Origin: Sphingomonas flavalba | GTDB taxonomy: Bacteria > Pseudomonadota > Alphaproteobacteria > Sphingomonadales > Sphingomonadaceae | DNA: 64,000 bases | Reading direction: 5' to 3' | Assembly: GCF_004796535.1 (NCBI RefSeq) | Contig: NZ_SPHY01000009.1 | Span: 1-64,000 of the forward strand | In this document: one piece after another, positions 1 through 64,000 of the stretch | Numbering within the stretch: the first letter of the stretch is position 1 | Layout of the letters: every line of letters starts with the position of its first letter | Position numbers and translations under genes: made by a program | The notes under the pieces: generated by a model | What the model was told of the DNA's origin: nothing | Seen by the model: only the letters and a program-made list of their open reading frames with translations | The model's database searches: none

Positions 1-470
1 GGCTTCGCCGGCACCGTCGTCGACGTGACCTTGGCCGGGGCCGGGCGCGGCGCGGCGGCCACCGGCGGCGGCGCGGGCGGCGCGTCGACCGCCTGTGGCA
101 GCACGACCGGCGCTTCCGGCACCGCTTCCAGATCAAGCTTGGCGTCGGGCGCGGCGCCCTGGCTGGCGGCGTAGGTGGTGTCGCCCTGCCCTTCGACCGC
201 CATGCCGCCCGGCTCGTTCGGCTTGACTTTGTAATCGCCGGTCGGCGCCTGGATCAGCGCGCCGTCGCCTTCGGCGGCCGGGGTGCGGTTCTGCCACCAG
301 TAGACGCCGCCGGCGACCAGCCCGATCAGCACCAGGCCAAGCAGCACGAACAGGGCAACGCGCAGCGGCGAAACGCCCTCGTCGTCATAATCCTCGTCGT
401 CGACCGGCTCCAGCCAGGGCAGACGGTCTTCGTCGCGCAGTGACAGGCCGTCTCGATCGGTGTCGGTCAT
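1..470 (-). CDS. SPOR-type single-pass membrane protein, partial
   Basis: The gene runs off the left edge, so only the first 156 residues are visible. It starts with an acidic cytoplasmic segment ([19 protein letters not shown]), then one hydrophobic helix at about residues 35-57 ending GGVYWWQNR. A long Pro/Ala-rich periplasmic linker follows. This layout and its place directly after argS fit the SPOR-domain proteins that bind denuded septal peptidoglycan in sphingomonads. The SPOR domain itself would lie outside the window, so the family call is inference. Its ATG overlaps the argS stop (TGATG), which suggests translational coupling. Confidence 0.65.
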   Translation of the reverse strand, partial: MTDTDRDGLSLRDEDRLPWLEPVDDEDYDDEGVSPLRVALFVLLGLVLIGLVAGGVYWWQNRTPAAEGDGALIQAPTGDYKVKPNEPGGMAVEGQGDTTYAASQGAAPDAKLDLEAVPEAPVVLPQAVDAPPAPPPVAAAPRPAPAKVTSTTVPAK

Positions 471-2200
471 CACTTCATCTCCTCGACCGCGGCGACCCCC
501 ATGATGGCCAGGCCATTGCGGATGATCTGCCCGATTCCGTTCGCCAGATAAAGCCGCGCGCAGGTGGTTTCCACATCATTTGCCATCAGCACCCGCCGGT
601 CGGGCCGGTCGTTGCCCATGTTGAAATAGGCATGGAACGCCGCCGCCAGATCGAACAGGTAGAAGGCGATGCGATGGGGCTCGCGCGCGGCGGCCGCCGC
701 CTCGACGACGCGGGGGAACTGCGCGGCCAGCGCGACCAGCGCCAGTTCCTCGCGGTCAAGCCGCTCCAGATCCGGCGTCCCGGCGCAATCGATCCCGGCC
801 TCGGCGATCCGCCGGCCGATCGACCGGATGCGGGCGTGGGCGTACTGGACGTAGAAGACCGGGTTGTCCTTCGACGCCTCGACCACCTTGGCGAAATCGA
901 AGTCCATCTGCGCGTCGGCCTTGCGGGTCAGCATGGTGAAGCGCACCACGTCCTTGCCGACTTCGCGCACCACGTCGGCTAGCGTGACGAAATTGCCCGC
1001 CCGCTTCGACATCTTGATCGGCTCGCCGCCGCGCAGCAGCCGGACCATCTGGATCAGCTTGACGTCGAACTGGACGCGGTCCTCGGTCAGCGCGGCGACC
1101 GCCGCCTTGATCCGCTTGACCGTGCCGGCGTGGTCGGCGCCCCAGATGTCGATCAGCGCGTCCACGCCTTCCGCCTTCTGCGCATGGTAGGCCAGGTCGC
1201 CGCCGAAATAGGTCCAGCTCCCGTCGGATTTCTTCACCGGCCGGTCCTGGTCGTCGCCAAATCGGGTGGCGCGGAACAGGGTCAGTTCCACCGGCTCCCA
1301 GTCGTCCGGCGTCTCGCCCTTCGGCGCTTCCAGCACGCCTTCGTAGATCAGCCCGCGTTCGCGCAGCCGGGCGATCGCCGCGTCGGCCTTGCCCTCGGCG
1401 TGGATCGCCGCCTCGGACGAGAACAGGTCGTGGTGGATGCCGAGCAGCGCCAGGTCGGCCTTGATCAGCGCGATCATCGCCGCCACCGCGCGCTCACGGA
1501 AAAGGGCCAGCCATTCGGACTCTGGAACGTCTACGTAACGATCCCCGAATTCCGCCGCTAGCGCTGCCCCCACCGGCTTCAGGTAATCACCGGGATACAG
1601 CCCCTCTGATATCTCCCCGATAACCTGACCGAGAACCTCGCGATACCGAAGGTGCGCCGACCGCGCCAGAACGTCGACCTGCGCTCCGGCGTCGTTGACG
1701 TAATATTCCCGGATCACATCGTGCCCGGCATATTCCAGCAGGCTGGCCAGCGCGTCGCCGACCACCGCCCCCCGGCAATGCCCCATGTGCATCGGCCCGG
1801 TCGGGTTGGCGGAGACATATTCGACATTGACCTTGCGCCCGGCGCCGATCGCCGACCGGCCATAGTCGTCGCCCCGCGCGTGGATCTCCGCCAGCTCGGC
1901 CCGCCAGACAGCGTCGTTCAGCGTCAGGTTGATGAAGCCCGGCCCGGCAACCGCGACCGATTCGACCCCGGCGACCGCCCGCAGCCGTTCCGCCAGCGCC
2001 TCGGCCAGCGCGCGCGGATTGGTCCCGGCCGGCTTGGCCAGCACCATCGCCGCGTTGATCGCCAGGTCGCCGTGCGATGCGTCGCGCGGCGGCTCAACCG
2101 CGATATGGGCGCGGCTCAACCCGGCGGGCAGCACGCCGTCCTGTTCAAGCCTGTCGAGAATGGCGCCGAGTTCGGCGGCGAAGCGAGCGTAAAGGGTCAC
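470..2200 (-). CDS. argS: Arginyl-tRNA synthetase
   Basis: Class I aminoacyl-tRNA synthetase that charges tRNA-Arg in the cytoplasm; 576 aa, normal length. The N-terminal Arg-tRNA-synthetase-specific domain is followed by the HIGH signature as HMGH (residues 138-141, in [14 protein letters not shown]) and the KMSKS loop as KMSK (396-399, [10 protein letters not shown]). The C-terminal anticodon-binding helical domain (DALR type) ends the protein. It is first in a two-gene unit with the SPOR-type protein, whose start overlaps its stop. Confidence 0.97.
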
Positions 2201-2320
2201 GGGTTCCTGTCATCCGATCATCGAAACCCGGCCGATAGACGATCAGGCGCGCGGTTGAAAGAATAGCCGCGGCCTACCCCGGGCGCCGGCGTGGGTGAAG
2301 GCCGGCGTCCGGGGCGCTGA

Positions 2321-3184
2321 TCAGGCCGTGACGATGCGCGGCCGGGGCCGGGCCCGCATCGCGAAGCCGACCAGCCCGAAGCCGGCGATCAGCATCGCCC
2401 AGCTTGCCGGCTCTGGAACCGCCGCAGACGCCGAATAGCCGCTGATCTCGGCCTGCGAATGCGCGATGATGATGTCGCCGTTCAGCAACTGCGTGCCGAG
2501 CAGGAAGTTGTCGAACGAAGCATGGATCGCGTTGGTCGCGATGCCGAGGCTGGAAATGCCGTCGCCCCAGACCGTCTGTTCGTTCAGTACGATCCGTAGA
2601 CCGAGCAGATCGACCAGCACGGTGTTGGCCGCCGGGCTGGCGAACAGCCCGCCGCCGATACCGAGGGAGCCGAGCACCGACCCGCCTAACGCCGGTTGTT
2701 CGAGCACCGTCGACCCACCGACGCTTAGCCCGGCGCCGGCATCGACCCAGGCGCTGGACCGCACCGTTTTCGAATCGATCCCGGCGATCAGCGCCGGCGG
2801 CAACAGCAATGTATCGACGAATAGCCCGGCTGACAGGTCGGCGACCGTCGCGCTCGCGCTGCCGCGGGGCGTCGCCGGATAATCCGACCTGGCCGTCGCG
2901 GTGATGACGCCGCCATTCAGCTGCTCGCCGGCCGACAACAGCGGCGACGCGATCAGCGCCAACGACTGGTGCAGGGTCAGCAGGCTGTCGCTGACGTCAT
3001 ACGCGCCGGGCGCCGATCCGGACGCCGTCGCAACCGGCCCCAGCGATGCGCTCAGCGCCCCGACAACATTCAGGTTCGCCGACACGCCGTAGCTTGAACT
3101 GCTGATCGTCGCCGCCGGCGCCGCGGATGCCATCAGCATCGCCCCTACGGAAATTACGCAAGTCATAACACCTTGATTCTTCAT
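2321..3184 (-). CDS. PEP-CTERM sorting domain protein (choice-of-anchor P-like)
   Basis: Secreted protein of 287 aa. An N-terminal signal peptide (MKNQGVMTCVISVGAML, cleavage near APAA) precedes a Gly/Ala/Ser/Leu-rich body. The C-terminus is a PEP-CTERM anchor: PEPASWAMLIAGFGLVGF from about residue 257, then a basic tail. Such anchors are known to be processed by an exosortase (EpsH/XrtA), usually alongside exopolysaccharide or biofilm export; no exosortase gene is in the window. The body, with repeats like LNGGVITATARSD and LNGDIIIAHSQA, resembles choice-of-anchor P proteins, a tentative match. Start chosen at 3184 because GGAGGG lies 7 nt upstream; an in-frame upstream Met lacks one. Confidence 0.85.
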   Translation of the reverse strand: MKNQGVMTCVISVGAMLMASAAPAATISSSSYGVSANLNVVGALSASLGPVATASGSAPGAYDVSDSLLTLHQSLALIASPLLSAGEQLNGGVITATARSDYPATPRGSASATVADLSAGLFVDTLLLPPALIAGIDSKTVRSSAWVDAGAGLSVGGSTVLEQPALGGSVLGSLGIGGGLFASPAANTVLVDLLGLRIVLNEQTVWGDGISSLGIATNAIHASFDNFLLGTQLLNGDIIIAHSQAEISGYSASAAVPEPASWAMLIAGFGLVGFAMRARPRPRIVTA

Positions 3185-3390
3185 GATACCCTCCTGTTTC
3201 AGGCAGGGATCATCAAGCAATTGCCGTGCCGCATCAGGATATCAGCCAGGCATTCAAGTAAACGTCGTGGCCATCGTTAATGCCGCCGACACTATCTCTA
3301 ATATATATCAATTATTCATCACGTAATTCGCGCACCAAACTACGTATATTGCACATCGCGACTATCGCCGTGGCTCGGGGGCCGAAAGCG

Positions 3391-3837
3391 TTAATCCTCC
3401 ACGCGCATGCCGGGCGGCGTCTCCAACCACTGGAAGAATTCGAGCGTATAGCCGCCTGGGTCGCGAATCTTGAACTCAAGCGTGTCGCCCTCGCAGCCCC
3501 GTTGCAGGTGGCTCTCCACCCCGGCAACACCGGTGTCGACCAGGTGGCGGTGCCAGCGTTCCAGGTCGCGCGTCGCGATCGTCACCATCGCGCCTTTGTT
3601 GGCGCCGGCTATCGGCTGCTGGCTGCCCACTTCTCCGGAGACCAGCCCCAGATAGGCATGATCGATAATCCGGAAGATCGCCAACCACCCATAGTCGAGC
3701 ACCTTCTCGAAACCGATCGCCTGCTCGTACCAGCGGGCCGTGGCCGGTACATCGGCGTAGTAGAACAAGGTGATGACCCCGTCGACGCGGCAGGCCGCGC
3801 GCAGCGCCGTGACAGACAACGGTGGATGGGCCAACAA
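3391..3837 (-). CDS. VOC/glyoxalase-fold protein
   Basis: Small protein with one vicinal-oxygen-chelate (glyoxalase/bleomycin-resistance/extradiol dioxygenase) domain. The core starts GVITLFYYADVPATARWYEQ and ends with the typical DPGGYTLEFFQW strand. The reading frame is open far upstream but has no ATG before the domain. I chose the TTG at 3837 because AGGAG sits 9 nt upstream, giving 148 aa; the start is uncertain. It lies 97 bp after the MarR gene and is last in the minus-strand operon of the catabolic island. Substrate unknown. Confidence 0.75.
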   Translation of the reverse strand: MLAHPPLSVTALRAACRVDGVITLFYYADVPATARWYEQAIGFEKVLDYGWLAIFRIIDHAYLGLVSGEVGSQQPIAGANKGAMVTIATRDLERWHRHLVDTGVAGVESHLQRGCEGDTLEFKIRDPGGYTLEFFQWLETPPGMRVED

Positions 3838-3934
3838 TCCGCCGAACTCCTCCTGAGCGATCCGCCGCTCAGTTCCGTTCGGTATTAGAAAGCACAGCCC
3901 GCCGCAATCGCCGTTGTGAGGCGTGCGCGGCGCG

Positions 3935-4417
3935 TCAGTAATCGTCGCGGGTGATATTGTCTTCCAGCCGGGCGAGCAGGCCGCGCAGCGCCGCGATCTC
4001 CTTGACGGAAAAGCCTTCCATAGCGATCCGCTCATGGCGCCGCGCCGCCGGCAGGATCTTCTCGAACGCGTCGACCCCAGCTTCGGTCAGCACCACCTCG
4101 ATCATCCGCGAATCCGCCGTCGACGTCCGCCGATGCGCCCGCCCATCGTGCTCCAACTGGTCGATCACCCGGCTGACCGTCGACTGTTCCATCAGCGTGT
4201 GTTCGACGATCTTGCCGATGGTCAGCGTCCCGTGCGAGCGCAGCACGCTCAACACCCGCCATTGCGACGGGCTGACGCCGATCGCCTTCAGGCGGTTCTG
4301 CAGGCGCAGGTTCAGACGGTTGACGACCCGGTACAGCCGATAGGGCATGAATTCCTCGAGCCAGTCGTCGCCGATCTCCAGGTCATCCTTTGCCGCCTGC
4401 GCGCGCGCTTTGCTCAT
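3935..4417 (-). CDS. MarR-family transcriptional regulator
   Basis: Winged-helix regulator of 160 aa. The MarR core is clear: PYRLYRVVNRLNLRLQNRLK dimer helix, SPSQWRVLSVL, recognition region MEQSTVSRVIDQLEHDG, wing with RRTSTADSRMIEV, and a C-terminal dimerisation helix. MarR proteins usually repress neighbouring genes and release DNA on binding aromatic or organic ligands. Its place between the cyclodeaminase and glyoxalase-fold genes suggests control of the catabolic island. Start at 4417 has a GAGGA just upstream; an in-frame ATG at 4459 would add 14 residues. Confidence 0.9.
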   Translation of the reverse strand: MSKARAQAAKDDLEIGDDWLEEFMPYRLYRVVNRLNLRLQNRLKAIGVSPSQWRVLSVLRSHGTLTIGKIVEHTLMEQSTVSRVIDQLEHDGRAHRRTSTADSRMIEVVLTEAGVDAFEKILPAARRHERIAMEGFSVKEIAALRGLLARLEDNITRDDY

Positions 4418-4497
4418 CCCGTCCTCGTCCCCTTGCCAATCCGATACGCCAGAACACATTCATCCACTTGGGCCAGGCCATCCGCCGCCTTGCTCGA

Positions 4498-5475
4498 TCA
4501 GTACGGCACCTCGACGCCGATATTCCGCCGGCGCGCCTGATCAAGCACGAAATACGCCGCCGCAAGGTCCTGGGCTGCGACACCCAGCGACTTGTAAAGC
4601 GTGACATCTTCCGGCGCGATCCGGCCGGCACAGGCACCGCTCGCCACCGCGCCGATCTCTCCTACGATGTGATCCGGGCCGATCGCTCCCGCGGCCAGCG
4701 CCATCCGGTACTCGCCCGCCTCTGCCTCCGCGGAAGGGCGATAATCGACGAAGAACCGCGCTCGCGCGACCAGCGCGACGTCGATCTCGGCGGCGGTCAC
4801 GACGCTCGATCCGACAATGTTCAGGTGGGCGCCGGGCGCGACCCAGCCACCGGACAGGATCGGCGCGCGCGCTTTGGTCAGCGTGCAGATGATATCGGCA
4901 CCCGCCACCGCCGCCTCGACGCTGGCGGCCGGTTCTATCGCGACGCCGTGCGTCGCCCCCTCGCTTTCGGCGAAGGCGCGCGCTTTCGCACCGTCGCGCG
5001 CCCAGACGCGAATGCGCCGCAGCGGCCGCACCGCCAGCATCGCCCGCAAATGACTGCGGGCCTGCGTCCCGACGCCGAGCAGCGCCAGATCGCCCGCATC
5101 GGCGCGCGCGAGCAGCCGCGTCGCGAGACCGCTCACCGCCGCCGTGCGGATCGCAGTGATGGCGCTGGCATCGACAATGGCCTCGATCCGGCCGTGCTCT
5201 GGTTCGAACAACAGCACGACGCCGTGATGCGACGGATGGCGGCCACCGTCACCGGGGAACAGGCTGACCAGCTTGACCCCGAAACAGGCCGGGTCGGCGA
5301 GACAGCCGGGCATGTTGCCCAGCGCTCCACCGCCCGGCATCGCCATTACCGAGCGCAGCGGAAGGACGGCCCGGCCGGCCGACACGGCGCGCATCGTCTC
5401 GTCCATCAGGGCGACGCAGCGGTCGACGGGCAAAATCGCCCGCACCTCTGCCTCGCGAATGATCCTGATGGACAT
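4498..5475 (-). CDS. Ornithine cyclodeaminase / mu-crystallin family protein
   Basis: NAD(P)-dependent enzyme of 325 aa. It has the substrate-domain lysine in FGVKLVS (K68), the conserved TAIRTAAVSGLA segment (about 107-118), and a Rossmann nucleotide site GVGTQARSH (134-142). The family includes ornithine cyclodeaminase, alanine dehydrogenase, ketimine (Delta1-piperideine-2-carboxylate) reductases and opine-type synthases, so the exact reaction cannot be read. It starts 17 bp after the class V PLP enzyme gene, in one operon with it, the APC permease and MarR; a role in degrading or interconverting an amino acid is inferred. Confidence 0.9.
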   Translation of the reverse strand: MSIRIIREAEVRAILPVDRCVALMDETMRAVSAGRAVLPLRSVMAMPGGGALGNMPGCLADPACFGVKLVSLFPGDGGRHPSHHGVVLLFEPEHGRIEAIVDASAITAIRTAAVSGLATRLLARADAGDLALLGVGTQARSHLRAMLAVRPLRRIRVWARDGAKARAFAESEGATHGVAIEPAASVEAAVAGADIICTLTKARAPILSGGWVAPGAHLNIVGSSVVTAAEIDVALVARARFFVDYRPSAEAEAGEYRMALAAGAIGPDHIVGEIGAVASGACAGRIAPEDVTLYKSLGVAAQDLAAAYFVLDQARRRNIGVEVPY

Positions 5476-5492
5476 GAGCCCCGGTTACCGCC

Positions 5493-6650
5493 TCATTCCT
5501 GTTCCGGTCCAAACCGCGCCTTCAGGGACGCGAGCGCGTTAATCGCCGAATCGACGTCGGCTTCGTTGTTATAGAAGTGGAAACTGGCACGGACATTGTC
5601 GTCGCGGAAAGACGTAACGATGTCGCGCTCCATCAACGCCGCGCACAGCCCCTTGGCATCGCGTGACGGGATGGCAACGGTCGTGCCGCGCCGGGCATCG
5701 GCGCGTGGCGTCACGCTCGGCCAGCCGATCGCGGCCAACCGGTCCATGAGCAGGCCGCTCAGCGCCTGATTCCGCGCGGCGATGGCATCCAGGCCGATGT
5801 CGAGCAGCAGGTTCAACCCGGCTTCCGCCGCATAGCAATTGACCACTGCCGGCGACCCCGCTTCGAAACGGCGCGCGGTCGGCGACGGTCGGTTGGCGGT
5901 GATGTCCATCGCGACGATGTCGTCCTGGGCGAACCAGCCACTGTTCGTCGGCACCAGATCGGCGATCAACCCCTTGCGGACGTAGAGGAAGCCGATGCCG
6001 GCGGTGCCGAGCAGATATTTCAGCATGCCGCCGACAAGGAAGTCGACGTCCAGCGCGCGCACGTCAATTTCCAGAGACCCGACCGCCTGATAGCTGTCGA
6101 CCAGCATCTTCGCGCCGCGTTCGTGCGCCAGCCGGCCGATCGCACCGACGTCCAGCCGGGCACCGTTGCGGAAACAGACCTGGGTGGCGGCAACAAGCGC
6201 GGTGCGCTCGTCGATCACGTCCAGGAACTGCTCGACCGGGATATAGCCGTCGGCATCGCGGCGGACGTGCACGACCTCGGCGCCGCGCGGCACCTGCGCA
6301 TGCCAGATCTGCGCGGCGGTCGGGAATTCGAAATCGGTAATCACGACCTTGTTGCGCTCGCCGGTGAAATCCAGCGCACTGGACAGCGCGTTCAGTCCGG
6401 CGGAAACCGACGCGGTCACCGCGATCTCATCCGGCTCGGCGTTGATCAGCCGAGCCACGCGGGCGCGCACCGCCTCGTTCTTATCGACCCACACGTCCCA
6501 GTTGGCACCAACCGCCAGCCGGTCGGCCATATAGGCCTCGAACGCCTGCTTCACGCTGTCGGCCAGCGCGCAATACGAACCGCTGTTCAAATATGTTTTG
6601 TGCGCCAGCAGCGGAAACCGTTGCCGCAACCCATCGAAATCGACTGTCAT
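5493..6650 (-). CDS. Class V aminotransferase-fold PLP enzyme
   Basis: PLP-dependent fold-type I enzyme of 385 aa, close in pattern to kynureninase, isopenicillin-N epimerase and cysteine desulfurase relatives. Visible landmarks are HKTYLNSGSYCAL near the N-terminus, ASVSAGLNAL cofactor loop, LVDSYQA (D185, PLP pyridine contact) and GGMLKYLLGTAGIGFLYV with the Schiff-base lysine K211. No cysteine-desulfurase active-site loop is evident. Start at 6650 has AAGGGG 5 nt upstream. An alternative ATG at 6689 overlaps the permease stop as ATGA and would add 13 residues, so translation may be coupled either way. Confidence 0.88.
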   Translation of the reverse strand: MTVDFDGLRQRFPLLAHKTYLNSGSYCALADSVKQAFEAYMADRLAVGANWDVWVDKNEAVRARVARLINAEPDEIAVTASVSAGLNALSSALDFTGERNKVVITDFEFPTAAQIWHAQVPRGAEVVHVRRDADGYIPVEQFLDVIDERTALVAATQVCFRNGARLDVGAIGRLAHERGAKMLVDSYQAVGSLEIDVRALDVDFLVGGMLKYLLGTAGIGFLYVRKGLIADLVPTNSGWFAQDDIVAMDITANRPSPTARRFEAGSPAVVNCYAAEAGLNLLLDIGLDAIAARNQALSGLLMDRLAAIGWPSVTPRADARRGTTVAIPSRDAKGLCAALMERDIVTSFRDDNVRASFHFYNNEADVDSAINALASLKARFGPEQE

Positions 6651-6685
6651 TTCATCCCCTTGCCGGTAGAAATTCGCCTCTGCGC

Positions 6686-8068
6686 TCATGCCCGACCCGG
6701 CTGCCGGCGGCGCCACAACCAATAGGCCAGTGACAGCAGCAGCAGCCATGGCACCCCGACCAGCCACGATACGTTCCACGCGGTATCGTCGAGGCCCATC
6801 GTCACCAGGATCGCGGCCAGCAGGCACAGTCCGATGATCTGCAGATAGGGGAACAGCGGCATCCGCACTGGCAGGGTTTCCGGCGGGTTCACGCGACGGA
6901 ACGCGATATGGCTGCACATCACGATCATCCAGACGACAATCGCGCCGAACAGGGCGATGCCAAACAGGTAAGTATAGGCCTTGGGCGTCAGCTTCGACAC
7001 CGCTGACACGCACAGGATGGCGCCGCCGGACAGCAGGGTCGCGACCATCGGCGTGCCGCTGCGCGTCAACTTGCCGAGCAGGCGCGGCGCGAAGCCGTCG
7101 CGCGACAGTGAGAACAACATGCGCGAGCACAGATAGACGTTGGTGTTCATGCTCGACAGCGCTGCACTCAGCACGACGAAGTTCATGATCCCGGCAGCGT
7201 GCATGATGCCGCTATGTTCGAACACCTTCACGAACGGGCTGGCGGTGATGATGCTGGTCGCGCCGGTTTCGGTCCACGGCACGAAGGCGACGACGATGGT
7301 CAGCGCCAGCACATAGAACAGGAACAGCCGGATCGCCATCGTCCGCAGCGCGGCCGGAATCGCCTTCTCCGGGTTGGCGGTCTCACCCGACGTCACCGCG
7401 ATCACCTCAATGCCGCTGAACGAGAAGATGCCGACCACCACCGCCATCCAGACGCCGCCGAACCCCATGGGCATGAAGCCGCCGGGCAGGCCGGTCAGAT
7501 TGTGCAGGCCGGTCGCCGGCATGCCGATGCCGAAGATCGTCGCAAAACCCAGAATGATGAAGATGACGATCGCCGATACCTTGATCAGCGCCAGCCAATA
7601 TTCGATCGTACCGAAATTCTTCACCGATCGCGCGTTGAAATAGACCACGATCATCGCGAAGCTGACCGACCATATCCACACCGGGATATGCGGGAACCAG
7701 AAGGTCATATAGACGCCGGCCGCCGTCGCCTCGCCGCCGACAGCGATGACCTGCGCCATCCAGTAAGTATAGCGCACGACAAAGCCGGACCAGCGGTTCA
7801 AATAGGTTTCGGCATAGACACCGAACGACCCGGCGCTCGGGTGGACCACCGCCATTTCGGACAGGCTGAACACCATCGCCGCCGCGATCACCGCCGCGAT
7901 CGCATAGCTGACGATCACCGCCGGCCCCGCATAGCCGATGGCGAGCGAGCTGCCCGCGAACAGCCCGGTGCCGATCGCCCCGCCCAGGCCAATCATCACG
8001 ATCTGCCGGCGGCTCAAGCTCTGCTGCAAGCCGTGCTCGCGCTCGGCTATCTCACTCTGGTTCGCCAC
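6686..8068 (-). CDS. APC-superfamily amino acid permease (GabP/ProY-like)
   Basis: Inner-membrane amino acid:H+ symporter of 460 aa with about 12 transmembrane helices. The first helix carries the substrate-binding loop GLGGAIGTGLFAGSS, the diagnostic motif of the AAT subfamily, and the segment FSFSGIEVIAVTSGET in helix 6 is also typical. The specific amino acid cannot be told. Start is GTG at 8068, preceded by GGGAGG 4 nt away. It is the promoter-proximal gene of the minus-strand operon, so the enzymes downstream probably act on what it imports. Confidence 0.92.
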   Translation of the reverse strand: MANQSEIAEREHGLQQSLSRRQIVMIGLGGAIGTGLFAGSSLAIGYAGPAVIVSYAIAAVIAAAMVFSLSEMAVVHPSAGSFGVYAETYLNRWSGFVVRYTYWMAQVIAVGGEATAAGVYMTFWFPHIPVWIWSVSFAMIVVYFNARSVKNFGTIEYWLALIKVSAIVIFIILGFATIFGIGMPATGLHNLTGLPGGFMPMGFGGVWMAVVVGIFSFSGIEVIAVTSGETANPEKAIPAALRTMAIRLFLFYVLALTIVVAFVPWTETGATSIITASPFVKVFEHSGIMHAAGIMNFVVLSAALSSMNTNVYLCSRMLFSLSRDGFAPRLLGKLTRSGTPMVATLLSGGAILCVSAVSKLTPKAYTYLFGIALFGAIVVWMIVMCSHIAFRRVNPPETLPVRMPLFPYLQIIGLCLLAAILVTMGLDDTAWNVSWLVGVPWLLLLSLAYWLWRRRQPGRA

Positions 8069-8088
8069 CAAGCCTCCCTGCTTGCATA

Positions 8089-8116
8089 TTTATATTCCGA
8101 TTCATGTGATTTCTAA
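8089..8116 (-). promoter_or_regulatory. Candidate promoter of the permease operon
   Basis: Read on the minus strand: TTAGAA (8116-8111), 16-bp spacer, TATAAA (8094-8089). It sits just upstream of the GGGAGG ribosome site of the permease. The -35 box is a weak match, so this is tentative. Confidence 0.4.
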
Positions 8117-8252
8117 GGCGACCGTGCCGCCCTGCATAGAGTATTTCCGGATTGCAGAGGGCCCGCGCCTGCCGGCCGGCCCAGCGACGGCCCCTTTTCG
8201 GGCCGTCTTATTTGCTTCCTGTTGCCCCCCAAAGAATTTCCGCAACGGACCC

Positions 8253-8281
8253 TTGGCAAAGTGTATGCAAACTCATATTGA
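8253..8281 (+). promoter_or_regulatory. Candidate sigma70-type promoter of the LLM-aldolase-aminotransferase operon
   Basis: TTGGCA (8253-8258), 17-bp spacer, TATTGA (8276-8281), 35 bp before the LLM start codon. It diverges from the permease promoter. The interval of about 250 bp between the two start codons is AT-richer than its surroundings and probably holds the operator of the adjacent MarR protein. A CAA-N7-TTG pair overlaps the -10 region. Confidence 0.5.
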
Positions 8282-8316
8282 TTAGCAAGGACTAGAAACG
8301 GGGCGGTCTTGCAATC

Positions 8317-9390
8317 ATGACGGAAACGAACAGGTTTCAGCTTGGGCTTTTCGGCGCCAACGCGGACGGCGGCCTGGCTGTCACCACAGTGCCCGAACGC
8401 TGGCGCGCCACCTGGCCGGATCTTCTTGCCCTCGCCCGCCTCGCCGACGGTGCCGGTTTCGACTTCTTCCTGCCGTTGGCACGGTGGAAGGGGTTCGGCG
8501 GCACCACCAACGCCCGGCACCATTCGTTCGAGACGCTGACGATGGCCGCTGCCCTCGCCACCGCGACCGAACGGATGACCCTGTTCGCGACCGTCCACGC
8601 GCCGTTCGTTCACCCGGTCCAGGCGGCGAAGGCGATCGCGACGATCGATCACGCCAGCGGCGGCCGCGCCGGCCTCAACATCGTCTGCGGCTGGAATGCC
8701 CCGGAATTCGCGATGTTCGGCATGGAACGAACCGACCAGCCCTACGCGCTGGGGCATGAATGGTACGAAGTGTTCTCGCGCATCCTGGCCGGCGAAGGAC
8801 CATTCGATTTCGACGGCGCCTATTACAAGCTGCGCGGTGTCGAGGGCGCGCCCCTCTCGCTCCAGCGGCCGCGTCCGACCGTGCTGTCGGCGGCTTTCTC
8901 ACCCGCCGGGCGGGATTTCGCCGCACGCACCAGCGACCATATCTTCACCACTTTCGTCGAGATCGCCGACGCCGCCGCGACGATCGCCGACGTCAAGGCG
9001 CGTGGCGAGGCGGCCGGTCGGCCGCTTGGCGTGTTCACCGCCTGTCACGTCGTCTGCCGCCCCAGTCAGGACGAAGCGGAGGATTATTACGACCGCATCG
9101 CGGTGCGCGAGGCCGACAAGGGCGCGGTCGAACACTATATGGCGATGAAGCAGGCGACGTCCGGATCGCACGATCCGTCGGCCTACACGCTCCACGCCAA
9201 GCGCTTCGCCGCCGGGGCCGGCACCTACCCCCTCGTCGGCACGCCGGAACATATCGCGTCGGAACTGGTCCGGATTCACGAGGCCGGCTTCAACGGTACC
9301 GCGATCAGCTTCGTCAACTATCTCGACGAACTTCCCGCCTTCATCAACGACGTGCTGCCGCTGCTCGCTGACGCGGGCATCCGGCGATGA
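8317..9390 (+). CDS. LLM-class FMN-dependent monooxygenase
   Basis: Bacterial luciferase-like TIM-barrel oxidoreductase of 357 aa (SsuD/NtaA/RutA relatives), which uses reduced FMN and O2 to oxidise or cleave organic substrates. Landmarks are the N-terminal FQLGLFGANADGG strand, FFLPLARWKGFGG, the flavin-binding stretch HPVQAAKAIATIDHASGGR, GLNIVCGWN, and GHEWYEVFSRIL. A separate flavin reductase would be needed and is not adjacent. It begins the plus-strand operon; its stop overlaps the next start (ATGA). Substrate unknown. Confidence 0.9.
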   Translation: MTETNRFQLGLFGANADGGLAVTTVPERWRATWPDLLALARLADGAGFDFFLPLARWKGFGGTTNARHHSFETLTMAAALATATERMTLFATVHAPFVHPVQAAKAIATIDHASGGRAGLNIVCGWNAPEFAMFGMERTDQPYALGHEWYEVFSRILAGEGPFDFDGAYYKLRGVEGAPLSLQRPRPTVLSAAFSPAGRDFAARTSDHIFTTFVEIADAAATIADVKARGEAAGRPLGVFTACHVVCRPSQDEAEDYYDRIAVREADKGAVEHYMAMKQATSGSHDPSAYTLHAKRFAAGAGTYPLVGTPEHIASELVRIHEAGFNGTAISFVNYLDELPAFINDVLPLLADAGIRR

Positions 9391-10148
9391 CCGCATCCCC
9401 CTTTCCCAACCGCACGCTGGCTCGGCTGCGTGCGGGCGAGGCGATATCCTGCCTGTGGCTCAGCCTGGGCTCGGCCGCGCTGGCGGAAATCGCCGCCGAG
9501 CAGGCACCGGATGCAATCGTCCTCGACCTGCAGCATGGCCAGTGGGACAGCGCCATGACCCATGCCGCGCTGGCGGTCGTTGCTGCCTGGGGCGTGACGC
9601 CGCTGGCCCGCGTCGCCGACAAGCAGGCATTGTCGATCGGCCAGGCGCTCGACGCCGGCGCTGCGGGAGTGATCGTACCGCTGGTCGACACCGCCGAGGA
9701 AGCGGCCGCCGTCGTCGCCGCCGCCCATTACCCGCCGCATGGCGTCCGTTCGGGCGGCGGCATGCGGCCGCTGCGGGATTTCCCGGCCTATCTTGCCGCC
9801 AGCCGGACCGAAGCGCTGGTCGCGGTGATGATCGAAACCCGCGCCGGGCTGGACAACGCGGCCGCGATCGCGCGGACGCCCGGTCTCGACATGCTGTTCA
9901 TCGGCCCCGGGGATCTCGGCCTCGCCCTCGCCGGGGACGGACCGCCTCTCGAAACCGCGATCGCCGCCATCCTTGCCGCCGCCCGCGAGGCCGGCGTGCC
10001 GTGCGGGATCTTTACGTCCAGCGCCACGGAGGCGCGCGAACGCATTGCCCAAGGCTTTCGCTTCGTCATCGCCGCCGACGACATCAATCTCGCGCGGGCC
10101 GGCTTCGCCGCCGCGCTTTCGTCCACCAGTCAGGACTCGACCGTATAA
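9387..10148 (+). CDS. HpcH/HpaI-type aldolase
   Basis: Metal-dependent class II pyruvate aldolase of 253 aa, family of HpaI (4-hydroxy-2-oxoheptanedioate aldolase) and GarL. The catalytic pieces are present: VLDLQHGQWD with H50, R75, GAAGVIVPLVDTAEEA, MIETRAG with metal ligand E150, and GPGDLGLAL with metal ligand D176. It splits or forms 2-keto-3-deoxy or hydroxy-oxo acids. It overlaps the LLM gene upstream (ATGA) and the aminotransferase downstream (TAATG), so the three products are probably made together and act in sequence. Confidence 0.92.
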   Translation: MTASPFPNRTLARLRAGEAISCLWLSLGSAALAEIAAEQAPDAIVLDLQHGQWDSAMTHAALAVVAAWGVTPLARVADKQALSIGQALDAGAAGVIVPLVDTAEEAAAVVAAAHYPPHGVRSGGGMRPLRDFPAYLAASRTEALVAVMIETRAGLDNAAAIARTPGLDMLFIGPGDLGLALAGDGPPLETAIAAILAAAREAGVPCGIFTSSATEARERIAQGFRFVIAADDINLARAGFAAALSSTSQDSTV

Positions 10149-11332
10149 TGTCCCGCTTCGACCTCAGTCTCCCCGCCCGCCACGACATCCGCGCGCAGAT
10201 CGCCGCCATCTCGCTGGACAACATCGCCAACATCGCGAAAGAGGCTTTCGACAAGACGTCGATCATCCCGCTGTGGTTCGGCGAGGGCGATCTACCGACC
10301 CCGGCTTTCATCGGCGAGGCAGCCCTTGCCGGCATCCGCGCCGGCCACACCTTCTATTCGCACCAGAACGGCATTCCGCCGCTGCGCGAGACGCTGGCCG
10401 CCTATCACAACCGCCTGCTCGGCACCGCGCTCGACCCAGACCGGATCACCGTCACCTCGGGCGGCATGCCCGCAATCATGCTGGCGATCGAGATGCTGGT
10501 CGACGCCGGCGACAACGTCATCGTCATCGATCCGGTCTGGCCGAACATCGGCGGCATCGTCGAGATCGTGGGCGGCCAGGTCCGTTCCGTGCGGCTGGAC
10601 TACGGCCCCGACGGCTGGTCGCTCGACATCGACAAGGTACGTGCCGCCTGCGACAGTCGTACCAAGGCGATCTTCTTCGCCTCGCCCGGCAACCCGACCG
10701 GGGCGATGATTCCGCTCGACGTCCAGACACGGCTGCTGGAACTGGGGCGCGAACTGGGCGTCTGGCTGATCGCCGACGAAGTCTATCATCGCCTGGTCTT
10801 CGGCCAGCCGGTGGCGCCGTCGCTGCTGACCGTCGCCGATCCGGAGGATCGGCTGCTGATCGTCAACAGCTTCTCCAAATCCTGGGCGATGACCGGCTGG
10901 CGGCTCGGCTGGCTGGTCCACCCACCGTCGGTCGCCGCGCGGCTGGCGGTCATCACCCAATACGTGACCAGCGGCACCACCACCTTCCTGCAGGACGCGG
11001 CGATCGCCGCGATCGAGCAGGGTGAGCCGTTCGTCGCGGAGATGAACCGCTATTGCGAGCAGGGCATGCGGATCGTCTGCGACGCGCTCGACACAATGCC
11101 GCGCGTCCGCATGGCCAGCCGCCCACCCGGCGGTATGTATGCCTTCTTCGAGGTCGACGGCATGCCGGATTCCAAGGCTGGCTGCCTGGAGATATTGCGG
11201 AACACCAGCGTCGGCCTGGCGCCGGGCAGCTTCTTCGGGCCCGGCTCGGAAAGCTTCTACCGGCTGTGTTTCTGCCGCAGCCCGGAGGCGCTAGTGACGG
11301 CAATGGAGAAACTGCGGCCATCGCTCGGCTAA
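10148..11332 (+). CDS. Class I/II PLP aminotransferase
   Basis: Aspartate-aminotransferase-fold enzyme of 394 aa. Substrate and cofactor residues are in place: N182 in ASPGNPTG, D210 and Y213 in IADEVYH, the Schiff-base K244 in NSFSKSWAMTGWRLGW, R252, and a C-terminal arginine in FYRLCFC for the substrate carboxylate. The upstream frame is open far past the start, but the ATG at 10148 overlaps the aldolase stop (TAATG) and gives normal family length. It probably removes or adds the amino group of a metabolite handled by the LLM enzyme and the aldolase. Confidence 0.93.
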   Translation: MSRFDLSLPARHDIRAQIAAISLDNIANIAKEAFDKTSIIPLWFGEGDLPTPAFIGEAALAGIRAGHTFYSHQNGIPPLRETLAAYHNRLLGTALDPDRITVTSGGMPAIMLAIEMLVDAGDNVIVIDPVWPNIGGIVEIVGGQVRSVRLDYGPDGWSLDIDKVRAACDSRTKAIFFASPGNPTGAMIPLDVQTRLLELGRELGVWLIADEVYHRLVFGQPVAPSLLTVADPEDRLLIVNSFSKSWAMTGWRLGWLVHPPSVAARLAVITQYVTSGTTTFLQDAAIAAIEQGEPFVAEMNRYCEQGMRIVCDALDTMPRVRMASRPPGGMYAFFEVDGMPDSKAGCLEILRNTSVGLAPGSFFGPGSESFYRLCFCRSPEALVTAMEKLRPSLG

Positions 11333-11435
11333 AGGTGGATTCGGCGCCGCTGAAATCGGCTTCGGCGCCGTATCTCCGGCGGCATTCCAACGACGCATCA
11401 GATCACCAGAGCCTCTGGCGCTCCCGCCGCCCGCC

Positions 11436-12731
11436 CTAACGGGCGAGGCCGGCGGCGGCGACGAGCGAGGTCAGGCCGGCGATCAAGCCCTGACTGCTTA
11501 GCGGCTCGGCGACATCGATATGCTCATCCAGCGCGTGGGCGCGCGCGCCCTTGCCGCCTGAACCGATCGTCACCGCCGGGATGCCGAGGCTCATCGGGAT
11601 ATTGGAATCGGTCGAGCTTGCCTCCAGCTCCGGCGACAGGCCGACGGCGCGGATCGCCGCCTGCGTGTTGCGGACCAGCGGCGAATCGTCCGGCGTATGG
11701 CCGGCCGGCCGTTCGCCGATCACCTTAAGCTCGACGCTGATCGTGCCGGCGCGGGTCGAACGGGCAGCGTTCTCGTCCGCGACCGCTTTCTCGACGATCG
11801 CGCGGAACTTGCCGTCGAGCGCGGCCAGTTCCGCCGCGCTCACCGAGCGCATGTCGAATTCCATGAACACCGCGTTCGGGATCGAGTTGACCGAGGTGCC
11901 GCCGCCGGTGACGCTGGCCGAATAAGTGGTCTTCGGGTCCGTGGGCGGCGTGATCTCGTAAAGCGCAGCGACCGACTTCGCCATCGCAACCATCGGGTTG
12001 ACCAGGCCGAAGGCGCCATAGCTGTGGCCGCCCGGCCCGCGGAAGATGGCATGATAGCGCTTCGACCCGACGCCGCCGGTGACGATGCGCGACGCATCCG
12101 TCCCATCGATCGAGAAGAAGGCACTCACCCGCTTGGCCAGCGGGTCGTTGCCGAAGAAATGGCGCACGCCGCGCAAGTCGCCCTGCCCTTCCTCACCGAC
12201 ATTGGCGATGAACAGGATGTCGCGCTTCGTCCTGATCTTGCCGGCGTCGAGCGCCCGCGCGATCGCGATCAGCGCGGCGACCCCTCGGCTATCGTCGCCG
12301 ACGCCGGGCGCGGACAGAATGGTCCCCTGCCGCTTGACCCTCACGTCGGTGCCGGCCGGGAACACGGTATCGAGATGGGCAGCGATGACGACCAGCCCGC
12401 TTTCCGCGCCGGTGCCCTTGCGCAAGCCGATGACGTTGCCGACCGAATCGACGCGCACGTCAACAAGGCCGATCTGATCGAACATCGCCCGCACCGCCGC
12501 GCCGCGCTTCTCCTCGCCGAACGGCGGCGCCGGAATCTCGGTGATGGTGATGATGTCCGCGACGAAGCGGTCGTGCCCGGCCTTCAGCGAGTCACGCGCG
12601 GCCTTCCACTGCGGCGAAGCGACGATGCCCTTGACCGGATCGTCCACCTTGGCCGGCGCCGCGAGCGCGCCGCCCGCGAGGAGCAGCGCAGCGGCAATGC
12701 CGGCAAGCGCGCGCAAGCGCCGGGCGATCAC
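11436..12731 (-). CDS. M20 family metallopeptidase, exported (PepT/ArgE-like)
   Basis: Two-zinc exopeptidase of 431 aa. It begins with a signal peptide ([20 protein letters not shown], cleavage near ALA-AP), so it is probably periplasmic. Zinc and catalytic residues are visible: H119 and D121 in [10 protein letters not shown]146 in GVGDDSRG, and E180/E181 in [13 protein letters not shown] dimerisation domain and the C-terminal HALDEHI zinc ligand follow. Start is GTG at 12731, overlapping the L31 stop as GTGA; the same frame is open upstream but reads through L31 in another phase. Dipeptides or tripeptides are likely substrates. Confidence 0.9.
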
Positions 12732-12958
12732 TTCTTGCCGAGGGTGAGGCCGCCGAACCGCTTGTTGAAGCGCGCGACCTGACCGCCGCTGTCGACGAGC
12801 GACGACTTGCCGCCGGTCCATGCCGGATGGACGGTCGGGTCGATGTCCAGCTGCAGCGTGTCGCCTTCCTTGCCCCAGGTCGACCGCGTCTCGTAGACGG
12901 TGCCGTCGGTCATCTGCACCTTGATGAAGTGATAATCGGGGTGCGTGTCTTTTTTCAC
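12728..12958 (-). CDS. rpmE: 50S ribosomal protein L31, cysteine-free
   Basis: 76-aa L31 recognised from [19 protein letters not shown], the [21 protein letters not shown] segment (split here) and the TLGKK end. The zinc-binding cysteines of classical L31 (CxxC type) are absent, so this is a zinc-independent C- form. The M20 peptidase gene overlaps its stop codon. Confidence 0.93.
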
Positions 12959-13043
12959 GAATCAAGCTCCTTGCGCGGCTGGTTTCCGACCAGCCAGGAT
13001 GGAAGCGCGGCCCTAGCCGCTGCCGGGGGCGATGGCAAGCCGG

Positions 13044-13520
13044 TCAGCCGGCCGGCGGATCGGCGATCATCGCGGTGAAATTGGCCTCCGCCGCCAGCTT
13101 GCCGTCGACAAGCGCGCGGCCGGCGAACTTGCAGACGCTCGCCCGCTTCTGGATGAATTCGACCTCCAGCCGCAGCAGCACGCCCGGCTCCACCGGCACG
13201 CGGAACTTGGCGCCGTCGATCGCCATGAAATAGACCAGCTTGCCGGACCCGGCGAGACCGAGCGATTCCACCGCAAGCACACCCGCCGCCTGAGCAAGCG
13301 CCTCGACGATCAGCACGCCGGGCATGATCGGCCGGCCGGGGAAATGCCCCTGGAAGAACGGCTCGTTGATCGTCACCGCCTTGATTGCCGTGATCGACTG
13401 GTCGGGGATGATCTCCTCGACCCGGTCGACCAGCAGCATCGGGTAACGGTGCGGTAGGGCCGCCATCACCCGCCGGATATCCAGCGGGCCGATGGCGGCG
13501 GTGCCGGTGTCCCCGGTCAT
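13044..13520 (-). CDS. fabZ: 3-hydroxyacyl-[acyl-carrier-protein] dehydratase FabZ
   Basis: 158-aa hot-dog-fold dehydratase of fatty-acid elongation, cytoplasmic, acting on 3-hydroxyacyl-ACP. The active-site histidine lies in [18 protein letters not shown] and the catalytic glutamate in the same helix. The ATG overlaps the OmpH stop (ATGA). In most Gram-negative bacteria lpxD precedes and lpxA follows fabZ here; neither is present, and L31 comes next. Confidence 0.97.
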
Positions 13521-14149
13521 CGGCCCTGCGGCTGCGGCTTCGCGGGCGGCGTCGCCGCCGGGGTGCCGGCGGCCGGCTCACCGGCGACTTCCTGGCCCGG
13601 CTCCCAGCCGGCCGGCGGGGTGATGCTCGCCGTCGGCACCAGCGTGTTCAGTTCTGTGACGACGGCGGTGGTCAGGTTGGCGGTCGGTTCATAGGCGAAG
13701 GCGGCGTCGGGGCGCAGCAGCACCTTGATCTGGTGCTTGGTCATCGCGGCACGGGTTGCCTGATCCAGCTTGGCGACGACCTGTTCCTCAACATAGGCCT
13801 GCACCCGCGCGATCGGCTGGTACAGCGGCGCCAGCTGCTGCTGGATCGCCGTGCGCTTGGTCTGGATCGCATCGAACTGCGGCTTCAACGCGGCCTCCGT
13901 CGCGCCCGGCTTCTTCTGCGCTTCCTGGAAAGCGGCGATCAGCGGCTGCAGTTCGCCGTTGAGCGCGGTCTGCCGGGTGGTGAAGGCGTCGATCTGCGCC
14001 TTGTAGGTCGTCCGCATCTGGGTGGTCGCGGTCTGGAACGCCGCGGACTGCTGGACGGCGGCCTGCAGATCGGCAACGGCCACCTGGGCTTGGGCGGTGG
14101 CGGGGATAGCAGCGGCGGCGATCGCCGCGGTCATCAGAAAGGTTTTCAT
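13517..14149 (-). CDS. OmpH/Skp-family periplasmic chaperone
   Basis: 210-aa periplasmic protein. The signal peptide [21 protein letters not shown] is followed by a long helical hairpin rich in Gln/Ala/Lys (tentacle region, about 40-130), then a C-terminal Pro/Ala tail ([19 protein letters not shown]). Skp proteins hold unfolded outer-membrane proteins on their way to BamA, which is encoded directly upstream. Start at 14149 overlaps the bamA stop (TGATG). The family is divergent in sequence, so the call rests partly on position. Confidence 0.88.
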
Positions 14150-16797
14150 CAGAATTGCGTTCCTACGTTGAAAGTGAACAATTTGGTGTCGTCCCCCGGT
14201 TCCTTGAGCAGGGCCTTGGCGACGTCGATGCGGAACGGGCCGAACGGCGAGTTCCAGTTGACGCCAAAGCCCACGGACACGCGCGGTTTCAGCGTGTCGC
14301 CATAGAAGATTTCTCGGAACGGCGAGATGAACTGGGTCAGCGGCGGGTTGGCGGTGCCGTCCTGCCGCACCGGCAGTGTCGTCGAGCCGTTCGCGGTTCC
14401 GTCCGAATAGAGCGGATTGCCCGCACTGTCGCGGATCGGGATATTGATGCCGTTCTCGTTCTGGATCGGCGTCGGCGCCTTCACGCCCCACACTGCGCCG
14501 GCGTCGACGAACACGGACGGCCGCAGCCCCATGTCGCGCGCGCCGGAACCCAGCGGAATCTCCAGCTCGGCGCGGGCCATGTAGTAATAGCGCCCGCCGA
14601 TCGCGTCGTCGGTCACCTGGTTTTTGTCGGTGATCAGGATCGGCGTGCCCGGCGTCGTCGTGATGTCGAGCGGATAACGCTTCACCCGGGGGCCGATACC
14701 GCGAATGTCGAAACCGCGCATCTGCGGCTCGCCCAGGTAGAAGCGGTCGACCAGCCGGATCGGATCGACACCGGCGGTGCCCTTCTCGAGCGGCATGATG
14801 TAGCCGCCCTCGCCCTGCACGGAGAAGATGAAGCCGCCGCCGACACCCCAGTATTTGGCGCCCTCTATCCGGTTGCGCAGATATTTGACGCTGCCGCCCA
14901 GTCCGGCGAAATCCTGGTGGATCGCGAAGCGCTGGCCCTTGCTCGGCCGCAGCACGTTGTTCAGGTTGTTGAACACCAGCGAGTAGCCGATCGACGATGT
15001 CGTCCGCTTGCCGAGCGCGTCGCACAGATAGCGGCCGGCGAGCAGCGGGCTGCACTGCCCGTCCAGGTAGAAGCGGTACTTGTCGAGGGTGACGTCGTCG
15101 AAGCTCAGCCCGTAGCGGGCCTGCGCCTGCCAGTATTCGGTCAGCGGCACGCCGACGCGGATCTGGAAGCCGGTCGTCACCTGCGAATAGGTGGTGTTGC
15201 GGTCGCGGTTGACGAAATTGAACGAGTTCAGGTCGCGACGGAAGATATCGCCGCCGATCGCGATGTTGCGGTCGAACAGATAGGGTTCGGTGAAGCCGAG
15301 TTGGATCGATTTGGAATAGGCGGAATAGTCGACCGACGCGCGGAGCGTCTGGCCCTTGCCACGGAAATTGCGCTGGGTGATCGACGCGTTGATGATGAAG
15401 CGTTCAAGGCTGGAATAGCCGGCCGATAGCTGCAGTTCGCCGGTCGGCTTCTCCTCCAGATTGGTGGTCAGGATCACCCGGTCCGGCGCAGAACCCTGCG
15501 ACTGTTTGACCTCCAGCTTCTCCTGGAAATAACCGAGCGAGTTGATACGGTCCTGCGAACGCTTGACCAGGAAACTGTTGAACGCATCGCCTTCCTGCAG
15601 GCGAAATTCGCGGCGGACGACCTTGTCTTGGGTGATGGTGTTGCCGTTGATGTCGATCCGCTCGACATAGACGCGCGGCGCTTCCGCCACCTGGAAGGTA
15701 AGCGACATCGTCCGCGCTTCCGGGTCGCGGCGGAACTGCGGCTCGACCTGCGCGAAAGCGTAGCCGAACAGGCCGGCGGACTGGGTGATCGAGTCGACGG
15801 TGTCCTCGACCTTCTTGGCGTCGTACCAGTCCCCCGCCTTCATCGGGATCAGGTGCTTCACCGTCTCCGCCTTGAAATCGCGGATATCGCTTTCCGCCTC
15901 GACCTCGCCGAACTTGTAGCGCTCGCCTTCCTCGACGACGTAGGTGATGATGAAATCGCGCTTGTCCGGCGTCAGTTCGGCGATGGCGGAGATCACCCGG
16001 AAATCGGCATAGCCGTTGGTCAGGTAGAACTGGCGCAGCTTGCCCTGGTCGTAGGCAAGCCTGTCCGGGTCATAGGTGTCGCTGGACGAAAAGAAGCGGA
16101 AGAAGCGCGACTGCTTGGTCGCCATTTCCGACCGCAACTCGCCGGCGGAGAACTTGGTGTTGCCAAGGATGTTGATCTGGCGGACCTTGGACTTGTCGCC
16201 CTCGGTGATCTCGAACACGATGTCGACACGGTTCTGGTCGAGCTGGACCATCTTCGGCTCGACCACAGCGGCGAAGCGCCCCTGCCGGCGGTACAGCTCG
16301 ATGATCCGCGCGACGTCGGCGCGGACTTTGGACCGGGTGAAGATCTGGCGCGGGGCAAGGCGAATCTCCGGCCGGATCTTGTCTTCCTTCAGCCGCTTGT
16401 TGCCTTCCAGCACGATGCGGTTGATGACCGGGTTCTCGCGGACCTCGATGGTGATGACGCCGCCGGCGTCGGCGCGGATCGTCGCGTCGGCGAACAGTTC
16501 GGTCGCGAACAGATCCTTCAGCGCCTGGTCAAGGCTCTCGCGGTCATAGGCCTCGCCCGGCCGCAACTTGACATAGGACCGAACGGTATCCGGCTCCAGT
16601 CGCTGGGAGCCGGTGACGTTGATCCGGGTAATCGTGCCGCGAACGCTGTCCGCCGCCGGAGCGGTCGTTGTGGGCGCCGTTGCCGGAACCTCCGTCGGCA
16701 GGGTCTGCCCCCAGGCCGGCGCGCCGGCGCCGGCCAGCATTGTGCCGATCAACAGCGCCGGGACGCGATGCCGCCTGGACCCGGTCCTTGCCTTCAT
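14149..16797 (-). CDS. bamA: Outer membrane protein assembly factor BamA
   Basis: 882-aa Omp85 protein, the core of the BAM complex that inserts beta-barrels in the outer membrane. A signal peptide (about 1-31, ending APAWGQ) precedes five POTRA repeats (about 50-400; first one IRGTITRINVTGSQRLEPDT split as VRGTITRINVTGSQR), then a 16-strand barrel with the VRGF-type lid motif seen as MRGFDIRGIGPR. The C-terminus LFTFNVGTQF ends in Phe, the usual beta-signal. The frame is open 58 codons further up; the ATG at 16797 gives a proper signal peptide. In-frame GTGs just upstream are alternatives. Confidence 0.96.
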   Translation of the reverse strand: MKARTGSRRHRVPALLIGTMLAGAGAPAWGQTLPTEVPATAPTTTAPAADSVRGTITRINVTGSQRLEPDTVRSYVKLRPGEAYDRESLDQALKDLFATELFADATIRADAGGVITIEVRENPVINRIVLEGNKRLKEDKIRPEIRLAPRQIFTRSKVRADVARIIELYRRQGRFAAVVEPKMVQLDQNRVDIVFEITEGDKSKVRQINILGNTKFSAGELRSEMATKQSRFFRFFSSSDTYDPDRLAYDQGKLRQFYLTNGYADFRVISAIAELTPDKRDFIITYVVEEGERYKFGEVEAESDIRDFKAETVKHLIPMKAGDWYDAKKVEDTVDSITQSAGLFGYAFAQVEPQFRRDPEARTMSLTFQVAEAPRVYVERIDINGNTITQDKVVRREFRLQEGDAFNSFLVKRSQDRINSLGYFQEKLEVKQSQGSAPDRVILTTNLEEKPTGELQLSAGYSSLERFIINASITQRNFRGKGQTLRASVDYSAYSKSIQLGFTEPYLFDRNIAIGGDIFRRDLNSFNFVNRDRNTTYSQVTTGFQIRVGVPLTEYWQAQARYGLSFDDVTLDKYRFYLDGQCSPLLAGRYLCDALGKRTTSSIGYSLVFNNLNNVLRPSKGQRFAIHQDFAGLGGSVKYLRNRIEGAKYWGVGGGFIFSVQGEGGYIMPLEKGTAGVDPIRLVDRFYLGEPQMRGFDIRGIGPRVKRYPLDITTTPGTPILITDKNQVTDDAIGGRYYYMARAELEIPLGSGARDMGLRPSVFVDAGAVWGVKAPTPIQNENGINIPIRDSAGNPLYSDGTANGSTTLPVRQDGTANPPLTQFISPFREIFYGDTLKPRVSVGFGVNWNSPFGPFRIDVAKALLKEPGDDTKLFTFNVGTQF

Positions 16798-16859
16798 TGC
16801 CCTCACGCATCCCACCTTAACAACTGGAAACAAGGAAAACGGGCACTGCCCCAACCCGC

Positions 16860-17993
16860 TCAACCGATCAACCCGGCCAGGCCACGCCACAGGCCAAAGG
16901 ACGACAGGTCGTTGAACGTCACTAGCAACATCAGCGACAGCAGGACCAGCAGTCCGGACCGGTACGCCCATTCCTGGACCCGCGCCTCGACCGGCCGGCG
17001 CCGTATCGCCTCCAGCGCGTAGAAGAACAGATGGCCGCCATCAAGCATCGGAACTGGCAACAGGTTGATGAATCCGAGATTAATCGAGATGATCGCAATG
17101 AAGCCGACGAAGGCGGTCAGCCCGCCCGCCATCTGCTCGCCGGAAATCTGCGCGATTTTCAGCGGCCCGCCCATTTCGCTGACCGGCCGCCGGCCCGTGA
17201 TGATCTGGCCCAGCCCGTCGACCATCATCCGCAAAATCGCGCCCGTCTGGCGGAATGCGACGACCGGAGCCTCGATCAGGCTGACCGGAACGATGACCGG
17301 CTGCGCCGACCGCACACCCAGAACGCCCAGTCGGTATTCGTTGCCGAAGCGGTCGCGCTCGATCCGCGCGCCGATCGCCAGCGGCAGGTTCAGCGTCGCG
17401 CCCTCGCGTGCGACATCCAGCGACACCTGTTCGTCGGGCCGCGCCACGACATAGCGGGCAAGGTCGCCGAAAGTGTCGACCGCCCGGCCATTGACCGACA
17501 GGACGCGATCGCCGGCGCGCAGCCCGGCCCGGTCGGCGGCGGACTGGGCGACGACCTGGTCGACGACGGCCGGCGTCCGGGGCTCGCCATGCGCCACCGC
17601 GAAACCGCCCAGGATGACCAGGGCGATCAGGAAATTGGCGATCGGTCCGGCGGCGACGATCGCCGCGCGCTGCCACACCGATTTGGACTGAAAGGTCTGG
17701 TTGCGCTCTTCCGCCGGCAATGCCAGCCATTCAGCGCTGGGCTGGCTGGCCGGGTTCATGTCGCCGGCGAAGCGGACATAGCCGCCCAGCGGCAGCCAGC
17801 CGAATTTCCAGCGCGTGCCACGCCGGTCGGTAATGCCGAAAATCTCCCGCCCGAAGCCGATCGAAAAGGCATCCGCCCTGACGCCGAACCAACGCCCGAC
17901 CAGATAATGGCCAAGCTCATGGAGGAAGATCAGCGGCCCGATCACCAGAAGAAAGGCGATCGCCGTCGAAAACAGGCCCGGATACTGGGTCAC
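16860..17993 (-). CDS. rseP: RIP metalloprotease RseP
   Basis: 377-aa inner-membrane site-2 protease that cuts anti-sigma factors and remnant signal peptides within the membrane. Zinc motif HELGH is at residues 25-29 in the first helix and the third ligand is D318 in LLPVPMLDGGHLFFY. A PDZ domain lies between (about 125-200; GLRAGDRVLSVNG). It starts with GTG overlapping the dxr stop (GTGA). Only one PDZ is obvious, against two in E. coli RseP. Confidence 0.96.
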   Translation of the reverse strand: MTQYPGLFSTAIAFLLVIGPLIFLHELGHYLVGRWFGVRADAFSIGFGREIFGITDRRGTRWKFGWLPLGGYVRFAGDMNPASQPSAEWLALPAEERNQTFQSKSVWQRAAIVAAGPIANFLIALVILGGFAVAHGEPRTPAVVDQVVAQSAADRAGLRAGDRVLSVNGRAVDTFGDLARYVVARPDEQVSLDVAREGATLNLPLAIGARIERDRFGNEYRLGVLGVRSAQPVIVPVSLIEAPVVAFRQTGAILRMMVDGLGQIITGRRPVSEMGGPLKIAQISGEQMAGGLTAFVGFIAIISINLGFINLLPVPMLDGGHLFFYALEAIRRRPVEARVQEWAYRSGLLVLLSLMLLVTFNDLSSFGLWRGLAGLIG

Positions 17994-19153
17994 GCGGCTA
18001 ATACCTCCATCGCCGCGCGGGCCTTGGCGCGGGCCTCGCGGTCGATCGCGAACACCTCGTCCAACGTATGCGGAGCCGGCGGGTCATAACCGTCCAGCGT
18101 GTCGCGCACAATTGCGGCGATATCGAGGAAGCCGATCCGCCGCGAAAGGAAGGCGGCCACTGCCTCCTCATTGGCAGCGTTCAGCACTGCCGGCCGCGCG
18201 CCGCCCGCCGCCAGCGCCGCGCGCGCCAGCGCGATCGCCGGGAAGCGAACGGTGTCGGCGGCCTCGAAGTCGAGCCGGCCGGTCCGCGCCAGATCGAGCC
18301 GCTGGCACGGCGTCTTCATCCGGTCCGGCCAGGCCAGGGTATGGGCGATCGGGGTCCGCATGTCCGGCGTGCCGAGCTGGGCGATCACCGAGCCGTCGAC
18401 ATATTCGACCATCGAGTGGACGACCGATTGCGGGTGGACGACGATGTCCAGCCGTTCCGTCCCGACCGGGAACAGATGGAACGCCTCGATCAGCTCCAGG
18501 CCCTTGTTCATCATCGTCGCCGAGTCGACCGAAATCTTCGCGCCCATCGACCAGTTCGGGTGCTTGACCGCCTGCTCCGGCGTCACCGCGCGCATCGCCT
18601 CCGCGCTCCAGGTGCGGAACGGCCCGCCGCTGGCGGTCAGCACGATCCGCGCCACCCGCTCCGGCGCGGCATGGTCGAAGCACTGGAACACCGCGTTGTG
18701 CTCGGAATCCACCGGCAGCAGCGTCGCACCGGCGGCGCGAGCGGCGCGGGTCATGATCGCACCGGCGGAGACCAGCGCCTCCTTATTGGCCAGCGCCACC
18801 GTCGCGCCGGCGTCCAGCGCCGCCATCACCGGGCGCAGGCCGGCGCTGCCGACGATCGCCGCCATCGTCCAGTCGGCATCCAGCCCCGCCGCCGCGACGA
18901 TCGCCGCGTCGCCGGCGGCCACTTCCGTGTCAGTGCCCGCCAGCCGGTCACGCAACGCCCCCAGCAACGCCTCGTCGCCGATCACCGCCAGCCGTGCACC
19001 GGTCGCCCGCGCGGCATCGGCCAGCCCGTCGACGTCGCGGTGGGCGGTCAGCGCGACGACCTCGAACCGGTCGCGGTCGTGGGCGATCAGGTCCAGCGTC
19101 GACCCGCCGACCGATCCCGTCGCGCCGAGGATGGATATCCGCCGCCGGCTCAT
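17990..19153 (-). CDS. dxr: 1-deoxy-D-xylulose 5-phosphate reductoisomerase
   Basis: 387-aa NADPH-dependent enzyme of the MEP isoprenoid pathway, converting DXP to MEP. The Rossmann motif ILGATGSVGGSTLDLI is at the N-terminus, LANKEALVSAG contacts substrate, and the metal and substrate site PVDSEHNAVFQ follows. The C-terminal helical domain is complete. It overlaps cdsA (ATGA) and rseP (GTGA). Its presence beside uppS links precursor supply to undecaprenyl carrier synthesis. Confidence 0.97.
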   Translation of the reverse strand: MSRRRISILGATGSVGGSTLDLIAHDRDRFEVVALTAHRDVDGLADAARATGARLAVIGDEALLGALRDRLAGTDTEVAAGDAAIVAAAGLDADWTMAAIVGSAGLRPVMAALDAGATVALANKEALVSAGAIMTRAARAAGATLLPVDSEHNAVFQCFDHAAPERVARIVLTASGGPFRTWSAEAMRAVTPEQAVKHPNWSMGAKISVDSATMMNKGLELIEAFHLFPVGTERLDIVVHPQSVVHSMVEYVDGSVIAQLGTPDMRTPIAHTLAWPDRMKTPCQRLDLARTGRLDFEAADTVRFPAIALARAALAAGGARPAVLNAANEEAVAAFLSRRIGFLDIAAIVRDTLDGYDPPAPHTLDEVFAIDREARAKARAAMEVLAA

Positions 19154-19935
19154 TGCACCGCCCCGGCGGCAAGCAGCAGCGCCACCGCCGGCGCCACCGT
19201 CACCACCCCGTCGAGCCGGTCCATCACCCCGCCGTGGCCGGGCAACAGCGTGCCGCTGTCCTTGACCCCAGCAGCGCGCTTCAGCGCGCTTTCGTACAGG
19301 TCACCGATCTGGGCGAGGATGGCAAGGATTGGGCTGGCCAGCGCCAGACCCAGGTCGAGCCCACCCCACTGGTGAAACACCAGCCCCGTCGCCAGCGCCA
19401 TCGCCATGCCGCCGATCAGCCCGGCCCATGTCTTGCTGGGCGAGACCGCCGGCAGCAGCTTAGGCCCGCCGATCGCCCGCCCTGAAAAATAGGCGCCGAT
19501 GTCGGTCGCCCAGACCAGCGCCAGCGTCCAGAAGGCAAGCAGCAGCCCGGCCGGCAGCGCGCGGATGAACAACAGCGCAAAGATCGGCACGCCGACATAG
19601 GCGATGCCCAGCGCCAGCCGGGTGTTGCGCGTCACCCCGGCGACGAACAGCGCCGCCGCGCCGACCAGCCCGAGCGCGAACCCATCCGGTCCCGCCGCCC
19701 ATGGCGACATGATAGCGAGCGGCACGACGAGGGCGTAAAGCGCGAGTTGACGATGAGTGCGCGACACCCCGGCCAGTGCCGCCCATTCGACAAGCATTGC
19801 CATCCCGGCGAGCGCGCCGAGCAGCCACAGCGCCCAACCGCCGCCGTAGAGCGCGAGCAGCGCCACCGCGATCAGCGCGACGCCGACGACGGTACGCCGG
19901 CCCAACTCGCCGCCAGGGGTGCCGCCGCTGCTCAT
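19150..19935 (-). CDS. cdsA: Phosphatidate cytidylyltransferase
   Basis: 261-aa polytopic inner-membrane enzyme that makes CDP-diacylglycerol from CTP and phosphatidate. The signature is near the C-terminus: SPSKTWAGLIGG, then GDLYESALKRAAGVKDSG and LLPGHGGVMDRLD with the metal-binding aspartates. Start at 19935 overlaps the uppS stop (ATGA); an in-frame upstream Met would run into uppS. Confidence 0.95.
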   Translation of the reverse strand: MSSGGTPGGELGRRTVVGVALIAVALLALYGGGWALWLLGALAGMAMLVEWAALAGVSRTHRQLALYALVVPLAIMSPWAAGPDGFALGLVGAAALFVAGVTRNTRLALGIAYVGVPIFALLFIRALPAGLLLAFWTLALVWATDIGAYFSGRAIGGPKLLPAVSPSKTWAGLIGGMAMALATGLVFHQWGGLDLGLALASPILAILAQIGDLYESALKRAAGVKDSGTLLPGHGGVMDRLDGVVTVAPAVALLLAAGAVQ

Positions 19936-20678
19936 AGTCCGCCGAAACGGCGCTCCCGCTGCCTGAAATCGGCGATCGCTGCCGCCAGCGCTGCCTTGTC
20001 GAAATCCGGCCACAGCGTGTCGACGAACAGCAACTCGGCATAGGCTGCCTGCCACAGCAGGAAATTGGACAGTCGGCGCTCGCCAGAGGTGCGGATCACC
20101 AGGTCGGGGGGGGGCAAGCCGGCGGTGTCGAGGACCGTGTTGACGGCGGCGACGTCGATCGCCTCCGGCGCCAGCGCCCCGGCCCCGACCTGCGCGGCCA
20201 GCGCCCGCGCCGCCCGGACCAGCTCATCCTGCGCGCCGTAGTTGAGCGCAACGACCAGCGTCTGGCGGCGGTTGGCGGCAGTCCGCTCGATCGCGCCGTC
20301 GATCATCCGGACCAGTTCCGGCTCGAACGCGCGATAATCGCCGATCACCCGCAGCCGCACCCCGGCCCTCGCCAGTTCGTCGAGGTCGGACAGGATGAAA
20401 CGCCGCATCAGGCTCATCAGATCGGAGATTTCCGACGCCGGGCGGCGCCAGTTCTCGGACGAGAAGGCGTAGAGGGTCAGCACGCCGATGCCGAGTTCGC
20501 CCGCCGCGCGGACGATGGCGCGTGCCGCCTCCACGCCGCGCCGGTGGCCGGCGACGCGCGGCAGGTGCCGGGCCTTCGCCCAGCGCCCGTTGCCGTCCAT
20601 GATGATCGCGACATGGCGCGGCGCACCGTTCCCCTCGCCCGGTGCCGGCTGCGCGGCGCTCGCGCTGGCGGAGGTCAC
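19932..20678 (-). CDS. uppS: Undecaprenyl diphosphate synthase (isoprenyl transferase)
   Basis: 248-aa cis-prenyltransferase making the C55 lipid carrier for peptidoglycan and polysaccharides. The pyrophosphate site [13 protein letters not shown] (catalytic Asp at residue 28) and HRRGVEA are near the N-terminus; [20 protein letters not shown], the second family signature (its first 19 residues [19 protein letters not shown]), lies near the C-terminus. The start is GTG overlapping the frr stop (GTGA). Confidence 0.97.
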
Positions 20679-21232
20679 TTGCCGAGAATTTCCTTTTCCT
20701 TGGCGGATGCGGCGGAATCGATGTCGGCGATCGTCGCGTCGGTCAGCTTCTGCACCTCGTTCTCGTGGCGCTTGCGCTCATCCTCGCTGTAGACACCCTT
20801 CTTCTCGTCGACCTTCAGCGCGTCGTTGCCGTCGCGGCGGACGTTGCGCGCGGCAACTCGGGCCTTTTCCGCATACTGGCCGGCCAGCTTGGCCAGTTCC
20901 TTGCGGCGCTCCTCGGTCAGGTCGGGGATCGGCAAGCGGATATTCTGCCCGTCGACGATCGGGTTCAGCCCAAGCCCGGCCGAGCGAATGGCCTTGTCGA
21001 CCGGCCCGACGTTGGACCGGTCCCATACCTGCACGGTCAGCAGCCGCGGCTCCGGCGCGGACACCGTCGCCACCTGATTGAGCGGCATTTGCGCACCGTA
21101 GACCTCGACGGTAATCGGGTCGAGCAGGGTGGTGCTCGCCCGGCCGGTACGCAGCCCGCCCAGGTCGTGCTTCAGCGATTCGACCGCGCCGCGCATCCGG
21201 CGCTCGAGATCGGCCTTGTCATATGCGGCCAT
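20675..21232 (-). CDS. frr: Ribosome recycling factor
   Basis: 185-aa factor that, with EF-G, splits post-termination ribosomes. The sequence is collinear with the family: [36 protein letters not shown], then [14 protein letters not shown] and the final long helix ending KEKEILGK. It lies 4 bp after pyrH, in the conserved pyrH-frr order. Confidence 0.97.
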
Positions 21233-21236
21233 GGGT

Positions 21237-21965
21237 TCAGCTCTCCTCGCTATTCTGAACGATCGTCGCGGTTCCCTCGCCCTTCAGCACCTTCAGCAGG
21301 TTGCCCTGCTCGCGGATGTTGAACACGACGATGGGGATATCGTTGTCGCGGCACAGCGCGACCGCGCTGGCATCCATCACCTTCAGGTCGTCCGACAGGA
21401 CCTTGTTGAAGGTGACCCTATCATAACGCCGCGCGCCCTTCACCTTCTTCGGGTCGGCATCGTAGACGCCGTCGACCGACGTGCCCTTGAACAGTGCGTC
21501 GCAGTTCATCTCCGCCGCGCGCAGGGCAGCGGCGCTGTCGGTGGTGAAATAAGGATTGCCGGTGCCGGCGGCGAAAATGACGATCCGGCCTTTTTCCATG
21601 TGGCGTTCGGCACGGCGGCGGATAAACGGCTCGCACACCGTCGACATCGGGATGGCGGACTGGACGCGGGTGTCGACGCCGATCTGCTCCAGCGCATTCT
21701 GCACCGCCAGCGCGTTCATCACCGTCGCCAGCATGCCCATATAATCGGCGCTGGTCCGCTCGAAGCCCTTGGCCGCCGCCGCCAGGCCACGGAAAATATT
21801 GCCGCCGCCGACGACGACGCACAGCTCATGCCCGGCCGCCTTCGCCTCGGCGATCTCGCCGGCGACACGGGCGACGGTATCAGGATCGATGCCGAACTGC
21901 CCCTGCCCCATCAGCACCTCGCCCGATAGCTTCAGCAGGATCCGGTTGAAGCGCGGGCGTGTCAT
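21237..21965 (-). CDS. pyrH: UMP kinase
   Basis: 242-aa hexameric amino-acid-kinase-fold enzyme, UMP to UDP. The phosphate loop [20 protein letters not shown], and [15 protein letters not shown] with the later GVYDADPKK are all family signatures. It follows tsf after 124 bp that contain a strong GC hairpin (22042-22068). Confidence 0.97.
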
Positions 21966-22041
21966 GGGAAGGGGCGATCCGATCTGGAAGAATTTGCGCG
22001 CGCGACCTTAGTCAGCACATATCGGGCTGCCAAGGGCATTG

Positions 22042-22068
22042 CCCGCCCGCGCACCGCGCGCGGGCGGG
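22042..22068 (-). terminator. GC-rich hairpin between tsf and pyrH
   Basis: Perfect 11-bp stem (CCCGCCCGCGC at 22042-22052 pairing with 22058-22068) and a 5-nt loop. No U-tract follows in the minus-strand direction, so it may be an attenuator or an mRNA-stabilising element rather than a full terminator. Confidence 0.45.
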
Positions 22069-22089
22069 ATCATGATGCAAAGGGTGGCG

Positions 22090-23019
22090 TCAGCCCTTGA
22101 CGCCAGCGGTGGCGGCGACTTCAGCGGCGAAGTCGCTCTCCTTCTTCTCGATGCCTTCGCCCAACTGGAAGCGCACATAGTCCTTCAGCACGATCGGCGT
22201 GCCTGCGTCCTTTGCGGCGGCAGCGATCACGTCCTGCACCGGGGTCTTGTTGTCCATGACGAACAACTGGCTGAGCAGCGCCGCTTCCTTCTTGAACTTG
22301 GCGATTGCGCCTTCGACCATCTTCTCGACGATGTTGGCCGGCTTGCCGGATTCCGCCGCCCGCTCCGCGGCGATCGCGCGCTCGCGCTCAATCACGTCGG
22401 CATCGAGGCCCTCGGCGTTCAGCGCCTGCGGGCTGGCGGCGGCGATGTGCATCGCCAGCTGCTTGCCAAGGCCGGACAGCACGTCCTCCGACGCGGCGCT
22501 CTCCAGCGCGACCAGCACGCCGATCTTGCCAAGGCCCGGCGCGGCGGCATTGTGGACATAGGAAACGATCGCGCCCTGATCGACGCTGAGCGTCCGCACC
22601 CGGCGCAGCGACTGATGCTCGCCGATCGTCGCGATATTATGGGTCAGCGCGTCGGCGACGGTGCCGCCCTGCGGCATGGTCGCGCCCTTCAGCGCCTCGA
22701 CATCGTCGCCGCCGGCCAGCGCCAGCGTCGTCACGTCGCGGACGAACGCCTGGAACTGCTCGTTCTTGGCGACGAAATCGGTTTCGCTGTTGACCTCGAC
22801 GGCGGCGCCCTTGTTGCCGGACACGACGACGCCGACCAGCCCTTCGGCGGCCTGGCGCCCGGCCTTCTTCGCGGCGGCAGCCAGGCCCTTGGTACGCAGC
22901 CAGTCGATCGCCGCTTCCATGTCGCCGTTGGTCTCGGCCAGCGCCTTCTTGCAATCCATCATGCCGGCGCCGGTGCGCTCGCGCAGTTCCTTGACAATCG
23001 CGGCAGTGATCTCCGCCAT
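22090..23019 (-). CDS. tsf: Elongation factor Ts
   Basis: 309-aa nucleotide exchange factor for EF-Tu. The N-terminal UBA-like module [17 protein letters not shown] and [14 protein letters not shown] are diagnostic, as is the [13 protein letters not shown] segment in the core. It is second in the rpsB-tsf unit, 113 bp after rpsB. Confidence 0.98.
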
Positions 23020-23064
23020 GGTCCGATCCTTTCATTCAATGAGGCGACAGGCGGACGCCGTCCC

Positions 23065-23129
23065 CGGCGCCCTGCCCGCGCTATGTGACAATCGTGGGTC
23101 CGCATCCCGCTGGGCAGACCCGGGCGCCG
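23065..23129 (-). other. Long-range GC hairpin in the rpsB-tsf spacer
   Basis: CGGCGCCC plus TGCCC (23065-23077) can pair with GGGCA (23112-23116) plus GGGCGCCG (23122-23129). It begins just after the rpsB stop and has no U-tract. It could set the ratio of S2 to EF-Ts by partial termination or by 3'-end protection, which is inference. Confidence 0.4.
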
Positions 23130-23132
23130 GCG

Positions 23133-23975
23133 TCAGGCGTCCGACTGCACTTCCGTCTCTGCGGCAGCCGCGGCGGGAACCTGCTCGTCCTCGGTGACCG
23201 GGGCAGCGACCGGCGCTTCCGGCGCGGCCAGCGCGGCTTCCGCCGGCGGCTCGTCGAACGCGCCAATGTCGACGCCCCGCGCCGCCTGGCCGCCCTGGTT
23301 GCCACGGGTCGCCGCGGTGGCGATCGCGTCGCAATACAGGCGGATCGCGCGGCTGGCATCGTCGTTCGCAGGGATCGGGAAGGCAATGCCGTCCGGGCTG
23401 ACGTTCGAATCGAGGACGGCGACGACCGGAATGCCCAGCGTGTTGGCTTCCTTGATCGCCAGCTCTTCCTTGTTGGCGTCGATGACGAACATCACGTCGG
23501 GAATGCCGCCCATGTCGCGGATGCCGCCCAGCGACAGCTCGAACTTGTCGCGCTCGCGGGTCAGCTGCAGCACTTCCTTCTTGGTCAGCCCGACGGTGTC
23601 GCCGGCCAGCTGCTCCTCGAGCGCCTTGTAGCGCTTGATCGAGTTACTGATCGTCTTCCAGTTGGTCAGCATGCCGCCCAGCCAGCGGTGGTTGACGTAA
23701 TGCTGTCCGGCCCGGCGCGCCGCCTCGGCGATCGGCTCCTGCGCCTGGCGCTTGGTGCCGACGAACAGCACCTTGCCGCCGGCGCCGACGGTCTGCGACA
23801 CGAAGTCGAGGGCGCGCGCGAACAGCGGCACCGTCTGCGACAGGTCGAGGATGTGGATGCCGTTGCGCTGGCCGAAGATGTAAGGCTTCATCTTCGGGTT
23901 CCAGCGATGCGTCTGGTGGCCGAAATGCGCGCCCGCTTCGAGCAACGCCTGCAGGGAGACGGTGGGAGCCGCCAT
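23133..23975 (-). CDS. rpsB: 30S ribosomal protein S2
   Basis: 280-aa S2, starting [20 protein letters not shown] with the conserved [20 protein letters not shown] stretch (cut here at [16 protein letters not shown]). The core ends near residue 235 and an Ala/Glu-rich acidic tail ([15 protein letters not shown]-like) adds about 40 residues, common in alphaproteobacteria. AGGAG precedes the ATG. It heads the minus-strand housekeeping run and has a structured leader. Confidence 0.98.
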
Positions 23976-24004
23976 AAGATATTCTCCTTACCCGGTTGAA
24001 CCTC

Positions 24005-24053
24005 TGGAAGGCAGTGACCGGACAAGGCCCGGCACCGGTATGAGCGCCTTCCA
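24005..24053 (-). promoter_or_regulatory. Structured leader hairpin of rpsB
   Basis: In the rpsB 5' region TGGAAGGC (24005-24012) pairs with GCCTTCCA (24046-24053). Inside it, ACCGG (24017-24021) pairs with CCGGT (24035-24039). The structure ends 29 nt before the rpsB start codon. Autogenous control by S2 binding its own leader is known in other proteobacteria; that role here is inference. Confidence 0.45.
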
Positions 24054-24069
24054 TGTGGAATAGCGCGGG

Positions 24070-24098
24070 CCGTTAGCCGGGTCGGGCCGCAAATGCAA
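24070..24098 (-). promoter_or_regulatory. Candidate rpsB promoter
   Basis: On the minus strand TTGCAT (24098-24093), 17-bp spacer, TAACGG (24075-24070). The -35 region CTTGCATTTGCG is shared word for word with the candidate rplY promoter on the other side of the transposon. Confidence 0.5.
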
Positions 24099-24114
24099 GC
24101 GTAGCGGCACATGC

Positions 24115-24144
24115 CGTCGTCGGGTAGTGTCTCAGTTTGAAATT
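24115..24144 (+). repeat. Left target duplication and left terminal inverted repeat of the transposon
   Basis: Target copy CGTCGTCG (24115-24122) is repeated at 27532-27539. The inverted repeat at 24123-24144 starts GGTAGTGTCTCAG and matches 27510-27531 perfectly over 22 bp. The direct repeat could be read as 10 bp (CCGTCGTCGG, 24114-24123) if the tip is taken as GTAGTG. Confidence 0.92.
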
Positions 24145-24154
24145 TGATGCGCCA

Positions 24155-24182
24155 TTGGCGTTCTGGCCGCGCCTCCTATATG
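24155..24182 (+). promoter_or_regulatory. Candidate first promoter of the passenger operon
   Basis: TTGGCG (24155-24160), 16-bp spacer, TATATG (24177-24182). Directly after the -10 lies a perfect palindrome ATGCTT-N6-AAGCAT (24180-24197), followed by GGAGG (24199-24203). The palindrome could be an operator or a small hairpin just ahead of the ribosome site. Confidence 0.5.
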
Positions 24183-24210
24183 CTTAGCGGAAAGCATGGA
24201 GGTTGCGCAG

Positions 24211-24468
24211 ATGGCGACAATTCAGATTGATCCAGTGCCGATTCAATCCAAAGGTGGTTACCCCGTCACGATCACCGGAATAGACCCGACCGATCACGAC
24301 TGCCTTAAGGGCGGCATTGTTACGCCCGGCCAAGGTCTTGCGCCAGCCAGTTGGAATTTGAGCGGGATAATGCGTGGCGGCACAGATCAGTGCAATGTCG
24401 ACACGCGGGCTGATGAGTTCGCAGATCTTGCGGGCTTAGCTCACAAATTGGGAGCGCCCGGTGCCTAA
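24211..24468 (+). CDS. Unrecognised 85-aa passenger protein
   Basis: Small protein of no family I recognise: MATIQIDPVPIQSKGGYPV, then GIDPTDHDCLKGGIV, a middle with GIMRGGTDQCNVDTRADEF, and a short end. It has two cysteines and no signal peptide or membrane helix. Start at 24211 has GGAGG 7 nt upstream; an in-frame ATG at 24196 would add five residues but lacks a ribosome site. Its last 8 bases overlap the next gene, so it is translated as part of the passenger operon. Confidence 0.65.
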   Translation: MATIQIDPVPIQSKGGYPVTITGIDPTDHDCLKGGIVTPGQGLAPASWNLSGIMRGGTDQCNVDTRADEFADLAGLAHKLGAPGA

Positions 24469-24697
24469 AGGCCCCCGTGGAGAGAAGCGCCCCGCCGACG
24501 CTATTGGTCTCGCCGTGATGATCGGTAAGATTGCCACTGGCGAGATTGAGGACGAGCGCGACGAGAAGCTGTCCAGCGCCGCCGCCGAGTTGGGGCGCAA
24601 GGGCGGGAAGGCTCGCGCGGAGTCCATGACGCCGGAGCGGCGGGCGGAAATCGCGCGAAAAGCAGCCGAAAAGCGCTGGTCGAAAGATCACGGTTGA
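24461..24697 (+). CDS. KGG-motif basic small protein (nucleic-acid-binding candidate)
   Basis: 78-aa Lys/Arg/Glu/Ala-rich protein. Residues about 45-75 read AELGRKGGKARAESMTPERR followed by AEIARKAAEKRW, the GGKARA...EIARKAAxxRW pattern shared by many small bacterial KGG-type (stress or histone-like) proteins. A DNA- or RNA-binding role is likely from charge but unproven. The start is GTG, overlapping the previous stop by 8 nt. The N-terminal half is acidic to mixed and carries AIGLAVMIGKIATGEI. Confidence 0.65.
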   Translation: MPKGPRGEKRPADAIGLAVMIGKIATGEIEDERDEKLSSAAAELGRKGGKARAESMTPERRAEIARKAAEKRWSKDHG

Positions 24698-24722
24698 CAA
24701 ATCTGAACAGAATGCCATTCTG
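24694..24722 (+). promoter_or_regulatory. Candidate internal promoter with perfect palindromic operator
   Basis: TTGACA (24694-24699) is a consensus -35. A -10-like CATTCT follows after 16 bp (24716-24721). Overlapping it is the perfect palindrome CAGAAT-GCC-ATTCTG (24708-24722). It lies just before the ~217-aa gene and the XRE-ImmA/IrrE gene, so autorepression by that HTH protein is a straightforward inference. Confidence 0.55.
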
Positions 24723-24756
24723 GTTGCGCGGCGCTCACAGCATCCGGAACCAGCCG

Positions 24757-25410
24757 ATGAATCCCGTCAATCCTCGCCAGTTCGTCGATGACCAATTCCC
24801 CTCGGAGTTTCGTCCGCTGGTGGCGACCACGCTGAAAACGGCATACCGCACGGCTGATCTCTGGATCGCCAGCGAACCCGCATTCCAGATACCGACCGTG
24901 CAGTGGAACCGTGGTCGCCTTGTCTCGTGGGCCGTTGATTTCGGCGTGTTCAAGTTGGTGGAAAGCGGGGCGCTTCCTTTCGACTATTCTTGGGAGTTTT
25001 TTGCTCGTCCGACCGGACGCTATCTTGCGATCCGTCCGAGCCATTCGGTCGTGACGATCAGCCAGGTTGTGGATCCGACGAAGCAGCCCCGTAATGTGGT
25101 CTTCCGCGCCAACGCCCGGGTCAGCAACTCGCCCTTTTTCAATCTGCCGGAGTTTGAGGAAGAAGGCAGGATCGATGGCCTCCCTCATATCCTTCTGACG
25201 CACGGGCATCAGTCGCTCTCGTTTTCGCATCTGTGCATACCCGATCCCAAACATCAGAACGGCTATCGTTATCGGACTAAAAATCTGCTGGAGATGCCTC
25301 ACGAGATCAAGGCGGACGGCCCGCCACCGGAAGACACCGATACCGACTTCGAGAACCTGGGGCTCTTGAAGGAGGACATCGCGAAATGGAAGAAGGATCA
25401 TGGCGGCTAA
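24757..25410 (+). CDS. Unrecognised ~217-aa partner of the XRE-ImmA/IrrE protein
   Basis: Soluble protein with no family I recognise. It starts MNPVNPRQFVDDQFPSEFR; other features are VQWNRGRLVSWAVDFGVFKL, a RPTGRYLAIRPSHSVVTISQ strand-rich middle, LPHILLTHGHQSLSFSHLCI and an acidic PPPEDTDTDFENLG end. The HGHQSLSFSHL block has three histidines that might bind metal. The ATG at 24757 lies downstream of the candidate internal promoter; in-frame TTG 24694 (overlapping the previous stop) would give 238 aa. It overlaps the next gene by 11 nt. Toxin, protease substrate or regulator partner are all possible. Confidence 0.7.
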   Translation: MNPVNPRQFVDDQFPSEFRPLVATTLKTAYRTADLWIASEPAFQIPTVQWNRGRLVSWAVDFGVFKLVESGALPFDYSWEFFARPTGRYLAIRPSHSVVTISQVVDPTKQPRNVVFRANARVSNSPFFNLPEFEEEGRIDGLPHILLTHGHQSLSFSHLCIPDPKHQNGYRYRTKNLLEMPHEIKADGPPPEDTDTDFENLGLLKEDIAKWKKDHGG

Positions 25411-26593
25411 CGACAACATTATTCAGTTCTCGAAAGCCGCCCGCGATGAGAGTCTAGGGCGGCTTTTGATTCCCGAGCGTCTGTTGGAAGCGCGGCTTAC
25501 CAAGCGCTGGAACCAATCCGAACTCGCGAACGCCGTTGGCGTCACGAGACAGTCGATCTCAACCTATGAAATGGGGACTAAGAAGCCAGAACCCACCACC
25601 ATGGCAGCGATAGCACGCGAGCTGGAGCAGCCCATTAGCTTCTTCACTCGCGGTGATTTGCCCACCTTCGGGCCAGCAAGCGCGAACTTTTATCGGAAAG
25701 TCGGCGCTGACACGAAGAGACGAAATTCGGCCTGCGCAGTGTATGCCGATTGGCTCGCTCAGACGGCCTACGCCTTCGATGCCTTTGTGAATTACCCTGA
25801 ACTCAATCTGCCGAGTTTTGAGCCTCACGAGACGGGCACCAACCGTTATTCGGAAGAAGAGATCGAGCAGATCGCCGAGACGGTTCGCGATCATTTTGGT
25901 TTAGGTCTCGGGCCGATTTCCAATGTCGTCCGGTTGCTCGAATCCAAAGGCATCATTGTTTGCAGAGTCGTAATTCCAGATGAAAAGATCGAAGCCTTCT
26001 CGTTTTGGCGGGGCGATCGGGCATTTGTTTTCTTGGCGTCCGATAAGGATAGCGCCGCCAGGGCAAGGCTAGATGCAGCTCACGAGTTGGGGCATTTGTG
26101 TATGCACCAATGGGTGGGTGCGGAAGAAATCGAAGACGAGAAGACGTTGAAAGAAATTGAAAAGGAGGCCGATCGATTTGCAGCCGCCTTTCTATTGCCC
26201 AGAAAGTCATTCCCGAACGAGATTTATTCCCCACGCTTGCTGGCATTTGTCGATCTTAAGCAAAGGTGGAAGGTTTCGATAGCGGCGATGGTTTATCGCT
26301 GTAAATCATTGGGTATATTTGACGAGCAGCAGGTAACGAACCTCTACAAGCAGATTTCCGCGAGGAAGTGGCGCAAGCAGGAGCCGTTGGACGGCCCCGA
26401 TGGCCTGCCTTTGGAACAACCGCTTCTGCTCACAAGAATCGCTGAAATGGTTCTGATGGCCGGAAGGATCAAACGAGACGAGTTGAAGGCAGCGCTGGGT
26501 TTCTCGTCCAGCGTTATAGAGAAGCTTGTCGGGCTCCCGCCCGGCGCGCTCGACAACGACGATCACGTGGAGATTGCCCCCTCTCTAAAGTGA
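25400..26593 (+). CDS. XRE-HTH / ImmA-IrrE family metallopeptidase
   Basis: 397-aa two-domain regulator. Residues about 25-80 form an XRE helix-turn-helix ([18 protein letters not shown], then [11 protein letters not shown]). Residues about 160-300 are a COG2856 ImmA/IrrE zinc peptidase: H228-E-L-G-H232 in [12 protein letters not shown] and a downstream glutamate E256 in [16 protein letters not shown]-terminal helical region (320-397) follows. Relatives act as site-specific proteases on phage or stress repressors (ImmA, IrrE) or as antitoxin-like partners in toxin-antitoxin loci. AAGGA precedes the ATG. Its TGA overlaps a possible GTG start of the transposase. Confidence 0.9.
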
Positions 26594-26637
26594 AATACAT
26601 GCTTGACGCTAAGTATAAAAGTTCATATCCAATGGGT

Positions 26638-27522
26638 ATGAACAAGCTCCCTCTCGCCAAGCGCACTCAAATCCTCGCCATGCTATGCGAAGGGTCGTCC
26701 ATGCGCTCGATCAGCCGCGTTGCGGACGTGTCGATCAACACGGTGTCGAAGCTACTGGTTGAAGCGGGCGAGGCTTGCCTGACCCTCCACGACGAAACCG
26801 TGCGCAACGTGAAGGCGTCGCGCATCCAGTGCGACGAGATTTGGTCGTTCTGCCACGCCAAGCAAAAGAACGTCGCGACCGCCAAGGCCGCACCGGAAGG
26901 TGCTGGCGACGTGTGGACGTGGACCGCGATCGACGCGGAGACAAAGCTGATCGTTTCGTATTTCGTCGGCGATCGTTCGGGCGAAAGCGCGATCATCCTC
27001 ATGGACGATCTTCGCGATCGCCTCGCCAACCGGGTCCAGCTCACCACGGATGGCCACAAGGCTTATCTGGAGGCCGTGGAGGGCGCGTTCGGTGCAGACG
27101 TGGATTATGCCCAGCTTGTGAAGCTATACGGCCCCACGGTCAGCGCACCGGGCCGCTACAGCCCCGCTGAATGCACCGGGATCAAGAAAATCCGTCGCGA
27201 GGGCAATCCCGATATCGCACACGTCTCGACCAGCTATGTCGAGCGCCAGAACCTCACCATGCGCATGTCCATGCGCCGCTTCACCCGGCTTACGAACGGC
27301 TTCTCAAAGAAGCTCGACAACCATATCCACGCGCTGGCGCTGTATTTCGCCTTCTATAATTTCTGCCGCATCCATAAGACGCTGCGCATGTCGCCAGCCA
27401 TGGCAGCGGGAATCACCGATCGGCTATGGTCGCTGGAGGATATTATCGCGCAAATCGACGCGGCGGCTCCGGCACCGAAAAAGCGCGGCCCCTATAAAAA
27501 GCGGGAAGCAATTTCAAACTGA
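26638..27522 (+). CDS. IS1-family-like DDE transposase
   Basis: 294-aa single-frame transposase. N-terminal HTH ([19 protein letters not shown]) precedes a DDE core: first Asp in QCDEIWSF, second in TTDGHKAY, and the Glu in [14 protein letters not shown], followed by [17 protein letters not shown]. The basic end [10 protein letters not shown] is followed by a stop codon inside the right inverted repeat. Start set at MNKLPLAKR (26638); ATG 26632 and GTG 26590 (overlapping the upstream stop as GTGA) are in frame. The IS1 label rests on recalled resemblance and the 8-bp duplication. Confidence 0.88.
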
Positions 27523-27539
27523 GACACTACCCGTCGTCG
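27510..27539 (+). repeat. Right terminal inverted repeat and right target duplication
   Basis: 27510-27531 is the exact reverse complement of 24123-24144 and contains the transposase stop codon. The target copy CGTCGTCG follows at 27532-27539. Removing the element and one copy would restore an uninterrupted rpsB-rplY intergenic region. Confidence 0.92.
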
Positions 27540-27546
27540 GCTTCCC

Positions 27547-27575
27547 TTGCATTTGCGCGGGCTGCCCGCTATGCG
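27547..27575 (+). promoter_or_regulatory. Candidate rplY promoter
   Basis: TTGCAT (27547-27552), 17-bp spacer, TATGCG (27570-27575), 75 bp before the rplY start. The -35 context CTTGCATTTGCG is identical to that of the diverging rpsB promoter. Confidence 0.5.
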
Positions 27576-27649
27576 CCCGCCATCCGCGCCATGGTCATCC
27601 CTGGAGGCATGGCGGGATTGTTCAAACCCAAGCGAATTGGAGACATGCG

Positions 27650-28300
27650 ATGAGCGATGTGCTGACGCTGTCGGCCGAGACGCGCGACCGGGCTGGCAAG
27701 GGAGCCTCCCGGGCCCTGCGCAATTCCGGCCGCGTCCCTGCCGTGATCTACGGCGACAAGCAGGAACCGACCCCGATCCACGTTGAGGAGCGGGCCTTGA
27801 TGAAGCTGCTGCATACCGGCTTCTTCATGAACTCGCTGGTCATGGTCGAAGCCGGCGGCAAGACCATCCGCACCCTGCCGAAGGACGTCCAGTTCCACCC
27901 GGTCACCGACCGGCCGCTGCATGTCGACTTCCTGCGCGTCTCGGCGAACGCCAAGGTCACCGTCGCGGTGCCGGTGCGCTTCATCAACGAAGACAAGGCG
28001 CCGGGCATCAAGCGCGGCGGCGTGCTGAACGTCGTCCGCCACGAGCTGGAACTGGCCTGCGACGCGGCGCGTATCCCGGATGAGGTCATCATCGACCTGA
28101 CCGGGCGCGATGTCGGCGATTCGATCCACATCTCGCACGTCACCCTGCCGGAAGGCGCGACCCCGACGATCGACGACCGCGATTTCACCATTGCCACCGT
28201 CGTCGCCCCGTCGGCGCTGAAGTCGTCCGAAGGCGACAATGAAGAGGAAGCGCCCGCCGCCGGCGACGTTCCCGCCGCCAAGCAGTCGGACGGCGAATAG
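27650..28300 (+). CDS. rplY: 50S ribosomal protein L25 (general stress protein Ctc type)
   Basis: 216-aa two-domain L25/TL5/Ctc protein that binds 5S rRNA. The 5S-binding domain (about 1-95) has [20 protein letters not shown] and [14 protein letters not shown]; the C-terminal beta domain (about 96-185) has [15 protein letters not shown]-like [19 protein letters not shown]. An acidic tail ends the protein. The open frame runs back into the transposase, but the ATG at 27650 is the normal start. It is first in a unit with pth. Confidence 0.96.
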
Positions 28301-28318
28301 CATCCGACACCTGATGAT

Positions 28319-28346
28319 CGCCGCCCCGGCACCTGCCGGGGCGGCG
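28319..28346 (+). terminator. Perfect 12-bp hairpin between rplY and pth
   Basis: Positions 28319-28330 pair with 28335-28346 around the loop ACCT. The stem is almost all G-C and no U-tract follows. It ends 3 nt before the pth ribosome site, so it may be an intercistronic attenuator rather than a terminator. Confidence 0.5.
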
Positions 28347-28363
28347 ACAGGAAGGCGTTGACC

Positions 28364-28933
28364 ATGCAAATATGGGTCGGTCTCGGCAACCCGGGCGCCC
28401 AATATGCGCTGAACCGCCACAATATCGGCTTCATGGCGATCGACGCGATCGAAGCTGTCGCCGGCTTCCCGCCGCCGCGCACCCGGTTTCAGGGCTGGGC
28501 GACCGAAGGCCGCGTCGGCGCCGAAAAGCTGCTGCTGCTGAAGCCGGCGACCTTCATGAACGAAAGCGGTCGTTCCGTCGGCGAGGCGCTGCGCTTCTAC
28601 AAGCTCGACATCGGCGCCCTCACCGTTTTCCATGACGAACTTGACCTCGCGCCGTTCAAGGTCAAAGTGAAGACCGGCGGCGGCACTGCCGGGCATAATG
28701 GCCTGCGCTCGATCGAGGCGCATGTCGGCGACGGCTTCCGCCGCGTCCGCCTCGGCATCGGCCACCCCGGTCACAGGGACCGGGTGACGCCCTATGTCCT
28801 CGGCAATTTCGCCAAGGCGGAGATGGACCCGCTCGCCGACATGCTCGGTGCCGTCGCGGCGGAGGCGGAATGGCTGGCGCAGGGTGACGACGCGCGGTTC
28901 ATGAACGCTGTCGCGCTACGGCTGCAGGGCTAG
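28364..28933 (+). CDS. pth: Peptidyl-tRNA hydrolase
   Basis: 189-aa enzyme that frees tRNAs from stalled peptidyl-tRNA. VGLGNPGAQYALNRHNIGF holds N10 and the catalytic H19; FMNESGRSVG, HDELDLAPFK and GGGTAGHNGLRS complete the active site. Start at 28364 has GAAGG 8 nt upstream; an in-frame TTG at 28358 is too close to it. Confidence 0.97.
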   Translation: MQIWVGLGNPGAQYALNRHNIGFMAIDAIEAVAGFPPPRTRFQGWATEGRVGAEKLLLLKPATFMNESGRSVGEALRFYKLDIGALTVFHDELDLAPFKVKVKTGGGTAGHNGLRSIEAHVGDGFRRVRLGIGHPGHRDRVTPYVLGNFAKAEMDPLADMLGAVAAEAEWLAQGDDARFMNAVALRLQG

Positions 28934-28973
28934 TCCCGTCGCAGCCGGCGCCCGGGCAGACGAAGGAGAAAGG

Positions 28974-29522
28974 ATGCCCCGCTTGTCCCCCATCGTTGTG
29001 CTCGCCGTCGGATCGGTGCTGGCGCTTGCCGCTTGCCAGCGCAGCACACCGCCAGCCGAGCAGACCGCGAACGCTGCCGTCCCCGCCGACGCGCCGCCCA
29101 CCCCGACGCCAACCCCTAGCGCCACCGCCACCGCCACCGCAACCGCAACCGCCACCGTAGTGAAGCCAGTCGCCACGCCGACAACGGCGGACAGCACGCC
29201 GGTCGACGGCACCATCCGCAACGCCGCGGAGCGCAACACGTCCGACACCAAGCATATCGGCGGCGTCCCACGCGCGGAGGGCGACATGGATCGCGGCGCC
29301 AACCGCCGCGCGCTGCCATCCACCGGCAAGCCGGTCCCCCCGGTCGAGCGGCGCGCCATCACCCCGGACGATGCCGACCGCAAGCTACCCGCCGCACGCG
29401 TGCCCGGCCGTGGCGAGGCGGGTGGCAAGCAGCCGGAAGCCGACAACCGCCCGCCGGTGGCGACGCCAAGCAATCCGCCGCGCCTTCCGCGTCCGCGGAT
29501 CACGGAAACGCCGCGCAACTGA
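28974..29522 (+). CDS. Low-complexity lipoprotein of unknown function
   Basis: 182-aa predicted lipoprotein: signal MPRLSPIVVLAVGSVLALAAC with lipobox LAAC and the acylated Cys at 21. Mature N-terminus is Pro/Ala/Thr-rich with a TATATATATAT-type run coded by ACCGCC repeats (around 29121-29160). The rest is hydrophilic and Arg/Pro-rich with no recognisable domain. AAGGAG lies upstream of the ATG. It may be a spacer-like envelope protein; function unknown. Confidence 0.7.
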   Translation: MPRLSPIVVLAVGSVLALAACQRSTPPAEQTANAAVPADAPPTPTPTPSATATATATATATVVKPVATPTTADSTPVDGTIRNAAERNTSDTKHIGGVPRAEGDMDRGANRRALPSTGKPVPPVERRAITPDDADRKLPAARVPGRGEAGGKQPEADNRPPVATPSNPPRLPRPRITETPRN

Positions 29523-29608
29523 TGCGGCGCGGACTGGTCTTGCACGCCTGATCGGCCTATCTGGCCGCCATCACGCCGCCGGGCGGCGGCACTATCACGG
29601 GATTTCTC

Positions 29609-30709
29609 ATGGGCTTCCGCTGCGGTATCGTCGGCCTTCCGAATGTCGGAAAGTCAACGCTTTTCAATGCACTGACAGAAACGGCGGCGGCGCAGGCGGC
29701 GAATTATCCGTTCTGCACCATCGAACCGAATGTTGGCCAGGTCGCGGTGCCCGATCCTCGCCTCGCCCGGCTTGCCGCGATCTCCGGCTCGGCGAAGATC
29801 ATCGAAACCCAGCTTGCCTTCGTCGACATCGCCGGGCTGGTGCGCGGCGCGTCGAAGGGCGAAGGACTGGGCAACCAGTTCCTCGCCAACATCCGCGAGG
29901 TCGACGCTATCGTCCATGTCCTGCGCTGCTTCGAGGACGGCGACGTCACCCATGTCGAGGGTCGGGTCGACCCGATCGCCGATGCCGAGACAGTCGAGAC
30001 CGAACTGATGCTCGCCGACCTTGAAAGCCTTGAAAAGCGCGTGCCCAACCTGGTCAAGAAGGCGCAGCAGGGCGACAAGGAGGCGAAGACCGCCGCCTCC
30101 GTGCTCGGGCAGGCGCTCGATCTGCTGCGCGCCGGCAAGCCCGCCCGGCTGACCGCGCCGCGCGATGCCGACGAGCAGCGCTGCTTCGAACAGGCGCAAC
30201 TGCTGACCGCCAAGCCGGTGCTTTACGTCTGCAACGTCGACGAAGCGCACGCCGCCGACGGCAATGCCCTGTCCGCCCGCGTATTCGACAAGGCGAAGGC
30301 GGAAGGGGCGGAAGCCGTCGTCGTTTCCGCCGCGATCGAGGCGGAGATCGCGACGATGCCGGCCGAGGACCGCGCCGACTTCCTCGTCGACCTCGGCCTT
30401 GCCGAAACCGGCCTCGCCCGCGTCATCCGCGCCGGCTATGCACTGCTCCACCTGATCACCTTCTTCACCGTCGGCCCGAAGGAAGCACGCGCCTGGACGG
30501 TCGAGAACGGCGCGAAGGCGCCGCAGGCCGCCGGCGTCATCCATAGTGATTTCGAGCGCGGCTTCATCCGCGCCGAAACCATTGCCTATGCCGATTATAT
30601 TGCCTGCAACGGCGAGAACGGCGCGCGCGACGCGGGCAAGCAGCGCGCCGAAGGCAAGGATTACGTCGTCCAGGACGGCGACGTGCTGCTGTTCCGCTTC
30701 AACGTATAG
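29609..30709 (+). CDS. ychF: Redox-regulated ATPase YchF
   Basis: 366-aa Obg-like P-loop protein that hydrolyses ATP and binds ribosomes. Walker A GLPNVGKS is at residues 9-16, then FVDIAGLVRGASKGEGLGN (G3 region), and a C-terminal TGS domain (about 280-363; FTVGPKEARAWT, ending VQDGDVLLFRFNV). It is followed 10 bp later by rppH. Confidence 0.97.
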   Translation: MGFRCGIVGLPNVGKSTLFNALTETAAAQAANYPFCTIEPNVGQVAVPDPRLARLAAISGSAKIIETQLAFVDIAGLVRGASKGEGLGNQFLANIREVDAIVHVLRCFEDGDVTHVEGRVDPIADAETVETELMLADLESLEKRVPNLVKKAQQGDKEAKTAASVLGQALDLLRAGKPARLTAPRDADEQRCFEQAQLLTAKPVLYVCNVDEAHAADGNALSARVFDKAKAEGAEAVVVSAAIEAEIATMPAEDRADFLVDLGLAETGLARVIRAGYALLHLITFFTVGPKEARAWTVENGAKAPQAAGVIHSDFERGFIRAETIAYADYIACNGENGARDAGKQRAEGKDYVVQDGDVLLFRFNV

Positions 30710-30719
30710 GCCCTTGCCG

Positions 30720-31193
30720 ATGATCGACCGCCCTCTGCTCTATCGCCCCGCCGTCGGCATCATGCTGCTCAACCCGGTCGGCCGTGTCTTCGTCGGCCAG
30801 CGGCTCGATAACGAGCTGGAGGCCTGGCAGATGCCGCAGGGCGGGATCGACGACGGCGAGGGCGCCGAGGCGGCGGCGCTGCGTGAGTTGAACGAGGAAA
30901 CCGGCATCACGCCGCGCCATGTCGACTTGGTCGCCCGCCACCGGGAGGAGCTGTTCTACGACTTGCCGGAGGATCTGGCCGGCAAGCTGTGGAAGGGCCG
31001 CTGGCGGGGGCAGCGGCAGGTCTGGTTCCTCGCCCGCTTCACCGGCACCGACACCGATGTGAACATCGCCACTCCGCATCCGGAGTTCCGCGCCTGGAAA
31101 TGGGCGGAGCCGGAAGACTTGCCCACAATGATCGTTCCGTTCAAAAAGACGCTGTACGAGGATGTCCTGAAGGCGTTCCGTTCCCTCATCTGA
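30720..31193 (+). CDS. rppH: RNA pyrophosphohydrolase (Nudix)
   Basis: 157-aa Nudix hydrolase. YRPAVGIMLLNPVGRVFVG and WQMPQGGIDDGEGAEAAA lead into the Nudix box (about 41-63) with RELNEETGI. Family members remove the 5' pyrophosphate of mRNAs and trigger RNase E decay, and rne is about 7 kb away. The start at 30720 follows ychF by 10 bp; the frame is open upstream only as overlap with ychF. Confidence 0.92.
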   Translation: MIDRPLLYRPAVGIMLLNPVGRVFVGQRLDNELEAWQMPQGGIDDGEGAEAAALRELNEETGITPRHVDLVARHREELFYDLPEDLAGKLWKGRWRGQRQVWFLARFTGTDTDVNIATPHPEFRAWKWAEPEDLPTMIVPFKKTLYEDVLKAFRSLI

Positions 31194-31302
31194 GGGGGGT
31201 GTCCGAAATTCCGGCTGTCCCGGATGCGCGGCACCATCGTACCGGCAGGGCGCCGCCGGCGCACTGCCAGACGCACGCTGAGCCATGAGTATCGAGGAGC
31301 CG

Positions 31303-32202
31303 ATGCGTAGATTTGCCCCCGTCGCCGCCATTTGCGTGCTGCTGCATGCCCTGCCCGCCGCCGCCGCCAGTCTGCCCGAACCACTGCGCCAGATGCTCGA
31401 TGCAGCGCTCGCCTCCAACAGCGAGGGCGATATCGTCACCGTCGCCAAATACGTCCGCCTCGCCGCCCCCGATGCCGCTGATGAGGTCGACGCCCGCGTC
31501 ACCGCCTGGCGCGCAGCGCGCAGCGCCGCCCGCAAGGAACAGCTTGTCGAGGCCGGCCCGCTCGACCTGTGGAAGGGCCGCACCGACATCGGTGGCTTCC
31601 GCAACAGCGGCAACAGCAACGCCGCCGGCCTGTCCGCCGGACTGGATATCCGGCGCGAGGGGCTGGACTGGCGCCATCGTCTGCGCCTGCGCGCCGATTA
31701 TCAAGAGGACAAGGGCATCAAGACGCGGGAAGCCTACACCGCATCGTGGGAACCGAGCTACAAGGTCAACGAGCGCCTGTCTGTCGCCGGCGTCGCCCAG
31801 TACGAGCGCGATCCGTTCCTCGGCTACGATAGCCGCTACTCGGCCGCGCTCGGCATCGGCTACCGTGCCGTGTCGACACCGGCGCTGACCATCGACGTCA
31901 ACGCCGGCCCGGCCTTCCGCTTCACCAGTTTCATCGACGGCACGCGGGAGGACAGCCCGGCGGCGCGCGGATCGACCAGCATCGCGCTCAAATTATCGCG
32001 GACGTTGAAGCTGACCAACGACAGCGCCGCCTATTTCGACACGACCAACAACACCGTCGTCTCGACCAGTGCGCTCGATGCCAAGCTGATCGGCCCGCTG
32101 TCGGCGCGGCTGTCCTACAACCTGCAATACGAAGGCAACCCGCCGGCCGGCCGCAAGACGCTGGACACCCAGACACGCGCGTCACTGGTCTACGACTTCT
32201 AG
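31303..32202 (+). CDS. DUF481 family outer-membrane-type protein
   Basis: 299-aa exported protein with signal peptide MRRFAPVAAICVLLHALPAAAA. After an N-terminal helical section, DLWKGRTDIGGFRNSGNSNA marks the beginning of a DUF481 beta-barrel; alternating strands such as EAYTASWEPSYKVNERLSVA end with ASLVYDF, a typical terminal aromatic. DUF481 (YdiY-like) proteins are salt-induced outer-membrane proteins of unknown role. ATG 31303 has GAGGAG 3 nt upstream; ATG 31285 is an alternative. Confidence 0.85.
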   Translation: MRRFAPVAAICVLLHALPAAAASLPEPLRQMLDAALASNSEGDIVTVAKYVRLAAPDAADEVDARVTAWRAARSAARKEQLVEAGPLDLWKGRTDIGGFRNSGNSNAAGLSAGLDIRREGLDWRHRLRLRADYQEDKGIKTREAYTASWEPSYKVNERLSVAGVAQYERDPFLGYDSRYSAALGIGYRAVSTPALTIDVNAGPAFRFTSFIDGTREDSPAARGSTSIALKLSRTLKLTNDSAAYFDTTNNTVVSTSALDAKLIGPLSARLSYNLQYEGNPPAGRKTLDTQTRASLVYDF

Positions 32203-32267
32203 CGTCGGGCCTGGCGGCACCGACCGAACCGGCGCCGGCCTGCGCGCTGCGACGATCAAGGGGAAGC

Positions 32268-32341
32268 TGGATGCCCCGCGTGGATTCGAACCACGATTGA
32301 CGGAGTCAGAGTCCGTAGTCTTGCCGTTAGACGACGGGGCA
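32268..32341 (-). tRNA. tRNA-Gln (anticodon CTG)
   Basis: Minus-strand cloverleaf: acceptor TGCCCCG pairs with CGGGGCA, anticodon stem ACGGA/TCCGT encloses loop CTCTGAC (anticodon CUG, codon CAG), and the T arm has GTTCGAATC. CCA is encoded (complement of 32268-32270). Length is 74 nt. Confidence 0.97.
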
Positions 32342-32511
32342 CCGGAGGCGCGGCACTAACCCGCGGGTTTCAGCCGGTCAAGGGTCATGACCGGCCGATC
32401 GGGCGAAAGCTGTGGGGCGCGGCTTTCCCACCTTCGACAACCCCGCACACGGCACGAAAACGCCGCCGACCCGAAGGCCGGCGGCGCCCCTTGGTGACCC
32501 TATGGCCTCGC

Positions 32512-33030
32512 TTATGCGTAGGTGACGCGCACCTGCCGGCGGCTGCGCAGCGCACCGCCAACCAGGCCGAACCCGGCGATCAGCAGCGCCCAGGTCGCCG
32601 GCTCGGGAACGGCGGCCCCCGCCCCCTTGGTGTAGATGACCTTGCCGCCATAGCTCGCGTGGGACTGGGCGATGCCCTTGACCACCAGCGTCTGCTTGCC
32701 GGCGGTGACCGGCAGGTCGATCAGCGTGCGGAAGTCGATCGCGCCGTCCAGAATGACGTCGAACGGCGTCCCGTTCAGCGTCACGGAGGTGAACTGCAAC
32801 GCCGTACCGGTAAACCAGATGCCGGCCGAACCGATCGTGCTCGTCACCGAGCCATCGGCGACGGTGAACTCGTATTCGTCGGTGAACTGGCCGGTCGCCG
32901 GGTCCAGATTGCCGAACAGCCCGACGAAGGTGCCGAAGCCGATGGGCAGCAGATCGATCACGGTCGCCGCCTGGGCCGGCGCGGCGATCAGCGAGGCGGC
33001 AGCAGCGGTGGCGAGCAGAGAAAGTTTCAT
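32512..33030 (-). CDS. PEP-CTERM sorting domain protein
   Basis: 172-aa secreted protein. Signal peptide MKLSLLATAAAASLIAAPAQA leads into a compact beta-rich domain (TVIDLLPIGFGTFVGLFG), and the anchor is PEPATWALLIAGFGLVGG followed by ALRSRR. The sorting signal points to exosortase processing. AAGGGG lies 7 nt before the ATG. The body matches no named domain I recognise; FxDxY-type PEP-CTERM proteins (FxxPxxP, choice-of-anchor) are similar in layout. Confidence 0.85.
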   Translation of the reverse strand: MKLSLLATAAAASLIAAPAQAATVIDLLPIGFGTFVGLFGNLDPATGQFTDEYEFTVADGSVTSTIGSAGIWFTGTALQFTSVTLNGTPFDVILDGAIDFRTLIDLPVTAGKQTLVVKGIAQSHASYGGKVIYTKGAGAAVPEPATWALLIAGFGLVGGALRSRRQVRVTYA

Positions 33031-33281
33031 GAAATAACCCCTTGGATGGATACGGATGAACGATTCCCACTGTGCCTTTCCGGCGACGGAGCAATCAATC
33101 ATTAACCATGACGCAGAATTCACTGTTCCATTTCGGGACGTCCCTGAGCCTGTCGTTCGCCGCCGCTCACCCCGCATGCGCCGCCGGGATGCGCGCTTGC
33201 CGCTCGTCCCGCCACAGGATAACGTCGGGGCAAGTACCGGCGGCATTCCCGATCCGGATGAAACATAGATTGGCCCGATTA

Positions 33282-34334
33282 ATGGTGGATCCCTCCACTG
33301 CGGTGCCGCTGGGGGCCGACGACACCCGGCCCCGCAGGGCGCGTTCCATTCCTCCGGTGTCGTCGCATGATCGCCGCGCCTATGGCGCACTGGATCTCGG
33401 CACCAACAACTGCCGGCTGCTGATCGCGCGTCCCGCCGACGACGGCTTCGTCATCATCGACGCCTTTTCGCGGATCGTCCGGCTGGGCGAGGGGCTGGCC
33501 GGCAACGGGCGACTGTGCGACGCGGCGGTCGACCGCGCCGTCTCCGCGCTGTGCGTCTGCGGGGAAAAGCTGCGCCGCCGCCGCGTCCACATCGCCCGCT
33601 CGGTGGCGACGGAGGCATGCCGGCAGGCCAGCAACGGCGCCCAGTTCATCGAACGGGTCCGCCATGAAACCGGCATCGCCCTCGACATCATCTCGACCGA
33701 GGAAGAGGCGCGGCTGGCGATGCTCGGCTGCAGCGCGTTGCTCGAACCCGGCGAAGTGCCGGCGTTGATCTTCGATATCGGCGGCGGCTCGACGGAGCTG
33801 ATCCTGGTCGACACGACGGGGCCGCAGCCACGCACGGTCAACTGGTTCAGCGCCCCCTGGGGCGTGGTCTCGCTGACCGAGGTCGAACCGGTCGATCAGG
33901 CGGACGAGGCCGGGCGGATCGCCGCCTATGCGCGGATGCGGGCGCGGGTCGCCGACGCCTTTGCGCCGTTCGTGCCGCACCTGCCCGCCGTCGCCGCCGA
34001 TACTGCGCGGCTGCTCGGCACCAGCGGCACGGTCACCACCCTGGCCAGCGTCCACCTGCAATTGCCCAGCTACAACCGCCGCGCGGTCGACGGGCTGGTC
34101 GTGCCGGCGGAGGCGATGCGCGGGATAAGCCGGCAACTGGCGGCGCTGCCGGTCGCGGAACGAGCGCTGCTGCCCTGCATCGGCACCGAGCGCGCCGATC
34201 TGGTCGTCGCGGGTTGCGCGATATTGGAGGCGATATTGGACATGTTCCCGGCCGAACGGCTCTGCGTCGCCGATCGCGGCATCCGCGAAGGCATTTTGCG
34301 CACGCTGATGGCGCGCGACGGGCACGGCTGGTGA
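33282..34334 (+). CDS. Ppx/GppA family phosphatase
   Basis: 350-aa ASKHA-fold exopolyphosphatase or pppGpp phosphatase. Phosphate 1 motif GALDLGTNNCRLLIARP, phosphate 2 motif FDIGGGSTELILVD, and GTSGTVTTLASVHLQ are visible. The C-terminal HD-type domain of long Ppx enzymes is absent, as in short GppA-like forms. Start is uncertain: ATG 33282 was chosen, with 33258 as alternative and no clear ribosome site for either. It overlaps rlmE (GTGA). Confidence 0.9.
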   Translation: MVDPSTAVPLGADDTRPRRARSIPPVSSHDRRAYGALDLGTNNCRLLIARPADDGFVIIDAFSRIVRLGEGLAGNGRLCDAAVDRAVSALCVCGEKLRRRRVHIARSVATEACRQASNGAQFIERVRHETGIALDIISTEEEARLAMLGCSALLEPGEVPALIFDIGGGSTELILVDTTGPQPRTVNWFSAPWGVVSLTEVEPVDQADEAGRIAAYARMRARVADAFAPFVPHLPAVAADTARLLGTSGTVTTLASVHLQLPSYNRRAVDGLVVPAEAMRGISRQLAALPVAERALLPCIGTERADLVVAGCAILEAILDMFPAERLCVADRGIREGILRTLMARDGHGW

Positions 34335-35023
34335 GCCGCGGCCTTCCTCCTAGCGGTCACCAGCGGGTGCGCACCGCGCGTGGCCGCACCGCTGCCTCGA
34401 CCCGCTGGCTCGAGCGCCAACTGAACGACCCCTATGTCCGCAAGGCGAAGGCGGAAGGCTATCGCAGCCGCGCCGCATACAAGCTAATTGAGCTGGACGA
34501 GCGCTTCCGCCTGATCAAGGGCGCGAAGCGGGTGGTCGACCTTGGCGTTGCGCCGGGCGGCTGGAGCCAGGTCGTCCGCAAGCTCGCGCCGGGTGCGGCG
34601 GTCGTCGGCATCGATCTGCTGCCGACGGACCCGCTCGACGGCGTCACCCTGTTCCAGATGGATTTCACCGACGATCGCGCCCCGGAACGGTTGATCGAGG
34701 CGCTCGGCGGCGCGCCGGACCTGGTGCTGTCGGACATGGCGGCGAACACCGTCGGCCATGCCCAGACCGATCACCTGCGCACGATGGGCCTGGTCGAAAC
34801 GGCGGCGCAGTTCGCGGTCGACACGTTGCGCCCCGGCGGCGCGTTTGTCGCCAAGGTGCTGGCGGGCGGCGCCGACAATGCGCTGGTCGCCGAGCTGAAG
34901 CGCAATTTCGCAACGGTGAAGCACGCGAAACCCCCCGCCAGCCGCAAGGAATCGTCCGAATGGTACGTGATTGCCCAAGGCTTCAAGGGGCGGCCGGGCG
35001 ACACGGACAACGGCAACGCCTGA
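34331..35023 (+). CDS. rlmE: 23S rRNA 2'-O-methyltransferase RlmE (FtsJ/RrmJ)
   Basis: 230-aa SAM-dependent enzyme that methylates U2552 of 23S rRNA. The K-D-K-E tetrad is K51, D135 (LSDMAANT), K175 (FVAKVLAGG) and E210 (KESSEWY); the SAM loop is LGVAPGGWSQ (71-80). The GTG start overlaps the phosphatase stop; the frame is open upstream only within that gene. Confidence 0.95.
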   Translation: MSRGLPPSGHQRVRTARGRTAASTRWLERQLNDPYVRKAKAEGYRSRAAYKLIELDERFRLIKGAKRVVDLGVAPGGWSQVVRKLAPGAAVVGIDLLPTDPLDGVTLFQMDFTDDRAPERLIEALGGAPDLVLSDMAANTVGHAQTDHLRTMGLVETAAQFAVDTLRPGGAFVAKVLAGGADNALVAELKRNFATVKHAKPPASRKESSEWYVIAQGFKGRPGDTDNGNA

Positions 35024-35085
35024 CTGCCGATAACCGAACGTAAAGCCCTGATCGGGCATGCGGACGCGGGAAAGGAAATGCCCGC

Positions 35086-36159
35086 GTGCGGACCTGGCGC
35101 CTGGATCATGCCCCATTGATGCTGGCCGCCGCCTATATGGTCGTCGTCCTCGCCCTGTGCCGTCCGCAATTGCCCGCGCTGCTCCAATTCCTCGGCGGCT
35201 ATGCGCTGTCGCTCTGCTCGGTGTGGACGATGGTCGGGCTCTGCGTCCTGCTCGGCGCCACGGTCAGGGTGCAGCGAAGCGGCGGCGACGCATCCGCCTT
35301 CGCCATCGCCCGCCATTTCGCAGTGCGTAGCTGGGCGGCCGATCGCGGCCTGTCGGTGCTGGCGCCACTACTGACGGTGGTGGTGCTGCTGTGCAGCTAC
35401 AACATCTACAAGGCCTTCTACCTGCCGACAGCAGGCTTCTGGTTCGAAGGCTATGCCGACGCCGCCGACCGCCTGATGTTCGGCGCCGATGCCTGGCGCC
35501 TGACCCACGCCGCGCTGCCCAGCCCATGGGCGACGCAAGCCATCGACATGGCCTATCACGGCTGGTTCCTGCCGATGGTCGTCGGCGTCGCGCTTTGCTC
35601 CTTCGCACCGCCGCGGGCGCGCCTCCGCCAGCGCTATCTGCTCGCTTATGTACTGCTGTGGATCGTGCAGGGATCAATCCTCGCCTATCTGATGCCAGCG
35701 GCCGGCCCCTGCTTCTACGGCGCGTTTCAGGCCGATCCGGGCCGCTTCGCAGCATTGACCGGCCTGCTCGACGACCAGAACCGCTTTCTCCTCGCCCAGG
35801 GTGCGCCCGGGCTATACGCCCTCGTCTACCAACACGGCCTGCTGTCGCTTCATCATGCGCCGGAAATGGCGATGGGCGCCGGCATTTCCGCCATGCCGTC
35901 GATGCACAATGCGATGGCGGTGCTGTTCGCCTGCGCCGCCTGGACGTGCGACCGCCGGCTCGGCATCGCCGCCGCGCTCTACGCGCTGCTGATCTGGGTC
36001 GGCTCGGTCCATCTCGGTTGGCATTATGCGGCGGACGGCATCGTCGCGGCGGGGCTGACGCTTGTCACCTGGGCCGCCCTCGCCCGCCTGCCGGCGCCCC
36101 ACGCACCGGCGGCTATCAGACAGGCAGACGCAGTGTCGGGTCAGCCGGTCGCCGCCTGA
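35086..36159 (+). CDS. PAP2-superfamily membrane protein (Aur1/IPC-synthase-like)
   Basis: 357-aa polytopic membrane protein with about eight hydrophobic helices. Two PAP2 catalytic blocks are present: ISAMPSMHNAMAVLF (PSMH) and SVHLGWHYAADGIVA, the latter with HLGWHYxxDG as in the Aur1/inositol-phosphorylceramide-synthase branch. Such enzymes move phospho-headgroups onto ceramide or act as lipid phosphatases. In a sphingolipid-making bacterium a role in sphingolipid headgroup chemistry is attractive but unproven. GTG start with AAGGAA upstream. Confidence 0.8.
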   Translation: MRTWRLDHAPLMLAAAYMVVVLALCRPQLPALLQFLGGYALSLCSVWTMVGLCVLLGATVRVQRSGGDASAFAIARHFAVRSWAADRGLSVLAPLLTVVVLLCSYNIYKAFYLPTAGFWFEGYADAADRLMFGADAWRLTHAALPSPWATQAIDMAYHGWFLPMVVGVALCSFAPPRARLRQRYLLAYVLLWIVQGSILAYLMPAAGPCFYGAFQADPGRFAALTGLLDDQNRFLLAQGAPGLYALVYQHGLLSLHHAPEMAMGAGISAMPSMHNAMAVLFACAAWTCDRRLGIAAALYALLIWVGSVHLGWHYAADGIVAAGLTLVTWAALARLPAPHAPAAIRQADAVSGQPVAA

Positions 36160-36172
36160 TCCGGCACTCAGG

Positions 36173-36898
36173 TCAATCCCCCGCCCGCGCCTCGTCGACC
36201 GCCTTCTTCAGCATGTCGTAGCCGACCGCGCCGGACAGCACCTTGTCGCCGACGACCCAGGCCGGCGTGCCGCTGATCCCCAGCGCCCGCGCCAGGCGAA
36301 CGTTGCCGGCCAGTTCCGCCTCGACCTGCGGCGAATGCGTGGCGGTCGCGACCGCCGCGCCGTCCAGCCCCGCCTTGCGCGCCGCCGCCTCGATCGTCGC
36401 CTTGGCCGGGCGGCCGGTCGCGTACATCGCATCGTGAAAGGCGACGAAGCGATCCTGGCCGGCGGCGGCCAGGCTGACGCGGGCGGCGTCCTCGCTTTCC
36501 TCGCTCAGGATCGGCAACTCGCGGAACACCACCTTCACCCGCTTGTCCGCTGCGATCAGGCGCTGCACGTCCGGCAGGCTGGCCCGACAATAGCCGCAGG
36601 CATAGTCGAAGAACTGGACGAGGACGACATCGCCGTCCTTCGCCCCGTTCCACGCGCCGGCGAACGGCGTTTCCAGCGCCTTGCGGTTGCTGGCGATCAT
36701 CTTCGCCGTCTCCCGCTCGTGCAGCTTCGCCATCGCTTCGGGAATGACTTCCGGGTTGTCGAGCAGATAGGCGCGCACCTGGTTCCCCGCTGCCGCCTCA
36801 TCCGCCGGGCGCATCGCCACCGTCACGACAATCGCGGTCACCGCCGCAGAGCCGAGCGCGACGGCGCCCAGCAATTTCCAACCCGGTCCGCCGCTCAT
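36173..36898 (-). CDS. DsbA-family thiol:disulfide oxidoreductase
   Basis: 241-aa protein with an N-terminal membrane anchor (about 8-28), a helical stretch (42-75) and a thioredoxin fold with CGYC (C101, C104) in FFDYACGYCRASLPD and the cis-Pro loop GTPAWVVG. The N-terminal arrangement resembles Com1/ScsC/BdbD-like DsbA proteins. It probably forms or isomerises disulfides in the periplasm. Its ATG overlaps the M48 protease stop (ATGA). Confidence 0.9.
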   Translation of the reverse strand: MSGGPGWKLLGAVALGSAAVTAIVVTVAMRPADEAAAGNQVRAYLLDNPEVIPEAMAKLHERETAKMIASNRKALETPFAGAWNGAKDGDVVLVQFFDYACGYCRASLPDVQRLIAADKRVKVVFRELPILSEESEDAARVSLAAAGQDRFVAFHDAMYATGRPAKATIEAAARKAGLDGAAVATATHSPQVEAELAGNVRLARALGISGTPAWVVGDKVLSGAVGYDMLKKAVDEARAGD

Positions 36899-38280
36899 CG
36901 TCTCCGTTTCCCATTCTCGGCCGCCGCGCGGGAGACCATTACGATATCCTGGGCGCGCAGCCAGTCCGGCGTGCCCGTTTTCAAGCCGTTCAGCGCCTGC
37001 TGGGCGTTGACCAGCGCCAGCCCCGGCTGGCCGATCAGATTGTAGCGCTCCGCCGTCGCCAGCGCAGCACGCGGCTGGTCGCCCTCGCGGTCGTAGACGA
37101 TGCCGAGCTGATACCAGGCGAAGGGGTTGTCGTTGTCGCGCGCCACCGCCGCCTTCAACACCCGCCGCGCTTCGTCGAAATGCGTCGGGTCCTCGGTGGA
37201 GATCAGGGCATGGCCGAGCATCGCCGCGATCAGCGGCTGGTTGCGCGTTTCCGCCACCGCCTCGCGCAGCGGCGCGATCGCGTCCTTCGGTCGCCCGGAT
37301 TCAAGCAGCACCTGCCCCTTCAACTCCAGGAAATAGGGGTCATCCGGCTGCACCTGGAGCAACGCGTCGACCTCCGCCACCGCTTTCTCCGGGTAAGCGG
37401 ACTTGTGATAGGCATAGGCCCGGGCATAGCGGGCCGGAATGCTCTTGTCGGTTTCCGGATAGTCGCGCAGCGTCGTCTTCGGATCGGACACGAAGCCGAC
37501 CAGCTTCGCCTTCACCCGTTCGAACCGCGCCTCGATCGCCGGGTCGGCCGGCGTGTTCCAGGCCGGGTCGCCGTGGTAGCGGCCGGTCAGGAACTGGATG
37601 CGCTCGCCGGTCATCGGGTGGTCGTAGGCGAAACTGTCGCGGTCAATGCCGTAGCCGTAGCGGAATTCCAGATTCTGCAATTTTTTGAAGAAGGACAGCG
37701 ACCCGCGCCCGCTGATCCCGGCCTTGCTCAGATAGGTCGCGCCGGCCTCATCCGCCGCCGCCTCCTGCGTGCGGGTGAAGGCAAGGAACTTGCCCGTCGC
37801 CGCCTGCTGGCCGGCAGCCATGATCCCGGCGCCCGCCTCGCCCGCGCCGGCGGCTATCGCCGCCACGCCCAGCAGCAGGCTGACCAGGGTGATGCCGGTC
37901 GCTGTCTTCACCCCCTCGCCGATGCGGATGATGTGCCCGCCGACGATATGGCCAAGCTCGTGAGCGATGACGCCCTGTACCTCCTCCGCGGTGTCGGCCG
38001 CCGCGATCAGCCCGCTGTGCAGGTAGACGATCTGGCCGCCGGCGACGAAGGCATTGATACTGTTGTCGTGGATGACCACGACCGACACGTTGCGCGGGTC
38101 GAGCCCGGCGGCGACGATCAGCGGGCGGGACAGGTCGGCAAACAGCGCCTCGCTCTCCGCGTCGCGCAGCAGCGACTGGGCGAAAGCGGGCTGGAACGCC
38201 AGGGTAAGGGACAGGCACAGGGCGAGCAGGCCACGCAAGATCGCGTGCAGCCCACGACCCCGATCACCTGTCCCAGCCAT
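36895..38280 (-). CDS. M48 metalloprotease with TPR domain (BepA-like)
   Basis: 461-aa periplasmic zinc protease and chaperone. Signal peptide about 1-34 (FQPAFAQ). HELGH (107-111) in GVIAHELGHIVGGH is the zinc site, and TQEAAADEAG supplies the third ligand. The C-terminal half is TPR-like helices (DPYFLELKGQVLLESGRP, NPFAWYQLGIVYDREG). BepA works on outer-membrane protein assembly with the BAM complex. AGGAG lies 6 nt before ATG 38280. Coupled with the DsbA-like gene, so a joint role in envelope protein folding is plausible. Confidence 0.9.
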   Translation of the reverse strand: MAGTGDRGRGLHAILRGLLALCLSLTLAFQPAFAQSLLRDAESEALFADLSRPLIVAAGLDPRNVSVVVIHDNSINAFVAGGQIVYLHSGLIAAADTAEEVQGVIAHELGHIVGGHIIRIGEGVKTATGITLVSLLLGVAAIAAGAGEAGAGIMAAGQQAATGKFLAFTRTQEAAADEAGATYLSKAGISGRGSLSFFKKLQNLEFRYGYGIDRDSFAYDHPMTGERIQFLTGRYHGDPAWNTPADPAIEARFERVKAKLVGFVSDPKTTLRDYPETDKSIPARYARAYAYHKSAYPEKAVAEVDALLQVQPDDPYFLELKGQVLLESGRPKDAIAPLREAVAETRNQPLIAAMLGHALISTEDPTHFDEARRVLKAAVARDNDNPFAWYQLGIVYDREGDQPRAALATAERYNLIGQPGLALVNAQQALNGLKTGTPDWLRAQDIVMVSRAAAENGKRRR

Positions 38281-38335
38281 CACGCACTCCTGCCCGATAC
38301 GGCCTGAACCGCGCCTGACCCCCCTTTTACTTCCC

Positions 38336-40939
38336 TTATTCCGATGCGCCGAAAGTCCGCTGCCACCAGCCTCGGCGCGGCTGGCCATTCTCATCGTTGG
38401 CCACGTCCGTGGGCGCCTCTGCCGCAACGGCGGCCGGGGCTTCCGCGTCAACGGCAACGGCAGCGGCCTTCTTCGCCGGCGCGCGCCGGGCCCGCTTCGG
38501 CTTTTCTGGTGCCGGTTCAGCGACGGTCTCGGCTTTCTCCGCCTCGGCCGGGGCTTCCGCCGGCGCCGCCTTGGCCGGAGCCTTGCGGCGCGTCGCCCGC
38601 TTCGGCTTCTCGGCCGCTTCCGGCTCAGCCGCCGGTGCCGGCTCGGCCGCGATCGGCTCGGCAGCGGCTTCCGCCGCCGGCTCCGCCTTGCGAGCCCGCG
38701 GGCGGCGGCGTGTCGTCTTGACCGGCACTTCTTCGACCGGCTCGGCCACCGGCGCCGCCACTTCCGGCTCCGCGACCGCCGCTTCTTCCGGCAGGTCTTC
38801 GGTCACCGCATCCGCATCGACGGCATCGCCGGCATCCGCCGGTGCGTCGCCGGCATGGCGACGGCGGCCACCGCGCCGGCCACGGCGACTGCGGCGGTTG
38901 CGGCCTTCGCCGATCTCCTCCTCGCTCGCGCCGTCCTGCGGGGCGGCACCATCGGCGCCGTCGTCGTCACCGGCTTCGACCAGTTCGGCCTCCGCCTCGG
39001 CATCGACATCGTGCTGACCGTCCTGCCCGTTCGTTTCGCCCTCGTCGCGCCGGCCACGCCGGCCACGCCGCCGGCGGCGACGGCGGCCGCGCCCTTCGCC
39101 GTCCTCACCGCGCGGGCGGGCCTCGCCGTCGCCGCGCGCCTCGGCCTCGTTCTCCTCCTCGTCGATCTCCTCGACGAAATCGTCGTCGTCCTCCTCGACC
39201 GGCGGCGGCGCGAAGCGCGGGGCGTAGGCCGGCGGCGGGCCGCTCGACTCGACGCTCATCCGCGCGCCTTCCGCTTCACCGTCCTGCGCCACCTCGATCC
39301 GGACGCCGTAGCGGTCCTCGACCTCGGCCAGTTCGGCACGCTTGTGGTTGAGCACGTAGAAGGCGGCTTCCTGGCTGGCGCGCAGCAGCAGCTTGGACCC
39401 GCGCCCGCGCGCCGCCTCATCCTCCAGCATACGCAGCGCCGACAGGCCGGCCGACGATGCGGTGCGCACCAGGCCGCTGCCCTCGCAATGCGGGCAGATC
39501 CGGGTCGATGCCTCCAGCACGCCGGTGCGCAGGCGCTGGCGGCTCATCTCCATCAGCCCGAACGAGCTGATCCGGCCAACCTGGATGCGGGCCCGGTCGT
39601 TGGCCAGCGCCGCCTTCATCGCCTTTTCGACCTTACGGACATTGGAGTTGTTCTCCATGTCGATGAAGTCGATGACGACCAGCCCGGCCATGTCGCGCAG
39701 CCGCAATTGGCGGGCGATCTCGTGCGCCGCCTCGAGGTTGGTCGACACCGCCGTCGCCTCGATACCGTGCTCGCGGGTGGAGCGGCCGGAGTTGATGTCG
39801 ATCGACACCAGCGCCTCGGTCGGGTTGATGACCAGGTAGCCGCCGGACTTCAGCTGGACCAGCGGCTGGTACATCTGCGACAACTGGTCCTCGACGCCGT
39901 AACGCTGGAACAGCGGCACCGCATCGGCATAGGCCTGCACCCGCCTGGCGTGGCTGGGCATCAGCAGCTTCATGAAATCCTTGGCGAGGCGGTAGCCCTC
40001 CTCGCCCTCGACAATTACCTCGTCGATGTCGCGGTTGTAGATATCGCGGATCGCCCGCTTGATCAGGTCGCTGTCGCCATAGATCAGCGCCGGCGCCGAC
40101 GATTGCAGCGTCGTCTCGCGAATGCCGTCCCACAGCCGGGCGAGATAGTCGAAATCGCGCTTGATCTCGGTCTTGGTGCGCTGCAGCCCAGCGGTGCGGA
40201 CGATGCAGCCCATCGTCTTCGGCAGGTTCAGGTCCGCCATCACCGCCTTCAGCCGCCGGCGGTCGGCAGCATCCGAAATCTTGCGGCTGATCCCGCCGCC
40301 ATGGGCGGTATTGGGCATCAGCACGCAATAGCGGCCGGCCAGCGACAGATACGTGGTCAGCGCCGCGCCCTTGTTACCGCGCTCTTCCTTGACGACCTGA
40401 ACCAGCAGCACCTGCCGCCGGCGGATCACGTCCTGGATCTTGTAGCGGCGGCGCAGGTTCATCCGCTTCTGGCGCAGGGTCTCGGCGGCATTGTCGTCGG
40501 CGCCGGCGTCGTTGCCCTCCGCCGACGCGTCCTCGTCGCCGTTATCGCCGACCTCGCCGTCGTAAGCGGCATCCTCCGCCGCATCATCAGCGTCGGCGGC
40601 ATCGTCGTCGTCATCCTGCTCGGCGGACCGCAGCGCCTCCTCGGCGGCGGCATGCTCCGCCTCCTCGCGCAGCAGCGCTTCGCGATCCTCCTTGGGGATC
40701 TGATAATAATCGGGGTGGATTTCGCTGAATGCCAGGAAACCGTGGCGATTGCCGCCATAGTCGACGAACGCCGCCTGCAGCGACGGTTCGACGCGGGTCA
40801 CCTTGGCCAGATAGATATTACCCTTGAGCTGCTTGCGCTCGGCAGATTCGAAATCAAGCTCCTCGATACGGTTTCCCTTGACGACGGCCACGCGGGTTTC
40901 CTCCCGGTGGCGCGCGTCGATCAACATGCGCATGGTCAT
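38336..40939 (-). CDS. rne: Ribonuclease E/G
   Basis: 867-aa endoribonuclease, core of the RNA degradosome. The S1 domain (about 36-200) is interrupted by an acidic insert of about 47 residues (107-153, DDDDDAADADDAAED-like). The catalytic Mg site has D381 in SIDINSGR and VVIDFIDMENN; the zinc link is C482-P-H-C485. The C-terminal half is unstructured, with Arg-rich RNA-binding patches (RRRRRRRGRRGRR), Ala/Pro/Glu repeats, and an end GWWQRTFG resembling the GWW motif that binds PNPase in alphaproteobacteria. Confidence 0.96.
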   Translation of the reverse strand: MTMRMLIDARHREETRVAVVKGNRIEELDFESAERKQLKGNIYLAKVTRVEPSLQAAFVDYGGNRHGFLAFSEIHPDYYQIPKEDREALLREEAEHAAAEEALRSAEQDDDDDAADADDAAEDAAYDGEVGDNGDEDASAEGNDAGADDNAAETLRQKRMNLRRRYKIQDVIRRRQVLLVQVVKEERGNKGAALTTYLSLAGRYCVLMPNTAHGGGISRKISDAADRRRLKAVMADLNLPKTMGCIVRTAGLQRTKTEIKRDFDYLARLWDGIRETTLQSSAPALIYGDSDLIKRAIRDIYNRDIDEVIVEGEEGYRLAKDFMKLLMPSHARRVQAYADAVPLFQRYGVEDQLSQMYQPLVQLKSGGYLVINPTEALVSIDINSGRSTREHGIEATAVSTNLEAAHEIARQLRLRDMAGLVVIDFIDMENNSNVRKVEKAMKAALANDRARIQVGRISSFGLMEMSRQRLRTGVLEASTRICPHCEGSGLVRTASSAGLSALRMLEDEAARGRGSKLLLRASQEAAFYVLNHKRAELAEVEDRYGVRIEVAQDGEAEGARMSVESSGPPPAYAPRFAPPPVEEDDDDFVEEIDEEENEAEARGDGEARPRGEDGEGRGRRRRRRRGRRGRRDEGETNGQDGQHDVDAEAEAELVEAGDDDGADGAAPQDGASEEEIGEGRNRRSRRGRRGGRRRHAGDAPADAGDAVDADAVTEDLPEEAAVAEPEVAAPVAEPVEEVPVKTTRRRPRARKAEPAAEAAAEPIAAEPAPAAEPEAAEKPKRATRRKAPAKAAPAEAPAEAEKAETVAEPAPEKPKRARRAPAKKAAAVAVDAEAPAAVAAEAPTDVANDENGQPRRGWWQRTFGASE

Positions 40940-41398
40940 TTATGATACTCCGGGCGCGCCTGGGCGGGGCACTGGCCGCCGCCGGCACGCGGTTGAATGA
41001 AGACGGCGGCGCCGTGCCGGTGGGCACCGCGGCCGTCTTGTCGGTTACAAAGGAAATTGCCTCTGCTGCCGGGGCACGGGCGGACTCTTGGTCCGTCCAA
41101 CGCCCCCATCCGCACGCACCGCCGGCCGAAGCCTCGCGATGGACGTTGGGGGAAAAATGCCTCATTGCAGCGTCAACCTGATGGATCGCCGGGAAAATCG
41201 GGCGATCTTCGAACCGGCACGGAGACATCCGCCTGCCGGTACTGGCATTAGCTAGCATCGGCCCGACGCAACGGCAACCACAGCCACGAATATTTCCTTT
41301 CCACCGTCACCGCCACCGGGCGATTAACGATCTATTTAGACTTTTATCCGAGGAATGGTTAACAACGCATTGCAAACGCGTCAGGGAGCGCGGAAGAC
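40940..41398. other. Divergent rne-amidase intergenic region
   Basis: 459 bp with no convincing gene. In the rne leader AAGACGGC (41000-41007) pairs with GCCGTCTT (41032-41039) around an inner CGGT/ACCG pair, and CGGAC-N5-GTCCG lies near 41085. Such leaders fit rne autoregulation by mRNA cleavage, known in E. coli. An AT-rich stretch at 41320-41365 on the amidase side holds TTAA-N7-TTTA (41324-41338), one mismatch from a CtrA box. Confidence 0.45.
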
Positions 41399-42655
41399 AT
41401 GATTTTGGGCTGGACCGGTCAACGATCCACGCGGCAAGAGACGGGCATGGCTGCCGTGCTGTTGATGATCGCCGCGCTCCTTGTCGGCCACCCGGCGGCG
41501 GCCGCGACGATCCGCAGCGTCGACGCAACCGCGTCGGCGATCACCATCCGTTTCGACGGGCCGATCCCCAGCGCTTCCGCCTTCATGGTCGACGGTCCGA
41601 ACCGCATCGCGGTCGACGTCGCCGGTGTCGAGCCGGGCGCCGCCGCCAATCCGGGCGGCGCCGTCGTCCGCATCCGCCAGGGCCGGTTCAACCCGACCAC
41701 CGTGCGCCTCGTCTTCGACCTGTCGGCGCCGGTCGTCGTCGCGAACGGCAGCTTCTCGGCCGACGGCGGCACCCTGACCCTTGCTCTCCGCCCAGCCAGC
41801 CAGGCCCGCTTCACCGCCGCCGTGCGGCAGGGGCGCAGCAACTTCCTCGCCCCCGCCGGGCTGCGCAGCGCCACCGCCAACCGCCGTTACAGCGTCACCG
41901 TCCCGCTCGACCCGCCGCGCAAGGCGGTCGCCCTCCCCGCGGTTGCCGGGCCTTCCGACGACAGCCGGCCGCTGGTTGTGATCGACGCCGGCCATGGCGG
42001 CCACGATCCGGGCGCGCTGTCGCCGACCAGGGGCAAGCGGGAAAAGGACATCACCCTCGCCGTCGCCCGCGCGATCCGCGACGAACTGGTCAGGGGCGGC
42101 CGCGTCCGCGTCGCGCTGACCCGCGACGACGACCGTTACCTCGTCCTGCGCGAGCGCTTCGAAATCGCACGGCGGCTGGGCGCGGACCTGTTCATCTCGA
42201 TCCACGCCGACAGCGCGCCGTCCGCCGACGCGCGCGGCGCGACGATCTACACCCTGTCCGAAGTCGCGTCGGATCGCGAGGCGGCCCTGCTCGCCCAGCG
42301 CGAGAACAAGGCGGACATCGTCCACGGCGTCAACCTCAGCGGCGAGAACGCCGACGTTACCTCGATTCTGATCGACCTCGCCCAGCGCGAGACGATGAAC
42401 ACCGCCGCCAGCTTCGCCCGCCTGCTTCAGCGCGAAGCGGCGCCGGACGTGCCGTTTCGCGCCACCCCGCACCGCATGGCGTCGCTGATGGTGCTGAAGG
42501 CACCCGACGTGCCCTCGCTGCTGTTCGAATGCGGCTACATCACCAACGACGAGGATCTGGCGTTCATCGGCTCAAAGAAGGGCCGCGACAGCATCGCTCG
42601 CGGCTTCCGCCAGGCGCTGGAAATCCACTTCGCCCGCCAGATGGCCTCGCGCTAA
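41399..42655 (+). CDS. N-acetylmuramoyl-L-alanine amidase (AmiC-type)
   Basis: 418-aa periplasmic zinc amidase that cuts peptide stems from peptidoglycan during cell separation. Signal peptide (MAAVLLMIAALLVG from Met 17), an AMIN domain for septal targeting (about 35-130), and an Amidase_3 domain (about 195-415) with IDAGHGGHDPGA, FISIHADSA and LLFECGYITN zinc and catalytic residues. ATG 41399 or ATG 41447 are possible starts. It is followed on the same strand by PBP1A after the SDR/LysR pair. Confidence 0.92.
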   Translation: MILGWTGQRSTRQETGMAAVLLMIAALLVGHPAAAATIRSVDATASAITIRFDGPIPSASAFMVDGPNRIAVDVAGVEPGAAANPGGAVVRIRQGRFNPTTVRLVFDLSAPVVVANGSFSADGGTLTLALRPASQARFTAAVRQGRSNFLAPAGLRSATANRRYSVTVPLDPPRKAVALPAVAGPSDDSRPLVVIDAGHGGHDPGALSPTRGKREKDITLAVARAIRDELVRGGRVRVALTRDDDRYLVLRERFEIARRLGADLFISIHADSAPSADARGATIYTLSEVASDREAALLAQRENKADIVHGVNLSGENADVTSILIDLAQRETMNTAASFARLLQREAAPDVPFRATPHRMASLMVLKAPDVPSLLFECGYITNDEDLAFIGSKKGRDSIARGFRQALEIHFARQMASR

Positions 42656-42694
42656 ACCTCTCCTGCACCGCGAAAACCCGCGCTCCGACACCCA

Positions 42695-43468
42695 CTACTT
42701 CGTCGTGTAGCCGCCGTTGACGAGGATGGTCTGCCCGGTCATCCACCAGCCGTCGGACACGAGGAAGCGGATCCACGGTACGATGTCGCCGATATCGGTC
42801 AGTCCGGTCGGCGAGAATGGCGACAGCGCCGCCGCGCCCTTGTGATAGGCGACGGCGTCGGCGCCTTCGGCCGGGTAGAAGAACGGCGTGTCCATCGGCC
42901 CCGGCCCGATCGCGGTGACCGATATGCCGCGCTCACCCAGTTCCTTCGACGCCGCGCGCGTATAGTGCTCCACCGGCGCCTTGGTCCCCGCATAGGACGC
43001 ATAGAACGGCGTGAACGCACCGAGCAGAGACGTCACCAGCGTGCAGATCTTGCCATTGTCGTTCAGTGCCTTGCCCGCTTCCTTGATGAAGAAAAAGGCC
43101 GATTTGGAATTGACCGCGCTCATTTCGTCGAACTCGGCCTCGCTGATCTCGGCCATCGGCTTCTTGAGCACCTTGCCGACCGTGTTGACCGCGATGTCGA
43201 TGCCGCCCATCGCGGCCTTGGCGTCGGCGAACAACGCCTCCACTGCCGCGGCAGTGGTCAGATCAGCCTGAAAGGCGTGGGCGGCGGCGCCTGCCGCGCG
43301 GACTGCCGCCAGCGTCTCCTCCGCCGCCGCCCGGGCCGCATCGCTATTATAATGGATCGCCACCGCCTTGGCGCCGTGCCCGGCGAGGTCGCGGACCAGC
43401 AGCCCGCCCAGATTCTTCGCGCCGCCGGCGATCAGCACTGTCTTTCCCTCGATTGCATGGTCGGCCAT
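42695..43468 (-). CDS. SDR-family oxidoreductase
   Basis: 257-aa classical short-chain dehydrogenase. The NAD(P) site appears as GGAKNLGG (usual TGxxxGxG varied), the active site as S in TLVTSLLGAF, Y and K in YASYAGTKAPVEHYTRAA, and PGPMDTPFF follows. The normal NNAG is changed to VNTVG, as in some SDRs of the FabG-like group. Substrate unknown. A divergently transcribed LysR gene 103 bp away probably controls it. Confidence 0.9.
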   Translation of the reverse strand: MADHAIEGKTVLIAGGAKNLGGLLVRDLAGHGAKAVAIHYNSDAARAAAEETLAAVRAAGAAAHAFQADLTTAAAVEALFADAKAAMGGIDIAVNTVGKVLKKPMAEISEAEFDEMSAVNSKSAFFFIKEAGKALNDNGKICTLVTSLLGAFTPFYASYAGTKAPVEHYTRAASKELGERGISVTAIGPGPMDTPFFYPAEGADAVAYHKGAAALSPFSPTGLTDIGDIVPWIRFLVSDGWWMTGQTILVNGGYTTK

Positions 43469-43527
43469 TCCCGGTCCTCCTTCTGGCGGTCACTTGAGGC
43501 GGGCAGATTATTCGCCAAGCCTGCGCT

Positions 43528-43540
43528 ATAAAGCCATTAT
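43528..43540. promoter_or_regulatory. Palindrome between SDR and LysR genes
   Basis: Perfect ATAA-N5-TTAT in the 103-bp divergent spacer. It is a candidate LysR-regulator site but is short and AT-rich, and does not fit T-N11-A exactly. Confidence 0.3.
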
Positions 43541-43571
43541 CTCTGACAACATCGGTCAGGAATGCCGACCA

Positions 43572-44480
43572 ATGGACCGTATCGACCACTTCCGCATCTT
43601 CGCCCGCGTCGTCGAATGCACCAGCTTCACCCGTGCGGCGGAAACGCTGGGCCTGCCGCGCTCGTCGGTGTCTGCGGCGGTGATCGGGCTGGAAGCGCGG
43701 CTGGGCACTCGCCTGCTCCACCGTACCACCCGCCGGGTCGCGCCGACGCCGGACGGCACCGCCTTCTACGAACGCTGCCTGCGCCTGGTGGCCGATGTCG
43801 AGGATGCGGAGTCGCTGTTTCGGGACGGAGCGGAAGGGCCGTCGGGCGAGTTGCGGATCGACATGCCCGGCCGCATCGGCCGGCTGATTGTCGCCCCGGC
43901 GCTCGGGGCGTTCCTCGACGCTTATCCGGGCATGACGATCAGCCTCGGCGTCTCCGACCGCCCGGTCGACCTGATCGAGGAAAGCGTCGACTGCGCCCTG
44001 CGCGTCGGCACCGTCACCGAACCCGGCCTGGTCGCGCGATCGATCGGCTCACTGCCGCTGATCAACGTCGCCAGCCCCGCCTATCTCCGCCGCCACGGCA
44101 CGCCGGAAAGCCCCGCCGACCTGCCCGCCCATCTCGCGGTCGGCTACGCTTCCCCCGCCGGCGGCAGGGTGGAGCCGTGGGAATGGGTCGAAAACGGCGC
44201 CCACCGCACGCTGCCGGTGCGCGCGCGCGTCACCGCCAACAATGCGGAGGCTTATATCGCCTGCTGCCTCGCCGGGCTGGGGCTGATCCAGATCCCTGCC
44301 TACGATGTCAGGGCGCATGTCGAACGCGGCGAGCTGGTCGATCTGATGCCCGCGCACCGCGCCGCGCCAATGCCGATGCACCTCGTCTATTCGCACCGCC
44401 GCCATCTGTCGCGGCGGCTTCGCGTCTTCACCGACTGGCTGGAGGCGCTGCTGCGCCGGTCGATCGCCGCCACGGCCTGA
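43572..44480 (+). CDS. LysR-family transcriptional regulator
   Basis: 302-aa regulator. N-terminal winged HTH: FRIFARVVECTSFTRAAETL, LPRSSVSAAVIGLEARLGTR and LLHRTTRRVAPTPDG. The effector-binding domain (about 90-290) is of the CrgA/AaeR-like group. Divergent from the SDR gene, which is its likely target. Start at ATG 43572; the frame is open further up with no better site. Confidence 0.93.
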   Translation: MDRIDHFRIFARVVECTSFTRAAETLGLPRSSVSAAVIGLEARLGTRLLHRTTRRVAPTPDGTAFYERCLRLVADVEDAESLFRDGAEGPSGELRIDMPGRIGRLIVAPALGAFLDAYPGMTISLGVSDRPVDLIEESVDCALRVGTVTEPGLVARSIGSLPLINVASPAYLRRHGTPESPADLPAHLAVGYASPAGGRVEPWEWVENGAHRTLPVRARVTANNAEAYIACCLAGLGLIQIPAYDVRAHVERGELVDLMPAHRAAPMPMHLVYSHRRHLSRRLRVFTDWLEALLRRSIAATA

Positions 44481-44546
44481 GCGTCTCCTCTCCCCGTCGC
44501 ATCCCCCGCTGGCAAAGCCCGCGAACTTTGCTAGAGCCGCAGTCCG

Positions 44547-47039
44547 ATGGTCGATGCGATCCCCAGCAAGGTCCGGTTTCGCCTGCGGCGTGACGATGCG
44601 ATGGCAGCGTTGTCGCCATGGCTGGCAAAATGGTGGGTGAAGGCGCTGATCGGCGCAGTCGGCCTGTATCTGGTCGGCTGGCTGCTGATCTGGCTGTTGT
44701 TCGCGCGGGGACTGCCTTCTGTCGACAATCTGCGCACCTACGAACCACCGCTGCCGACCAACCTGCGCTCCGTCGACGGCACGCCGATCCACAGCTTCGC
44801 GCGCGAGCGGCGGGTGCAGTTGCGCTTCGACGAATATCCCAAGCTGCTGATCGACGCCTATGTCTCGGCGGAGGACCGGACCTTCTTTTCGCACGGCGGC
44901 GTCGACTATCCGGGCGTCGTCTCCGCGCTGATCTCGAACCTCAGCCGCTCCGGCCGTCCGGTCGGCGCGTCGACGATCACCCAGCAGGTGGCGAAGAACC
45001 TGCTACTGTCCAATGAACTGAGCTACAGCCGCAAGATCCGCGAGGCAATCCTCGCCTACCGGATCGAGGATGCGCTGACCAAGCAGCAGATCATCGAACT
45101 GTACCTCAATCAGATCTTCCTCGGCCGCAACGCCTATGGTGTACAGGCGGCGGCCCGCGCCTATTTCGACAAGGATGTCGACCAGCTCACCCTGCCCGAA
45201 ATCGCCTATCTCGCCATCCTGCCCAAGGCGCCGTCGAACTACGATCCGGAACGCCACACCGACCGCGCGCTTGCCCGGCGCAGCTATGTGCTGAACGAGA
45301 TGCAGCGCAACGGCTACATCACCCAGGCGCAGCTCGATGCCGCAAAGGCCGCCCCGCTCGGCACCGTCCGCCGCACCCAGCAGAAGTTCGAGAGCAACGG
45401 CGGCTACTTCATCGAAGCGGTCCGCCGCGAGCTGATCGACCGCTTCGGCGAAAGCGCACAGGACGGCCCACACAGCATCTATGCCGGCGGGCTATGGGTG
45501 CGCACCTCTCTCGATCCGCGGCTGCAGGACCTGGCGCAGACCGCATTGCAGGACGGGCTGGTCCGTTACGATAGCGGCCGCGGCTGGCACGGGGCGATCA
45601 AGACGATCGACGTATCGGGCGAATGGCCACGCGCGCTGGCCGGCCTCAACCTCGGCCTTTCCTACAGGAACTGGCAGATCGCCGTCGTCCTCTCGAAAGC
45701 GGGCAGCACCGCCACGATCGGCTTTGCCGACGGCACCACCGGCACGCTGCCCGCCTCCGCCGCCCAGATGCCGCGTTCCGGCACGCAGACGTCCGCTTTC
45801 CGGGCAATGAAGCCGGGCGACGTCATCGCCGTCGCGCCGGCGGGCGGCGGCTGGGCCTTGCGCGTGGTTCCGGCGATCTCCGGCGGCATGGTGGTGGAGG
45901 ATCCGCATACCGGCCGCATCTACGCGATGCAGGGCGGCTTCGACGCACGGCTGCACACGTTCAACAACGCCACCCAGGCGCTGCGCCAGCCGGGGTCGAC
46001 GATCAAGCCGTTCGTCTATGCTTCCGCGCTCGACCATGGCATGACCCCGGCGACGCTGATCGTCGACGGGCCGTTCTGCGTCTACCAGTCGGCGGCGCTC
46101 GGCCAGAAATGCTTCCGCAATTTCGGCAACAGCCGGGGCGCGGGACCGCAGACGATCCGCTGGGCGGTCGAGCAGTCGCGCAACCTGATGACGGTGCGCA
46201 CCGCCTCGCAGACCGGCATGCCCAACGTCGTCCAGACGATCAAGGCGATGGGGATCGGCAATTATTCGCCCTACTTGTCGATCGCGCTCGGCGCCGGCGA
46301 GACGACGGTGCTGCGGCTGACCAACGCCTATGCGATGCTGGTCAACCTGGGGCGGGAGCTGAAGCCGAGCCTGATCGACGTCGTCCAGGACCGTAACGGC
46401 AAGGTCATCTACCGTGCCGATCCCCGCCCCTGCCCGCGCTGCAACGCCAGGGATTGGGACGGCAAGCCGATGCCGCGCCCGCCGGTGCGCGGGCGTCAGG
46501 TGATGGACCCGATGACCGCCTACCAGATAGTTCATATCCTGGAAGGCGTCGTCCAGCGCGGCACCGCCGTCAGCTTGCGCGACCTCAATCGCCCGCTGAT
46601 GGGCAAGACGGGGACGACCAGCGGCCCGACCAACGTCTGGTTCGCCGGCGGCTCGCCCGACCTCGTCGCCGCGCTCTACATGGGCTACGACCAGCCGCGC
46701 TCGCTCGGCGGCTATGCCCAGGGCGGGACGATCGCCGCGCCGATCTTCAAGCAGTTCGCGCGAGAGGCGTTGAAGGACATGCCGATCGTGCCGTTCCGCG
46801 CCGCCCCCGGCGTCCGCATGGTCCGCATCGACCGCCGCTCCGGCCGCCGCGTCTACGGCGCCTGGCCGGGCAACGAGGCGCTGGCATCGGTCATATGGGA
46901 AGCGTTCAAGCCGGAAAGCGAGCCGCGCCGCACCATTCGCCGCGAGGAGATCGCCGAACGGGCAGACGACAAGGCCGGCGCGGTCAACACCCGCGCCCGC
47001 GACAGCGAGTTCCTTGAGCGCGAAGGCGGTATCTACTAA
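44547..47039 (+). CDS. mrcA: Penicillin-binding protein 1A
   Basis: 830-aa bifunctional class A PBP. One N-terminal transmembrane helix (about 33-54), GT51 transglycosylase domain with catalytic E109 in [14 protein letters not shown] and [13 protein letters not shown], a linker, and the transpeptidase with S484-T-I-K, SxN in the SRN of EQSRNLMT, and K687-T-G-T. It polymerises and cross-links peptidoglycan at the inner membrane. The start could be ATG 44547 or ATG 44601. prfB follows 61 bp later. Confidence 0.95.
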
Positions 47040-47100
47040 AGCGCGCGTCCACCCGGCGCCAGGCGGTCCAGGCGCGCGTATATTTTTTGGAGACGTCCCG

Positions 47101-48228
47101 ATGCGCGCCGAAGCGCAAGCCCATGTCGATCAGATCAAGGATGCGCTGGCCCTGCTCCGCCGCTTCCTGGACTGGGACCGCGCGCTCAAGCGCCTTGATG
47201 AACTGAACGCCCGGGTCGAGGATCAGGCGCTGTGGGACAATCCGCGCGCCGCGCAGGAGGTGATGCGCGAACGCCGCCGCCTCGACGAGGCGATCACCGC
47301 CACCCGCGCGATCGGCTCCGAGCTGGACGACACGGTCGAACTGATGGAGATGGCGGAGGCCGAAGGCGACGAGGCGCTGGTCGACGACGCGATCGCCAGC
47401 CTGGCCGACCTTGCCGCCCGCGCGGAAAAGGACAAGGTCGCCGCGCTACTCGCCGGCGAGGCCGATGCCAACGACACCTATATCGAGGTCAACGCCGGCG
47501 CCGGCGGCACCGAAAGCCAGGACTGGGCCGGCATGCTGCAACGCATGTATACCCGCTGGGGCGAACGCCACGGTATGAAGGTGGAACTGGTCGACCACCA
47601 CGCCGGCGAGCAGGCCGGGATCAAGTCCGCGACGCTGATGCTGAAGGGCGAGAACGCCTACGGCTATGCCAAGACCGAAAGCGGCGTCCACCGCCTCGTC
47701 CGCATCTCGCCCTACGACAGCTCGGCGCGGCGCCACACCAGCTTCGCCTCGGTCTGGGTCTATCCGGTCGTCGACGAGAATATCGACATCGAGATCGTCG
47801 AGAGCGATCTGCGCATCGACACCTATCGCGCATCGGGCGCCGGCGGCCAGCACATCAACACCACCGATTCGGCGGTCCGCATCACCCACGTCCCGACCGG
47901 CATCGTTGTCCAGTGCCAGAACCAGCGTTCGCAGCACAAGAACAAGGCGGAGGCGTACAACCAGCTCCGCGCCCGCCTCTACGAAGCGGAGCTGCAACGC
48001 CGCGAAGCAGAGGCCAACGCCACCAACGCGACCAAGACCGACATTGGCTGGGGTCACCAGATCCGCAGCTACGTCCTCCAGCCCTATCAGCTGGTCAAGG
48101 ACCTGCGCACCGGCGTCACCTCCACCGCGCCCGGCGACGTGCTCGACGGCGACCTCGACCGCTTCATGGCCGCCGCCCTGTCGCAGCGCGTGACCGGCGA
48201 AACGGTCGAGGTCGAGGACGTGGACTGA
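47101..48228 (+). CDS. prfB: Peptide chain release factor 2
   Basis: 375-aa RF2, releasing at UGA and UAA. The catalytic GGQ is at 248-250 ([17 protein letters not shown]). The codon-reading tripeptide, SPF in E. coli RF2, reads S203-P-Y205 here ([15 protein letters not shown]). There is no programmed frameshift: the gene is one open frame. GGAG precedes ATG 47101; an in-frame upstream start in the spacer lacks support. Confidence 0.96.
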
Positions 48229-48236
48229 CACCCGCC

Positions 48237-49130
48237 ATGCTGCGCGCCCTCTCCCCTCCCACCGGCCCCGCCACCCGGCCCGGTCCCTCGACTGCGCTCG
48301 GGACGGACGGTCTAGGGCTACGCTATCGTCCCCACGCCCTTCCCACCACCGCTTCCCCAACCCGTCCATCCCGAGCGCAGTCGAGGGACGCACAAGCCAC
48401 CCCCGGCCGCGCGCGAAAGGCCGCCCGCCAATCCGCGGCCACCCTCGCCCTGCTCCTGCTCGCCGCCTGCAAGATGGCCCCGCCCAGCGGCGAGGTCACC
48501 CATGGCGACGCCTTCCCAGCCGCCGACCGCCCGGTCGCGCCGATCGTCTCCAGCCGCTGGTCGACCGAGGAAGCGCGCGACCGGCTGAGCGAGGCGGCGG
48601 CGGTGATGGACCGCGCCGGGATAGAGCCGGGCATGACCGTCGCCGACATCGGCGCCGGCGAAGGCTATTACACCATCCGCCTTGCCGCCCGCGTCGGGCC
48701 GAAGGGCCGGGTGCTGGCACAGGACATCGTCCCCAAGGTCCACGACATGCTGGCGGAGCGGGTCAATCGCGAACGGCTCGACAATGTCAGCGTCAAGCTG
48801 GGCGAGCCGGCCAACCCGAAGCTGCCGGCCAACAGCTTCGACCGCATCCTGATGGTCCACATGTACCACGAGATCGGGTCGCCCTACGAATTCCTGTGGA
48901 ATCTCCGTCCGGCGCTGCGTCCCGGTGGCCGGGTGATCGTTGTCGACGCCAACCGCCCGACCGACCGTCACGGCACCCCGCCCGCCCTGCTCGCCTGCGA
49001 ATTCGCCGCCGTCGGCTACCGCCGCGTCGACGATCGGGCGATGCCCAAGGCCGGCGGCTATCTCGCCGCATTCGAAGCGGTCGGCCCCCGCCCCGCGCCG
49101 CAAGCCATCCGTCCCTGCCGTCTCGACTGA
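48237..49130 (+). CDS. Lipoprotein-type SAM methyltransferase with repeat-disrupted 5' end
   Basis: The catalytic part is a class I SAM methyltransferase: VADIGAGEGYYTIRLA, FDRILMVHMYHEI, LRPGGRVIVVDAN. Before it is a lipoprotein signal SAATLALLLLAAC with the acylated Cys at residue 78, so the enzyme would be periplasmic and membrane-anchored. About 65 residues precede that signal because a palindromic repeat (48283-48389) lies in frame inside the 5' end. No ATG or GTG sits between repeat and signal, so ATG 48237 (297 aa) is the only clear start; export may be impaired. Targets unknown. Confidence 0.75.
   Translation: MLRALSPPTGPATRPGPSTALGTDGLGLRYRPHALPTTASPTRPSRAQSRDAQATPGRARKAARQSAATLALLLLAACKMAPPSGEVTHGDAFPAADRPVAPIVSSRWSTEEARDRLSEAAAVMDRAGIEPGMTVADIGAGEGYYTIRLAARVGPKGRVLAQDIVPKVHDMLAERVNRERLDNVSVKLGEPANPKLPANSFDRILMVHMYHEIGSPYEFLWNLRPALRPGGRVIVVDANRPTDRHGTPPALLACEFAAVGYRRVDDRAMPKAGGYLAAFEAVGPRPAPQAIRPCRLD
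48283..48389. repeat. Sphingomonad-type dispersed palindromic repeat pair
   Basis: Left arm 48283-48310 (GTCCCTCGACTGCGCTCGGG...) is nearly identical to the reverse complement of 48362-48389 (one mismatch over about 26 bp). The pair encloses about 50 bp. Repeats with this TCGACTGCGCTCGGGA core are, from general knowledge, common in sphingomonad genomes. Confidence 0.75.
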
Positions 49131-49200
49131 CCGCCGGGCTGGCGCGCGACGGATATCGGGTAGATCCGCGTTCCGCCTCGGGTCGCCTCCGCCTTGGGCG

Positions 49201-49599
49201 CTACAGCAGGCCGCAGGCGCGGAAGCTTGACCAGCGAGTCCCGGCGATAACCAGATGGTCGACAAGCCGCACGCCGACCTGGCGGGCAATGGCCGCCAGA
49301 CAGGCGGTGGTATCGAGGTCGACGGTGCTCGGGGTCGCATCGCCGCCGGGGTGATTATGGGCCAGCATGATGGCCGCGCAATCCAGCGCCAGCGCGTCGG
49401 CGATGATCCGCCGCACCGGCAGGGTTATCGCCGCGTGATGCCCGGAGTAGCCCAGCCTCACGCCGGCCAGTTGCGTATCGGCCGCCAGATAGGCGACGGC
49501 GAGCATCTCCCGCCGCGCCCGCCCAATGCCCGCGAACAACGCATAAAGGTCATCCGGTCGCTCGATCGCGCGCATGCCGGTGCTTTGCATCGCCGCCAT
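49201..49599 (-). CDS. JAB/RadC-like protein, short form
   Basis: 132-aa protein matching only the C-terminal JAB (MPN+) domain of RadC: LAHNHPGGDATPSTVDLD holds the HxH and Asp metal ligands and VGVRLVDHLVIAG follows. The N-terminal helix-hairpin-helix domain of normal RadC (about 225 aa) is missing. The frame is open 69 codons upstream but that part resembles nothing. Start set at ATG 49599 (MAAMQSTGMRAIE); ATG 49674 is an alternative. It could be a sphingomonad short family or a remnant. Confidence 0.7.
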   Translation of the reverse strand: MAAMQSTGMRAIERPDDLYALFAGIGRARREMLAVAYLAADTQLAGVRLGYSGHHAAITLPVRRIIADALALDCAAIMLAHNHPGGDATPSTVDLDTTACLAAIARQVGVRLVDHLVIAGTRWSSFRACGLL

Positions 49600-49933
49600 G
49601 CCGTCATCATCATCGCCGCCGACCCGCTCTCGAAGCGGGGGCCGCTCCGTTACAGAGCGATCGGGGCAGAACATCTCCCGTTTCGGACAGATCTCCGCAT
49701 GCGCGCCACATGGCCCGCGCCTTTCTCCAAGGCGGCCCGGCCCCTGCGCCCTCGGGCAGGAACGAAAGCCATCCGTCCCCCGAAAAGCAACTGCATTGGG
49801 CGTCAATCGGCAGCTTCAAACCAGCGCGTTCCGTTAATGGCGACGGAACGCCCTGCCGACACTCCGCAAGCCCCTCTCATTCACGGGAGGGGTTGGGATG
49901 GGGCCATTCTTTAACGCCTGCCCGCCCCTATCC
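49600..49933. other. Gene-free spacer with a terminator-like repeat
   Basis: 334 bp with no gene I can support beyond a possible 5' extension of the JAB gene. CCCCTC (49871-49876) pairs with GAGGGG (49887-49892) in a CCCCTCTCATTCACGGGAGG-type hairpin, followed by TTGGGATGGGG. It lies about 40 bp past the ydbL stop and may end the ydbH-ynbE-ydbL transcript; similar short repeats are frequent in GC-rich proteobacteria. Confidence 0.5.
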
Positions 49934-50314
49934 TCACACGCAGCGCGGGTCGCGCTCCGGCTGAGCGGCAGTCCGCGTTTTCCATTCGCCGTTCGGCGAC
50001 AGGTATTTCTCGCCCGGTACGGTCTGCAAGATCAGGTTGCAACCGCTGGTGAACGCCATCTGTTCGACGGTGGCGCCGGCGGCGGCGCTCGCCGTGTATT
50101 TCGCCTTGCGCTGGATGTTGATGTTGTTGACCAGCGCGCGCAGCGTCGGCGTCGCGGCGCCGACGATGCCGAGATAGCCGTCCGGCTGCTCGCCGACCTG
50201 CCCGGCGGTGCGTGCCGCCTGATAGGCCGGGTCGCGCTGGGCCAGCGCCATGCCGGATGTCAGGGCCATCGCGGCCCCGGCGGCGATCAGTGTCAGTGTT
50301 CCGAATGTCTTCAT
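49934..50314 (-). CDS. ydbL: YdbL family (DUF1318) periplasmic protein
   Basis: 126-aa protein. Signal peptide MKTFGTLTLIAAGAAMALTS with cleavage near ALA-Q, then the DUF1318 core: DGYLGIVGAATPTLRALVNN, NIQRKAKYTASAAAGATVEQ and a cysteine-containing end. Genetics in E. coli place YdbL as a modulator of the YdbH-YnbE lipid-transfer bridge. Start overlaps the ynbE stop (TGATG). Confidence 0.88.
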   Translation of the reverse strand: MKTFGTLTLIAAGAAMALTSGMALAQRDPAYQAARTAGQVGEQPDGYLGIVGAATPTLRALVNNINIQRKAKYTASAAAGATVEQMAFTSGCNLILQTVPGEKYLSPNGEWKTRTAAQPERDPRCV

Positions 50315-50556
50315 CAGAAAATCCCCGGATTGGCCTGGATCAACGATTTCGCCTCCCCATCCAGCCGATAGACGACCTGCTGGGTGACGTTGATGTTGAG
50401 GTTGATCTCGATCGGCTTGTCCGGCGCGCTGACGTTGACGCATCCCCCGGTCAGGGCGGCGGCGGCCGCCAGCACGGCACCCGGCAAGAGCCTTTCGATC
50501 CACCAGACTGTCCGTCTCCTCATCGTCGTTGTCGATCCTGCGAATGGCATTGGCAC
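50314..50556 (-). CDS. ynbE: YnbE family lipoprotein
   Basis: 80-aa outer-membrane lipoprotein: lipobox TGGC with Cys 39, then CVNVSAPDKPIEINLNINV and VVYRLDGEAKSLIQANPGIF, which define YnbE. It forms stacked beta strands that join the C-terminus of YdbH in E. coli. ATG 50556 has AGGA 8 nt upstream; ATG 50523 (MRRRTVWW) gives a more usual signal peptide of 27 residues. Confidence 0.9.
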   Translation of the reverse strand: MPMPFAGSTTTMRRRTVWWIERLLPGAVLAAAAALTGGCVNVSAPDKPIEINLNINVTQQVVYRLDGEAKSLIQANPGIF

Positions 50557-50565
50557 GGTCCTGAT

Positions 50566-53500
50566 TTAGCGGGGCTGAACGGGTTCGGGTGGGCGATTGC
50601 GCTTTTCCTGCTCCTCCAGCAGCGCCGGCAGATTGCGTTCGATCAGCCGGGCCGGATCGTAGAGGGACTGCGCCGAATCGATCAACTGTCGAAATGGCGC
50701 GGCAATCCGCACATTGAATACCAGCGGCAGCGTCTGCAGCCGGTCGAGCAGGAAATTCCGCTTCGTTCCCTCGCCCTGGCGGATGCCTGCGAAGCGGACC
50801 TCGGTGATCACCTCCCCGGCCAGCGCGCCGTTCATCACGATCGCCAGGTCGCGGTAGCGCAGCGACTTCAGCGACTGGAAGGCCAGGTTGCCCCAGAAAC
50901 CCAGATCCTCCTGGCTGACCTCGCCGACATAGGCAAGCGTACCGCCGCCTTCCGACCGCACGTTCAGCCGGCCGTTCTCGATCCGCCCGCCATCGGCGTT
51001 GAACACGATCGGCAGGGTGCCGTCGAACGTGCCGGTCGCGTTCAGGTTCTTGAAGTCGAACTGCTGGAGGAACTGGCCGGCATCCATCCCGGTGATGCGG
51101 AAGGTCATTCGCCGGTCCTGCGGCGTGCTGAAATCGAGCAGCGTCGGTTCAAGCACCAGCTCGCCACCGGCGAAAGGCCAGCGGCCTTCCTCCACCCGCA
51201 CCCGCGCACCGGGTAGCGTCTGGTAACGGATGGTACCGTCGTTGACGGCAATGCCGGGGTTGATCGTGCGGACCGCCGCCACCTGCCCCGGCGCGCTCTC
51301 CAGGCTCAGCAGGTCGGTGAAACGGATGGTGCCGGCGATGCCGCTGACCGGGCCGAGCGCCGCCGCCAGGTCGGTGCCGTCGGTGCGGAAGGCGCCCGTG
51401 CTGGTCACCCCGTCCGGCGTCCAGGCGATATGCCCGTCGCCACTGACGATGCCGACGACATCGGCGATGACGCCGAAGGTCAGTGGCGTCAGCTCGTCGG
51501 GCTGGAACGCCTTGTCGAAGGTGATGCCGGGCACCGCCAGGTCGGCATGCCCCGCCCCGCTGCCGAGATCATGGACGATCGACACGTCGGAAACGAAAAT
51601 CCCTTTGTCGGGGTGAACCAGCCGCCCGCTCACGGCAATCCGCCCGCCGGCCAGCGTCAGCGCGACATCCCGCCCGGCCAGCGGCACGAAGCGCGGCGCC
51701 TCCGCCGCATCGGCGACCGTCAGCGCGCCGCCGACCACCAGCCGCCCGTCGCGCAGCGCCCATGTCCCGTCCGCCGCCGACATCACCAGCGGCACGTTGG
51801 CGATCGCGCCGGCGCCGCCGGTGAAGCCGCCGGCCGGCACGCCGTCGAACCGCCCGTCAACGGTGGCGAAGCGCAGGTGCGTCGTCTCCGCCCCCGCGCC
51901 GATCCGCACCGCCGGCGCCGCCAGCCGGAACCGCCGCTCGCCCAGCCGCAGCTCTGCCCGCTCGGCGGCCAGCGTCACCGGCGCTTCGCCCATGCGCCCG
52001 GCCAGATGCACCGCGTTCAGCGCCATGCCGCCGCCCAGCCGGTCACCGTCGAGCACGATCAGCCCGCCGTCGACCGGGCAGAGCGGCAGCCGGGCATCGC
52101 TCAGCACCAACCCGGCCGCCGCCAGCCGCCCAAGGCTCAGCGCCGCGCAGCTCCGGTTGACGGCAAAGCGCGTCCGCCCGTCCCATTCGGCCGCGATCGG
52201 CAGGGTCAGCCCCTCGACCCGTCCGTCGCCCAGCGGCCCCGACAACGTCGCCGTCGTCGTCACCCGCATCCCGCGCCCCGCCGCCGCCAGCCGCACCGGC
52301 GTCAACGCCAGCCGCGCGCCACCCGCCGCATAAGGCTGCATGACGATCGAACCGGTCACCGGCGCGTCGGCCCGCGCCCGCACCAGCTCCGCCCGCGCAT
52401 CGGGCAGCCCGCCGCCGCCGCTGGTCACCGTCGCCGCGATCCGCGTTTCGCCCCCCGGCCAGGCATAGCGGACCCCGCCGCCGCCCAGCGTCAGCCGCGC
52501 GCCGGTCGCCGCGACCAATGCCAACCGCCGGACGGTCACCACCCCGCGCGCGCCGGAGGACTCGACCGTCACCGCCCCGTCCATCGCGAAATCCCGCGCC
52601 GCACCGGCCAACGCCCCGGCCAGCCGGTCGGCGAGCGGCCCGACCGGCGTTCCCGGCCCCGTCGCGCCGAACGCCACGATCGCGCGGTGCCGTACCGTAT
52701 CCAGCGCGCCGTGCTCCGCGCCGACCCGTCCATCGAACCGCACGCCGCGTGGCGACAGGCTGTAGCGGCCGTCGACCCGAAGCGCCTTGCCGGAAAGCAC
52801 TGCCGTCCCGAACGCCCCGGCGGCCAGCCGCACCGCACCGGCGGTGCCATCCGCGCCACCGGCGAAGCTGACCTGCCCGGCAATCGGCGCCAGCCGCCCG
52901 GCCGTGTGGCTGGCGCCCGCCGCCTTCACCAGCGCGGCCCCACGCCACCGCGTCAGGTCCGCGGCCAGCGTCGCGGCCAGATCCAGCGTCGGCGCGCGCA
53001 GCACCGCGTCACCGCAGGCCAGCGCCGCCGCATTCACCGGCCCCCGCAGCACCGGCCGCGCGCGATCGATGCGCAGCGCCAGCGCGGCGGTCAGCCCGGT
53101 CGCCGCGCAATCCCCGCTCGCCAGCCGCGGCGCCCGCGCCTCCAGCCGCCCGGCAAAGTCGCCATCCAGCCGCCCCTGCCCGCTCAGCCGCAGCACCGCC
53201 GGCCCATAAGGCGTGGCCAGCATCGCCCGCCCGTCCGCCACGGCAAGGTGTATCGCCGGCAGGGCAAAGGGCTTGCCGGACGGCGCCGGCAGCAGCTTGT
53301 CGATCGCCCCCATCGACAGCGTGCCATCCGCCGCCAGCTTCGCGTTCAGCCGCACCCGTCCGGCGCGGATCGCCGCGACATAGGGGCCGGACCAGCCGAT
53401 CGCGGTGCGAATCTCCACCCAGTCGGCAATAAGGTCGGGCCGCGCAGGGTCGCCGATCACGACATCGGTCAGCCGCTGGCGCGACGGACCAAGCGCGGCG

Positions 53501-53706
53501 ATCCGGTAGCGCGCCGCTACCCCGCGCTCGGCGAGCATCCGGTCGACATAACCAGAGGCGATCGGTCGGCGCTGCATCCACAGCAGGGCCAGCGCCGCCA
53601 GCACGATCAGCGCCAGCACCGCGATCCGCCGCGTCCATCGCCCGCCCGGCAGCTTGCGCCCCGGCGCGGCCGGCCCGGCTTCCGGGTCCTCCGTCTGGTC
53701 CGCCAT
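50566..53706 (-). CDS. ydbH: YdbH family AsmA-like intermembrane lipid transport protein
   Basis: 1046-aa protein with one N-terminal membrane helix (RRIAVLALIVLAALALLWMQ) and a very long beta-rich periplasmic part of the AsmA-like/TamB-like group. The C-terminal domain is diagnostic: GMDAGQFLQQFDFKNLNATG, FDGTLPIVFNADGGRIENG and GEVITEVRFAGIRQGEGTK. These proteins are thought to form a hydrophobic groove for phospholipid passage to the outer membrane, in E. coli redundantly with TamB and YhdP. Start at ATG 53706; in-frame GTGs lie upstream. The stop is 9 bp before ynbE. Confidence 0.92.
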   Translation of the reverse strand: MADQTEDPEAGPAAPGRKLPGGRWTRRIAVLALIVLAALALLWMQRRPIASGYVDRMLAERGVAARYRIAALGPSRQRLTDVVIGDPARPDLIADWVEIRTAIGWSGPYVAAIRAGRVRLNAKLAADGTLSMGAIDKLLPAPSGKPFALPAIHLAVADGRAMLATPYGPAVLRLSGQGRLDGDFAGRLEARAPRLASGDCAATGLTAALALRIDRARPVLRGPVNAAALACGDAVLRAPTLDLAATLAADLTRWRGAALVKAAGASHTAGRLAPIAGQVSFAGGADGTAGAVRLAAGAFGTAVLSGKALRVDGRYSLSPRGVRFDGRVGAEHGALDTVRHRAIVAFGATGPGTPVGPLADRLAGALAGAARDFAMDGAVTVESSGARGVVTVRRLALVAATGARLTLGGGGVRYAWPGGETRIAATVTSGGGGLPDARAELVRARADAPVTGSIVMQPYAAGGARLALTPVRLAAAGRGMRVTTTATLSGPLGDGRVEGLTLPIAAEWDGRTRFAVNRSCAALSLGRLAAAGLVLSDARLPLCPVDGGLIVLDGDRLGGGMALNAVHLAGRMGEAPVTLAAERAELRLGERRFRLAAPAVRIGAGAETTHLRFATVDGRFDGVPAGGFTGGAGAIANVPLVMSAADGTWALRDGRLVVGGALTVADAAEAPRFVPLAGRDVALTLAGGRIAVSGRLVHPDKGIFVSDVSIVHDLGSGAGHADLAVPGITFDKAFQPDELTPLTFGVIADVVGIVSGDGHIAWTPDGVTSTGAFRTDGTDLAAALGPVSGIAGTIRFTDLLSLESAPGQVAAVRTINPGIAVNDGTIRYQTLPGARVRVEEGRWPFAGGELVLEPTLLDFSTPQDRRMTFRITGMDAGQFLQQFDFKNLNATGTFDGTLPIVFNADGGRIENGRLNVRSEGGGTLAYVGEVSQEDLGFWGNLAFQSLKSLRYRDLAIVMNGALAGEVITEVRFAGIRQGEGTKRNFLLDRLQTLPLVFNVRIAAPFRQLIDSAQSLYDPARLIERNLPALLEEQEKRNRPPEPVQPR

Positions 53707-53785
53707 CACGCGCCGCACGCCTCACACATCCGTACCAGCATAGAGCCGCCACCGCGCCGCGCAATCATGCCCGCTCCGGCGCCCC

Positions 53786-54664
53786 CTATCCCGCCAGCGT
53801 CGGCACCACCGCGCGTAGCGTATTCAGCGCCGGCGCGGCGGCGCGGGCGGCGGCATCGACATGACCGGCGTGGAGAATGCCGATCGCCCGCACCAGGTCG
53901 AAGCCGGCCAGCCGCGGCCGCACCACGCCCGGCGCGGTGAACCCTTCCGGCATCACCGTCACGCCCAGCCCGGCCTGGACCAGCGCCAGCGCCCGGTCGT
54001 CATTGGTCGTCCGCGCGGCAAAGAACGGGCGGACGCCGTGGCTGGTGAAATGGCGGCTGGTCTCGGGCAGCGCCTCGCACTGGCGGCGGACGATCATCAC
54101 ATTGTCGGCCAGCGCCGCGGCCGCCACCTCCGCCTCCCCGGCCAGCGGGTGGCTGGCCGGCATCGCCAGGGCATAGCCTTCGGTCAGCAGCACTTCCCCG
54201 GCAAAGCGGCTGTCGTCGGCGCGCACGATGGTCAGCGCCGCGTCCAGCCGCCCGCGCCGCAGCCGTTCCTGCAACTCGCGCTCGCGCCCCTCCACCCATT
54301 CCACCCGCTGCACATCGTCATGTGCGGCGCACTGGCGGACGATCGCCGCGATCCACGCCGACGGCATCGTCGTCAGCACGCCCAGGCGAAAGGTCGACCG
54401 CGCCGGCACCGCGCCAACCGCGCGCTCGGCGAGGCTGAACTCCCCCTCGATCCGCCGCGCATGCACCGCAAAGCGCGCGCCCGCCTCGGTCAGCTCGACG
54501 CGGCGGTTGCTGCGCTGGAACAGGCTGCGGTCGAGCAGCCGCTCCAGCTTGGCGATGCCGACCGACAGCGTTGGCTGCGACACATTGCACTGCGCCGCTG
54601 CCTTCGAGAAATTGCCATGGTCGATCACCGCCAGGAAATAGCGCAGCAGATAGCGGTCGATCAT
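53786..54664 (-). CDS. LysR-family regulator of the isovaleryl-CoA/methylcrotonyl-CoA operon
   Basis: 292-aa LysR protein: HTH with DRYLLRYFLAVIDHGNFSKA, VSQPTLSVGIAKLERLLDRS and FQRSNRRVELTEAG, then a periplasmic-binding-like effector domain. It diverges from the acyl-CoA dehydrogenase gene with 93 bp between start codons, so it probably controls that operon and itself. A perfect ATAGA-N5-TCTAT palindrome overlaps its start codon. Liu operons in other proteobacteria usually use a MerR-type LiuR instead. Confidence 0.92.
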   Translation of the reverse strand: MIDRYLLRYFLAVIDHGNFSKAAAQCNVSQPTLSVGIAKLERLLDRSLFQRSNRRVELTEAGARFAVHARRIEGEFSLAERAVGAVPARSTFRLGVLTTMPSAWIAAIVRQCAAHDDVQRVEWVEGRERELQERLRRGRLDAALTIVRADDSRFAGEVLLTEGYALAMPASHPLAGEAEVAAAALADNVMIVRRQCEALPETSRHFTSHGVRPFFAARTTNDDRALALVQAGLGVTVMPEGFTAPGVVRPRLAGFDLVRAIGILHAGHVDAAARAAAPALNTLRAVVPTLAG

Positions 54665-54677
54665 AGATACGGTCTAT
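54663..54677. promoter_or_regulatory. Candidate LysR operator
   Basis: ATAGATACGGTCTAT is a perfect 5-5-5 inverted repeat that fits the LysR T-N11-A rule (T54664, A54676). It overlaps the LysR start codon and lies 80 bp before the acyl-CoA dehydrogenase start, suited to autorepression and divergent activation. Confidence 0.55.
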
Positions 54678-54757
54678 GCTGTCGCCGCAACGCTTTCAAT
54701 TTTTATTCAAAGACCGGCGGCGCTATGAGTCGGTGATCGCAAGCGAGAGGGACGCCC

Positions 54758-55900
54758 GTGGATTTCGATTTCGCGCTCGGCGAGATGGCCGACACCATTC
54801 GCGACAGCACCGCCCGGTTCGCCGCCGACCGCATCGCCCCGCTGGCGGCGCGGATCGACGCGGAGGACTGGTTCCCGCGTGAGATCTGGCCCGAAATGGG
54901 CGCGCTCGGCCTGCACGGCATCACCGTGGAAGAGGAATATGGCGGCCTCGGTCTCGGCTATCTCGAACATGTCGTCGCGCAGGAAGAGGTCGCCCGCGCC
55001 TCCGCCTCGGTCGGGCTCAGCTATGGCGCCCATTCCAATCTGTGCGTCAACCAGCTCCGCCGCTGGGGCAATGCCGAACAGAAGCGCAAATATCTGCCGA
55101 AACTGATCTCGGGCGAGCATGTCGGTTCGCTGGCGATGTCGGAAGCCGGCGCCGGGTCGGATGTCGTGTCGATGAAATTGCGGGCGGAGCGGCGGGGCGA
55201 CCGTTTCATCCTCAATGGCACAAAATTCTGGATCACCAATGCCACTTACGCCGATACCCTCGTCGTCTATGCCAAGACCGGCGAAGGCTCGCGCGGCATC
55301 ACCACCTTCATCGTCGAAAAGGGCATGCCCGGCTTCTCGATCGGCCAGAAGATCGACAAGATGGGGATGCGCGGCTCGCCGACCGCCGAACTGGTGTTCG
55401 ACGATTGCGAAGTGCCGGAAGACAATGTGATGGGCCCGGAAAACGGCGGCGTCGGCGTGCTGATGTCGGGCCTCGACTATGAACGCACCGTGCTCGCCGG
55501 CATCCAGCTCGGCATCATGCAGGCCTGCCTCGACACCGTCCTGCCCTATGTCCGCGAACGCAAGCAGTTCGGCCAGCCGATCGGCGCATTCCAGCTTATC
55601 CAGGCCAAGGTCGCCGACATGTATGTCGCGCTCAATTCCGCCCGCGCCTATGTCTACGCCGTCGCTCGCGCCTGCGATGCCGGGCGGACGACGCGCTTCG
55701 ATGCCGCCGGCGCCATTTTGCTCGCCAGCGAAAATGCGATGCGGGTGGCGGTGGAGGCGGTGCAGGCACTGGGCGGTGCCGGCTATACGAAGGACTGGCC
55801 GGTCGAACGCTATATGCGCGATGCCAAGCTGCTCGACATCGGCGCCGGCACCAACGAAATCCGGCGGATGCTGATCGGCCGTGAGCTGATCGGCGCATGA
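54758..55900 (+). CDS. ivd: Isovaleryl-CoA dehydrogenase-type acyl-CoA dehydrogenase
   Basis: 380-aa FAD flavoenzyme of leucine breakdown, isovaleryl-CoA to 3-methylcrotonyl-CoA. [28 protein letters not shown] (FAD contacts), [17 protein letters not shown] and [13 protein letters not shown] with the catalytic base E242 (position expected for isovaleryl-CoA dehydrogenases) support the assignment. [20 protein letters not shown] ends the fold. Its stop overlaps the carboxylase beta gene (ATGA). Neighbouring MCC subunits make the assignment strong. Confidence 0.93.
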
Positions 55901-57492
55901 CCGTCCTGACCACGCTGGCCGATCCGGCAAGCCCGGCCTTCGCCGCCAATGCCGCCCACAACCGCGCGCTGGCGGACGAGCTCCGCGCCCGCGTCGCCGC
56001 CGCCACGCTCGGCGGCTCGGAAAAACACCGCGCCCGCCATGTCGAACGCGGCAAGCTGCTGCCGCGCGACCGCGTCCACCGGCTGCTCGATCCCGGCGCG
56101 CCGTTCCTCGAAATCGGCCAGCTTGCCGCCAACGGCCTTTACGGCGGCGCCGCGCCGGGTGCCGGGCTGATCGCCGGGGTCGGCCGCGTTTCCGGCCGCC
56201 CCGCGATGATCGTCGCCAACGACCCGACGGTAAAGGGCGGCGCCTATTTCCCGATGACGGTGAAGAAACATCTGCGCGCGCAGGAAATTGCCCGCGAAAA
56301 CCGTCTGCCCTGCGTCTATCTGGTCGACAGCGGCGGCGCCAACCTGCCCCATCAGGCAGAGGTGTTTCCCGATCGCGAGCATTTCGGCCGCATCTTCTAC
56401 AATCAGGCGCAGATGTCGGCGGACGGTATCGCCCAGATCGCTTGCGTGATGGGAAGCTGCACTGCCGGCGGTGCCTATGTCCCGGCGATGGCGGATGAAA
56501 GCGTCATCGTCCGCAATCAGGGGACGATCTTCCTGGCCGGCCCGCCGCTGGTCAAGGCGGCGACCGGCGAGGTGATCTCGGCGGAGGAACTGGGCGGCGC
56601 CGAAACCCATGGCCGTAAATCCGGCGTCGTCGATCACGTCGCCGAAAATGACGAACATGCCCTGCTCATCGTCCGCGACATCGTCGCGACGCTCGGCTCC
56701 GGCGGCGGCGCGACGCTCGACCTTACACCGCCCCACCCGCCAAAGCTCGACCCGCAGGACCTTTACGGCATCGTGCCTCAGGACGTGCGCGCGCCCTATG
56801 ACGTCCGCGAAGTGATCGGGCGGATCGTCGACGGCTCGGAACTGCACGAATTCAAGGCGCTCTACGGCACGACGCTGGTCTGCGGCTTTGCGCGGATCTG
56901 GGGGATGCCGGTCGCCATCCTCGCCAATAACGGCGTGCTGTTTTCAGAAAGCGCGCTGAAAGGCGCCCATTTCATCGAACTCGCCTGCCAGCGGCGGGTG
57001 CCGCTGCTGTTCCTCCAGAATATCTCCGGCTTCATGGTCGGCGGCAAGTATGAAGCAGAAGGCATTGCAAAACATGGCGCAAAGCTGGTGACGGCGGTCG
57101 CCACCGCCAGCGTGCCGAAGGTGACGGTGCTGATCGGCGGCAGCTTCGGCGCCGGCAATTACGGCATGTGCGGCCGGGCCTACCAGCCGCGCTTCCTGTT
57201 CACCTGGCCGAACGCGCGGATCAGCGTGATGGGCGGCGAACAGGCCGCGTCGGTGCTGGCCACCGTCCACCGCGATGCCGATACATGGACGCCGGAACAG
57301 GCGGAGGCGTTCAAGGCGCCGATCCGCCAGACATATGAGGACGAAGGCAATCCCTATTACGCCACCGCGCGGATGTGGGACGACGGCATCATCGATCCGG
57401 TCCAGACCCGCGACGTCCTCGGCCTCGCCTTCGCCGCCGCGCTGAACGCCCCGATCCCGGAGCGCGCCCGCTTCGGCCTGTTCAGGATGTAA
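55897..57492 (+). CDS. Methylcrotonyl-CoA carboxylase carboxyltransferase (beta) subunit
   Basis: 531-aa carboxyltransferase that moves CO2 from biotin to 3-methylcrotonyl-CoA. Crotonase-like N and C halves with [37 protein letters not shown] and [19 protein letters not shown] (oxyanion loop and catalytic region). Length and the [19 protein letters not shown] block are typical of MccB/LiuB. The alpha gene starts 5 bp after its stop, giving the full pathway order dehydrogenase-beta-alpha. Confidence 0.94.
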
Positions 57493-57497
57493 CCGCG

Positions 57498-59360
57498 ATG
57501 ATCGAATCCCTGCTGATCGCCAATCGCGGCGAAATCGCCCGGCGGATCATCCGCACCGCGCGGCGGCTCGGCATCCGCACCGTCGCCGTCCATTCCGACG
57601 TCGACGCGGCGATGCCGTTCGTGCGCGAAGCCGATGCCGCCGTCTGCATCGGCCCGGCGGCTGCGCGCGAATCCTATCTGGTGCCGGAAAAGATTCTGGC
57701 CGCCGCCCGCGAAACCGGCGCGCAGGCCATCCACCCCGGCTATGGATTCCTGTCCGAAAATGCCGATTTCGCGGAAGCGGTGCAGGCCGCCGGGCTGGTC
57801 TGGGTCGGCGCGCCGCCGGCGGCGATCCGCGCGATGGGGCTGAAGGACGCGGCAAAGGCGCTGATGATAAAGGCCGGGGTGCCGGTCACCCCCGGCTATC
57901 TCGGCGAGAATCAGGACGCCGCCTTCCTTCAGGCCCAGGCCGACGCGATCGGCTATCCGGTGCTGATCAAGGCGGTCGCCGGCGGCGGCGGCAAGGGCAT
58001 GCGCCGCGTCGATGCCGCCGGTGCCTTCGCCGACGCGCTCGACTCCTGCCGGCGCGAGGCGGCGGCCGCGTTCGGCGACGATCGGGTGCTGATCGAGAAA
58101 TACATCCTCGGCCCCCGCCATATCGAGGTGCAGGTGTTCGGCGACAGCCATGGCAATGTCGTGCATCTGTTCGAACGCGACTGCTCGCTGCAACGCCGCC
58201 ATCAAAAGGTGATCGAGGAAGCCCCCGCCCCCGGCATGGACGCGGACACCCGCGCCGCCCTCTGCGCCGCGGCGGTCAAGGCGGCTCAGGCCGTGGATTA
58301 TATCGGTGCCGGAACGATCGAATTCATCGCCGACGCCTCCGAAGGCCTCCGCCCCGACCGCATCTGGTTCATGGAAATGAACACCCGCCTACAGGTGGAA
58401 CACCCGATAACCGAGGCGGTAACCGGGCAGGATCTGGTCGAATGGCAGCTCCGCGTCGCCAGCGGCGAACCCCTGCCCCGCCGGCAGGAAGAACTGGCGA
58501 TCGGCGGCTGGGCGATGGAGGCCCGGCTCTATGCCGAAAACCCTGCGACCGGCTTCCTGCCGTCGACCGGCCCGCTCGATCGCCTCCGCTTCCCCGCCGG
58601 CGCCCGCATCGACAGCGGCGTCGAGGAAGGCGGGGAGGTCACGCCCCATTACGACCCGATGATCGCCAAGCTGATCGTCCACGCCGCCACCCGCCCGGCC
58701 GCCGCCACCGCGCTGGCCAGTGCCTGCGCTGCGGTTCAGGTCTGGCCGGTCAAGACCAATGCCGGCTTCCTCGCCCGCGCTGCCGCCCACCCTGATTTCG
58801 TCGCCGGCCGCATCGACACCGGATTCATCGAACGCCACGCCGCCGCGCTGATCCCCGACGGCGCACCACCCGCCGCTGCGTGGCAGACCGCCGCCCACGC
58901 ACTGCTCCCCACGGATGCCACCGCGCCATGGACGGCACTGACCGGCTTCCGCGCCAATGCCGCGCCGGAATGCCGCGTCGCGGTCGCCATCGCCGGAGAA
59001 ACGCAGCTCGTCACCGTCGACGGCCCCGCCCCCGGCACCGTCGTCGAAGTCGCCGGCGAAACCGTTTTATTCCTGAACGGAGAGGCATGGCGCTGCGGCC
59101 CGGCTGTCGCCGCCGGCGCCGGCGGCGACGGTCCGTCGGACGGCATGATCCTGGCGCCGATGCCCGGCCGCGTCGTCGCGGTCGACATCGCGCAGGGCGA
59201 TACGGTCAGCCGTGGCCAGCGGCTGGTGGTGCTGGAAGCGATGAAGATGGAGCAGGCGCTGCTCGCCCCGTTCGACGGCGTCGTCGCCACGCTGAAAGCG
59301 GTTACCGGCGCTCAGGTCTCCGAAGGCAGCCTGCTCGTCCAGGTCGACAAGCCGGCCTGA
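57498..59360 (+). CDS. Methylcrotonyl-CoA carboxylase biotin carboxylase (alpha) subunit
   Basis: 620-aa biotin-dependent subunit. Biotin carboxylase domain (1-445): LLIANRGEIARRIIRTARRL start, ATP-grasp VAGGGGKGMRRV, FIEF-type GAGTIEFIAD and EMNTRLQVEHPITE. A BT-type linker follows, then a biotinyl domain with EAMKME and the biotin-carrying K583. Slightly shorter than the usual 650-670 aa. Genes for methylglutaconyl-CoA hydratase and HMG-CoA lyase are not in the window. Confidence 0.94.
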   Translation: MIESLLIANRGEIARRIIRTARRLGIRTVAVHSDVDAAMPFVREADAAVCIGPAAARESYLVPEKILAAARETGAQAIHPGYGFLSENADFAEAVQAAGLVWVGAPPAAIRAMGLKDAAKALMIKAGVPVTPGYLGENQDAAFLQAQADAIGYPVLIKAVAGGGGKGMRRVDAAGAFADALDSCRREAAAAFGDDRVLIEKYILGPRHIEVQVFGDSHGNVVHLFERDCSLQRRHQKVIEEAPAPGMDADTRAALCAAAVKAAQAVDYIGAGTIEFIADASEGLRPDRIWFMEMNTRLQVEHPITEAVTGQDLVEWQLRVASGEPLPRRQEELAIGGWAMEARLYAENPATGFLPSTGPLDRLRFPAGARIDSGVEEGGEVTPHYDPMIAKLIVHAATRPAAATALASACAAVQVWPVKTNAGFLARAAAHPDFVAGRIDTGFIERHAAALIPDGAPPAAAWQTAAHALLPTDATAPWTALTGFRANAAPECRVAVAIAGETQLVTVDGPAPGTVVEVAGETVLFLNGEAWRCGPAVAAGAGGDGPSDGMILAPMPGRVVAVDIAQGDTVSRGQRLVVLEAMKMEQALLAPFDGVVATLKAVTGAQVSEGSLLVQVDKPA

Positions 59361-59369
59361 TCGCGCTGT

Positions 59370-60674
59370 TCAAACCAGAGCATCGGCCAGCGGGTCGTGC
59401 CGCCGGGTGTCGCGCATCAGCAACGCGGTCACCAGCGACAGCAGGCAAACGCAGGTGACATACCAATAGAAGCCGCTCTCATGCCCGCCCTGCTTGAAAC
59501 GCAAGGCGATGAACTCCGCCGTCCCGCCAAACAGCGCGTTGCCGATGCCATAGGCCAGGCTGACGCCCAGCGCGCGGACATGGACCGGGAACAGCTCCGC
59601 TTTGAACAGACCGCTGATCGCGGTGTAGAAGCTGTTGATCGCCAGCCCGCACAGCACCAGTGCAAAGGCGGCGAACGGGCTGCGGACGGTGGCGAGCAGC
59701 GACAGTAGCGGCAGGGTAAACAGCGTCGCCAGCACCCCGAACAGCAGCATGTTGCTGCGCCGCCCGATATGGTCCGACAGCAGGCCGAACAACGGCTGCA
59801 TCAGCGCGAACGGGATCAGCACCGCCGTCATCACCCAATTGGCGGTCGGCGCGGCCATATGGGCGGTGTTGACCAGATATTTCTGCATGTAGGTCGAAAA
59901 CACGTAAAAGATCAGCGAACCGCCGGCGGTCAGCCCCAACACGGTCAGGAACGCCCGCCAGTGCGGCAGCAACGCGCGGATGCTGCCGGCATCGGCGCGG
60001 CGCCCCTCCTCGCGTGTCGTCTCGTGCAGGACATGGCGGAACAGCAGGATCGTCATCGCCGCCACCGCGCCGACCAGGAAGACGATGCGCCAGCCATAGC
60101 TGCGCATCGCCTCGTCGCTGATCGTCGATTGCAGGACGAGGATGACGAGCAGCGCGAGCAACTGCCCGCCGATCAGCGTCACATACTGGAAGGATGCGTA
60201 GAAACCGCGCCGGCCGCTGAACGCGATCTCGCTCAGATAGGTCGCGGCCGTGCCGTACTGGCCGCCGGTCGAAAAGCCCTGGATCATCCGGCCGATCAGC
60301 AGCAGCAACGGCGCGAGCGCGCCGATCTGCGCATAGGTCGGCAGCAGCGCGATCAGCAGCGCGCCCAACCCCATCATCACGATAGAGACGACCATCGCGG
60401 CGCGCCGGCCGTGCCGATCGGCATACCAACCGAAATACCAGCCGCCGAGCGGCCGCATCAGGAAGCCGACCGCGAAGATCCCGGCGCTGGCCAGCAGTTG
60501 CGCGGTGCGGTCGCCGCTCGGAAAGAAGGCGGATGAGAAATAGAGCGCGGTGAACGCGTAGGCGAAATAATCGTACCACTCGATCAGATTGCCCATCGAG
60601 CCGGCGATGATCGCCCGCATGCGCTGGCTCGCGGCCAGGCCGGGGGCAGCGGCGGATATGCCGGTCGTCGTCAT
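59370..60674 (-). CDS. MFS transporter (metabolite:H+ symporter, KgtP/ShiA-like)
   Basis: 434-aa inner-membrane carrier with 12 predicted helices. MHS-type signatures are visible: GNLIEWYDYFAYAFTALYF, GGWYFGWYADRHGRRAAM and IGRMIQGFSTGGQYGTA. Members bring in dicarboxylates, alpha-ketoglutarate, shikimate or proline-type solutes. It lies between the carboxylase and a thiolase on the opposite strand; substrate unknown. The 5' side is 29 bp from the thiolase stop, so both may be co-transcribed from upstream of the thiolase. Confidence 0.92.
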   Translation of the reverse strand: MTTTGISAAAPGLAASQRMRAIIAGSMGNLIEWYDYFAYAFTALYFSSAFFPSGDRTAQLLASAGIFAVGFLMRPLGGWYFGWYADRHGRRAAMVVSIVMMGLGALLIALLPTYAQIGALAPLLLLIGRMIQGFSTGGQYGTAATYLSEIAFSGRRGFYASFQYVTLIGGQLLALLVILVLQSTISDEAMRSYGWRIVFLVGAVAAMTILLFRHVLHETTREEGRRADAGSIRALLPHWRAFLTVLGLTAGGSLIFYVFSTYMQKYLVNTAHMAAPTANWVMTAVLIPFALMQPLFGLLSDHIGRRSNMLLFGVLATLFTLPLLSLLATVRSPFAAFALVLCGLAINSFYTAISGLFKAELFPVHVRALGVSLAYGIGNALFGGTAEFIALRFKQGGHESGFYWYVTCVCLLSLVTALLMRDTRRHDPLADALV

Positions 60675-60703
60675 CCCCTACGGCTCCGCCTTCGCGCCCT
60701 GCC

Positions 60704-61912
<1,209 letters not shown>

Positions 61913-62125
61913 TTCTCCGTTCCGCAATCCGCCCCCCCGCTGTGACGGCGAAACGCGCCCAAGCCAAGCCCCCCGGCCTGCGCTCGCCCGAAAATGCTGC
62001 GCGTGGGCCGTTGCTTGACCCCACCGACTCACTCTGGCGCAGAATCGACTCGGGCCGTCGTGCGTTCATTGAAGGGTCAGGCGGCGCGGCGTTACTCTCG
62101 GTGCTCATGGGTGGGGTTTGACGCA

Positions 62126-62863
62126 ATGACAATTTCTCTCGGCAGCCGAATGACGATCCTGCTGGCTGCGCTGGCCATCGCCACAGCCCCGGCGACGGCG
62201 CAGGTGCGCACCGTGGATCCGAACACGGCGATCGACGCGGACGTGACGCCGCCGCCCGGCCAGGCGAACATCCCCTACGACCAGACGTTGCCAGCGGAAG
62301 CACCGCCGCCCCCTGCCCCGGCGACCGATCCGGCCGCAACGTCATACGCTGCCCCCGCCTCGACCCCGGCGCCGGCGTCGGCCACCTACAAGCAGGACGA
62401 TCTGATCGGCGCGGCGGAGGGCGTATTCGGCAAGGGCGCAAAGGGCCTCGCCGACCTGATCGAGAAAATCCTGAAGGATCAGGGCGAACCCAATGCCTAT
62501 ATCGCCGGGCGCGAGGCGGGCGGCGCGCTGGTCGCCGGGCTGCGCTACGGCTCCGGCACGCTGTTCCACAAGGTGGAGGGCGAGCGCCCGGCCTACTGGA
62601 CCGGCCCGTCGATCGGGTTCGACGTGGGGGGCAACGCCGGCAAGACGTTCATCCTCGTCTATAACCTCTACGACAGCCAGGACCTGTACCAGCGCTTCCC
62701 GGCGGGCGAGGGCAACGCCTATTTCATCGGCGGCTTCACCGCCAGCTACATGCGCCACGGCGACATCGTGCTCATCCCGATCCGCGTCGGCGTCGGCTAC
62801 CGCCTTGGCGCCAATGTCGGCTACATGAAATTCAGCGAAAAGCAGCGCTGGCTGCCGTTCTAG
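62126..62863 (+). CDS. DUF1134 domain-containing periplasmic protein
   Basis: 245-aa exported protein. Signal peptide from Met 9 (MTILLAALAIATAPATAQ), a Pro/Ala-rich linker (about 45-85), then a DUF1134 domain: GRE AGGALVAGLRYGSGTL-like EAGGALVAGLRYGSGTLFHK, YWTGPSIGFDVGGNAGKTF, and a final KFSEKQRWLPF. The domain is common in alphaproteobacteria and of unknown function. ATG 62126 or ATG 62150 may be the start. Confidence 0.88.
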   Translation: MTISLGSRMTILLAALAIATAPATAQVRTVDPNTAIDADVTPPPGQANIPYDQTLPAEAPPPPAPATDPAATSYAAPASTPAPASATYKQDDLIGAAEGVFGKGAKGLADLIEKILKDQGEPNAYIAGREAGGALVAGLRYGSGTLFHKVEGERPAYWTGPSIGFDVGGNAGKTFILVYNLYDSQDLYQRFPAGEGNAYFIGGFTASYMRHGDIVLIPIRVGVGYRLGANVGYMKFSEKQRWLPF

Positions 62864-62948
62864 ATGGCAAGCCCAGCCCGCATGCCTGAACGCAGCCAGC
62901 GCTTGCCCGCGCCGCCGCCAGCGATTAGGGGCGTGCTTCCCAGGACGC

Positions 62949-63039
62949 GGAGCGGTGGCCGAGTGGTCGAAGGCGCACGCCTGGAAAGTGTGTAGGGGTT
63001 AACAGCCCCTCGAGGGTTCGAATCCCTCCCGCTCCGCCA
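62949..63039 (+). tRNA. tRNA-Ser (anticodon GGA)
   Basis: 91-nt class II tRNA with encoded CCA. Acceptor GGAGCGG pairs with CCGCTCC, the D arm has GCCGAGTGG, the anticodon loop TGGAAAG gives anticodon GGA (codons UCC/UCU), a long variable arm (AGGGGTTAACAGCCCCT) follows, and the T loop is GGTTCGAATCC. Confidence 0.98.
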
Positions 63040-63118
63040 TTTATGCCGACAACACGCTGGGTGATTTTCGGCTAGACATCGACATTGAGGGACACGACTG
63101 ATCCCGCGGCATCAAGCC

Positions 63119-64000
63119 TCATAGGGTTTTCACCCGGACATCTTCGATGGGCGCGATCTCCACGGCATTGCGGACCGGAAGGCGAAACGGCGCCGCTTCG
63201 ATCTCGAACAGGTCGCCCGGTTCAGTGCGGAGCCCCGCGCTGAACGACAAGGTCGCCGTGCCGAAGAAATGAACGTGGAGGTCGCCGGGGCGGCGGAACA
63301 GCCGGTATTTGAAATGATGGTGTTCGAGATTCTCGATGCTGTGCGACATATTGGCTTCGCCCGAAAGAAAAGGCTTGTCCCATATGGCCACGCCATCGCG
63401 CAGAATGCGGCTGGTGCCGCGCACATCGGCGGGCAGGCCGCTCACCAGCAATTCGGGGCCAAGCGCCGCCTGGCGTAGCTTCGAGTGGGCAAGCCAGAGA
63501 TAGTTTCGGCTTTCCGTCACATGATCCGAAAATTCGTTCGCCAGCGCAAAACCAAGGCGGACCGGCACCCCATCGTCGTCAATCAGGTAAACCCCGGCGA
63601 TCTCCGGCTCTTCGCCGGCATCGCCCGCGAATGACGGTGAACGGATCGGCTGGCCGGGGGCGACCAGGGACGAACCGTCTCCCTTGTAGAACCATTCGGG
63701 CTGCACGCCCGGGCCGCCGCCGGCTGGCTTTCCGCCCTCCATTCCCATCAGGAACATCTTCATCGAATCCGTCAGCTCGGCCGTTTCGGTGACGGCGCGA
63801 TGCATCTTGTCGCGTCCCTCGGCCGAGCCGAGATGGGTGAGGCCGGTGCCGGTAAGCAGCATATGCGCGGGATCGGGGTGGTCGATCGGCGGCAGCAGTT
63901 CGACGGTATCGAGGTCGATGCCCTCGCCGCCGGGAACATCGGTAAGCCTGGTTCCGCTGCGCAGTGCCGCCAGCGCCAGTTCACGCACGCTTGTCGCACC
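63119..64000 (-). CDS. AraD1-family fumarylacetoacetate-hydrolase-fold protein, partial
   Basis: 293 residues of a protein whose N-terminus lies beyond the right edge. SVRELALAALRSGTRLTDV, VELLPPIDHPDPAHMLLTGT, GLTHLGSAEGRDKMH, PEWFYKGDGSSLV and GDAGEEPEIAGVYLI match the FAH-superfamily AraD1/GguC group linked to sugar-acid breakdown; metal-binding glutamates lie in the EEPEIAG stretch. Full members are about 330 aa, so about 35-40 residues are missing. An in-frame Met near 63990 is not the true start. Next gene toward the edge unknown. Confidence 0.82.
   Translation of the reverse strand, partial: GATSVRELALAALRSGTRLTDVPGGEGIDLDTVELLPPIDHPDPAHMLLTGTGLTHLGSAEGRDKMHRAVTETAELTDSMKMFLMGMEGGKPAGGGPGVQPEWFYKGDGSSLVAPGQPIRSPSFAGDAGEEPEIAGVYLIDDDGVPVRLGFALANEFSDHVTESRNYLWLAHSKLRQAALGPELLVSGLPADVRGTSRILRDGVAIWDKPFLSGEANMSHSIENLEHHHFKYRLFRRPGDLHVHFFGTATLSFSAGLRTEPGDLFEIEAAPFRLPVRNAVEIAPIEDVRVKTL

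Follow-up and report, generated by a model that had tools for sequence, protein, structure and literature searches.

The window, by which we mean the whole 64,000-nucleotide stretch of Sphingomonas flavalba DNA analysed here, carries a transposon whose passengers include two overlapping genes, and directly upstream of those genes lies a likely promoter. The features that the argument needs are these.

24123-27531, no strand assigned: IS1-like transposon of 3,409 bp, defined by its inverted ends and target duplication.
24461-24697, + strand: orf78, a 78-aa ORF and companion gene of the transposon family, with relatives in loci L007, L008 and L012.
24692-24699, + strand: candidate half-site 1, GGTTGACA, over the -35 hexamer; its GTTGAC is invariant in 9/9 loci and in 4/4 new loci.
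24708-24722, no strand assigned: palindrome CAGAATGCCATTCTG, absent from relatives.
24716-24721, + strand: probable -10 hexamer CATTCT, weak, with a 16-bp spacer, placed by comparing its position with the -10-like hexamers of relatives.
24722-24727, + strand: candidate half-site 2, GGTTGC, exactly 30 bp after half-site 1; its GTTG is invariant in 9/9 loci.
24757-25410, + strand: RmrT toxin, 217 aa, matching the PADLOC model PDLC03938 RmrT at E 2.1e-91 (scanned as the ORF 24694-25410).
25400-26593, + strand: RmrA antitoxin, 397 aa, a probable autorepressor, matching the PADLOC model PDLC03952 RmrA at E 2.2e-186.
26590-27522, + strand: IS1-like transposase, 310 aa, matching Pfam DDE_Tnp_IS1 at E 5.9e-7 (30.3 bits vs 24.1).

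Judged by sequence, the gene pair is a RosmerTA toxin-antitoxin module, and the identity of its genes is a computed result. The toxin fits the RmrT model. The antitoxin, which joins an XRE-type helix-turn-helix (Pfam HTH_3, 1.3e-9) to an M78/ImmA-type peptidase domain (Peptidase_M78, 7.9e-21), fits the RmrA model and has an intact HExxH motif, with H228, E229 and H232 invariant across 9 sequences, the window's included. The sequence-only reading of this DNA had proposed a two-gene module with an XRE regulator as its second gene, and the HTH_3 match together with the two PADLOC models bears it out. The genes overlap by 11 bp. We place the start of RmrT at the ATG at 24757, where similarity to locus L003 begins. 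RmrT has no match in Pfam or NCBIfam, a search of solved structures by sequence returned only antibody chains at E above 1, and the AlphaFold models are too poor for use (mean pLDDT 33.7 for RmrT and 38.7 for RmrA). Against NF052239, the NCBIfam equivalog for the spr1629 antitoxin, RmrA scores 194.3 bits, below the cut-off of 335. Toxins of the window's kind are rare; besides the window's own genome, RmrT was found in 2 of 396 genomes searched from the order and 2 of 385 searched from the class.

The ends of the transposon are also computed rather than assumed. An identical 22-bp terminal inverted repeat, GGTAGTGTCTCAGTTTGAAATT, stands at both ends and an 8-bp target duplication, CGTCGTCG, flanks the element on both sides, so the earlier claim that the module sits inside a transposon was right. 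Target duplications in the IS1 family are short, 8-9 bp. Against the NCBIfam model transpos_IS1 the transposase scores 72.5 bits, under the cut-off of 100, and for this reason we call the element IS1-like. The transposase domain, both inverted ends and the 8-bp duplication are seen together in the window, in L007 and in L008. There is no second copy of the transposase in the window's own genome. The element (flanks 24113-24122 and 27532-27541) lies between what we take to be an rpsB-like gene (23133-23975, - strand) and a ribosomal L25-like gene (from 27651).

This element and its relatives form a family in which a small gene of 76-79 aa close to the left end (orf78 in the window) is constant and the cargo varies. 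The ends of the family read GGTAGTGTCTCAGTTTGAA, L008 having one mismatch at its right end; only the left end was seen in L012, and the right end of L081 has 3 mismatches. The element on a Hoeflea plasmid (L007 1717-5940) is 4,224 bp long with the 8-bp duplication GATGATTG, and its genes run orf78-RmrT-RmrA-transposase, followed by two more ORFs. The element on an Acidiphilium plasmid (L008 2305-4938) is 2,634 bp long with the 8-bp duplication AAGCCGAG, and holds orf78 and the transposase with a different cargo, a ClpP-like protease of the SDH type. The cargo is RosmerTA in the window, L007 and L012, and the antitoxin alone in L081. Between the left end and orf78 the window has a 90-aa ORF (24196-24468) without a family match in Pfam, NCBIfam or PADLOC; L007, L008 and L012 have different small ORFs at this place. 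The TGA stop codon of orf78 is overlapped by TTGACA, and the same arrangement of a -35 over the orf78 stop can be read in the sequences of L007 and L012.

It had been claimed that a consensus promoter precedes the module and that a palindrome of the form CAGAAT-N3-ATTCTG, covering the -10 region, is the operator of the regulator. The -35 hexamer TTGACA is indeed present and exact at 24694-24699 (+). The rest of the promoter is less than consensus: a 17-bp spacer gives the -10 hexamer ATTCTG, with 1 of 6 consensus matches by our own count, a 16-bp spacer gives CATTCT, with 3 of 6. Nor does 24100-27600 yield any promoter in a scan for the sigma-70 consensus. The palindrome is there too, perfect and over the -10 region, and its geometry is in fact 7-N1-7. 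Its pattern has 1 exact occurrence in the window's own genome and 1 further place with 1 mismatch. Palindromes of this size are not scarce, however. In the 64-kb window there are 38 perfect palindromes of the 6-N3-6 form and 8 of the 7-N1-7 form, so that one more beside a gene is no strong signal alone; about 0.04 of the 6-N3-6 kind are expected in any 60 bp.

Conservation is what removes the palindrome as a conserved operator, and a lack of it in relatives is the refuting outcome that the sequence-only reading had itself named. In register, the 8 relatives keep 1, 1, 1, 1, 2, 3, 3 and 4 of its 7 pairs, and the six loci gathered later likewise keep just 1-4 of 7. Even L003, whose RmrA is 73% identical to the window's and has a nearly equal recognition helix, is missing it upstream. 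This absence from relatives is a direct result of the alignment. Across 105 loci, the window included, short palindromes upstream of RmrT are in slight excess over shuffles: the 6-N3-6 kind in 9 of 105 (shuffles 4.3, sd 1.8, maximum 10) and the 7-N1-7 kind in 4 of 105 (shuffles 1.4, sd 1.1, maximum 5). The sequence-only reading spotted a likely promoter of a real two-gene module and took the wrong feature for its operator. The case shows how a palindrome in a lone sequence can lead astray where an alignment would not.

What the relatives do keep is a direct repeat. We gathered nine loci by RmrT similarity (the window, L003, L005, L006, L007, L009, L010, L011 and L012; RmrT identity to the window 35-62%), omitting three of four Zymomonas plasmid records as near-copies, plus a Zymomonas record from another search. 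All nine, the window included, carry GTTGAC-N24-GTTG, a direct repeat with a period of exactly 30 bp. With TTGAC as the anchor of the alignment, 9/9 agree in the G that precedes it, in the C at +21 and in the GTTG that spans +29 to +32. In 20,000 shuffles of the stretch from +6 to +59 the longest run of invariant columns was 1, vs 4 observed. The second copy adjoins the transcription start expected near 24728. Outside the boxes pairwise identity averages 0.33 and reaches 0.50 at most among the nine loci, so the boxes are not remnants of a recent shared ancestor. Measured from the TTG, the toxin start lies between 61 and 81 bp away in the six loci whose start codon was used; because this distance varies by at least 20 bp, we count the boxes as part of the promoter rather than of the leader. 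Toxin starts are less certain in L006, L011 and L012, where they were taken at the protein match and in-frame start codons lie further up (9 or 33 bp in L006, 3 bp in L011, 15 or 54 bp in L012). As far as the aligned sequences go, the control signal that has been conserved is not the palindrome but two direct repeats spaced 30 bases apart, and we predict that this pair is the operator.

The same signal appears in new loci. We scanned viral contigs with the RmrA alignment and used the best 80 of 265 relatives. The four closest of these 80 (L077-L080) belong to the window's subfamily, are toxin-first and all have GTTGAC-N24-GTTG; among the other 71 toxin-first viral loci of the best 80 it occurs only in the more distant L097. 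A viral scan with RmrT alone gave 0 relatives. Starting from the pattern itself, a scan of viral contigs gave 6 stretches, none with RmrT or RmrA beside it at E up to 0.1, and in the window's own genome the pattern has 16 occurrences vs 11 for a control, no excess worth following, so we dropped the idea that these copies form a regulon there. The motif GTTGAC-N24-GTTG alone is not specific.

A fifth close viral relative, L081, is of another kind. It keeps orf78 and the transposase, and most of its toxin gene is deleted. A short N-terminal piece of RmrT stands in frame with RmrA (2878-4152) and the promoter repeats are kept: in the fused ORF, residues 6-33 match the N-terminal end of the toxin (E 1e-5; 54% to L080), and the RmrA match, which begins at RmrA residue 15, covers residues 42-424. 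The promoter reads CTTGAC and CTTG in the same 30-bp register, one base being altered alike in both copies. Orphaned in this way, the antitoxin might shield its host against related modules.

We then asked how far the spacing holds across the family, scoring the region in front of the toxin gene by its best direct match of 9 letters at each offset of 12-60 bp (49 tested). In the 20 first-look loci offset 30 came top, narrowly, with 1 of 400 shuffles reaching its value. Offset 31 came top in 13 plasmid loci gathered after the idea had arisen, with z 3.2 over offsets and none of 400 shuffles reaching its value. Among the 63 viral loci that were non-redundant it led again (z 3.95), with 30 next (z 2.35); leaving out the window's subfamily kept 31 in the lead (z 4.39) and put 30 third (z 1.66), behind 12. 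Of 105 non-redundant loci, 29 repeat 8 or more of the 9 letters at an offset of 30 or 31 bp, vs a mean of 4.6 and a maximum of 10 in shuffles, and the best pair of adjacent offsets without 30 or 31 is found in 8 of 105. The remaining 76 of 105 have no strong repeat at 30 or 31 bp. The 30/31-bp geometry is therefore recurrent, not universal. One subfamily (L034, L035, L036 and L052) has instead an inverted repeat, ATGTTAA...TTAACAT, around the promoter.

The makeup of these wider sets should be kept in mind. The plasmid searches contributed 23 loci taken from 60 RmrA plasmid matches listed out of 344 records, and the Hoeflea, Roseomonas and one of the Zymomonas plasmid records were already among the loci. 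L014, a weak RmrT match, was placed in the wider set, and L020, whose toxin is annotated with a start far upstream, was excluded for that reason. From a batch of 17 loci, 3 were already in the nine-locus set, 10 were used (L032 and L037 among them with a stop inside the RmrA match) and 4 had no usable toxin-first ORF (L038 and L041-L043). By our criterion a toxin-first ORF was present in 75 of the 80 viral loci (L081, L088, L089, L148 and L152 were omitted), and 63 remained after near-duplicates and short ends were removed. Start codons in the wider sets are annotated or first-start guesses, which blurs these sets.

The half-site itself differs between RmrA subfamilies while the 30/31-bp spacing recurs, and the difference can be compared with the protein. 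In a hand-picked set of 28 loci, the third residue of the aligned recognition helix is Gln in 19, and every one of these 19 has a TTG core in its listed half-site; of the 9 lacking this Gln, 8 show no TTG core in the listed orientation; some of the non-TTG half-sites carry TTGC on the other strand. These 28 leave out L095, L116, L127, L130, L138 and most of the nine-locus set, and they include L014, L017, L031, L048 and L081, which have fewer than 8 of 9 letters or lie outside the scan. The correspondence of helix and half-site would fit RmrA as the binding protein, and we treat it as a lead, not a test.

We think it likely that this site is the promoter-operator of the transposon-borne RosmerTA and that RmrA represses its own operon through tandem half-sites. 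The conservation of the half-sites and their spacing are computed; that RmrA is the binder, that its binding represses, and the order of events at release are what we infer from them. Polymerase would use TTGACA as the -35 together with the weak -10 immediately upstream of 24722. The product of the second gene, RmrA, would bind the two direct GTTG-core half-sites; their spacing of 30 bp, about three helical turns, would put both on the same side of the helix, the first over the -35 and the second at the transcription start. Bound RmrA would shut polymerase out and so limit its own synthesis and that of the toxin, and upon loss of RmrA transcription would rise and RmrT would be freed. As for RosmerTA more widely, we lean slightly towards the view that 30/31-bp direct half-sites bracket the promoter and track the RmrA helix, making the antitoxin a tandem, same-face autorepressor and not a palindrome-binding dimer. 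Against RmrA acting through tandem half-sites, in the window as in the family, stand the 76 of 105 loci without a strong repeat, the subfamily with an inverted repeat, the low specificity of the motif by itself and the usual binding of XRE dimers to palindromes.

The idea that the window's palindrome is the RmrA operator we now regard as very improbable. It draws on the perfection of the palindrome, its position over the -10 region and the slight over-representation of such palindromes upstream of RmrT; its absence from 8/8 relatives, L003 among them, and from 6/6 later loci speaks against it, as does the commonness of the 6-N3-6 kind in the window. We also think it rather unlikely that the second GTTG is a host-factor site or a promoter element read by polymerase, with RmrA not acting there. 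The second GTTG does adjoin the expected start, where polymerase contacts DNA, and the -35 alone partly accounts for the conservation of the first GTTGAC. Yet such an account has to face the shift of the repeat sequence between RmrA subfamilies with its spacing recurring, and the like alteration of both copies in L081.

A different question is whether RmrA binds by itself or whether only the RmrT-RmrA complex binds the repeat, so that repression follows the toxin-antitoxin ratio. Co-repression overlaps our preferred reading, having the same site and another binder. It is usual in type II modules, and the 11-bp gene overlap fits coupled synthesis. L081, however, has lost most of the toxin and kept both the promoter repeats and RmrA, which suggests that the toxin may be dispensable, in a single case. 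We give co-repression a minor share of our belief. A fixed 30/31-bp direct-repeat operator, if true, would give a sequence handle with which to find and test RosmerTA promoters, and would tie an unusual HTH-peptidase antitoxin to a means of sensing the loss of RmrA.

RosmerTA modules are described as phage-defence toxin-antitoxin modules in PMC10440598, where the RosmerTA of Gordonia phage Kita is alike in setting a toxin beside an antitoxin with a helix-turn-helix and an ImmA/M78-type peptidase, and where the Kita toxin is said to depolarise membranes. In the window the toxin gene comes first, and the proteins match the PADLOC RmrT and RmrA models. The RipAB pair (Spr1630/Spr1629) of Streptococcus pneumoniae is a Rosmer-type pair in one operon; according to PMC12795458 its toxin targets the sliding clamp, and the paper does not settle whether the operon is autoregulated. 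The window's RmrA is sub-threshold to the spr1629 antitoxin model, of the same broad kind and, by the NCBIfam cut-off, not an equivalog. The word "operator" does not occur in the main text of PMC10440598, and we found no description of a RosmerTA operator in the portions of the open-licence literature consulted, including PMC10440598, PMC12322248, PMC4257102 and PMC12421847. A search of open-licence literature for IS1 elements with toxin-antitoxin passengers gave nothing relevant.

The element resembles the IS1 family in its DDE_Tnp_IS1 transposase, its inverted ends and its 8-bp target duplication, and differs from it in having passenger genes and a 310-aa transposase under the NCBIfam cut-off. 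The RosmerTA module itself is of a known kind; it is the 30/31-bp direct-repeat geometry that we believe is worth an experiment. The 434 repressor binds palindromic operators. A variant of it (dh434, 1sq8) is the only solved structure that a sequence search with RmrA gave at E up to 0.01, and the match (E 0.0078) takes in the helix-turn-helix alone. Unlike the palindromic operators of 434, the conserved sites here are direct repeats 30 bp apart.
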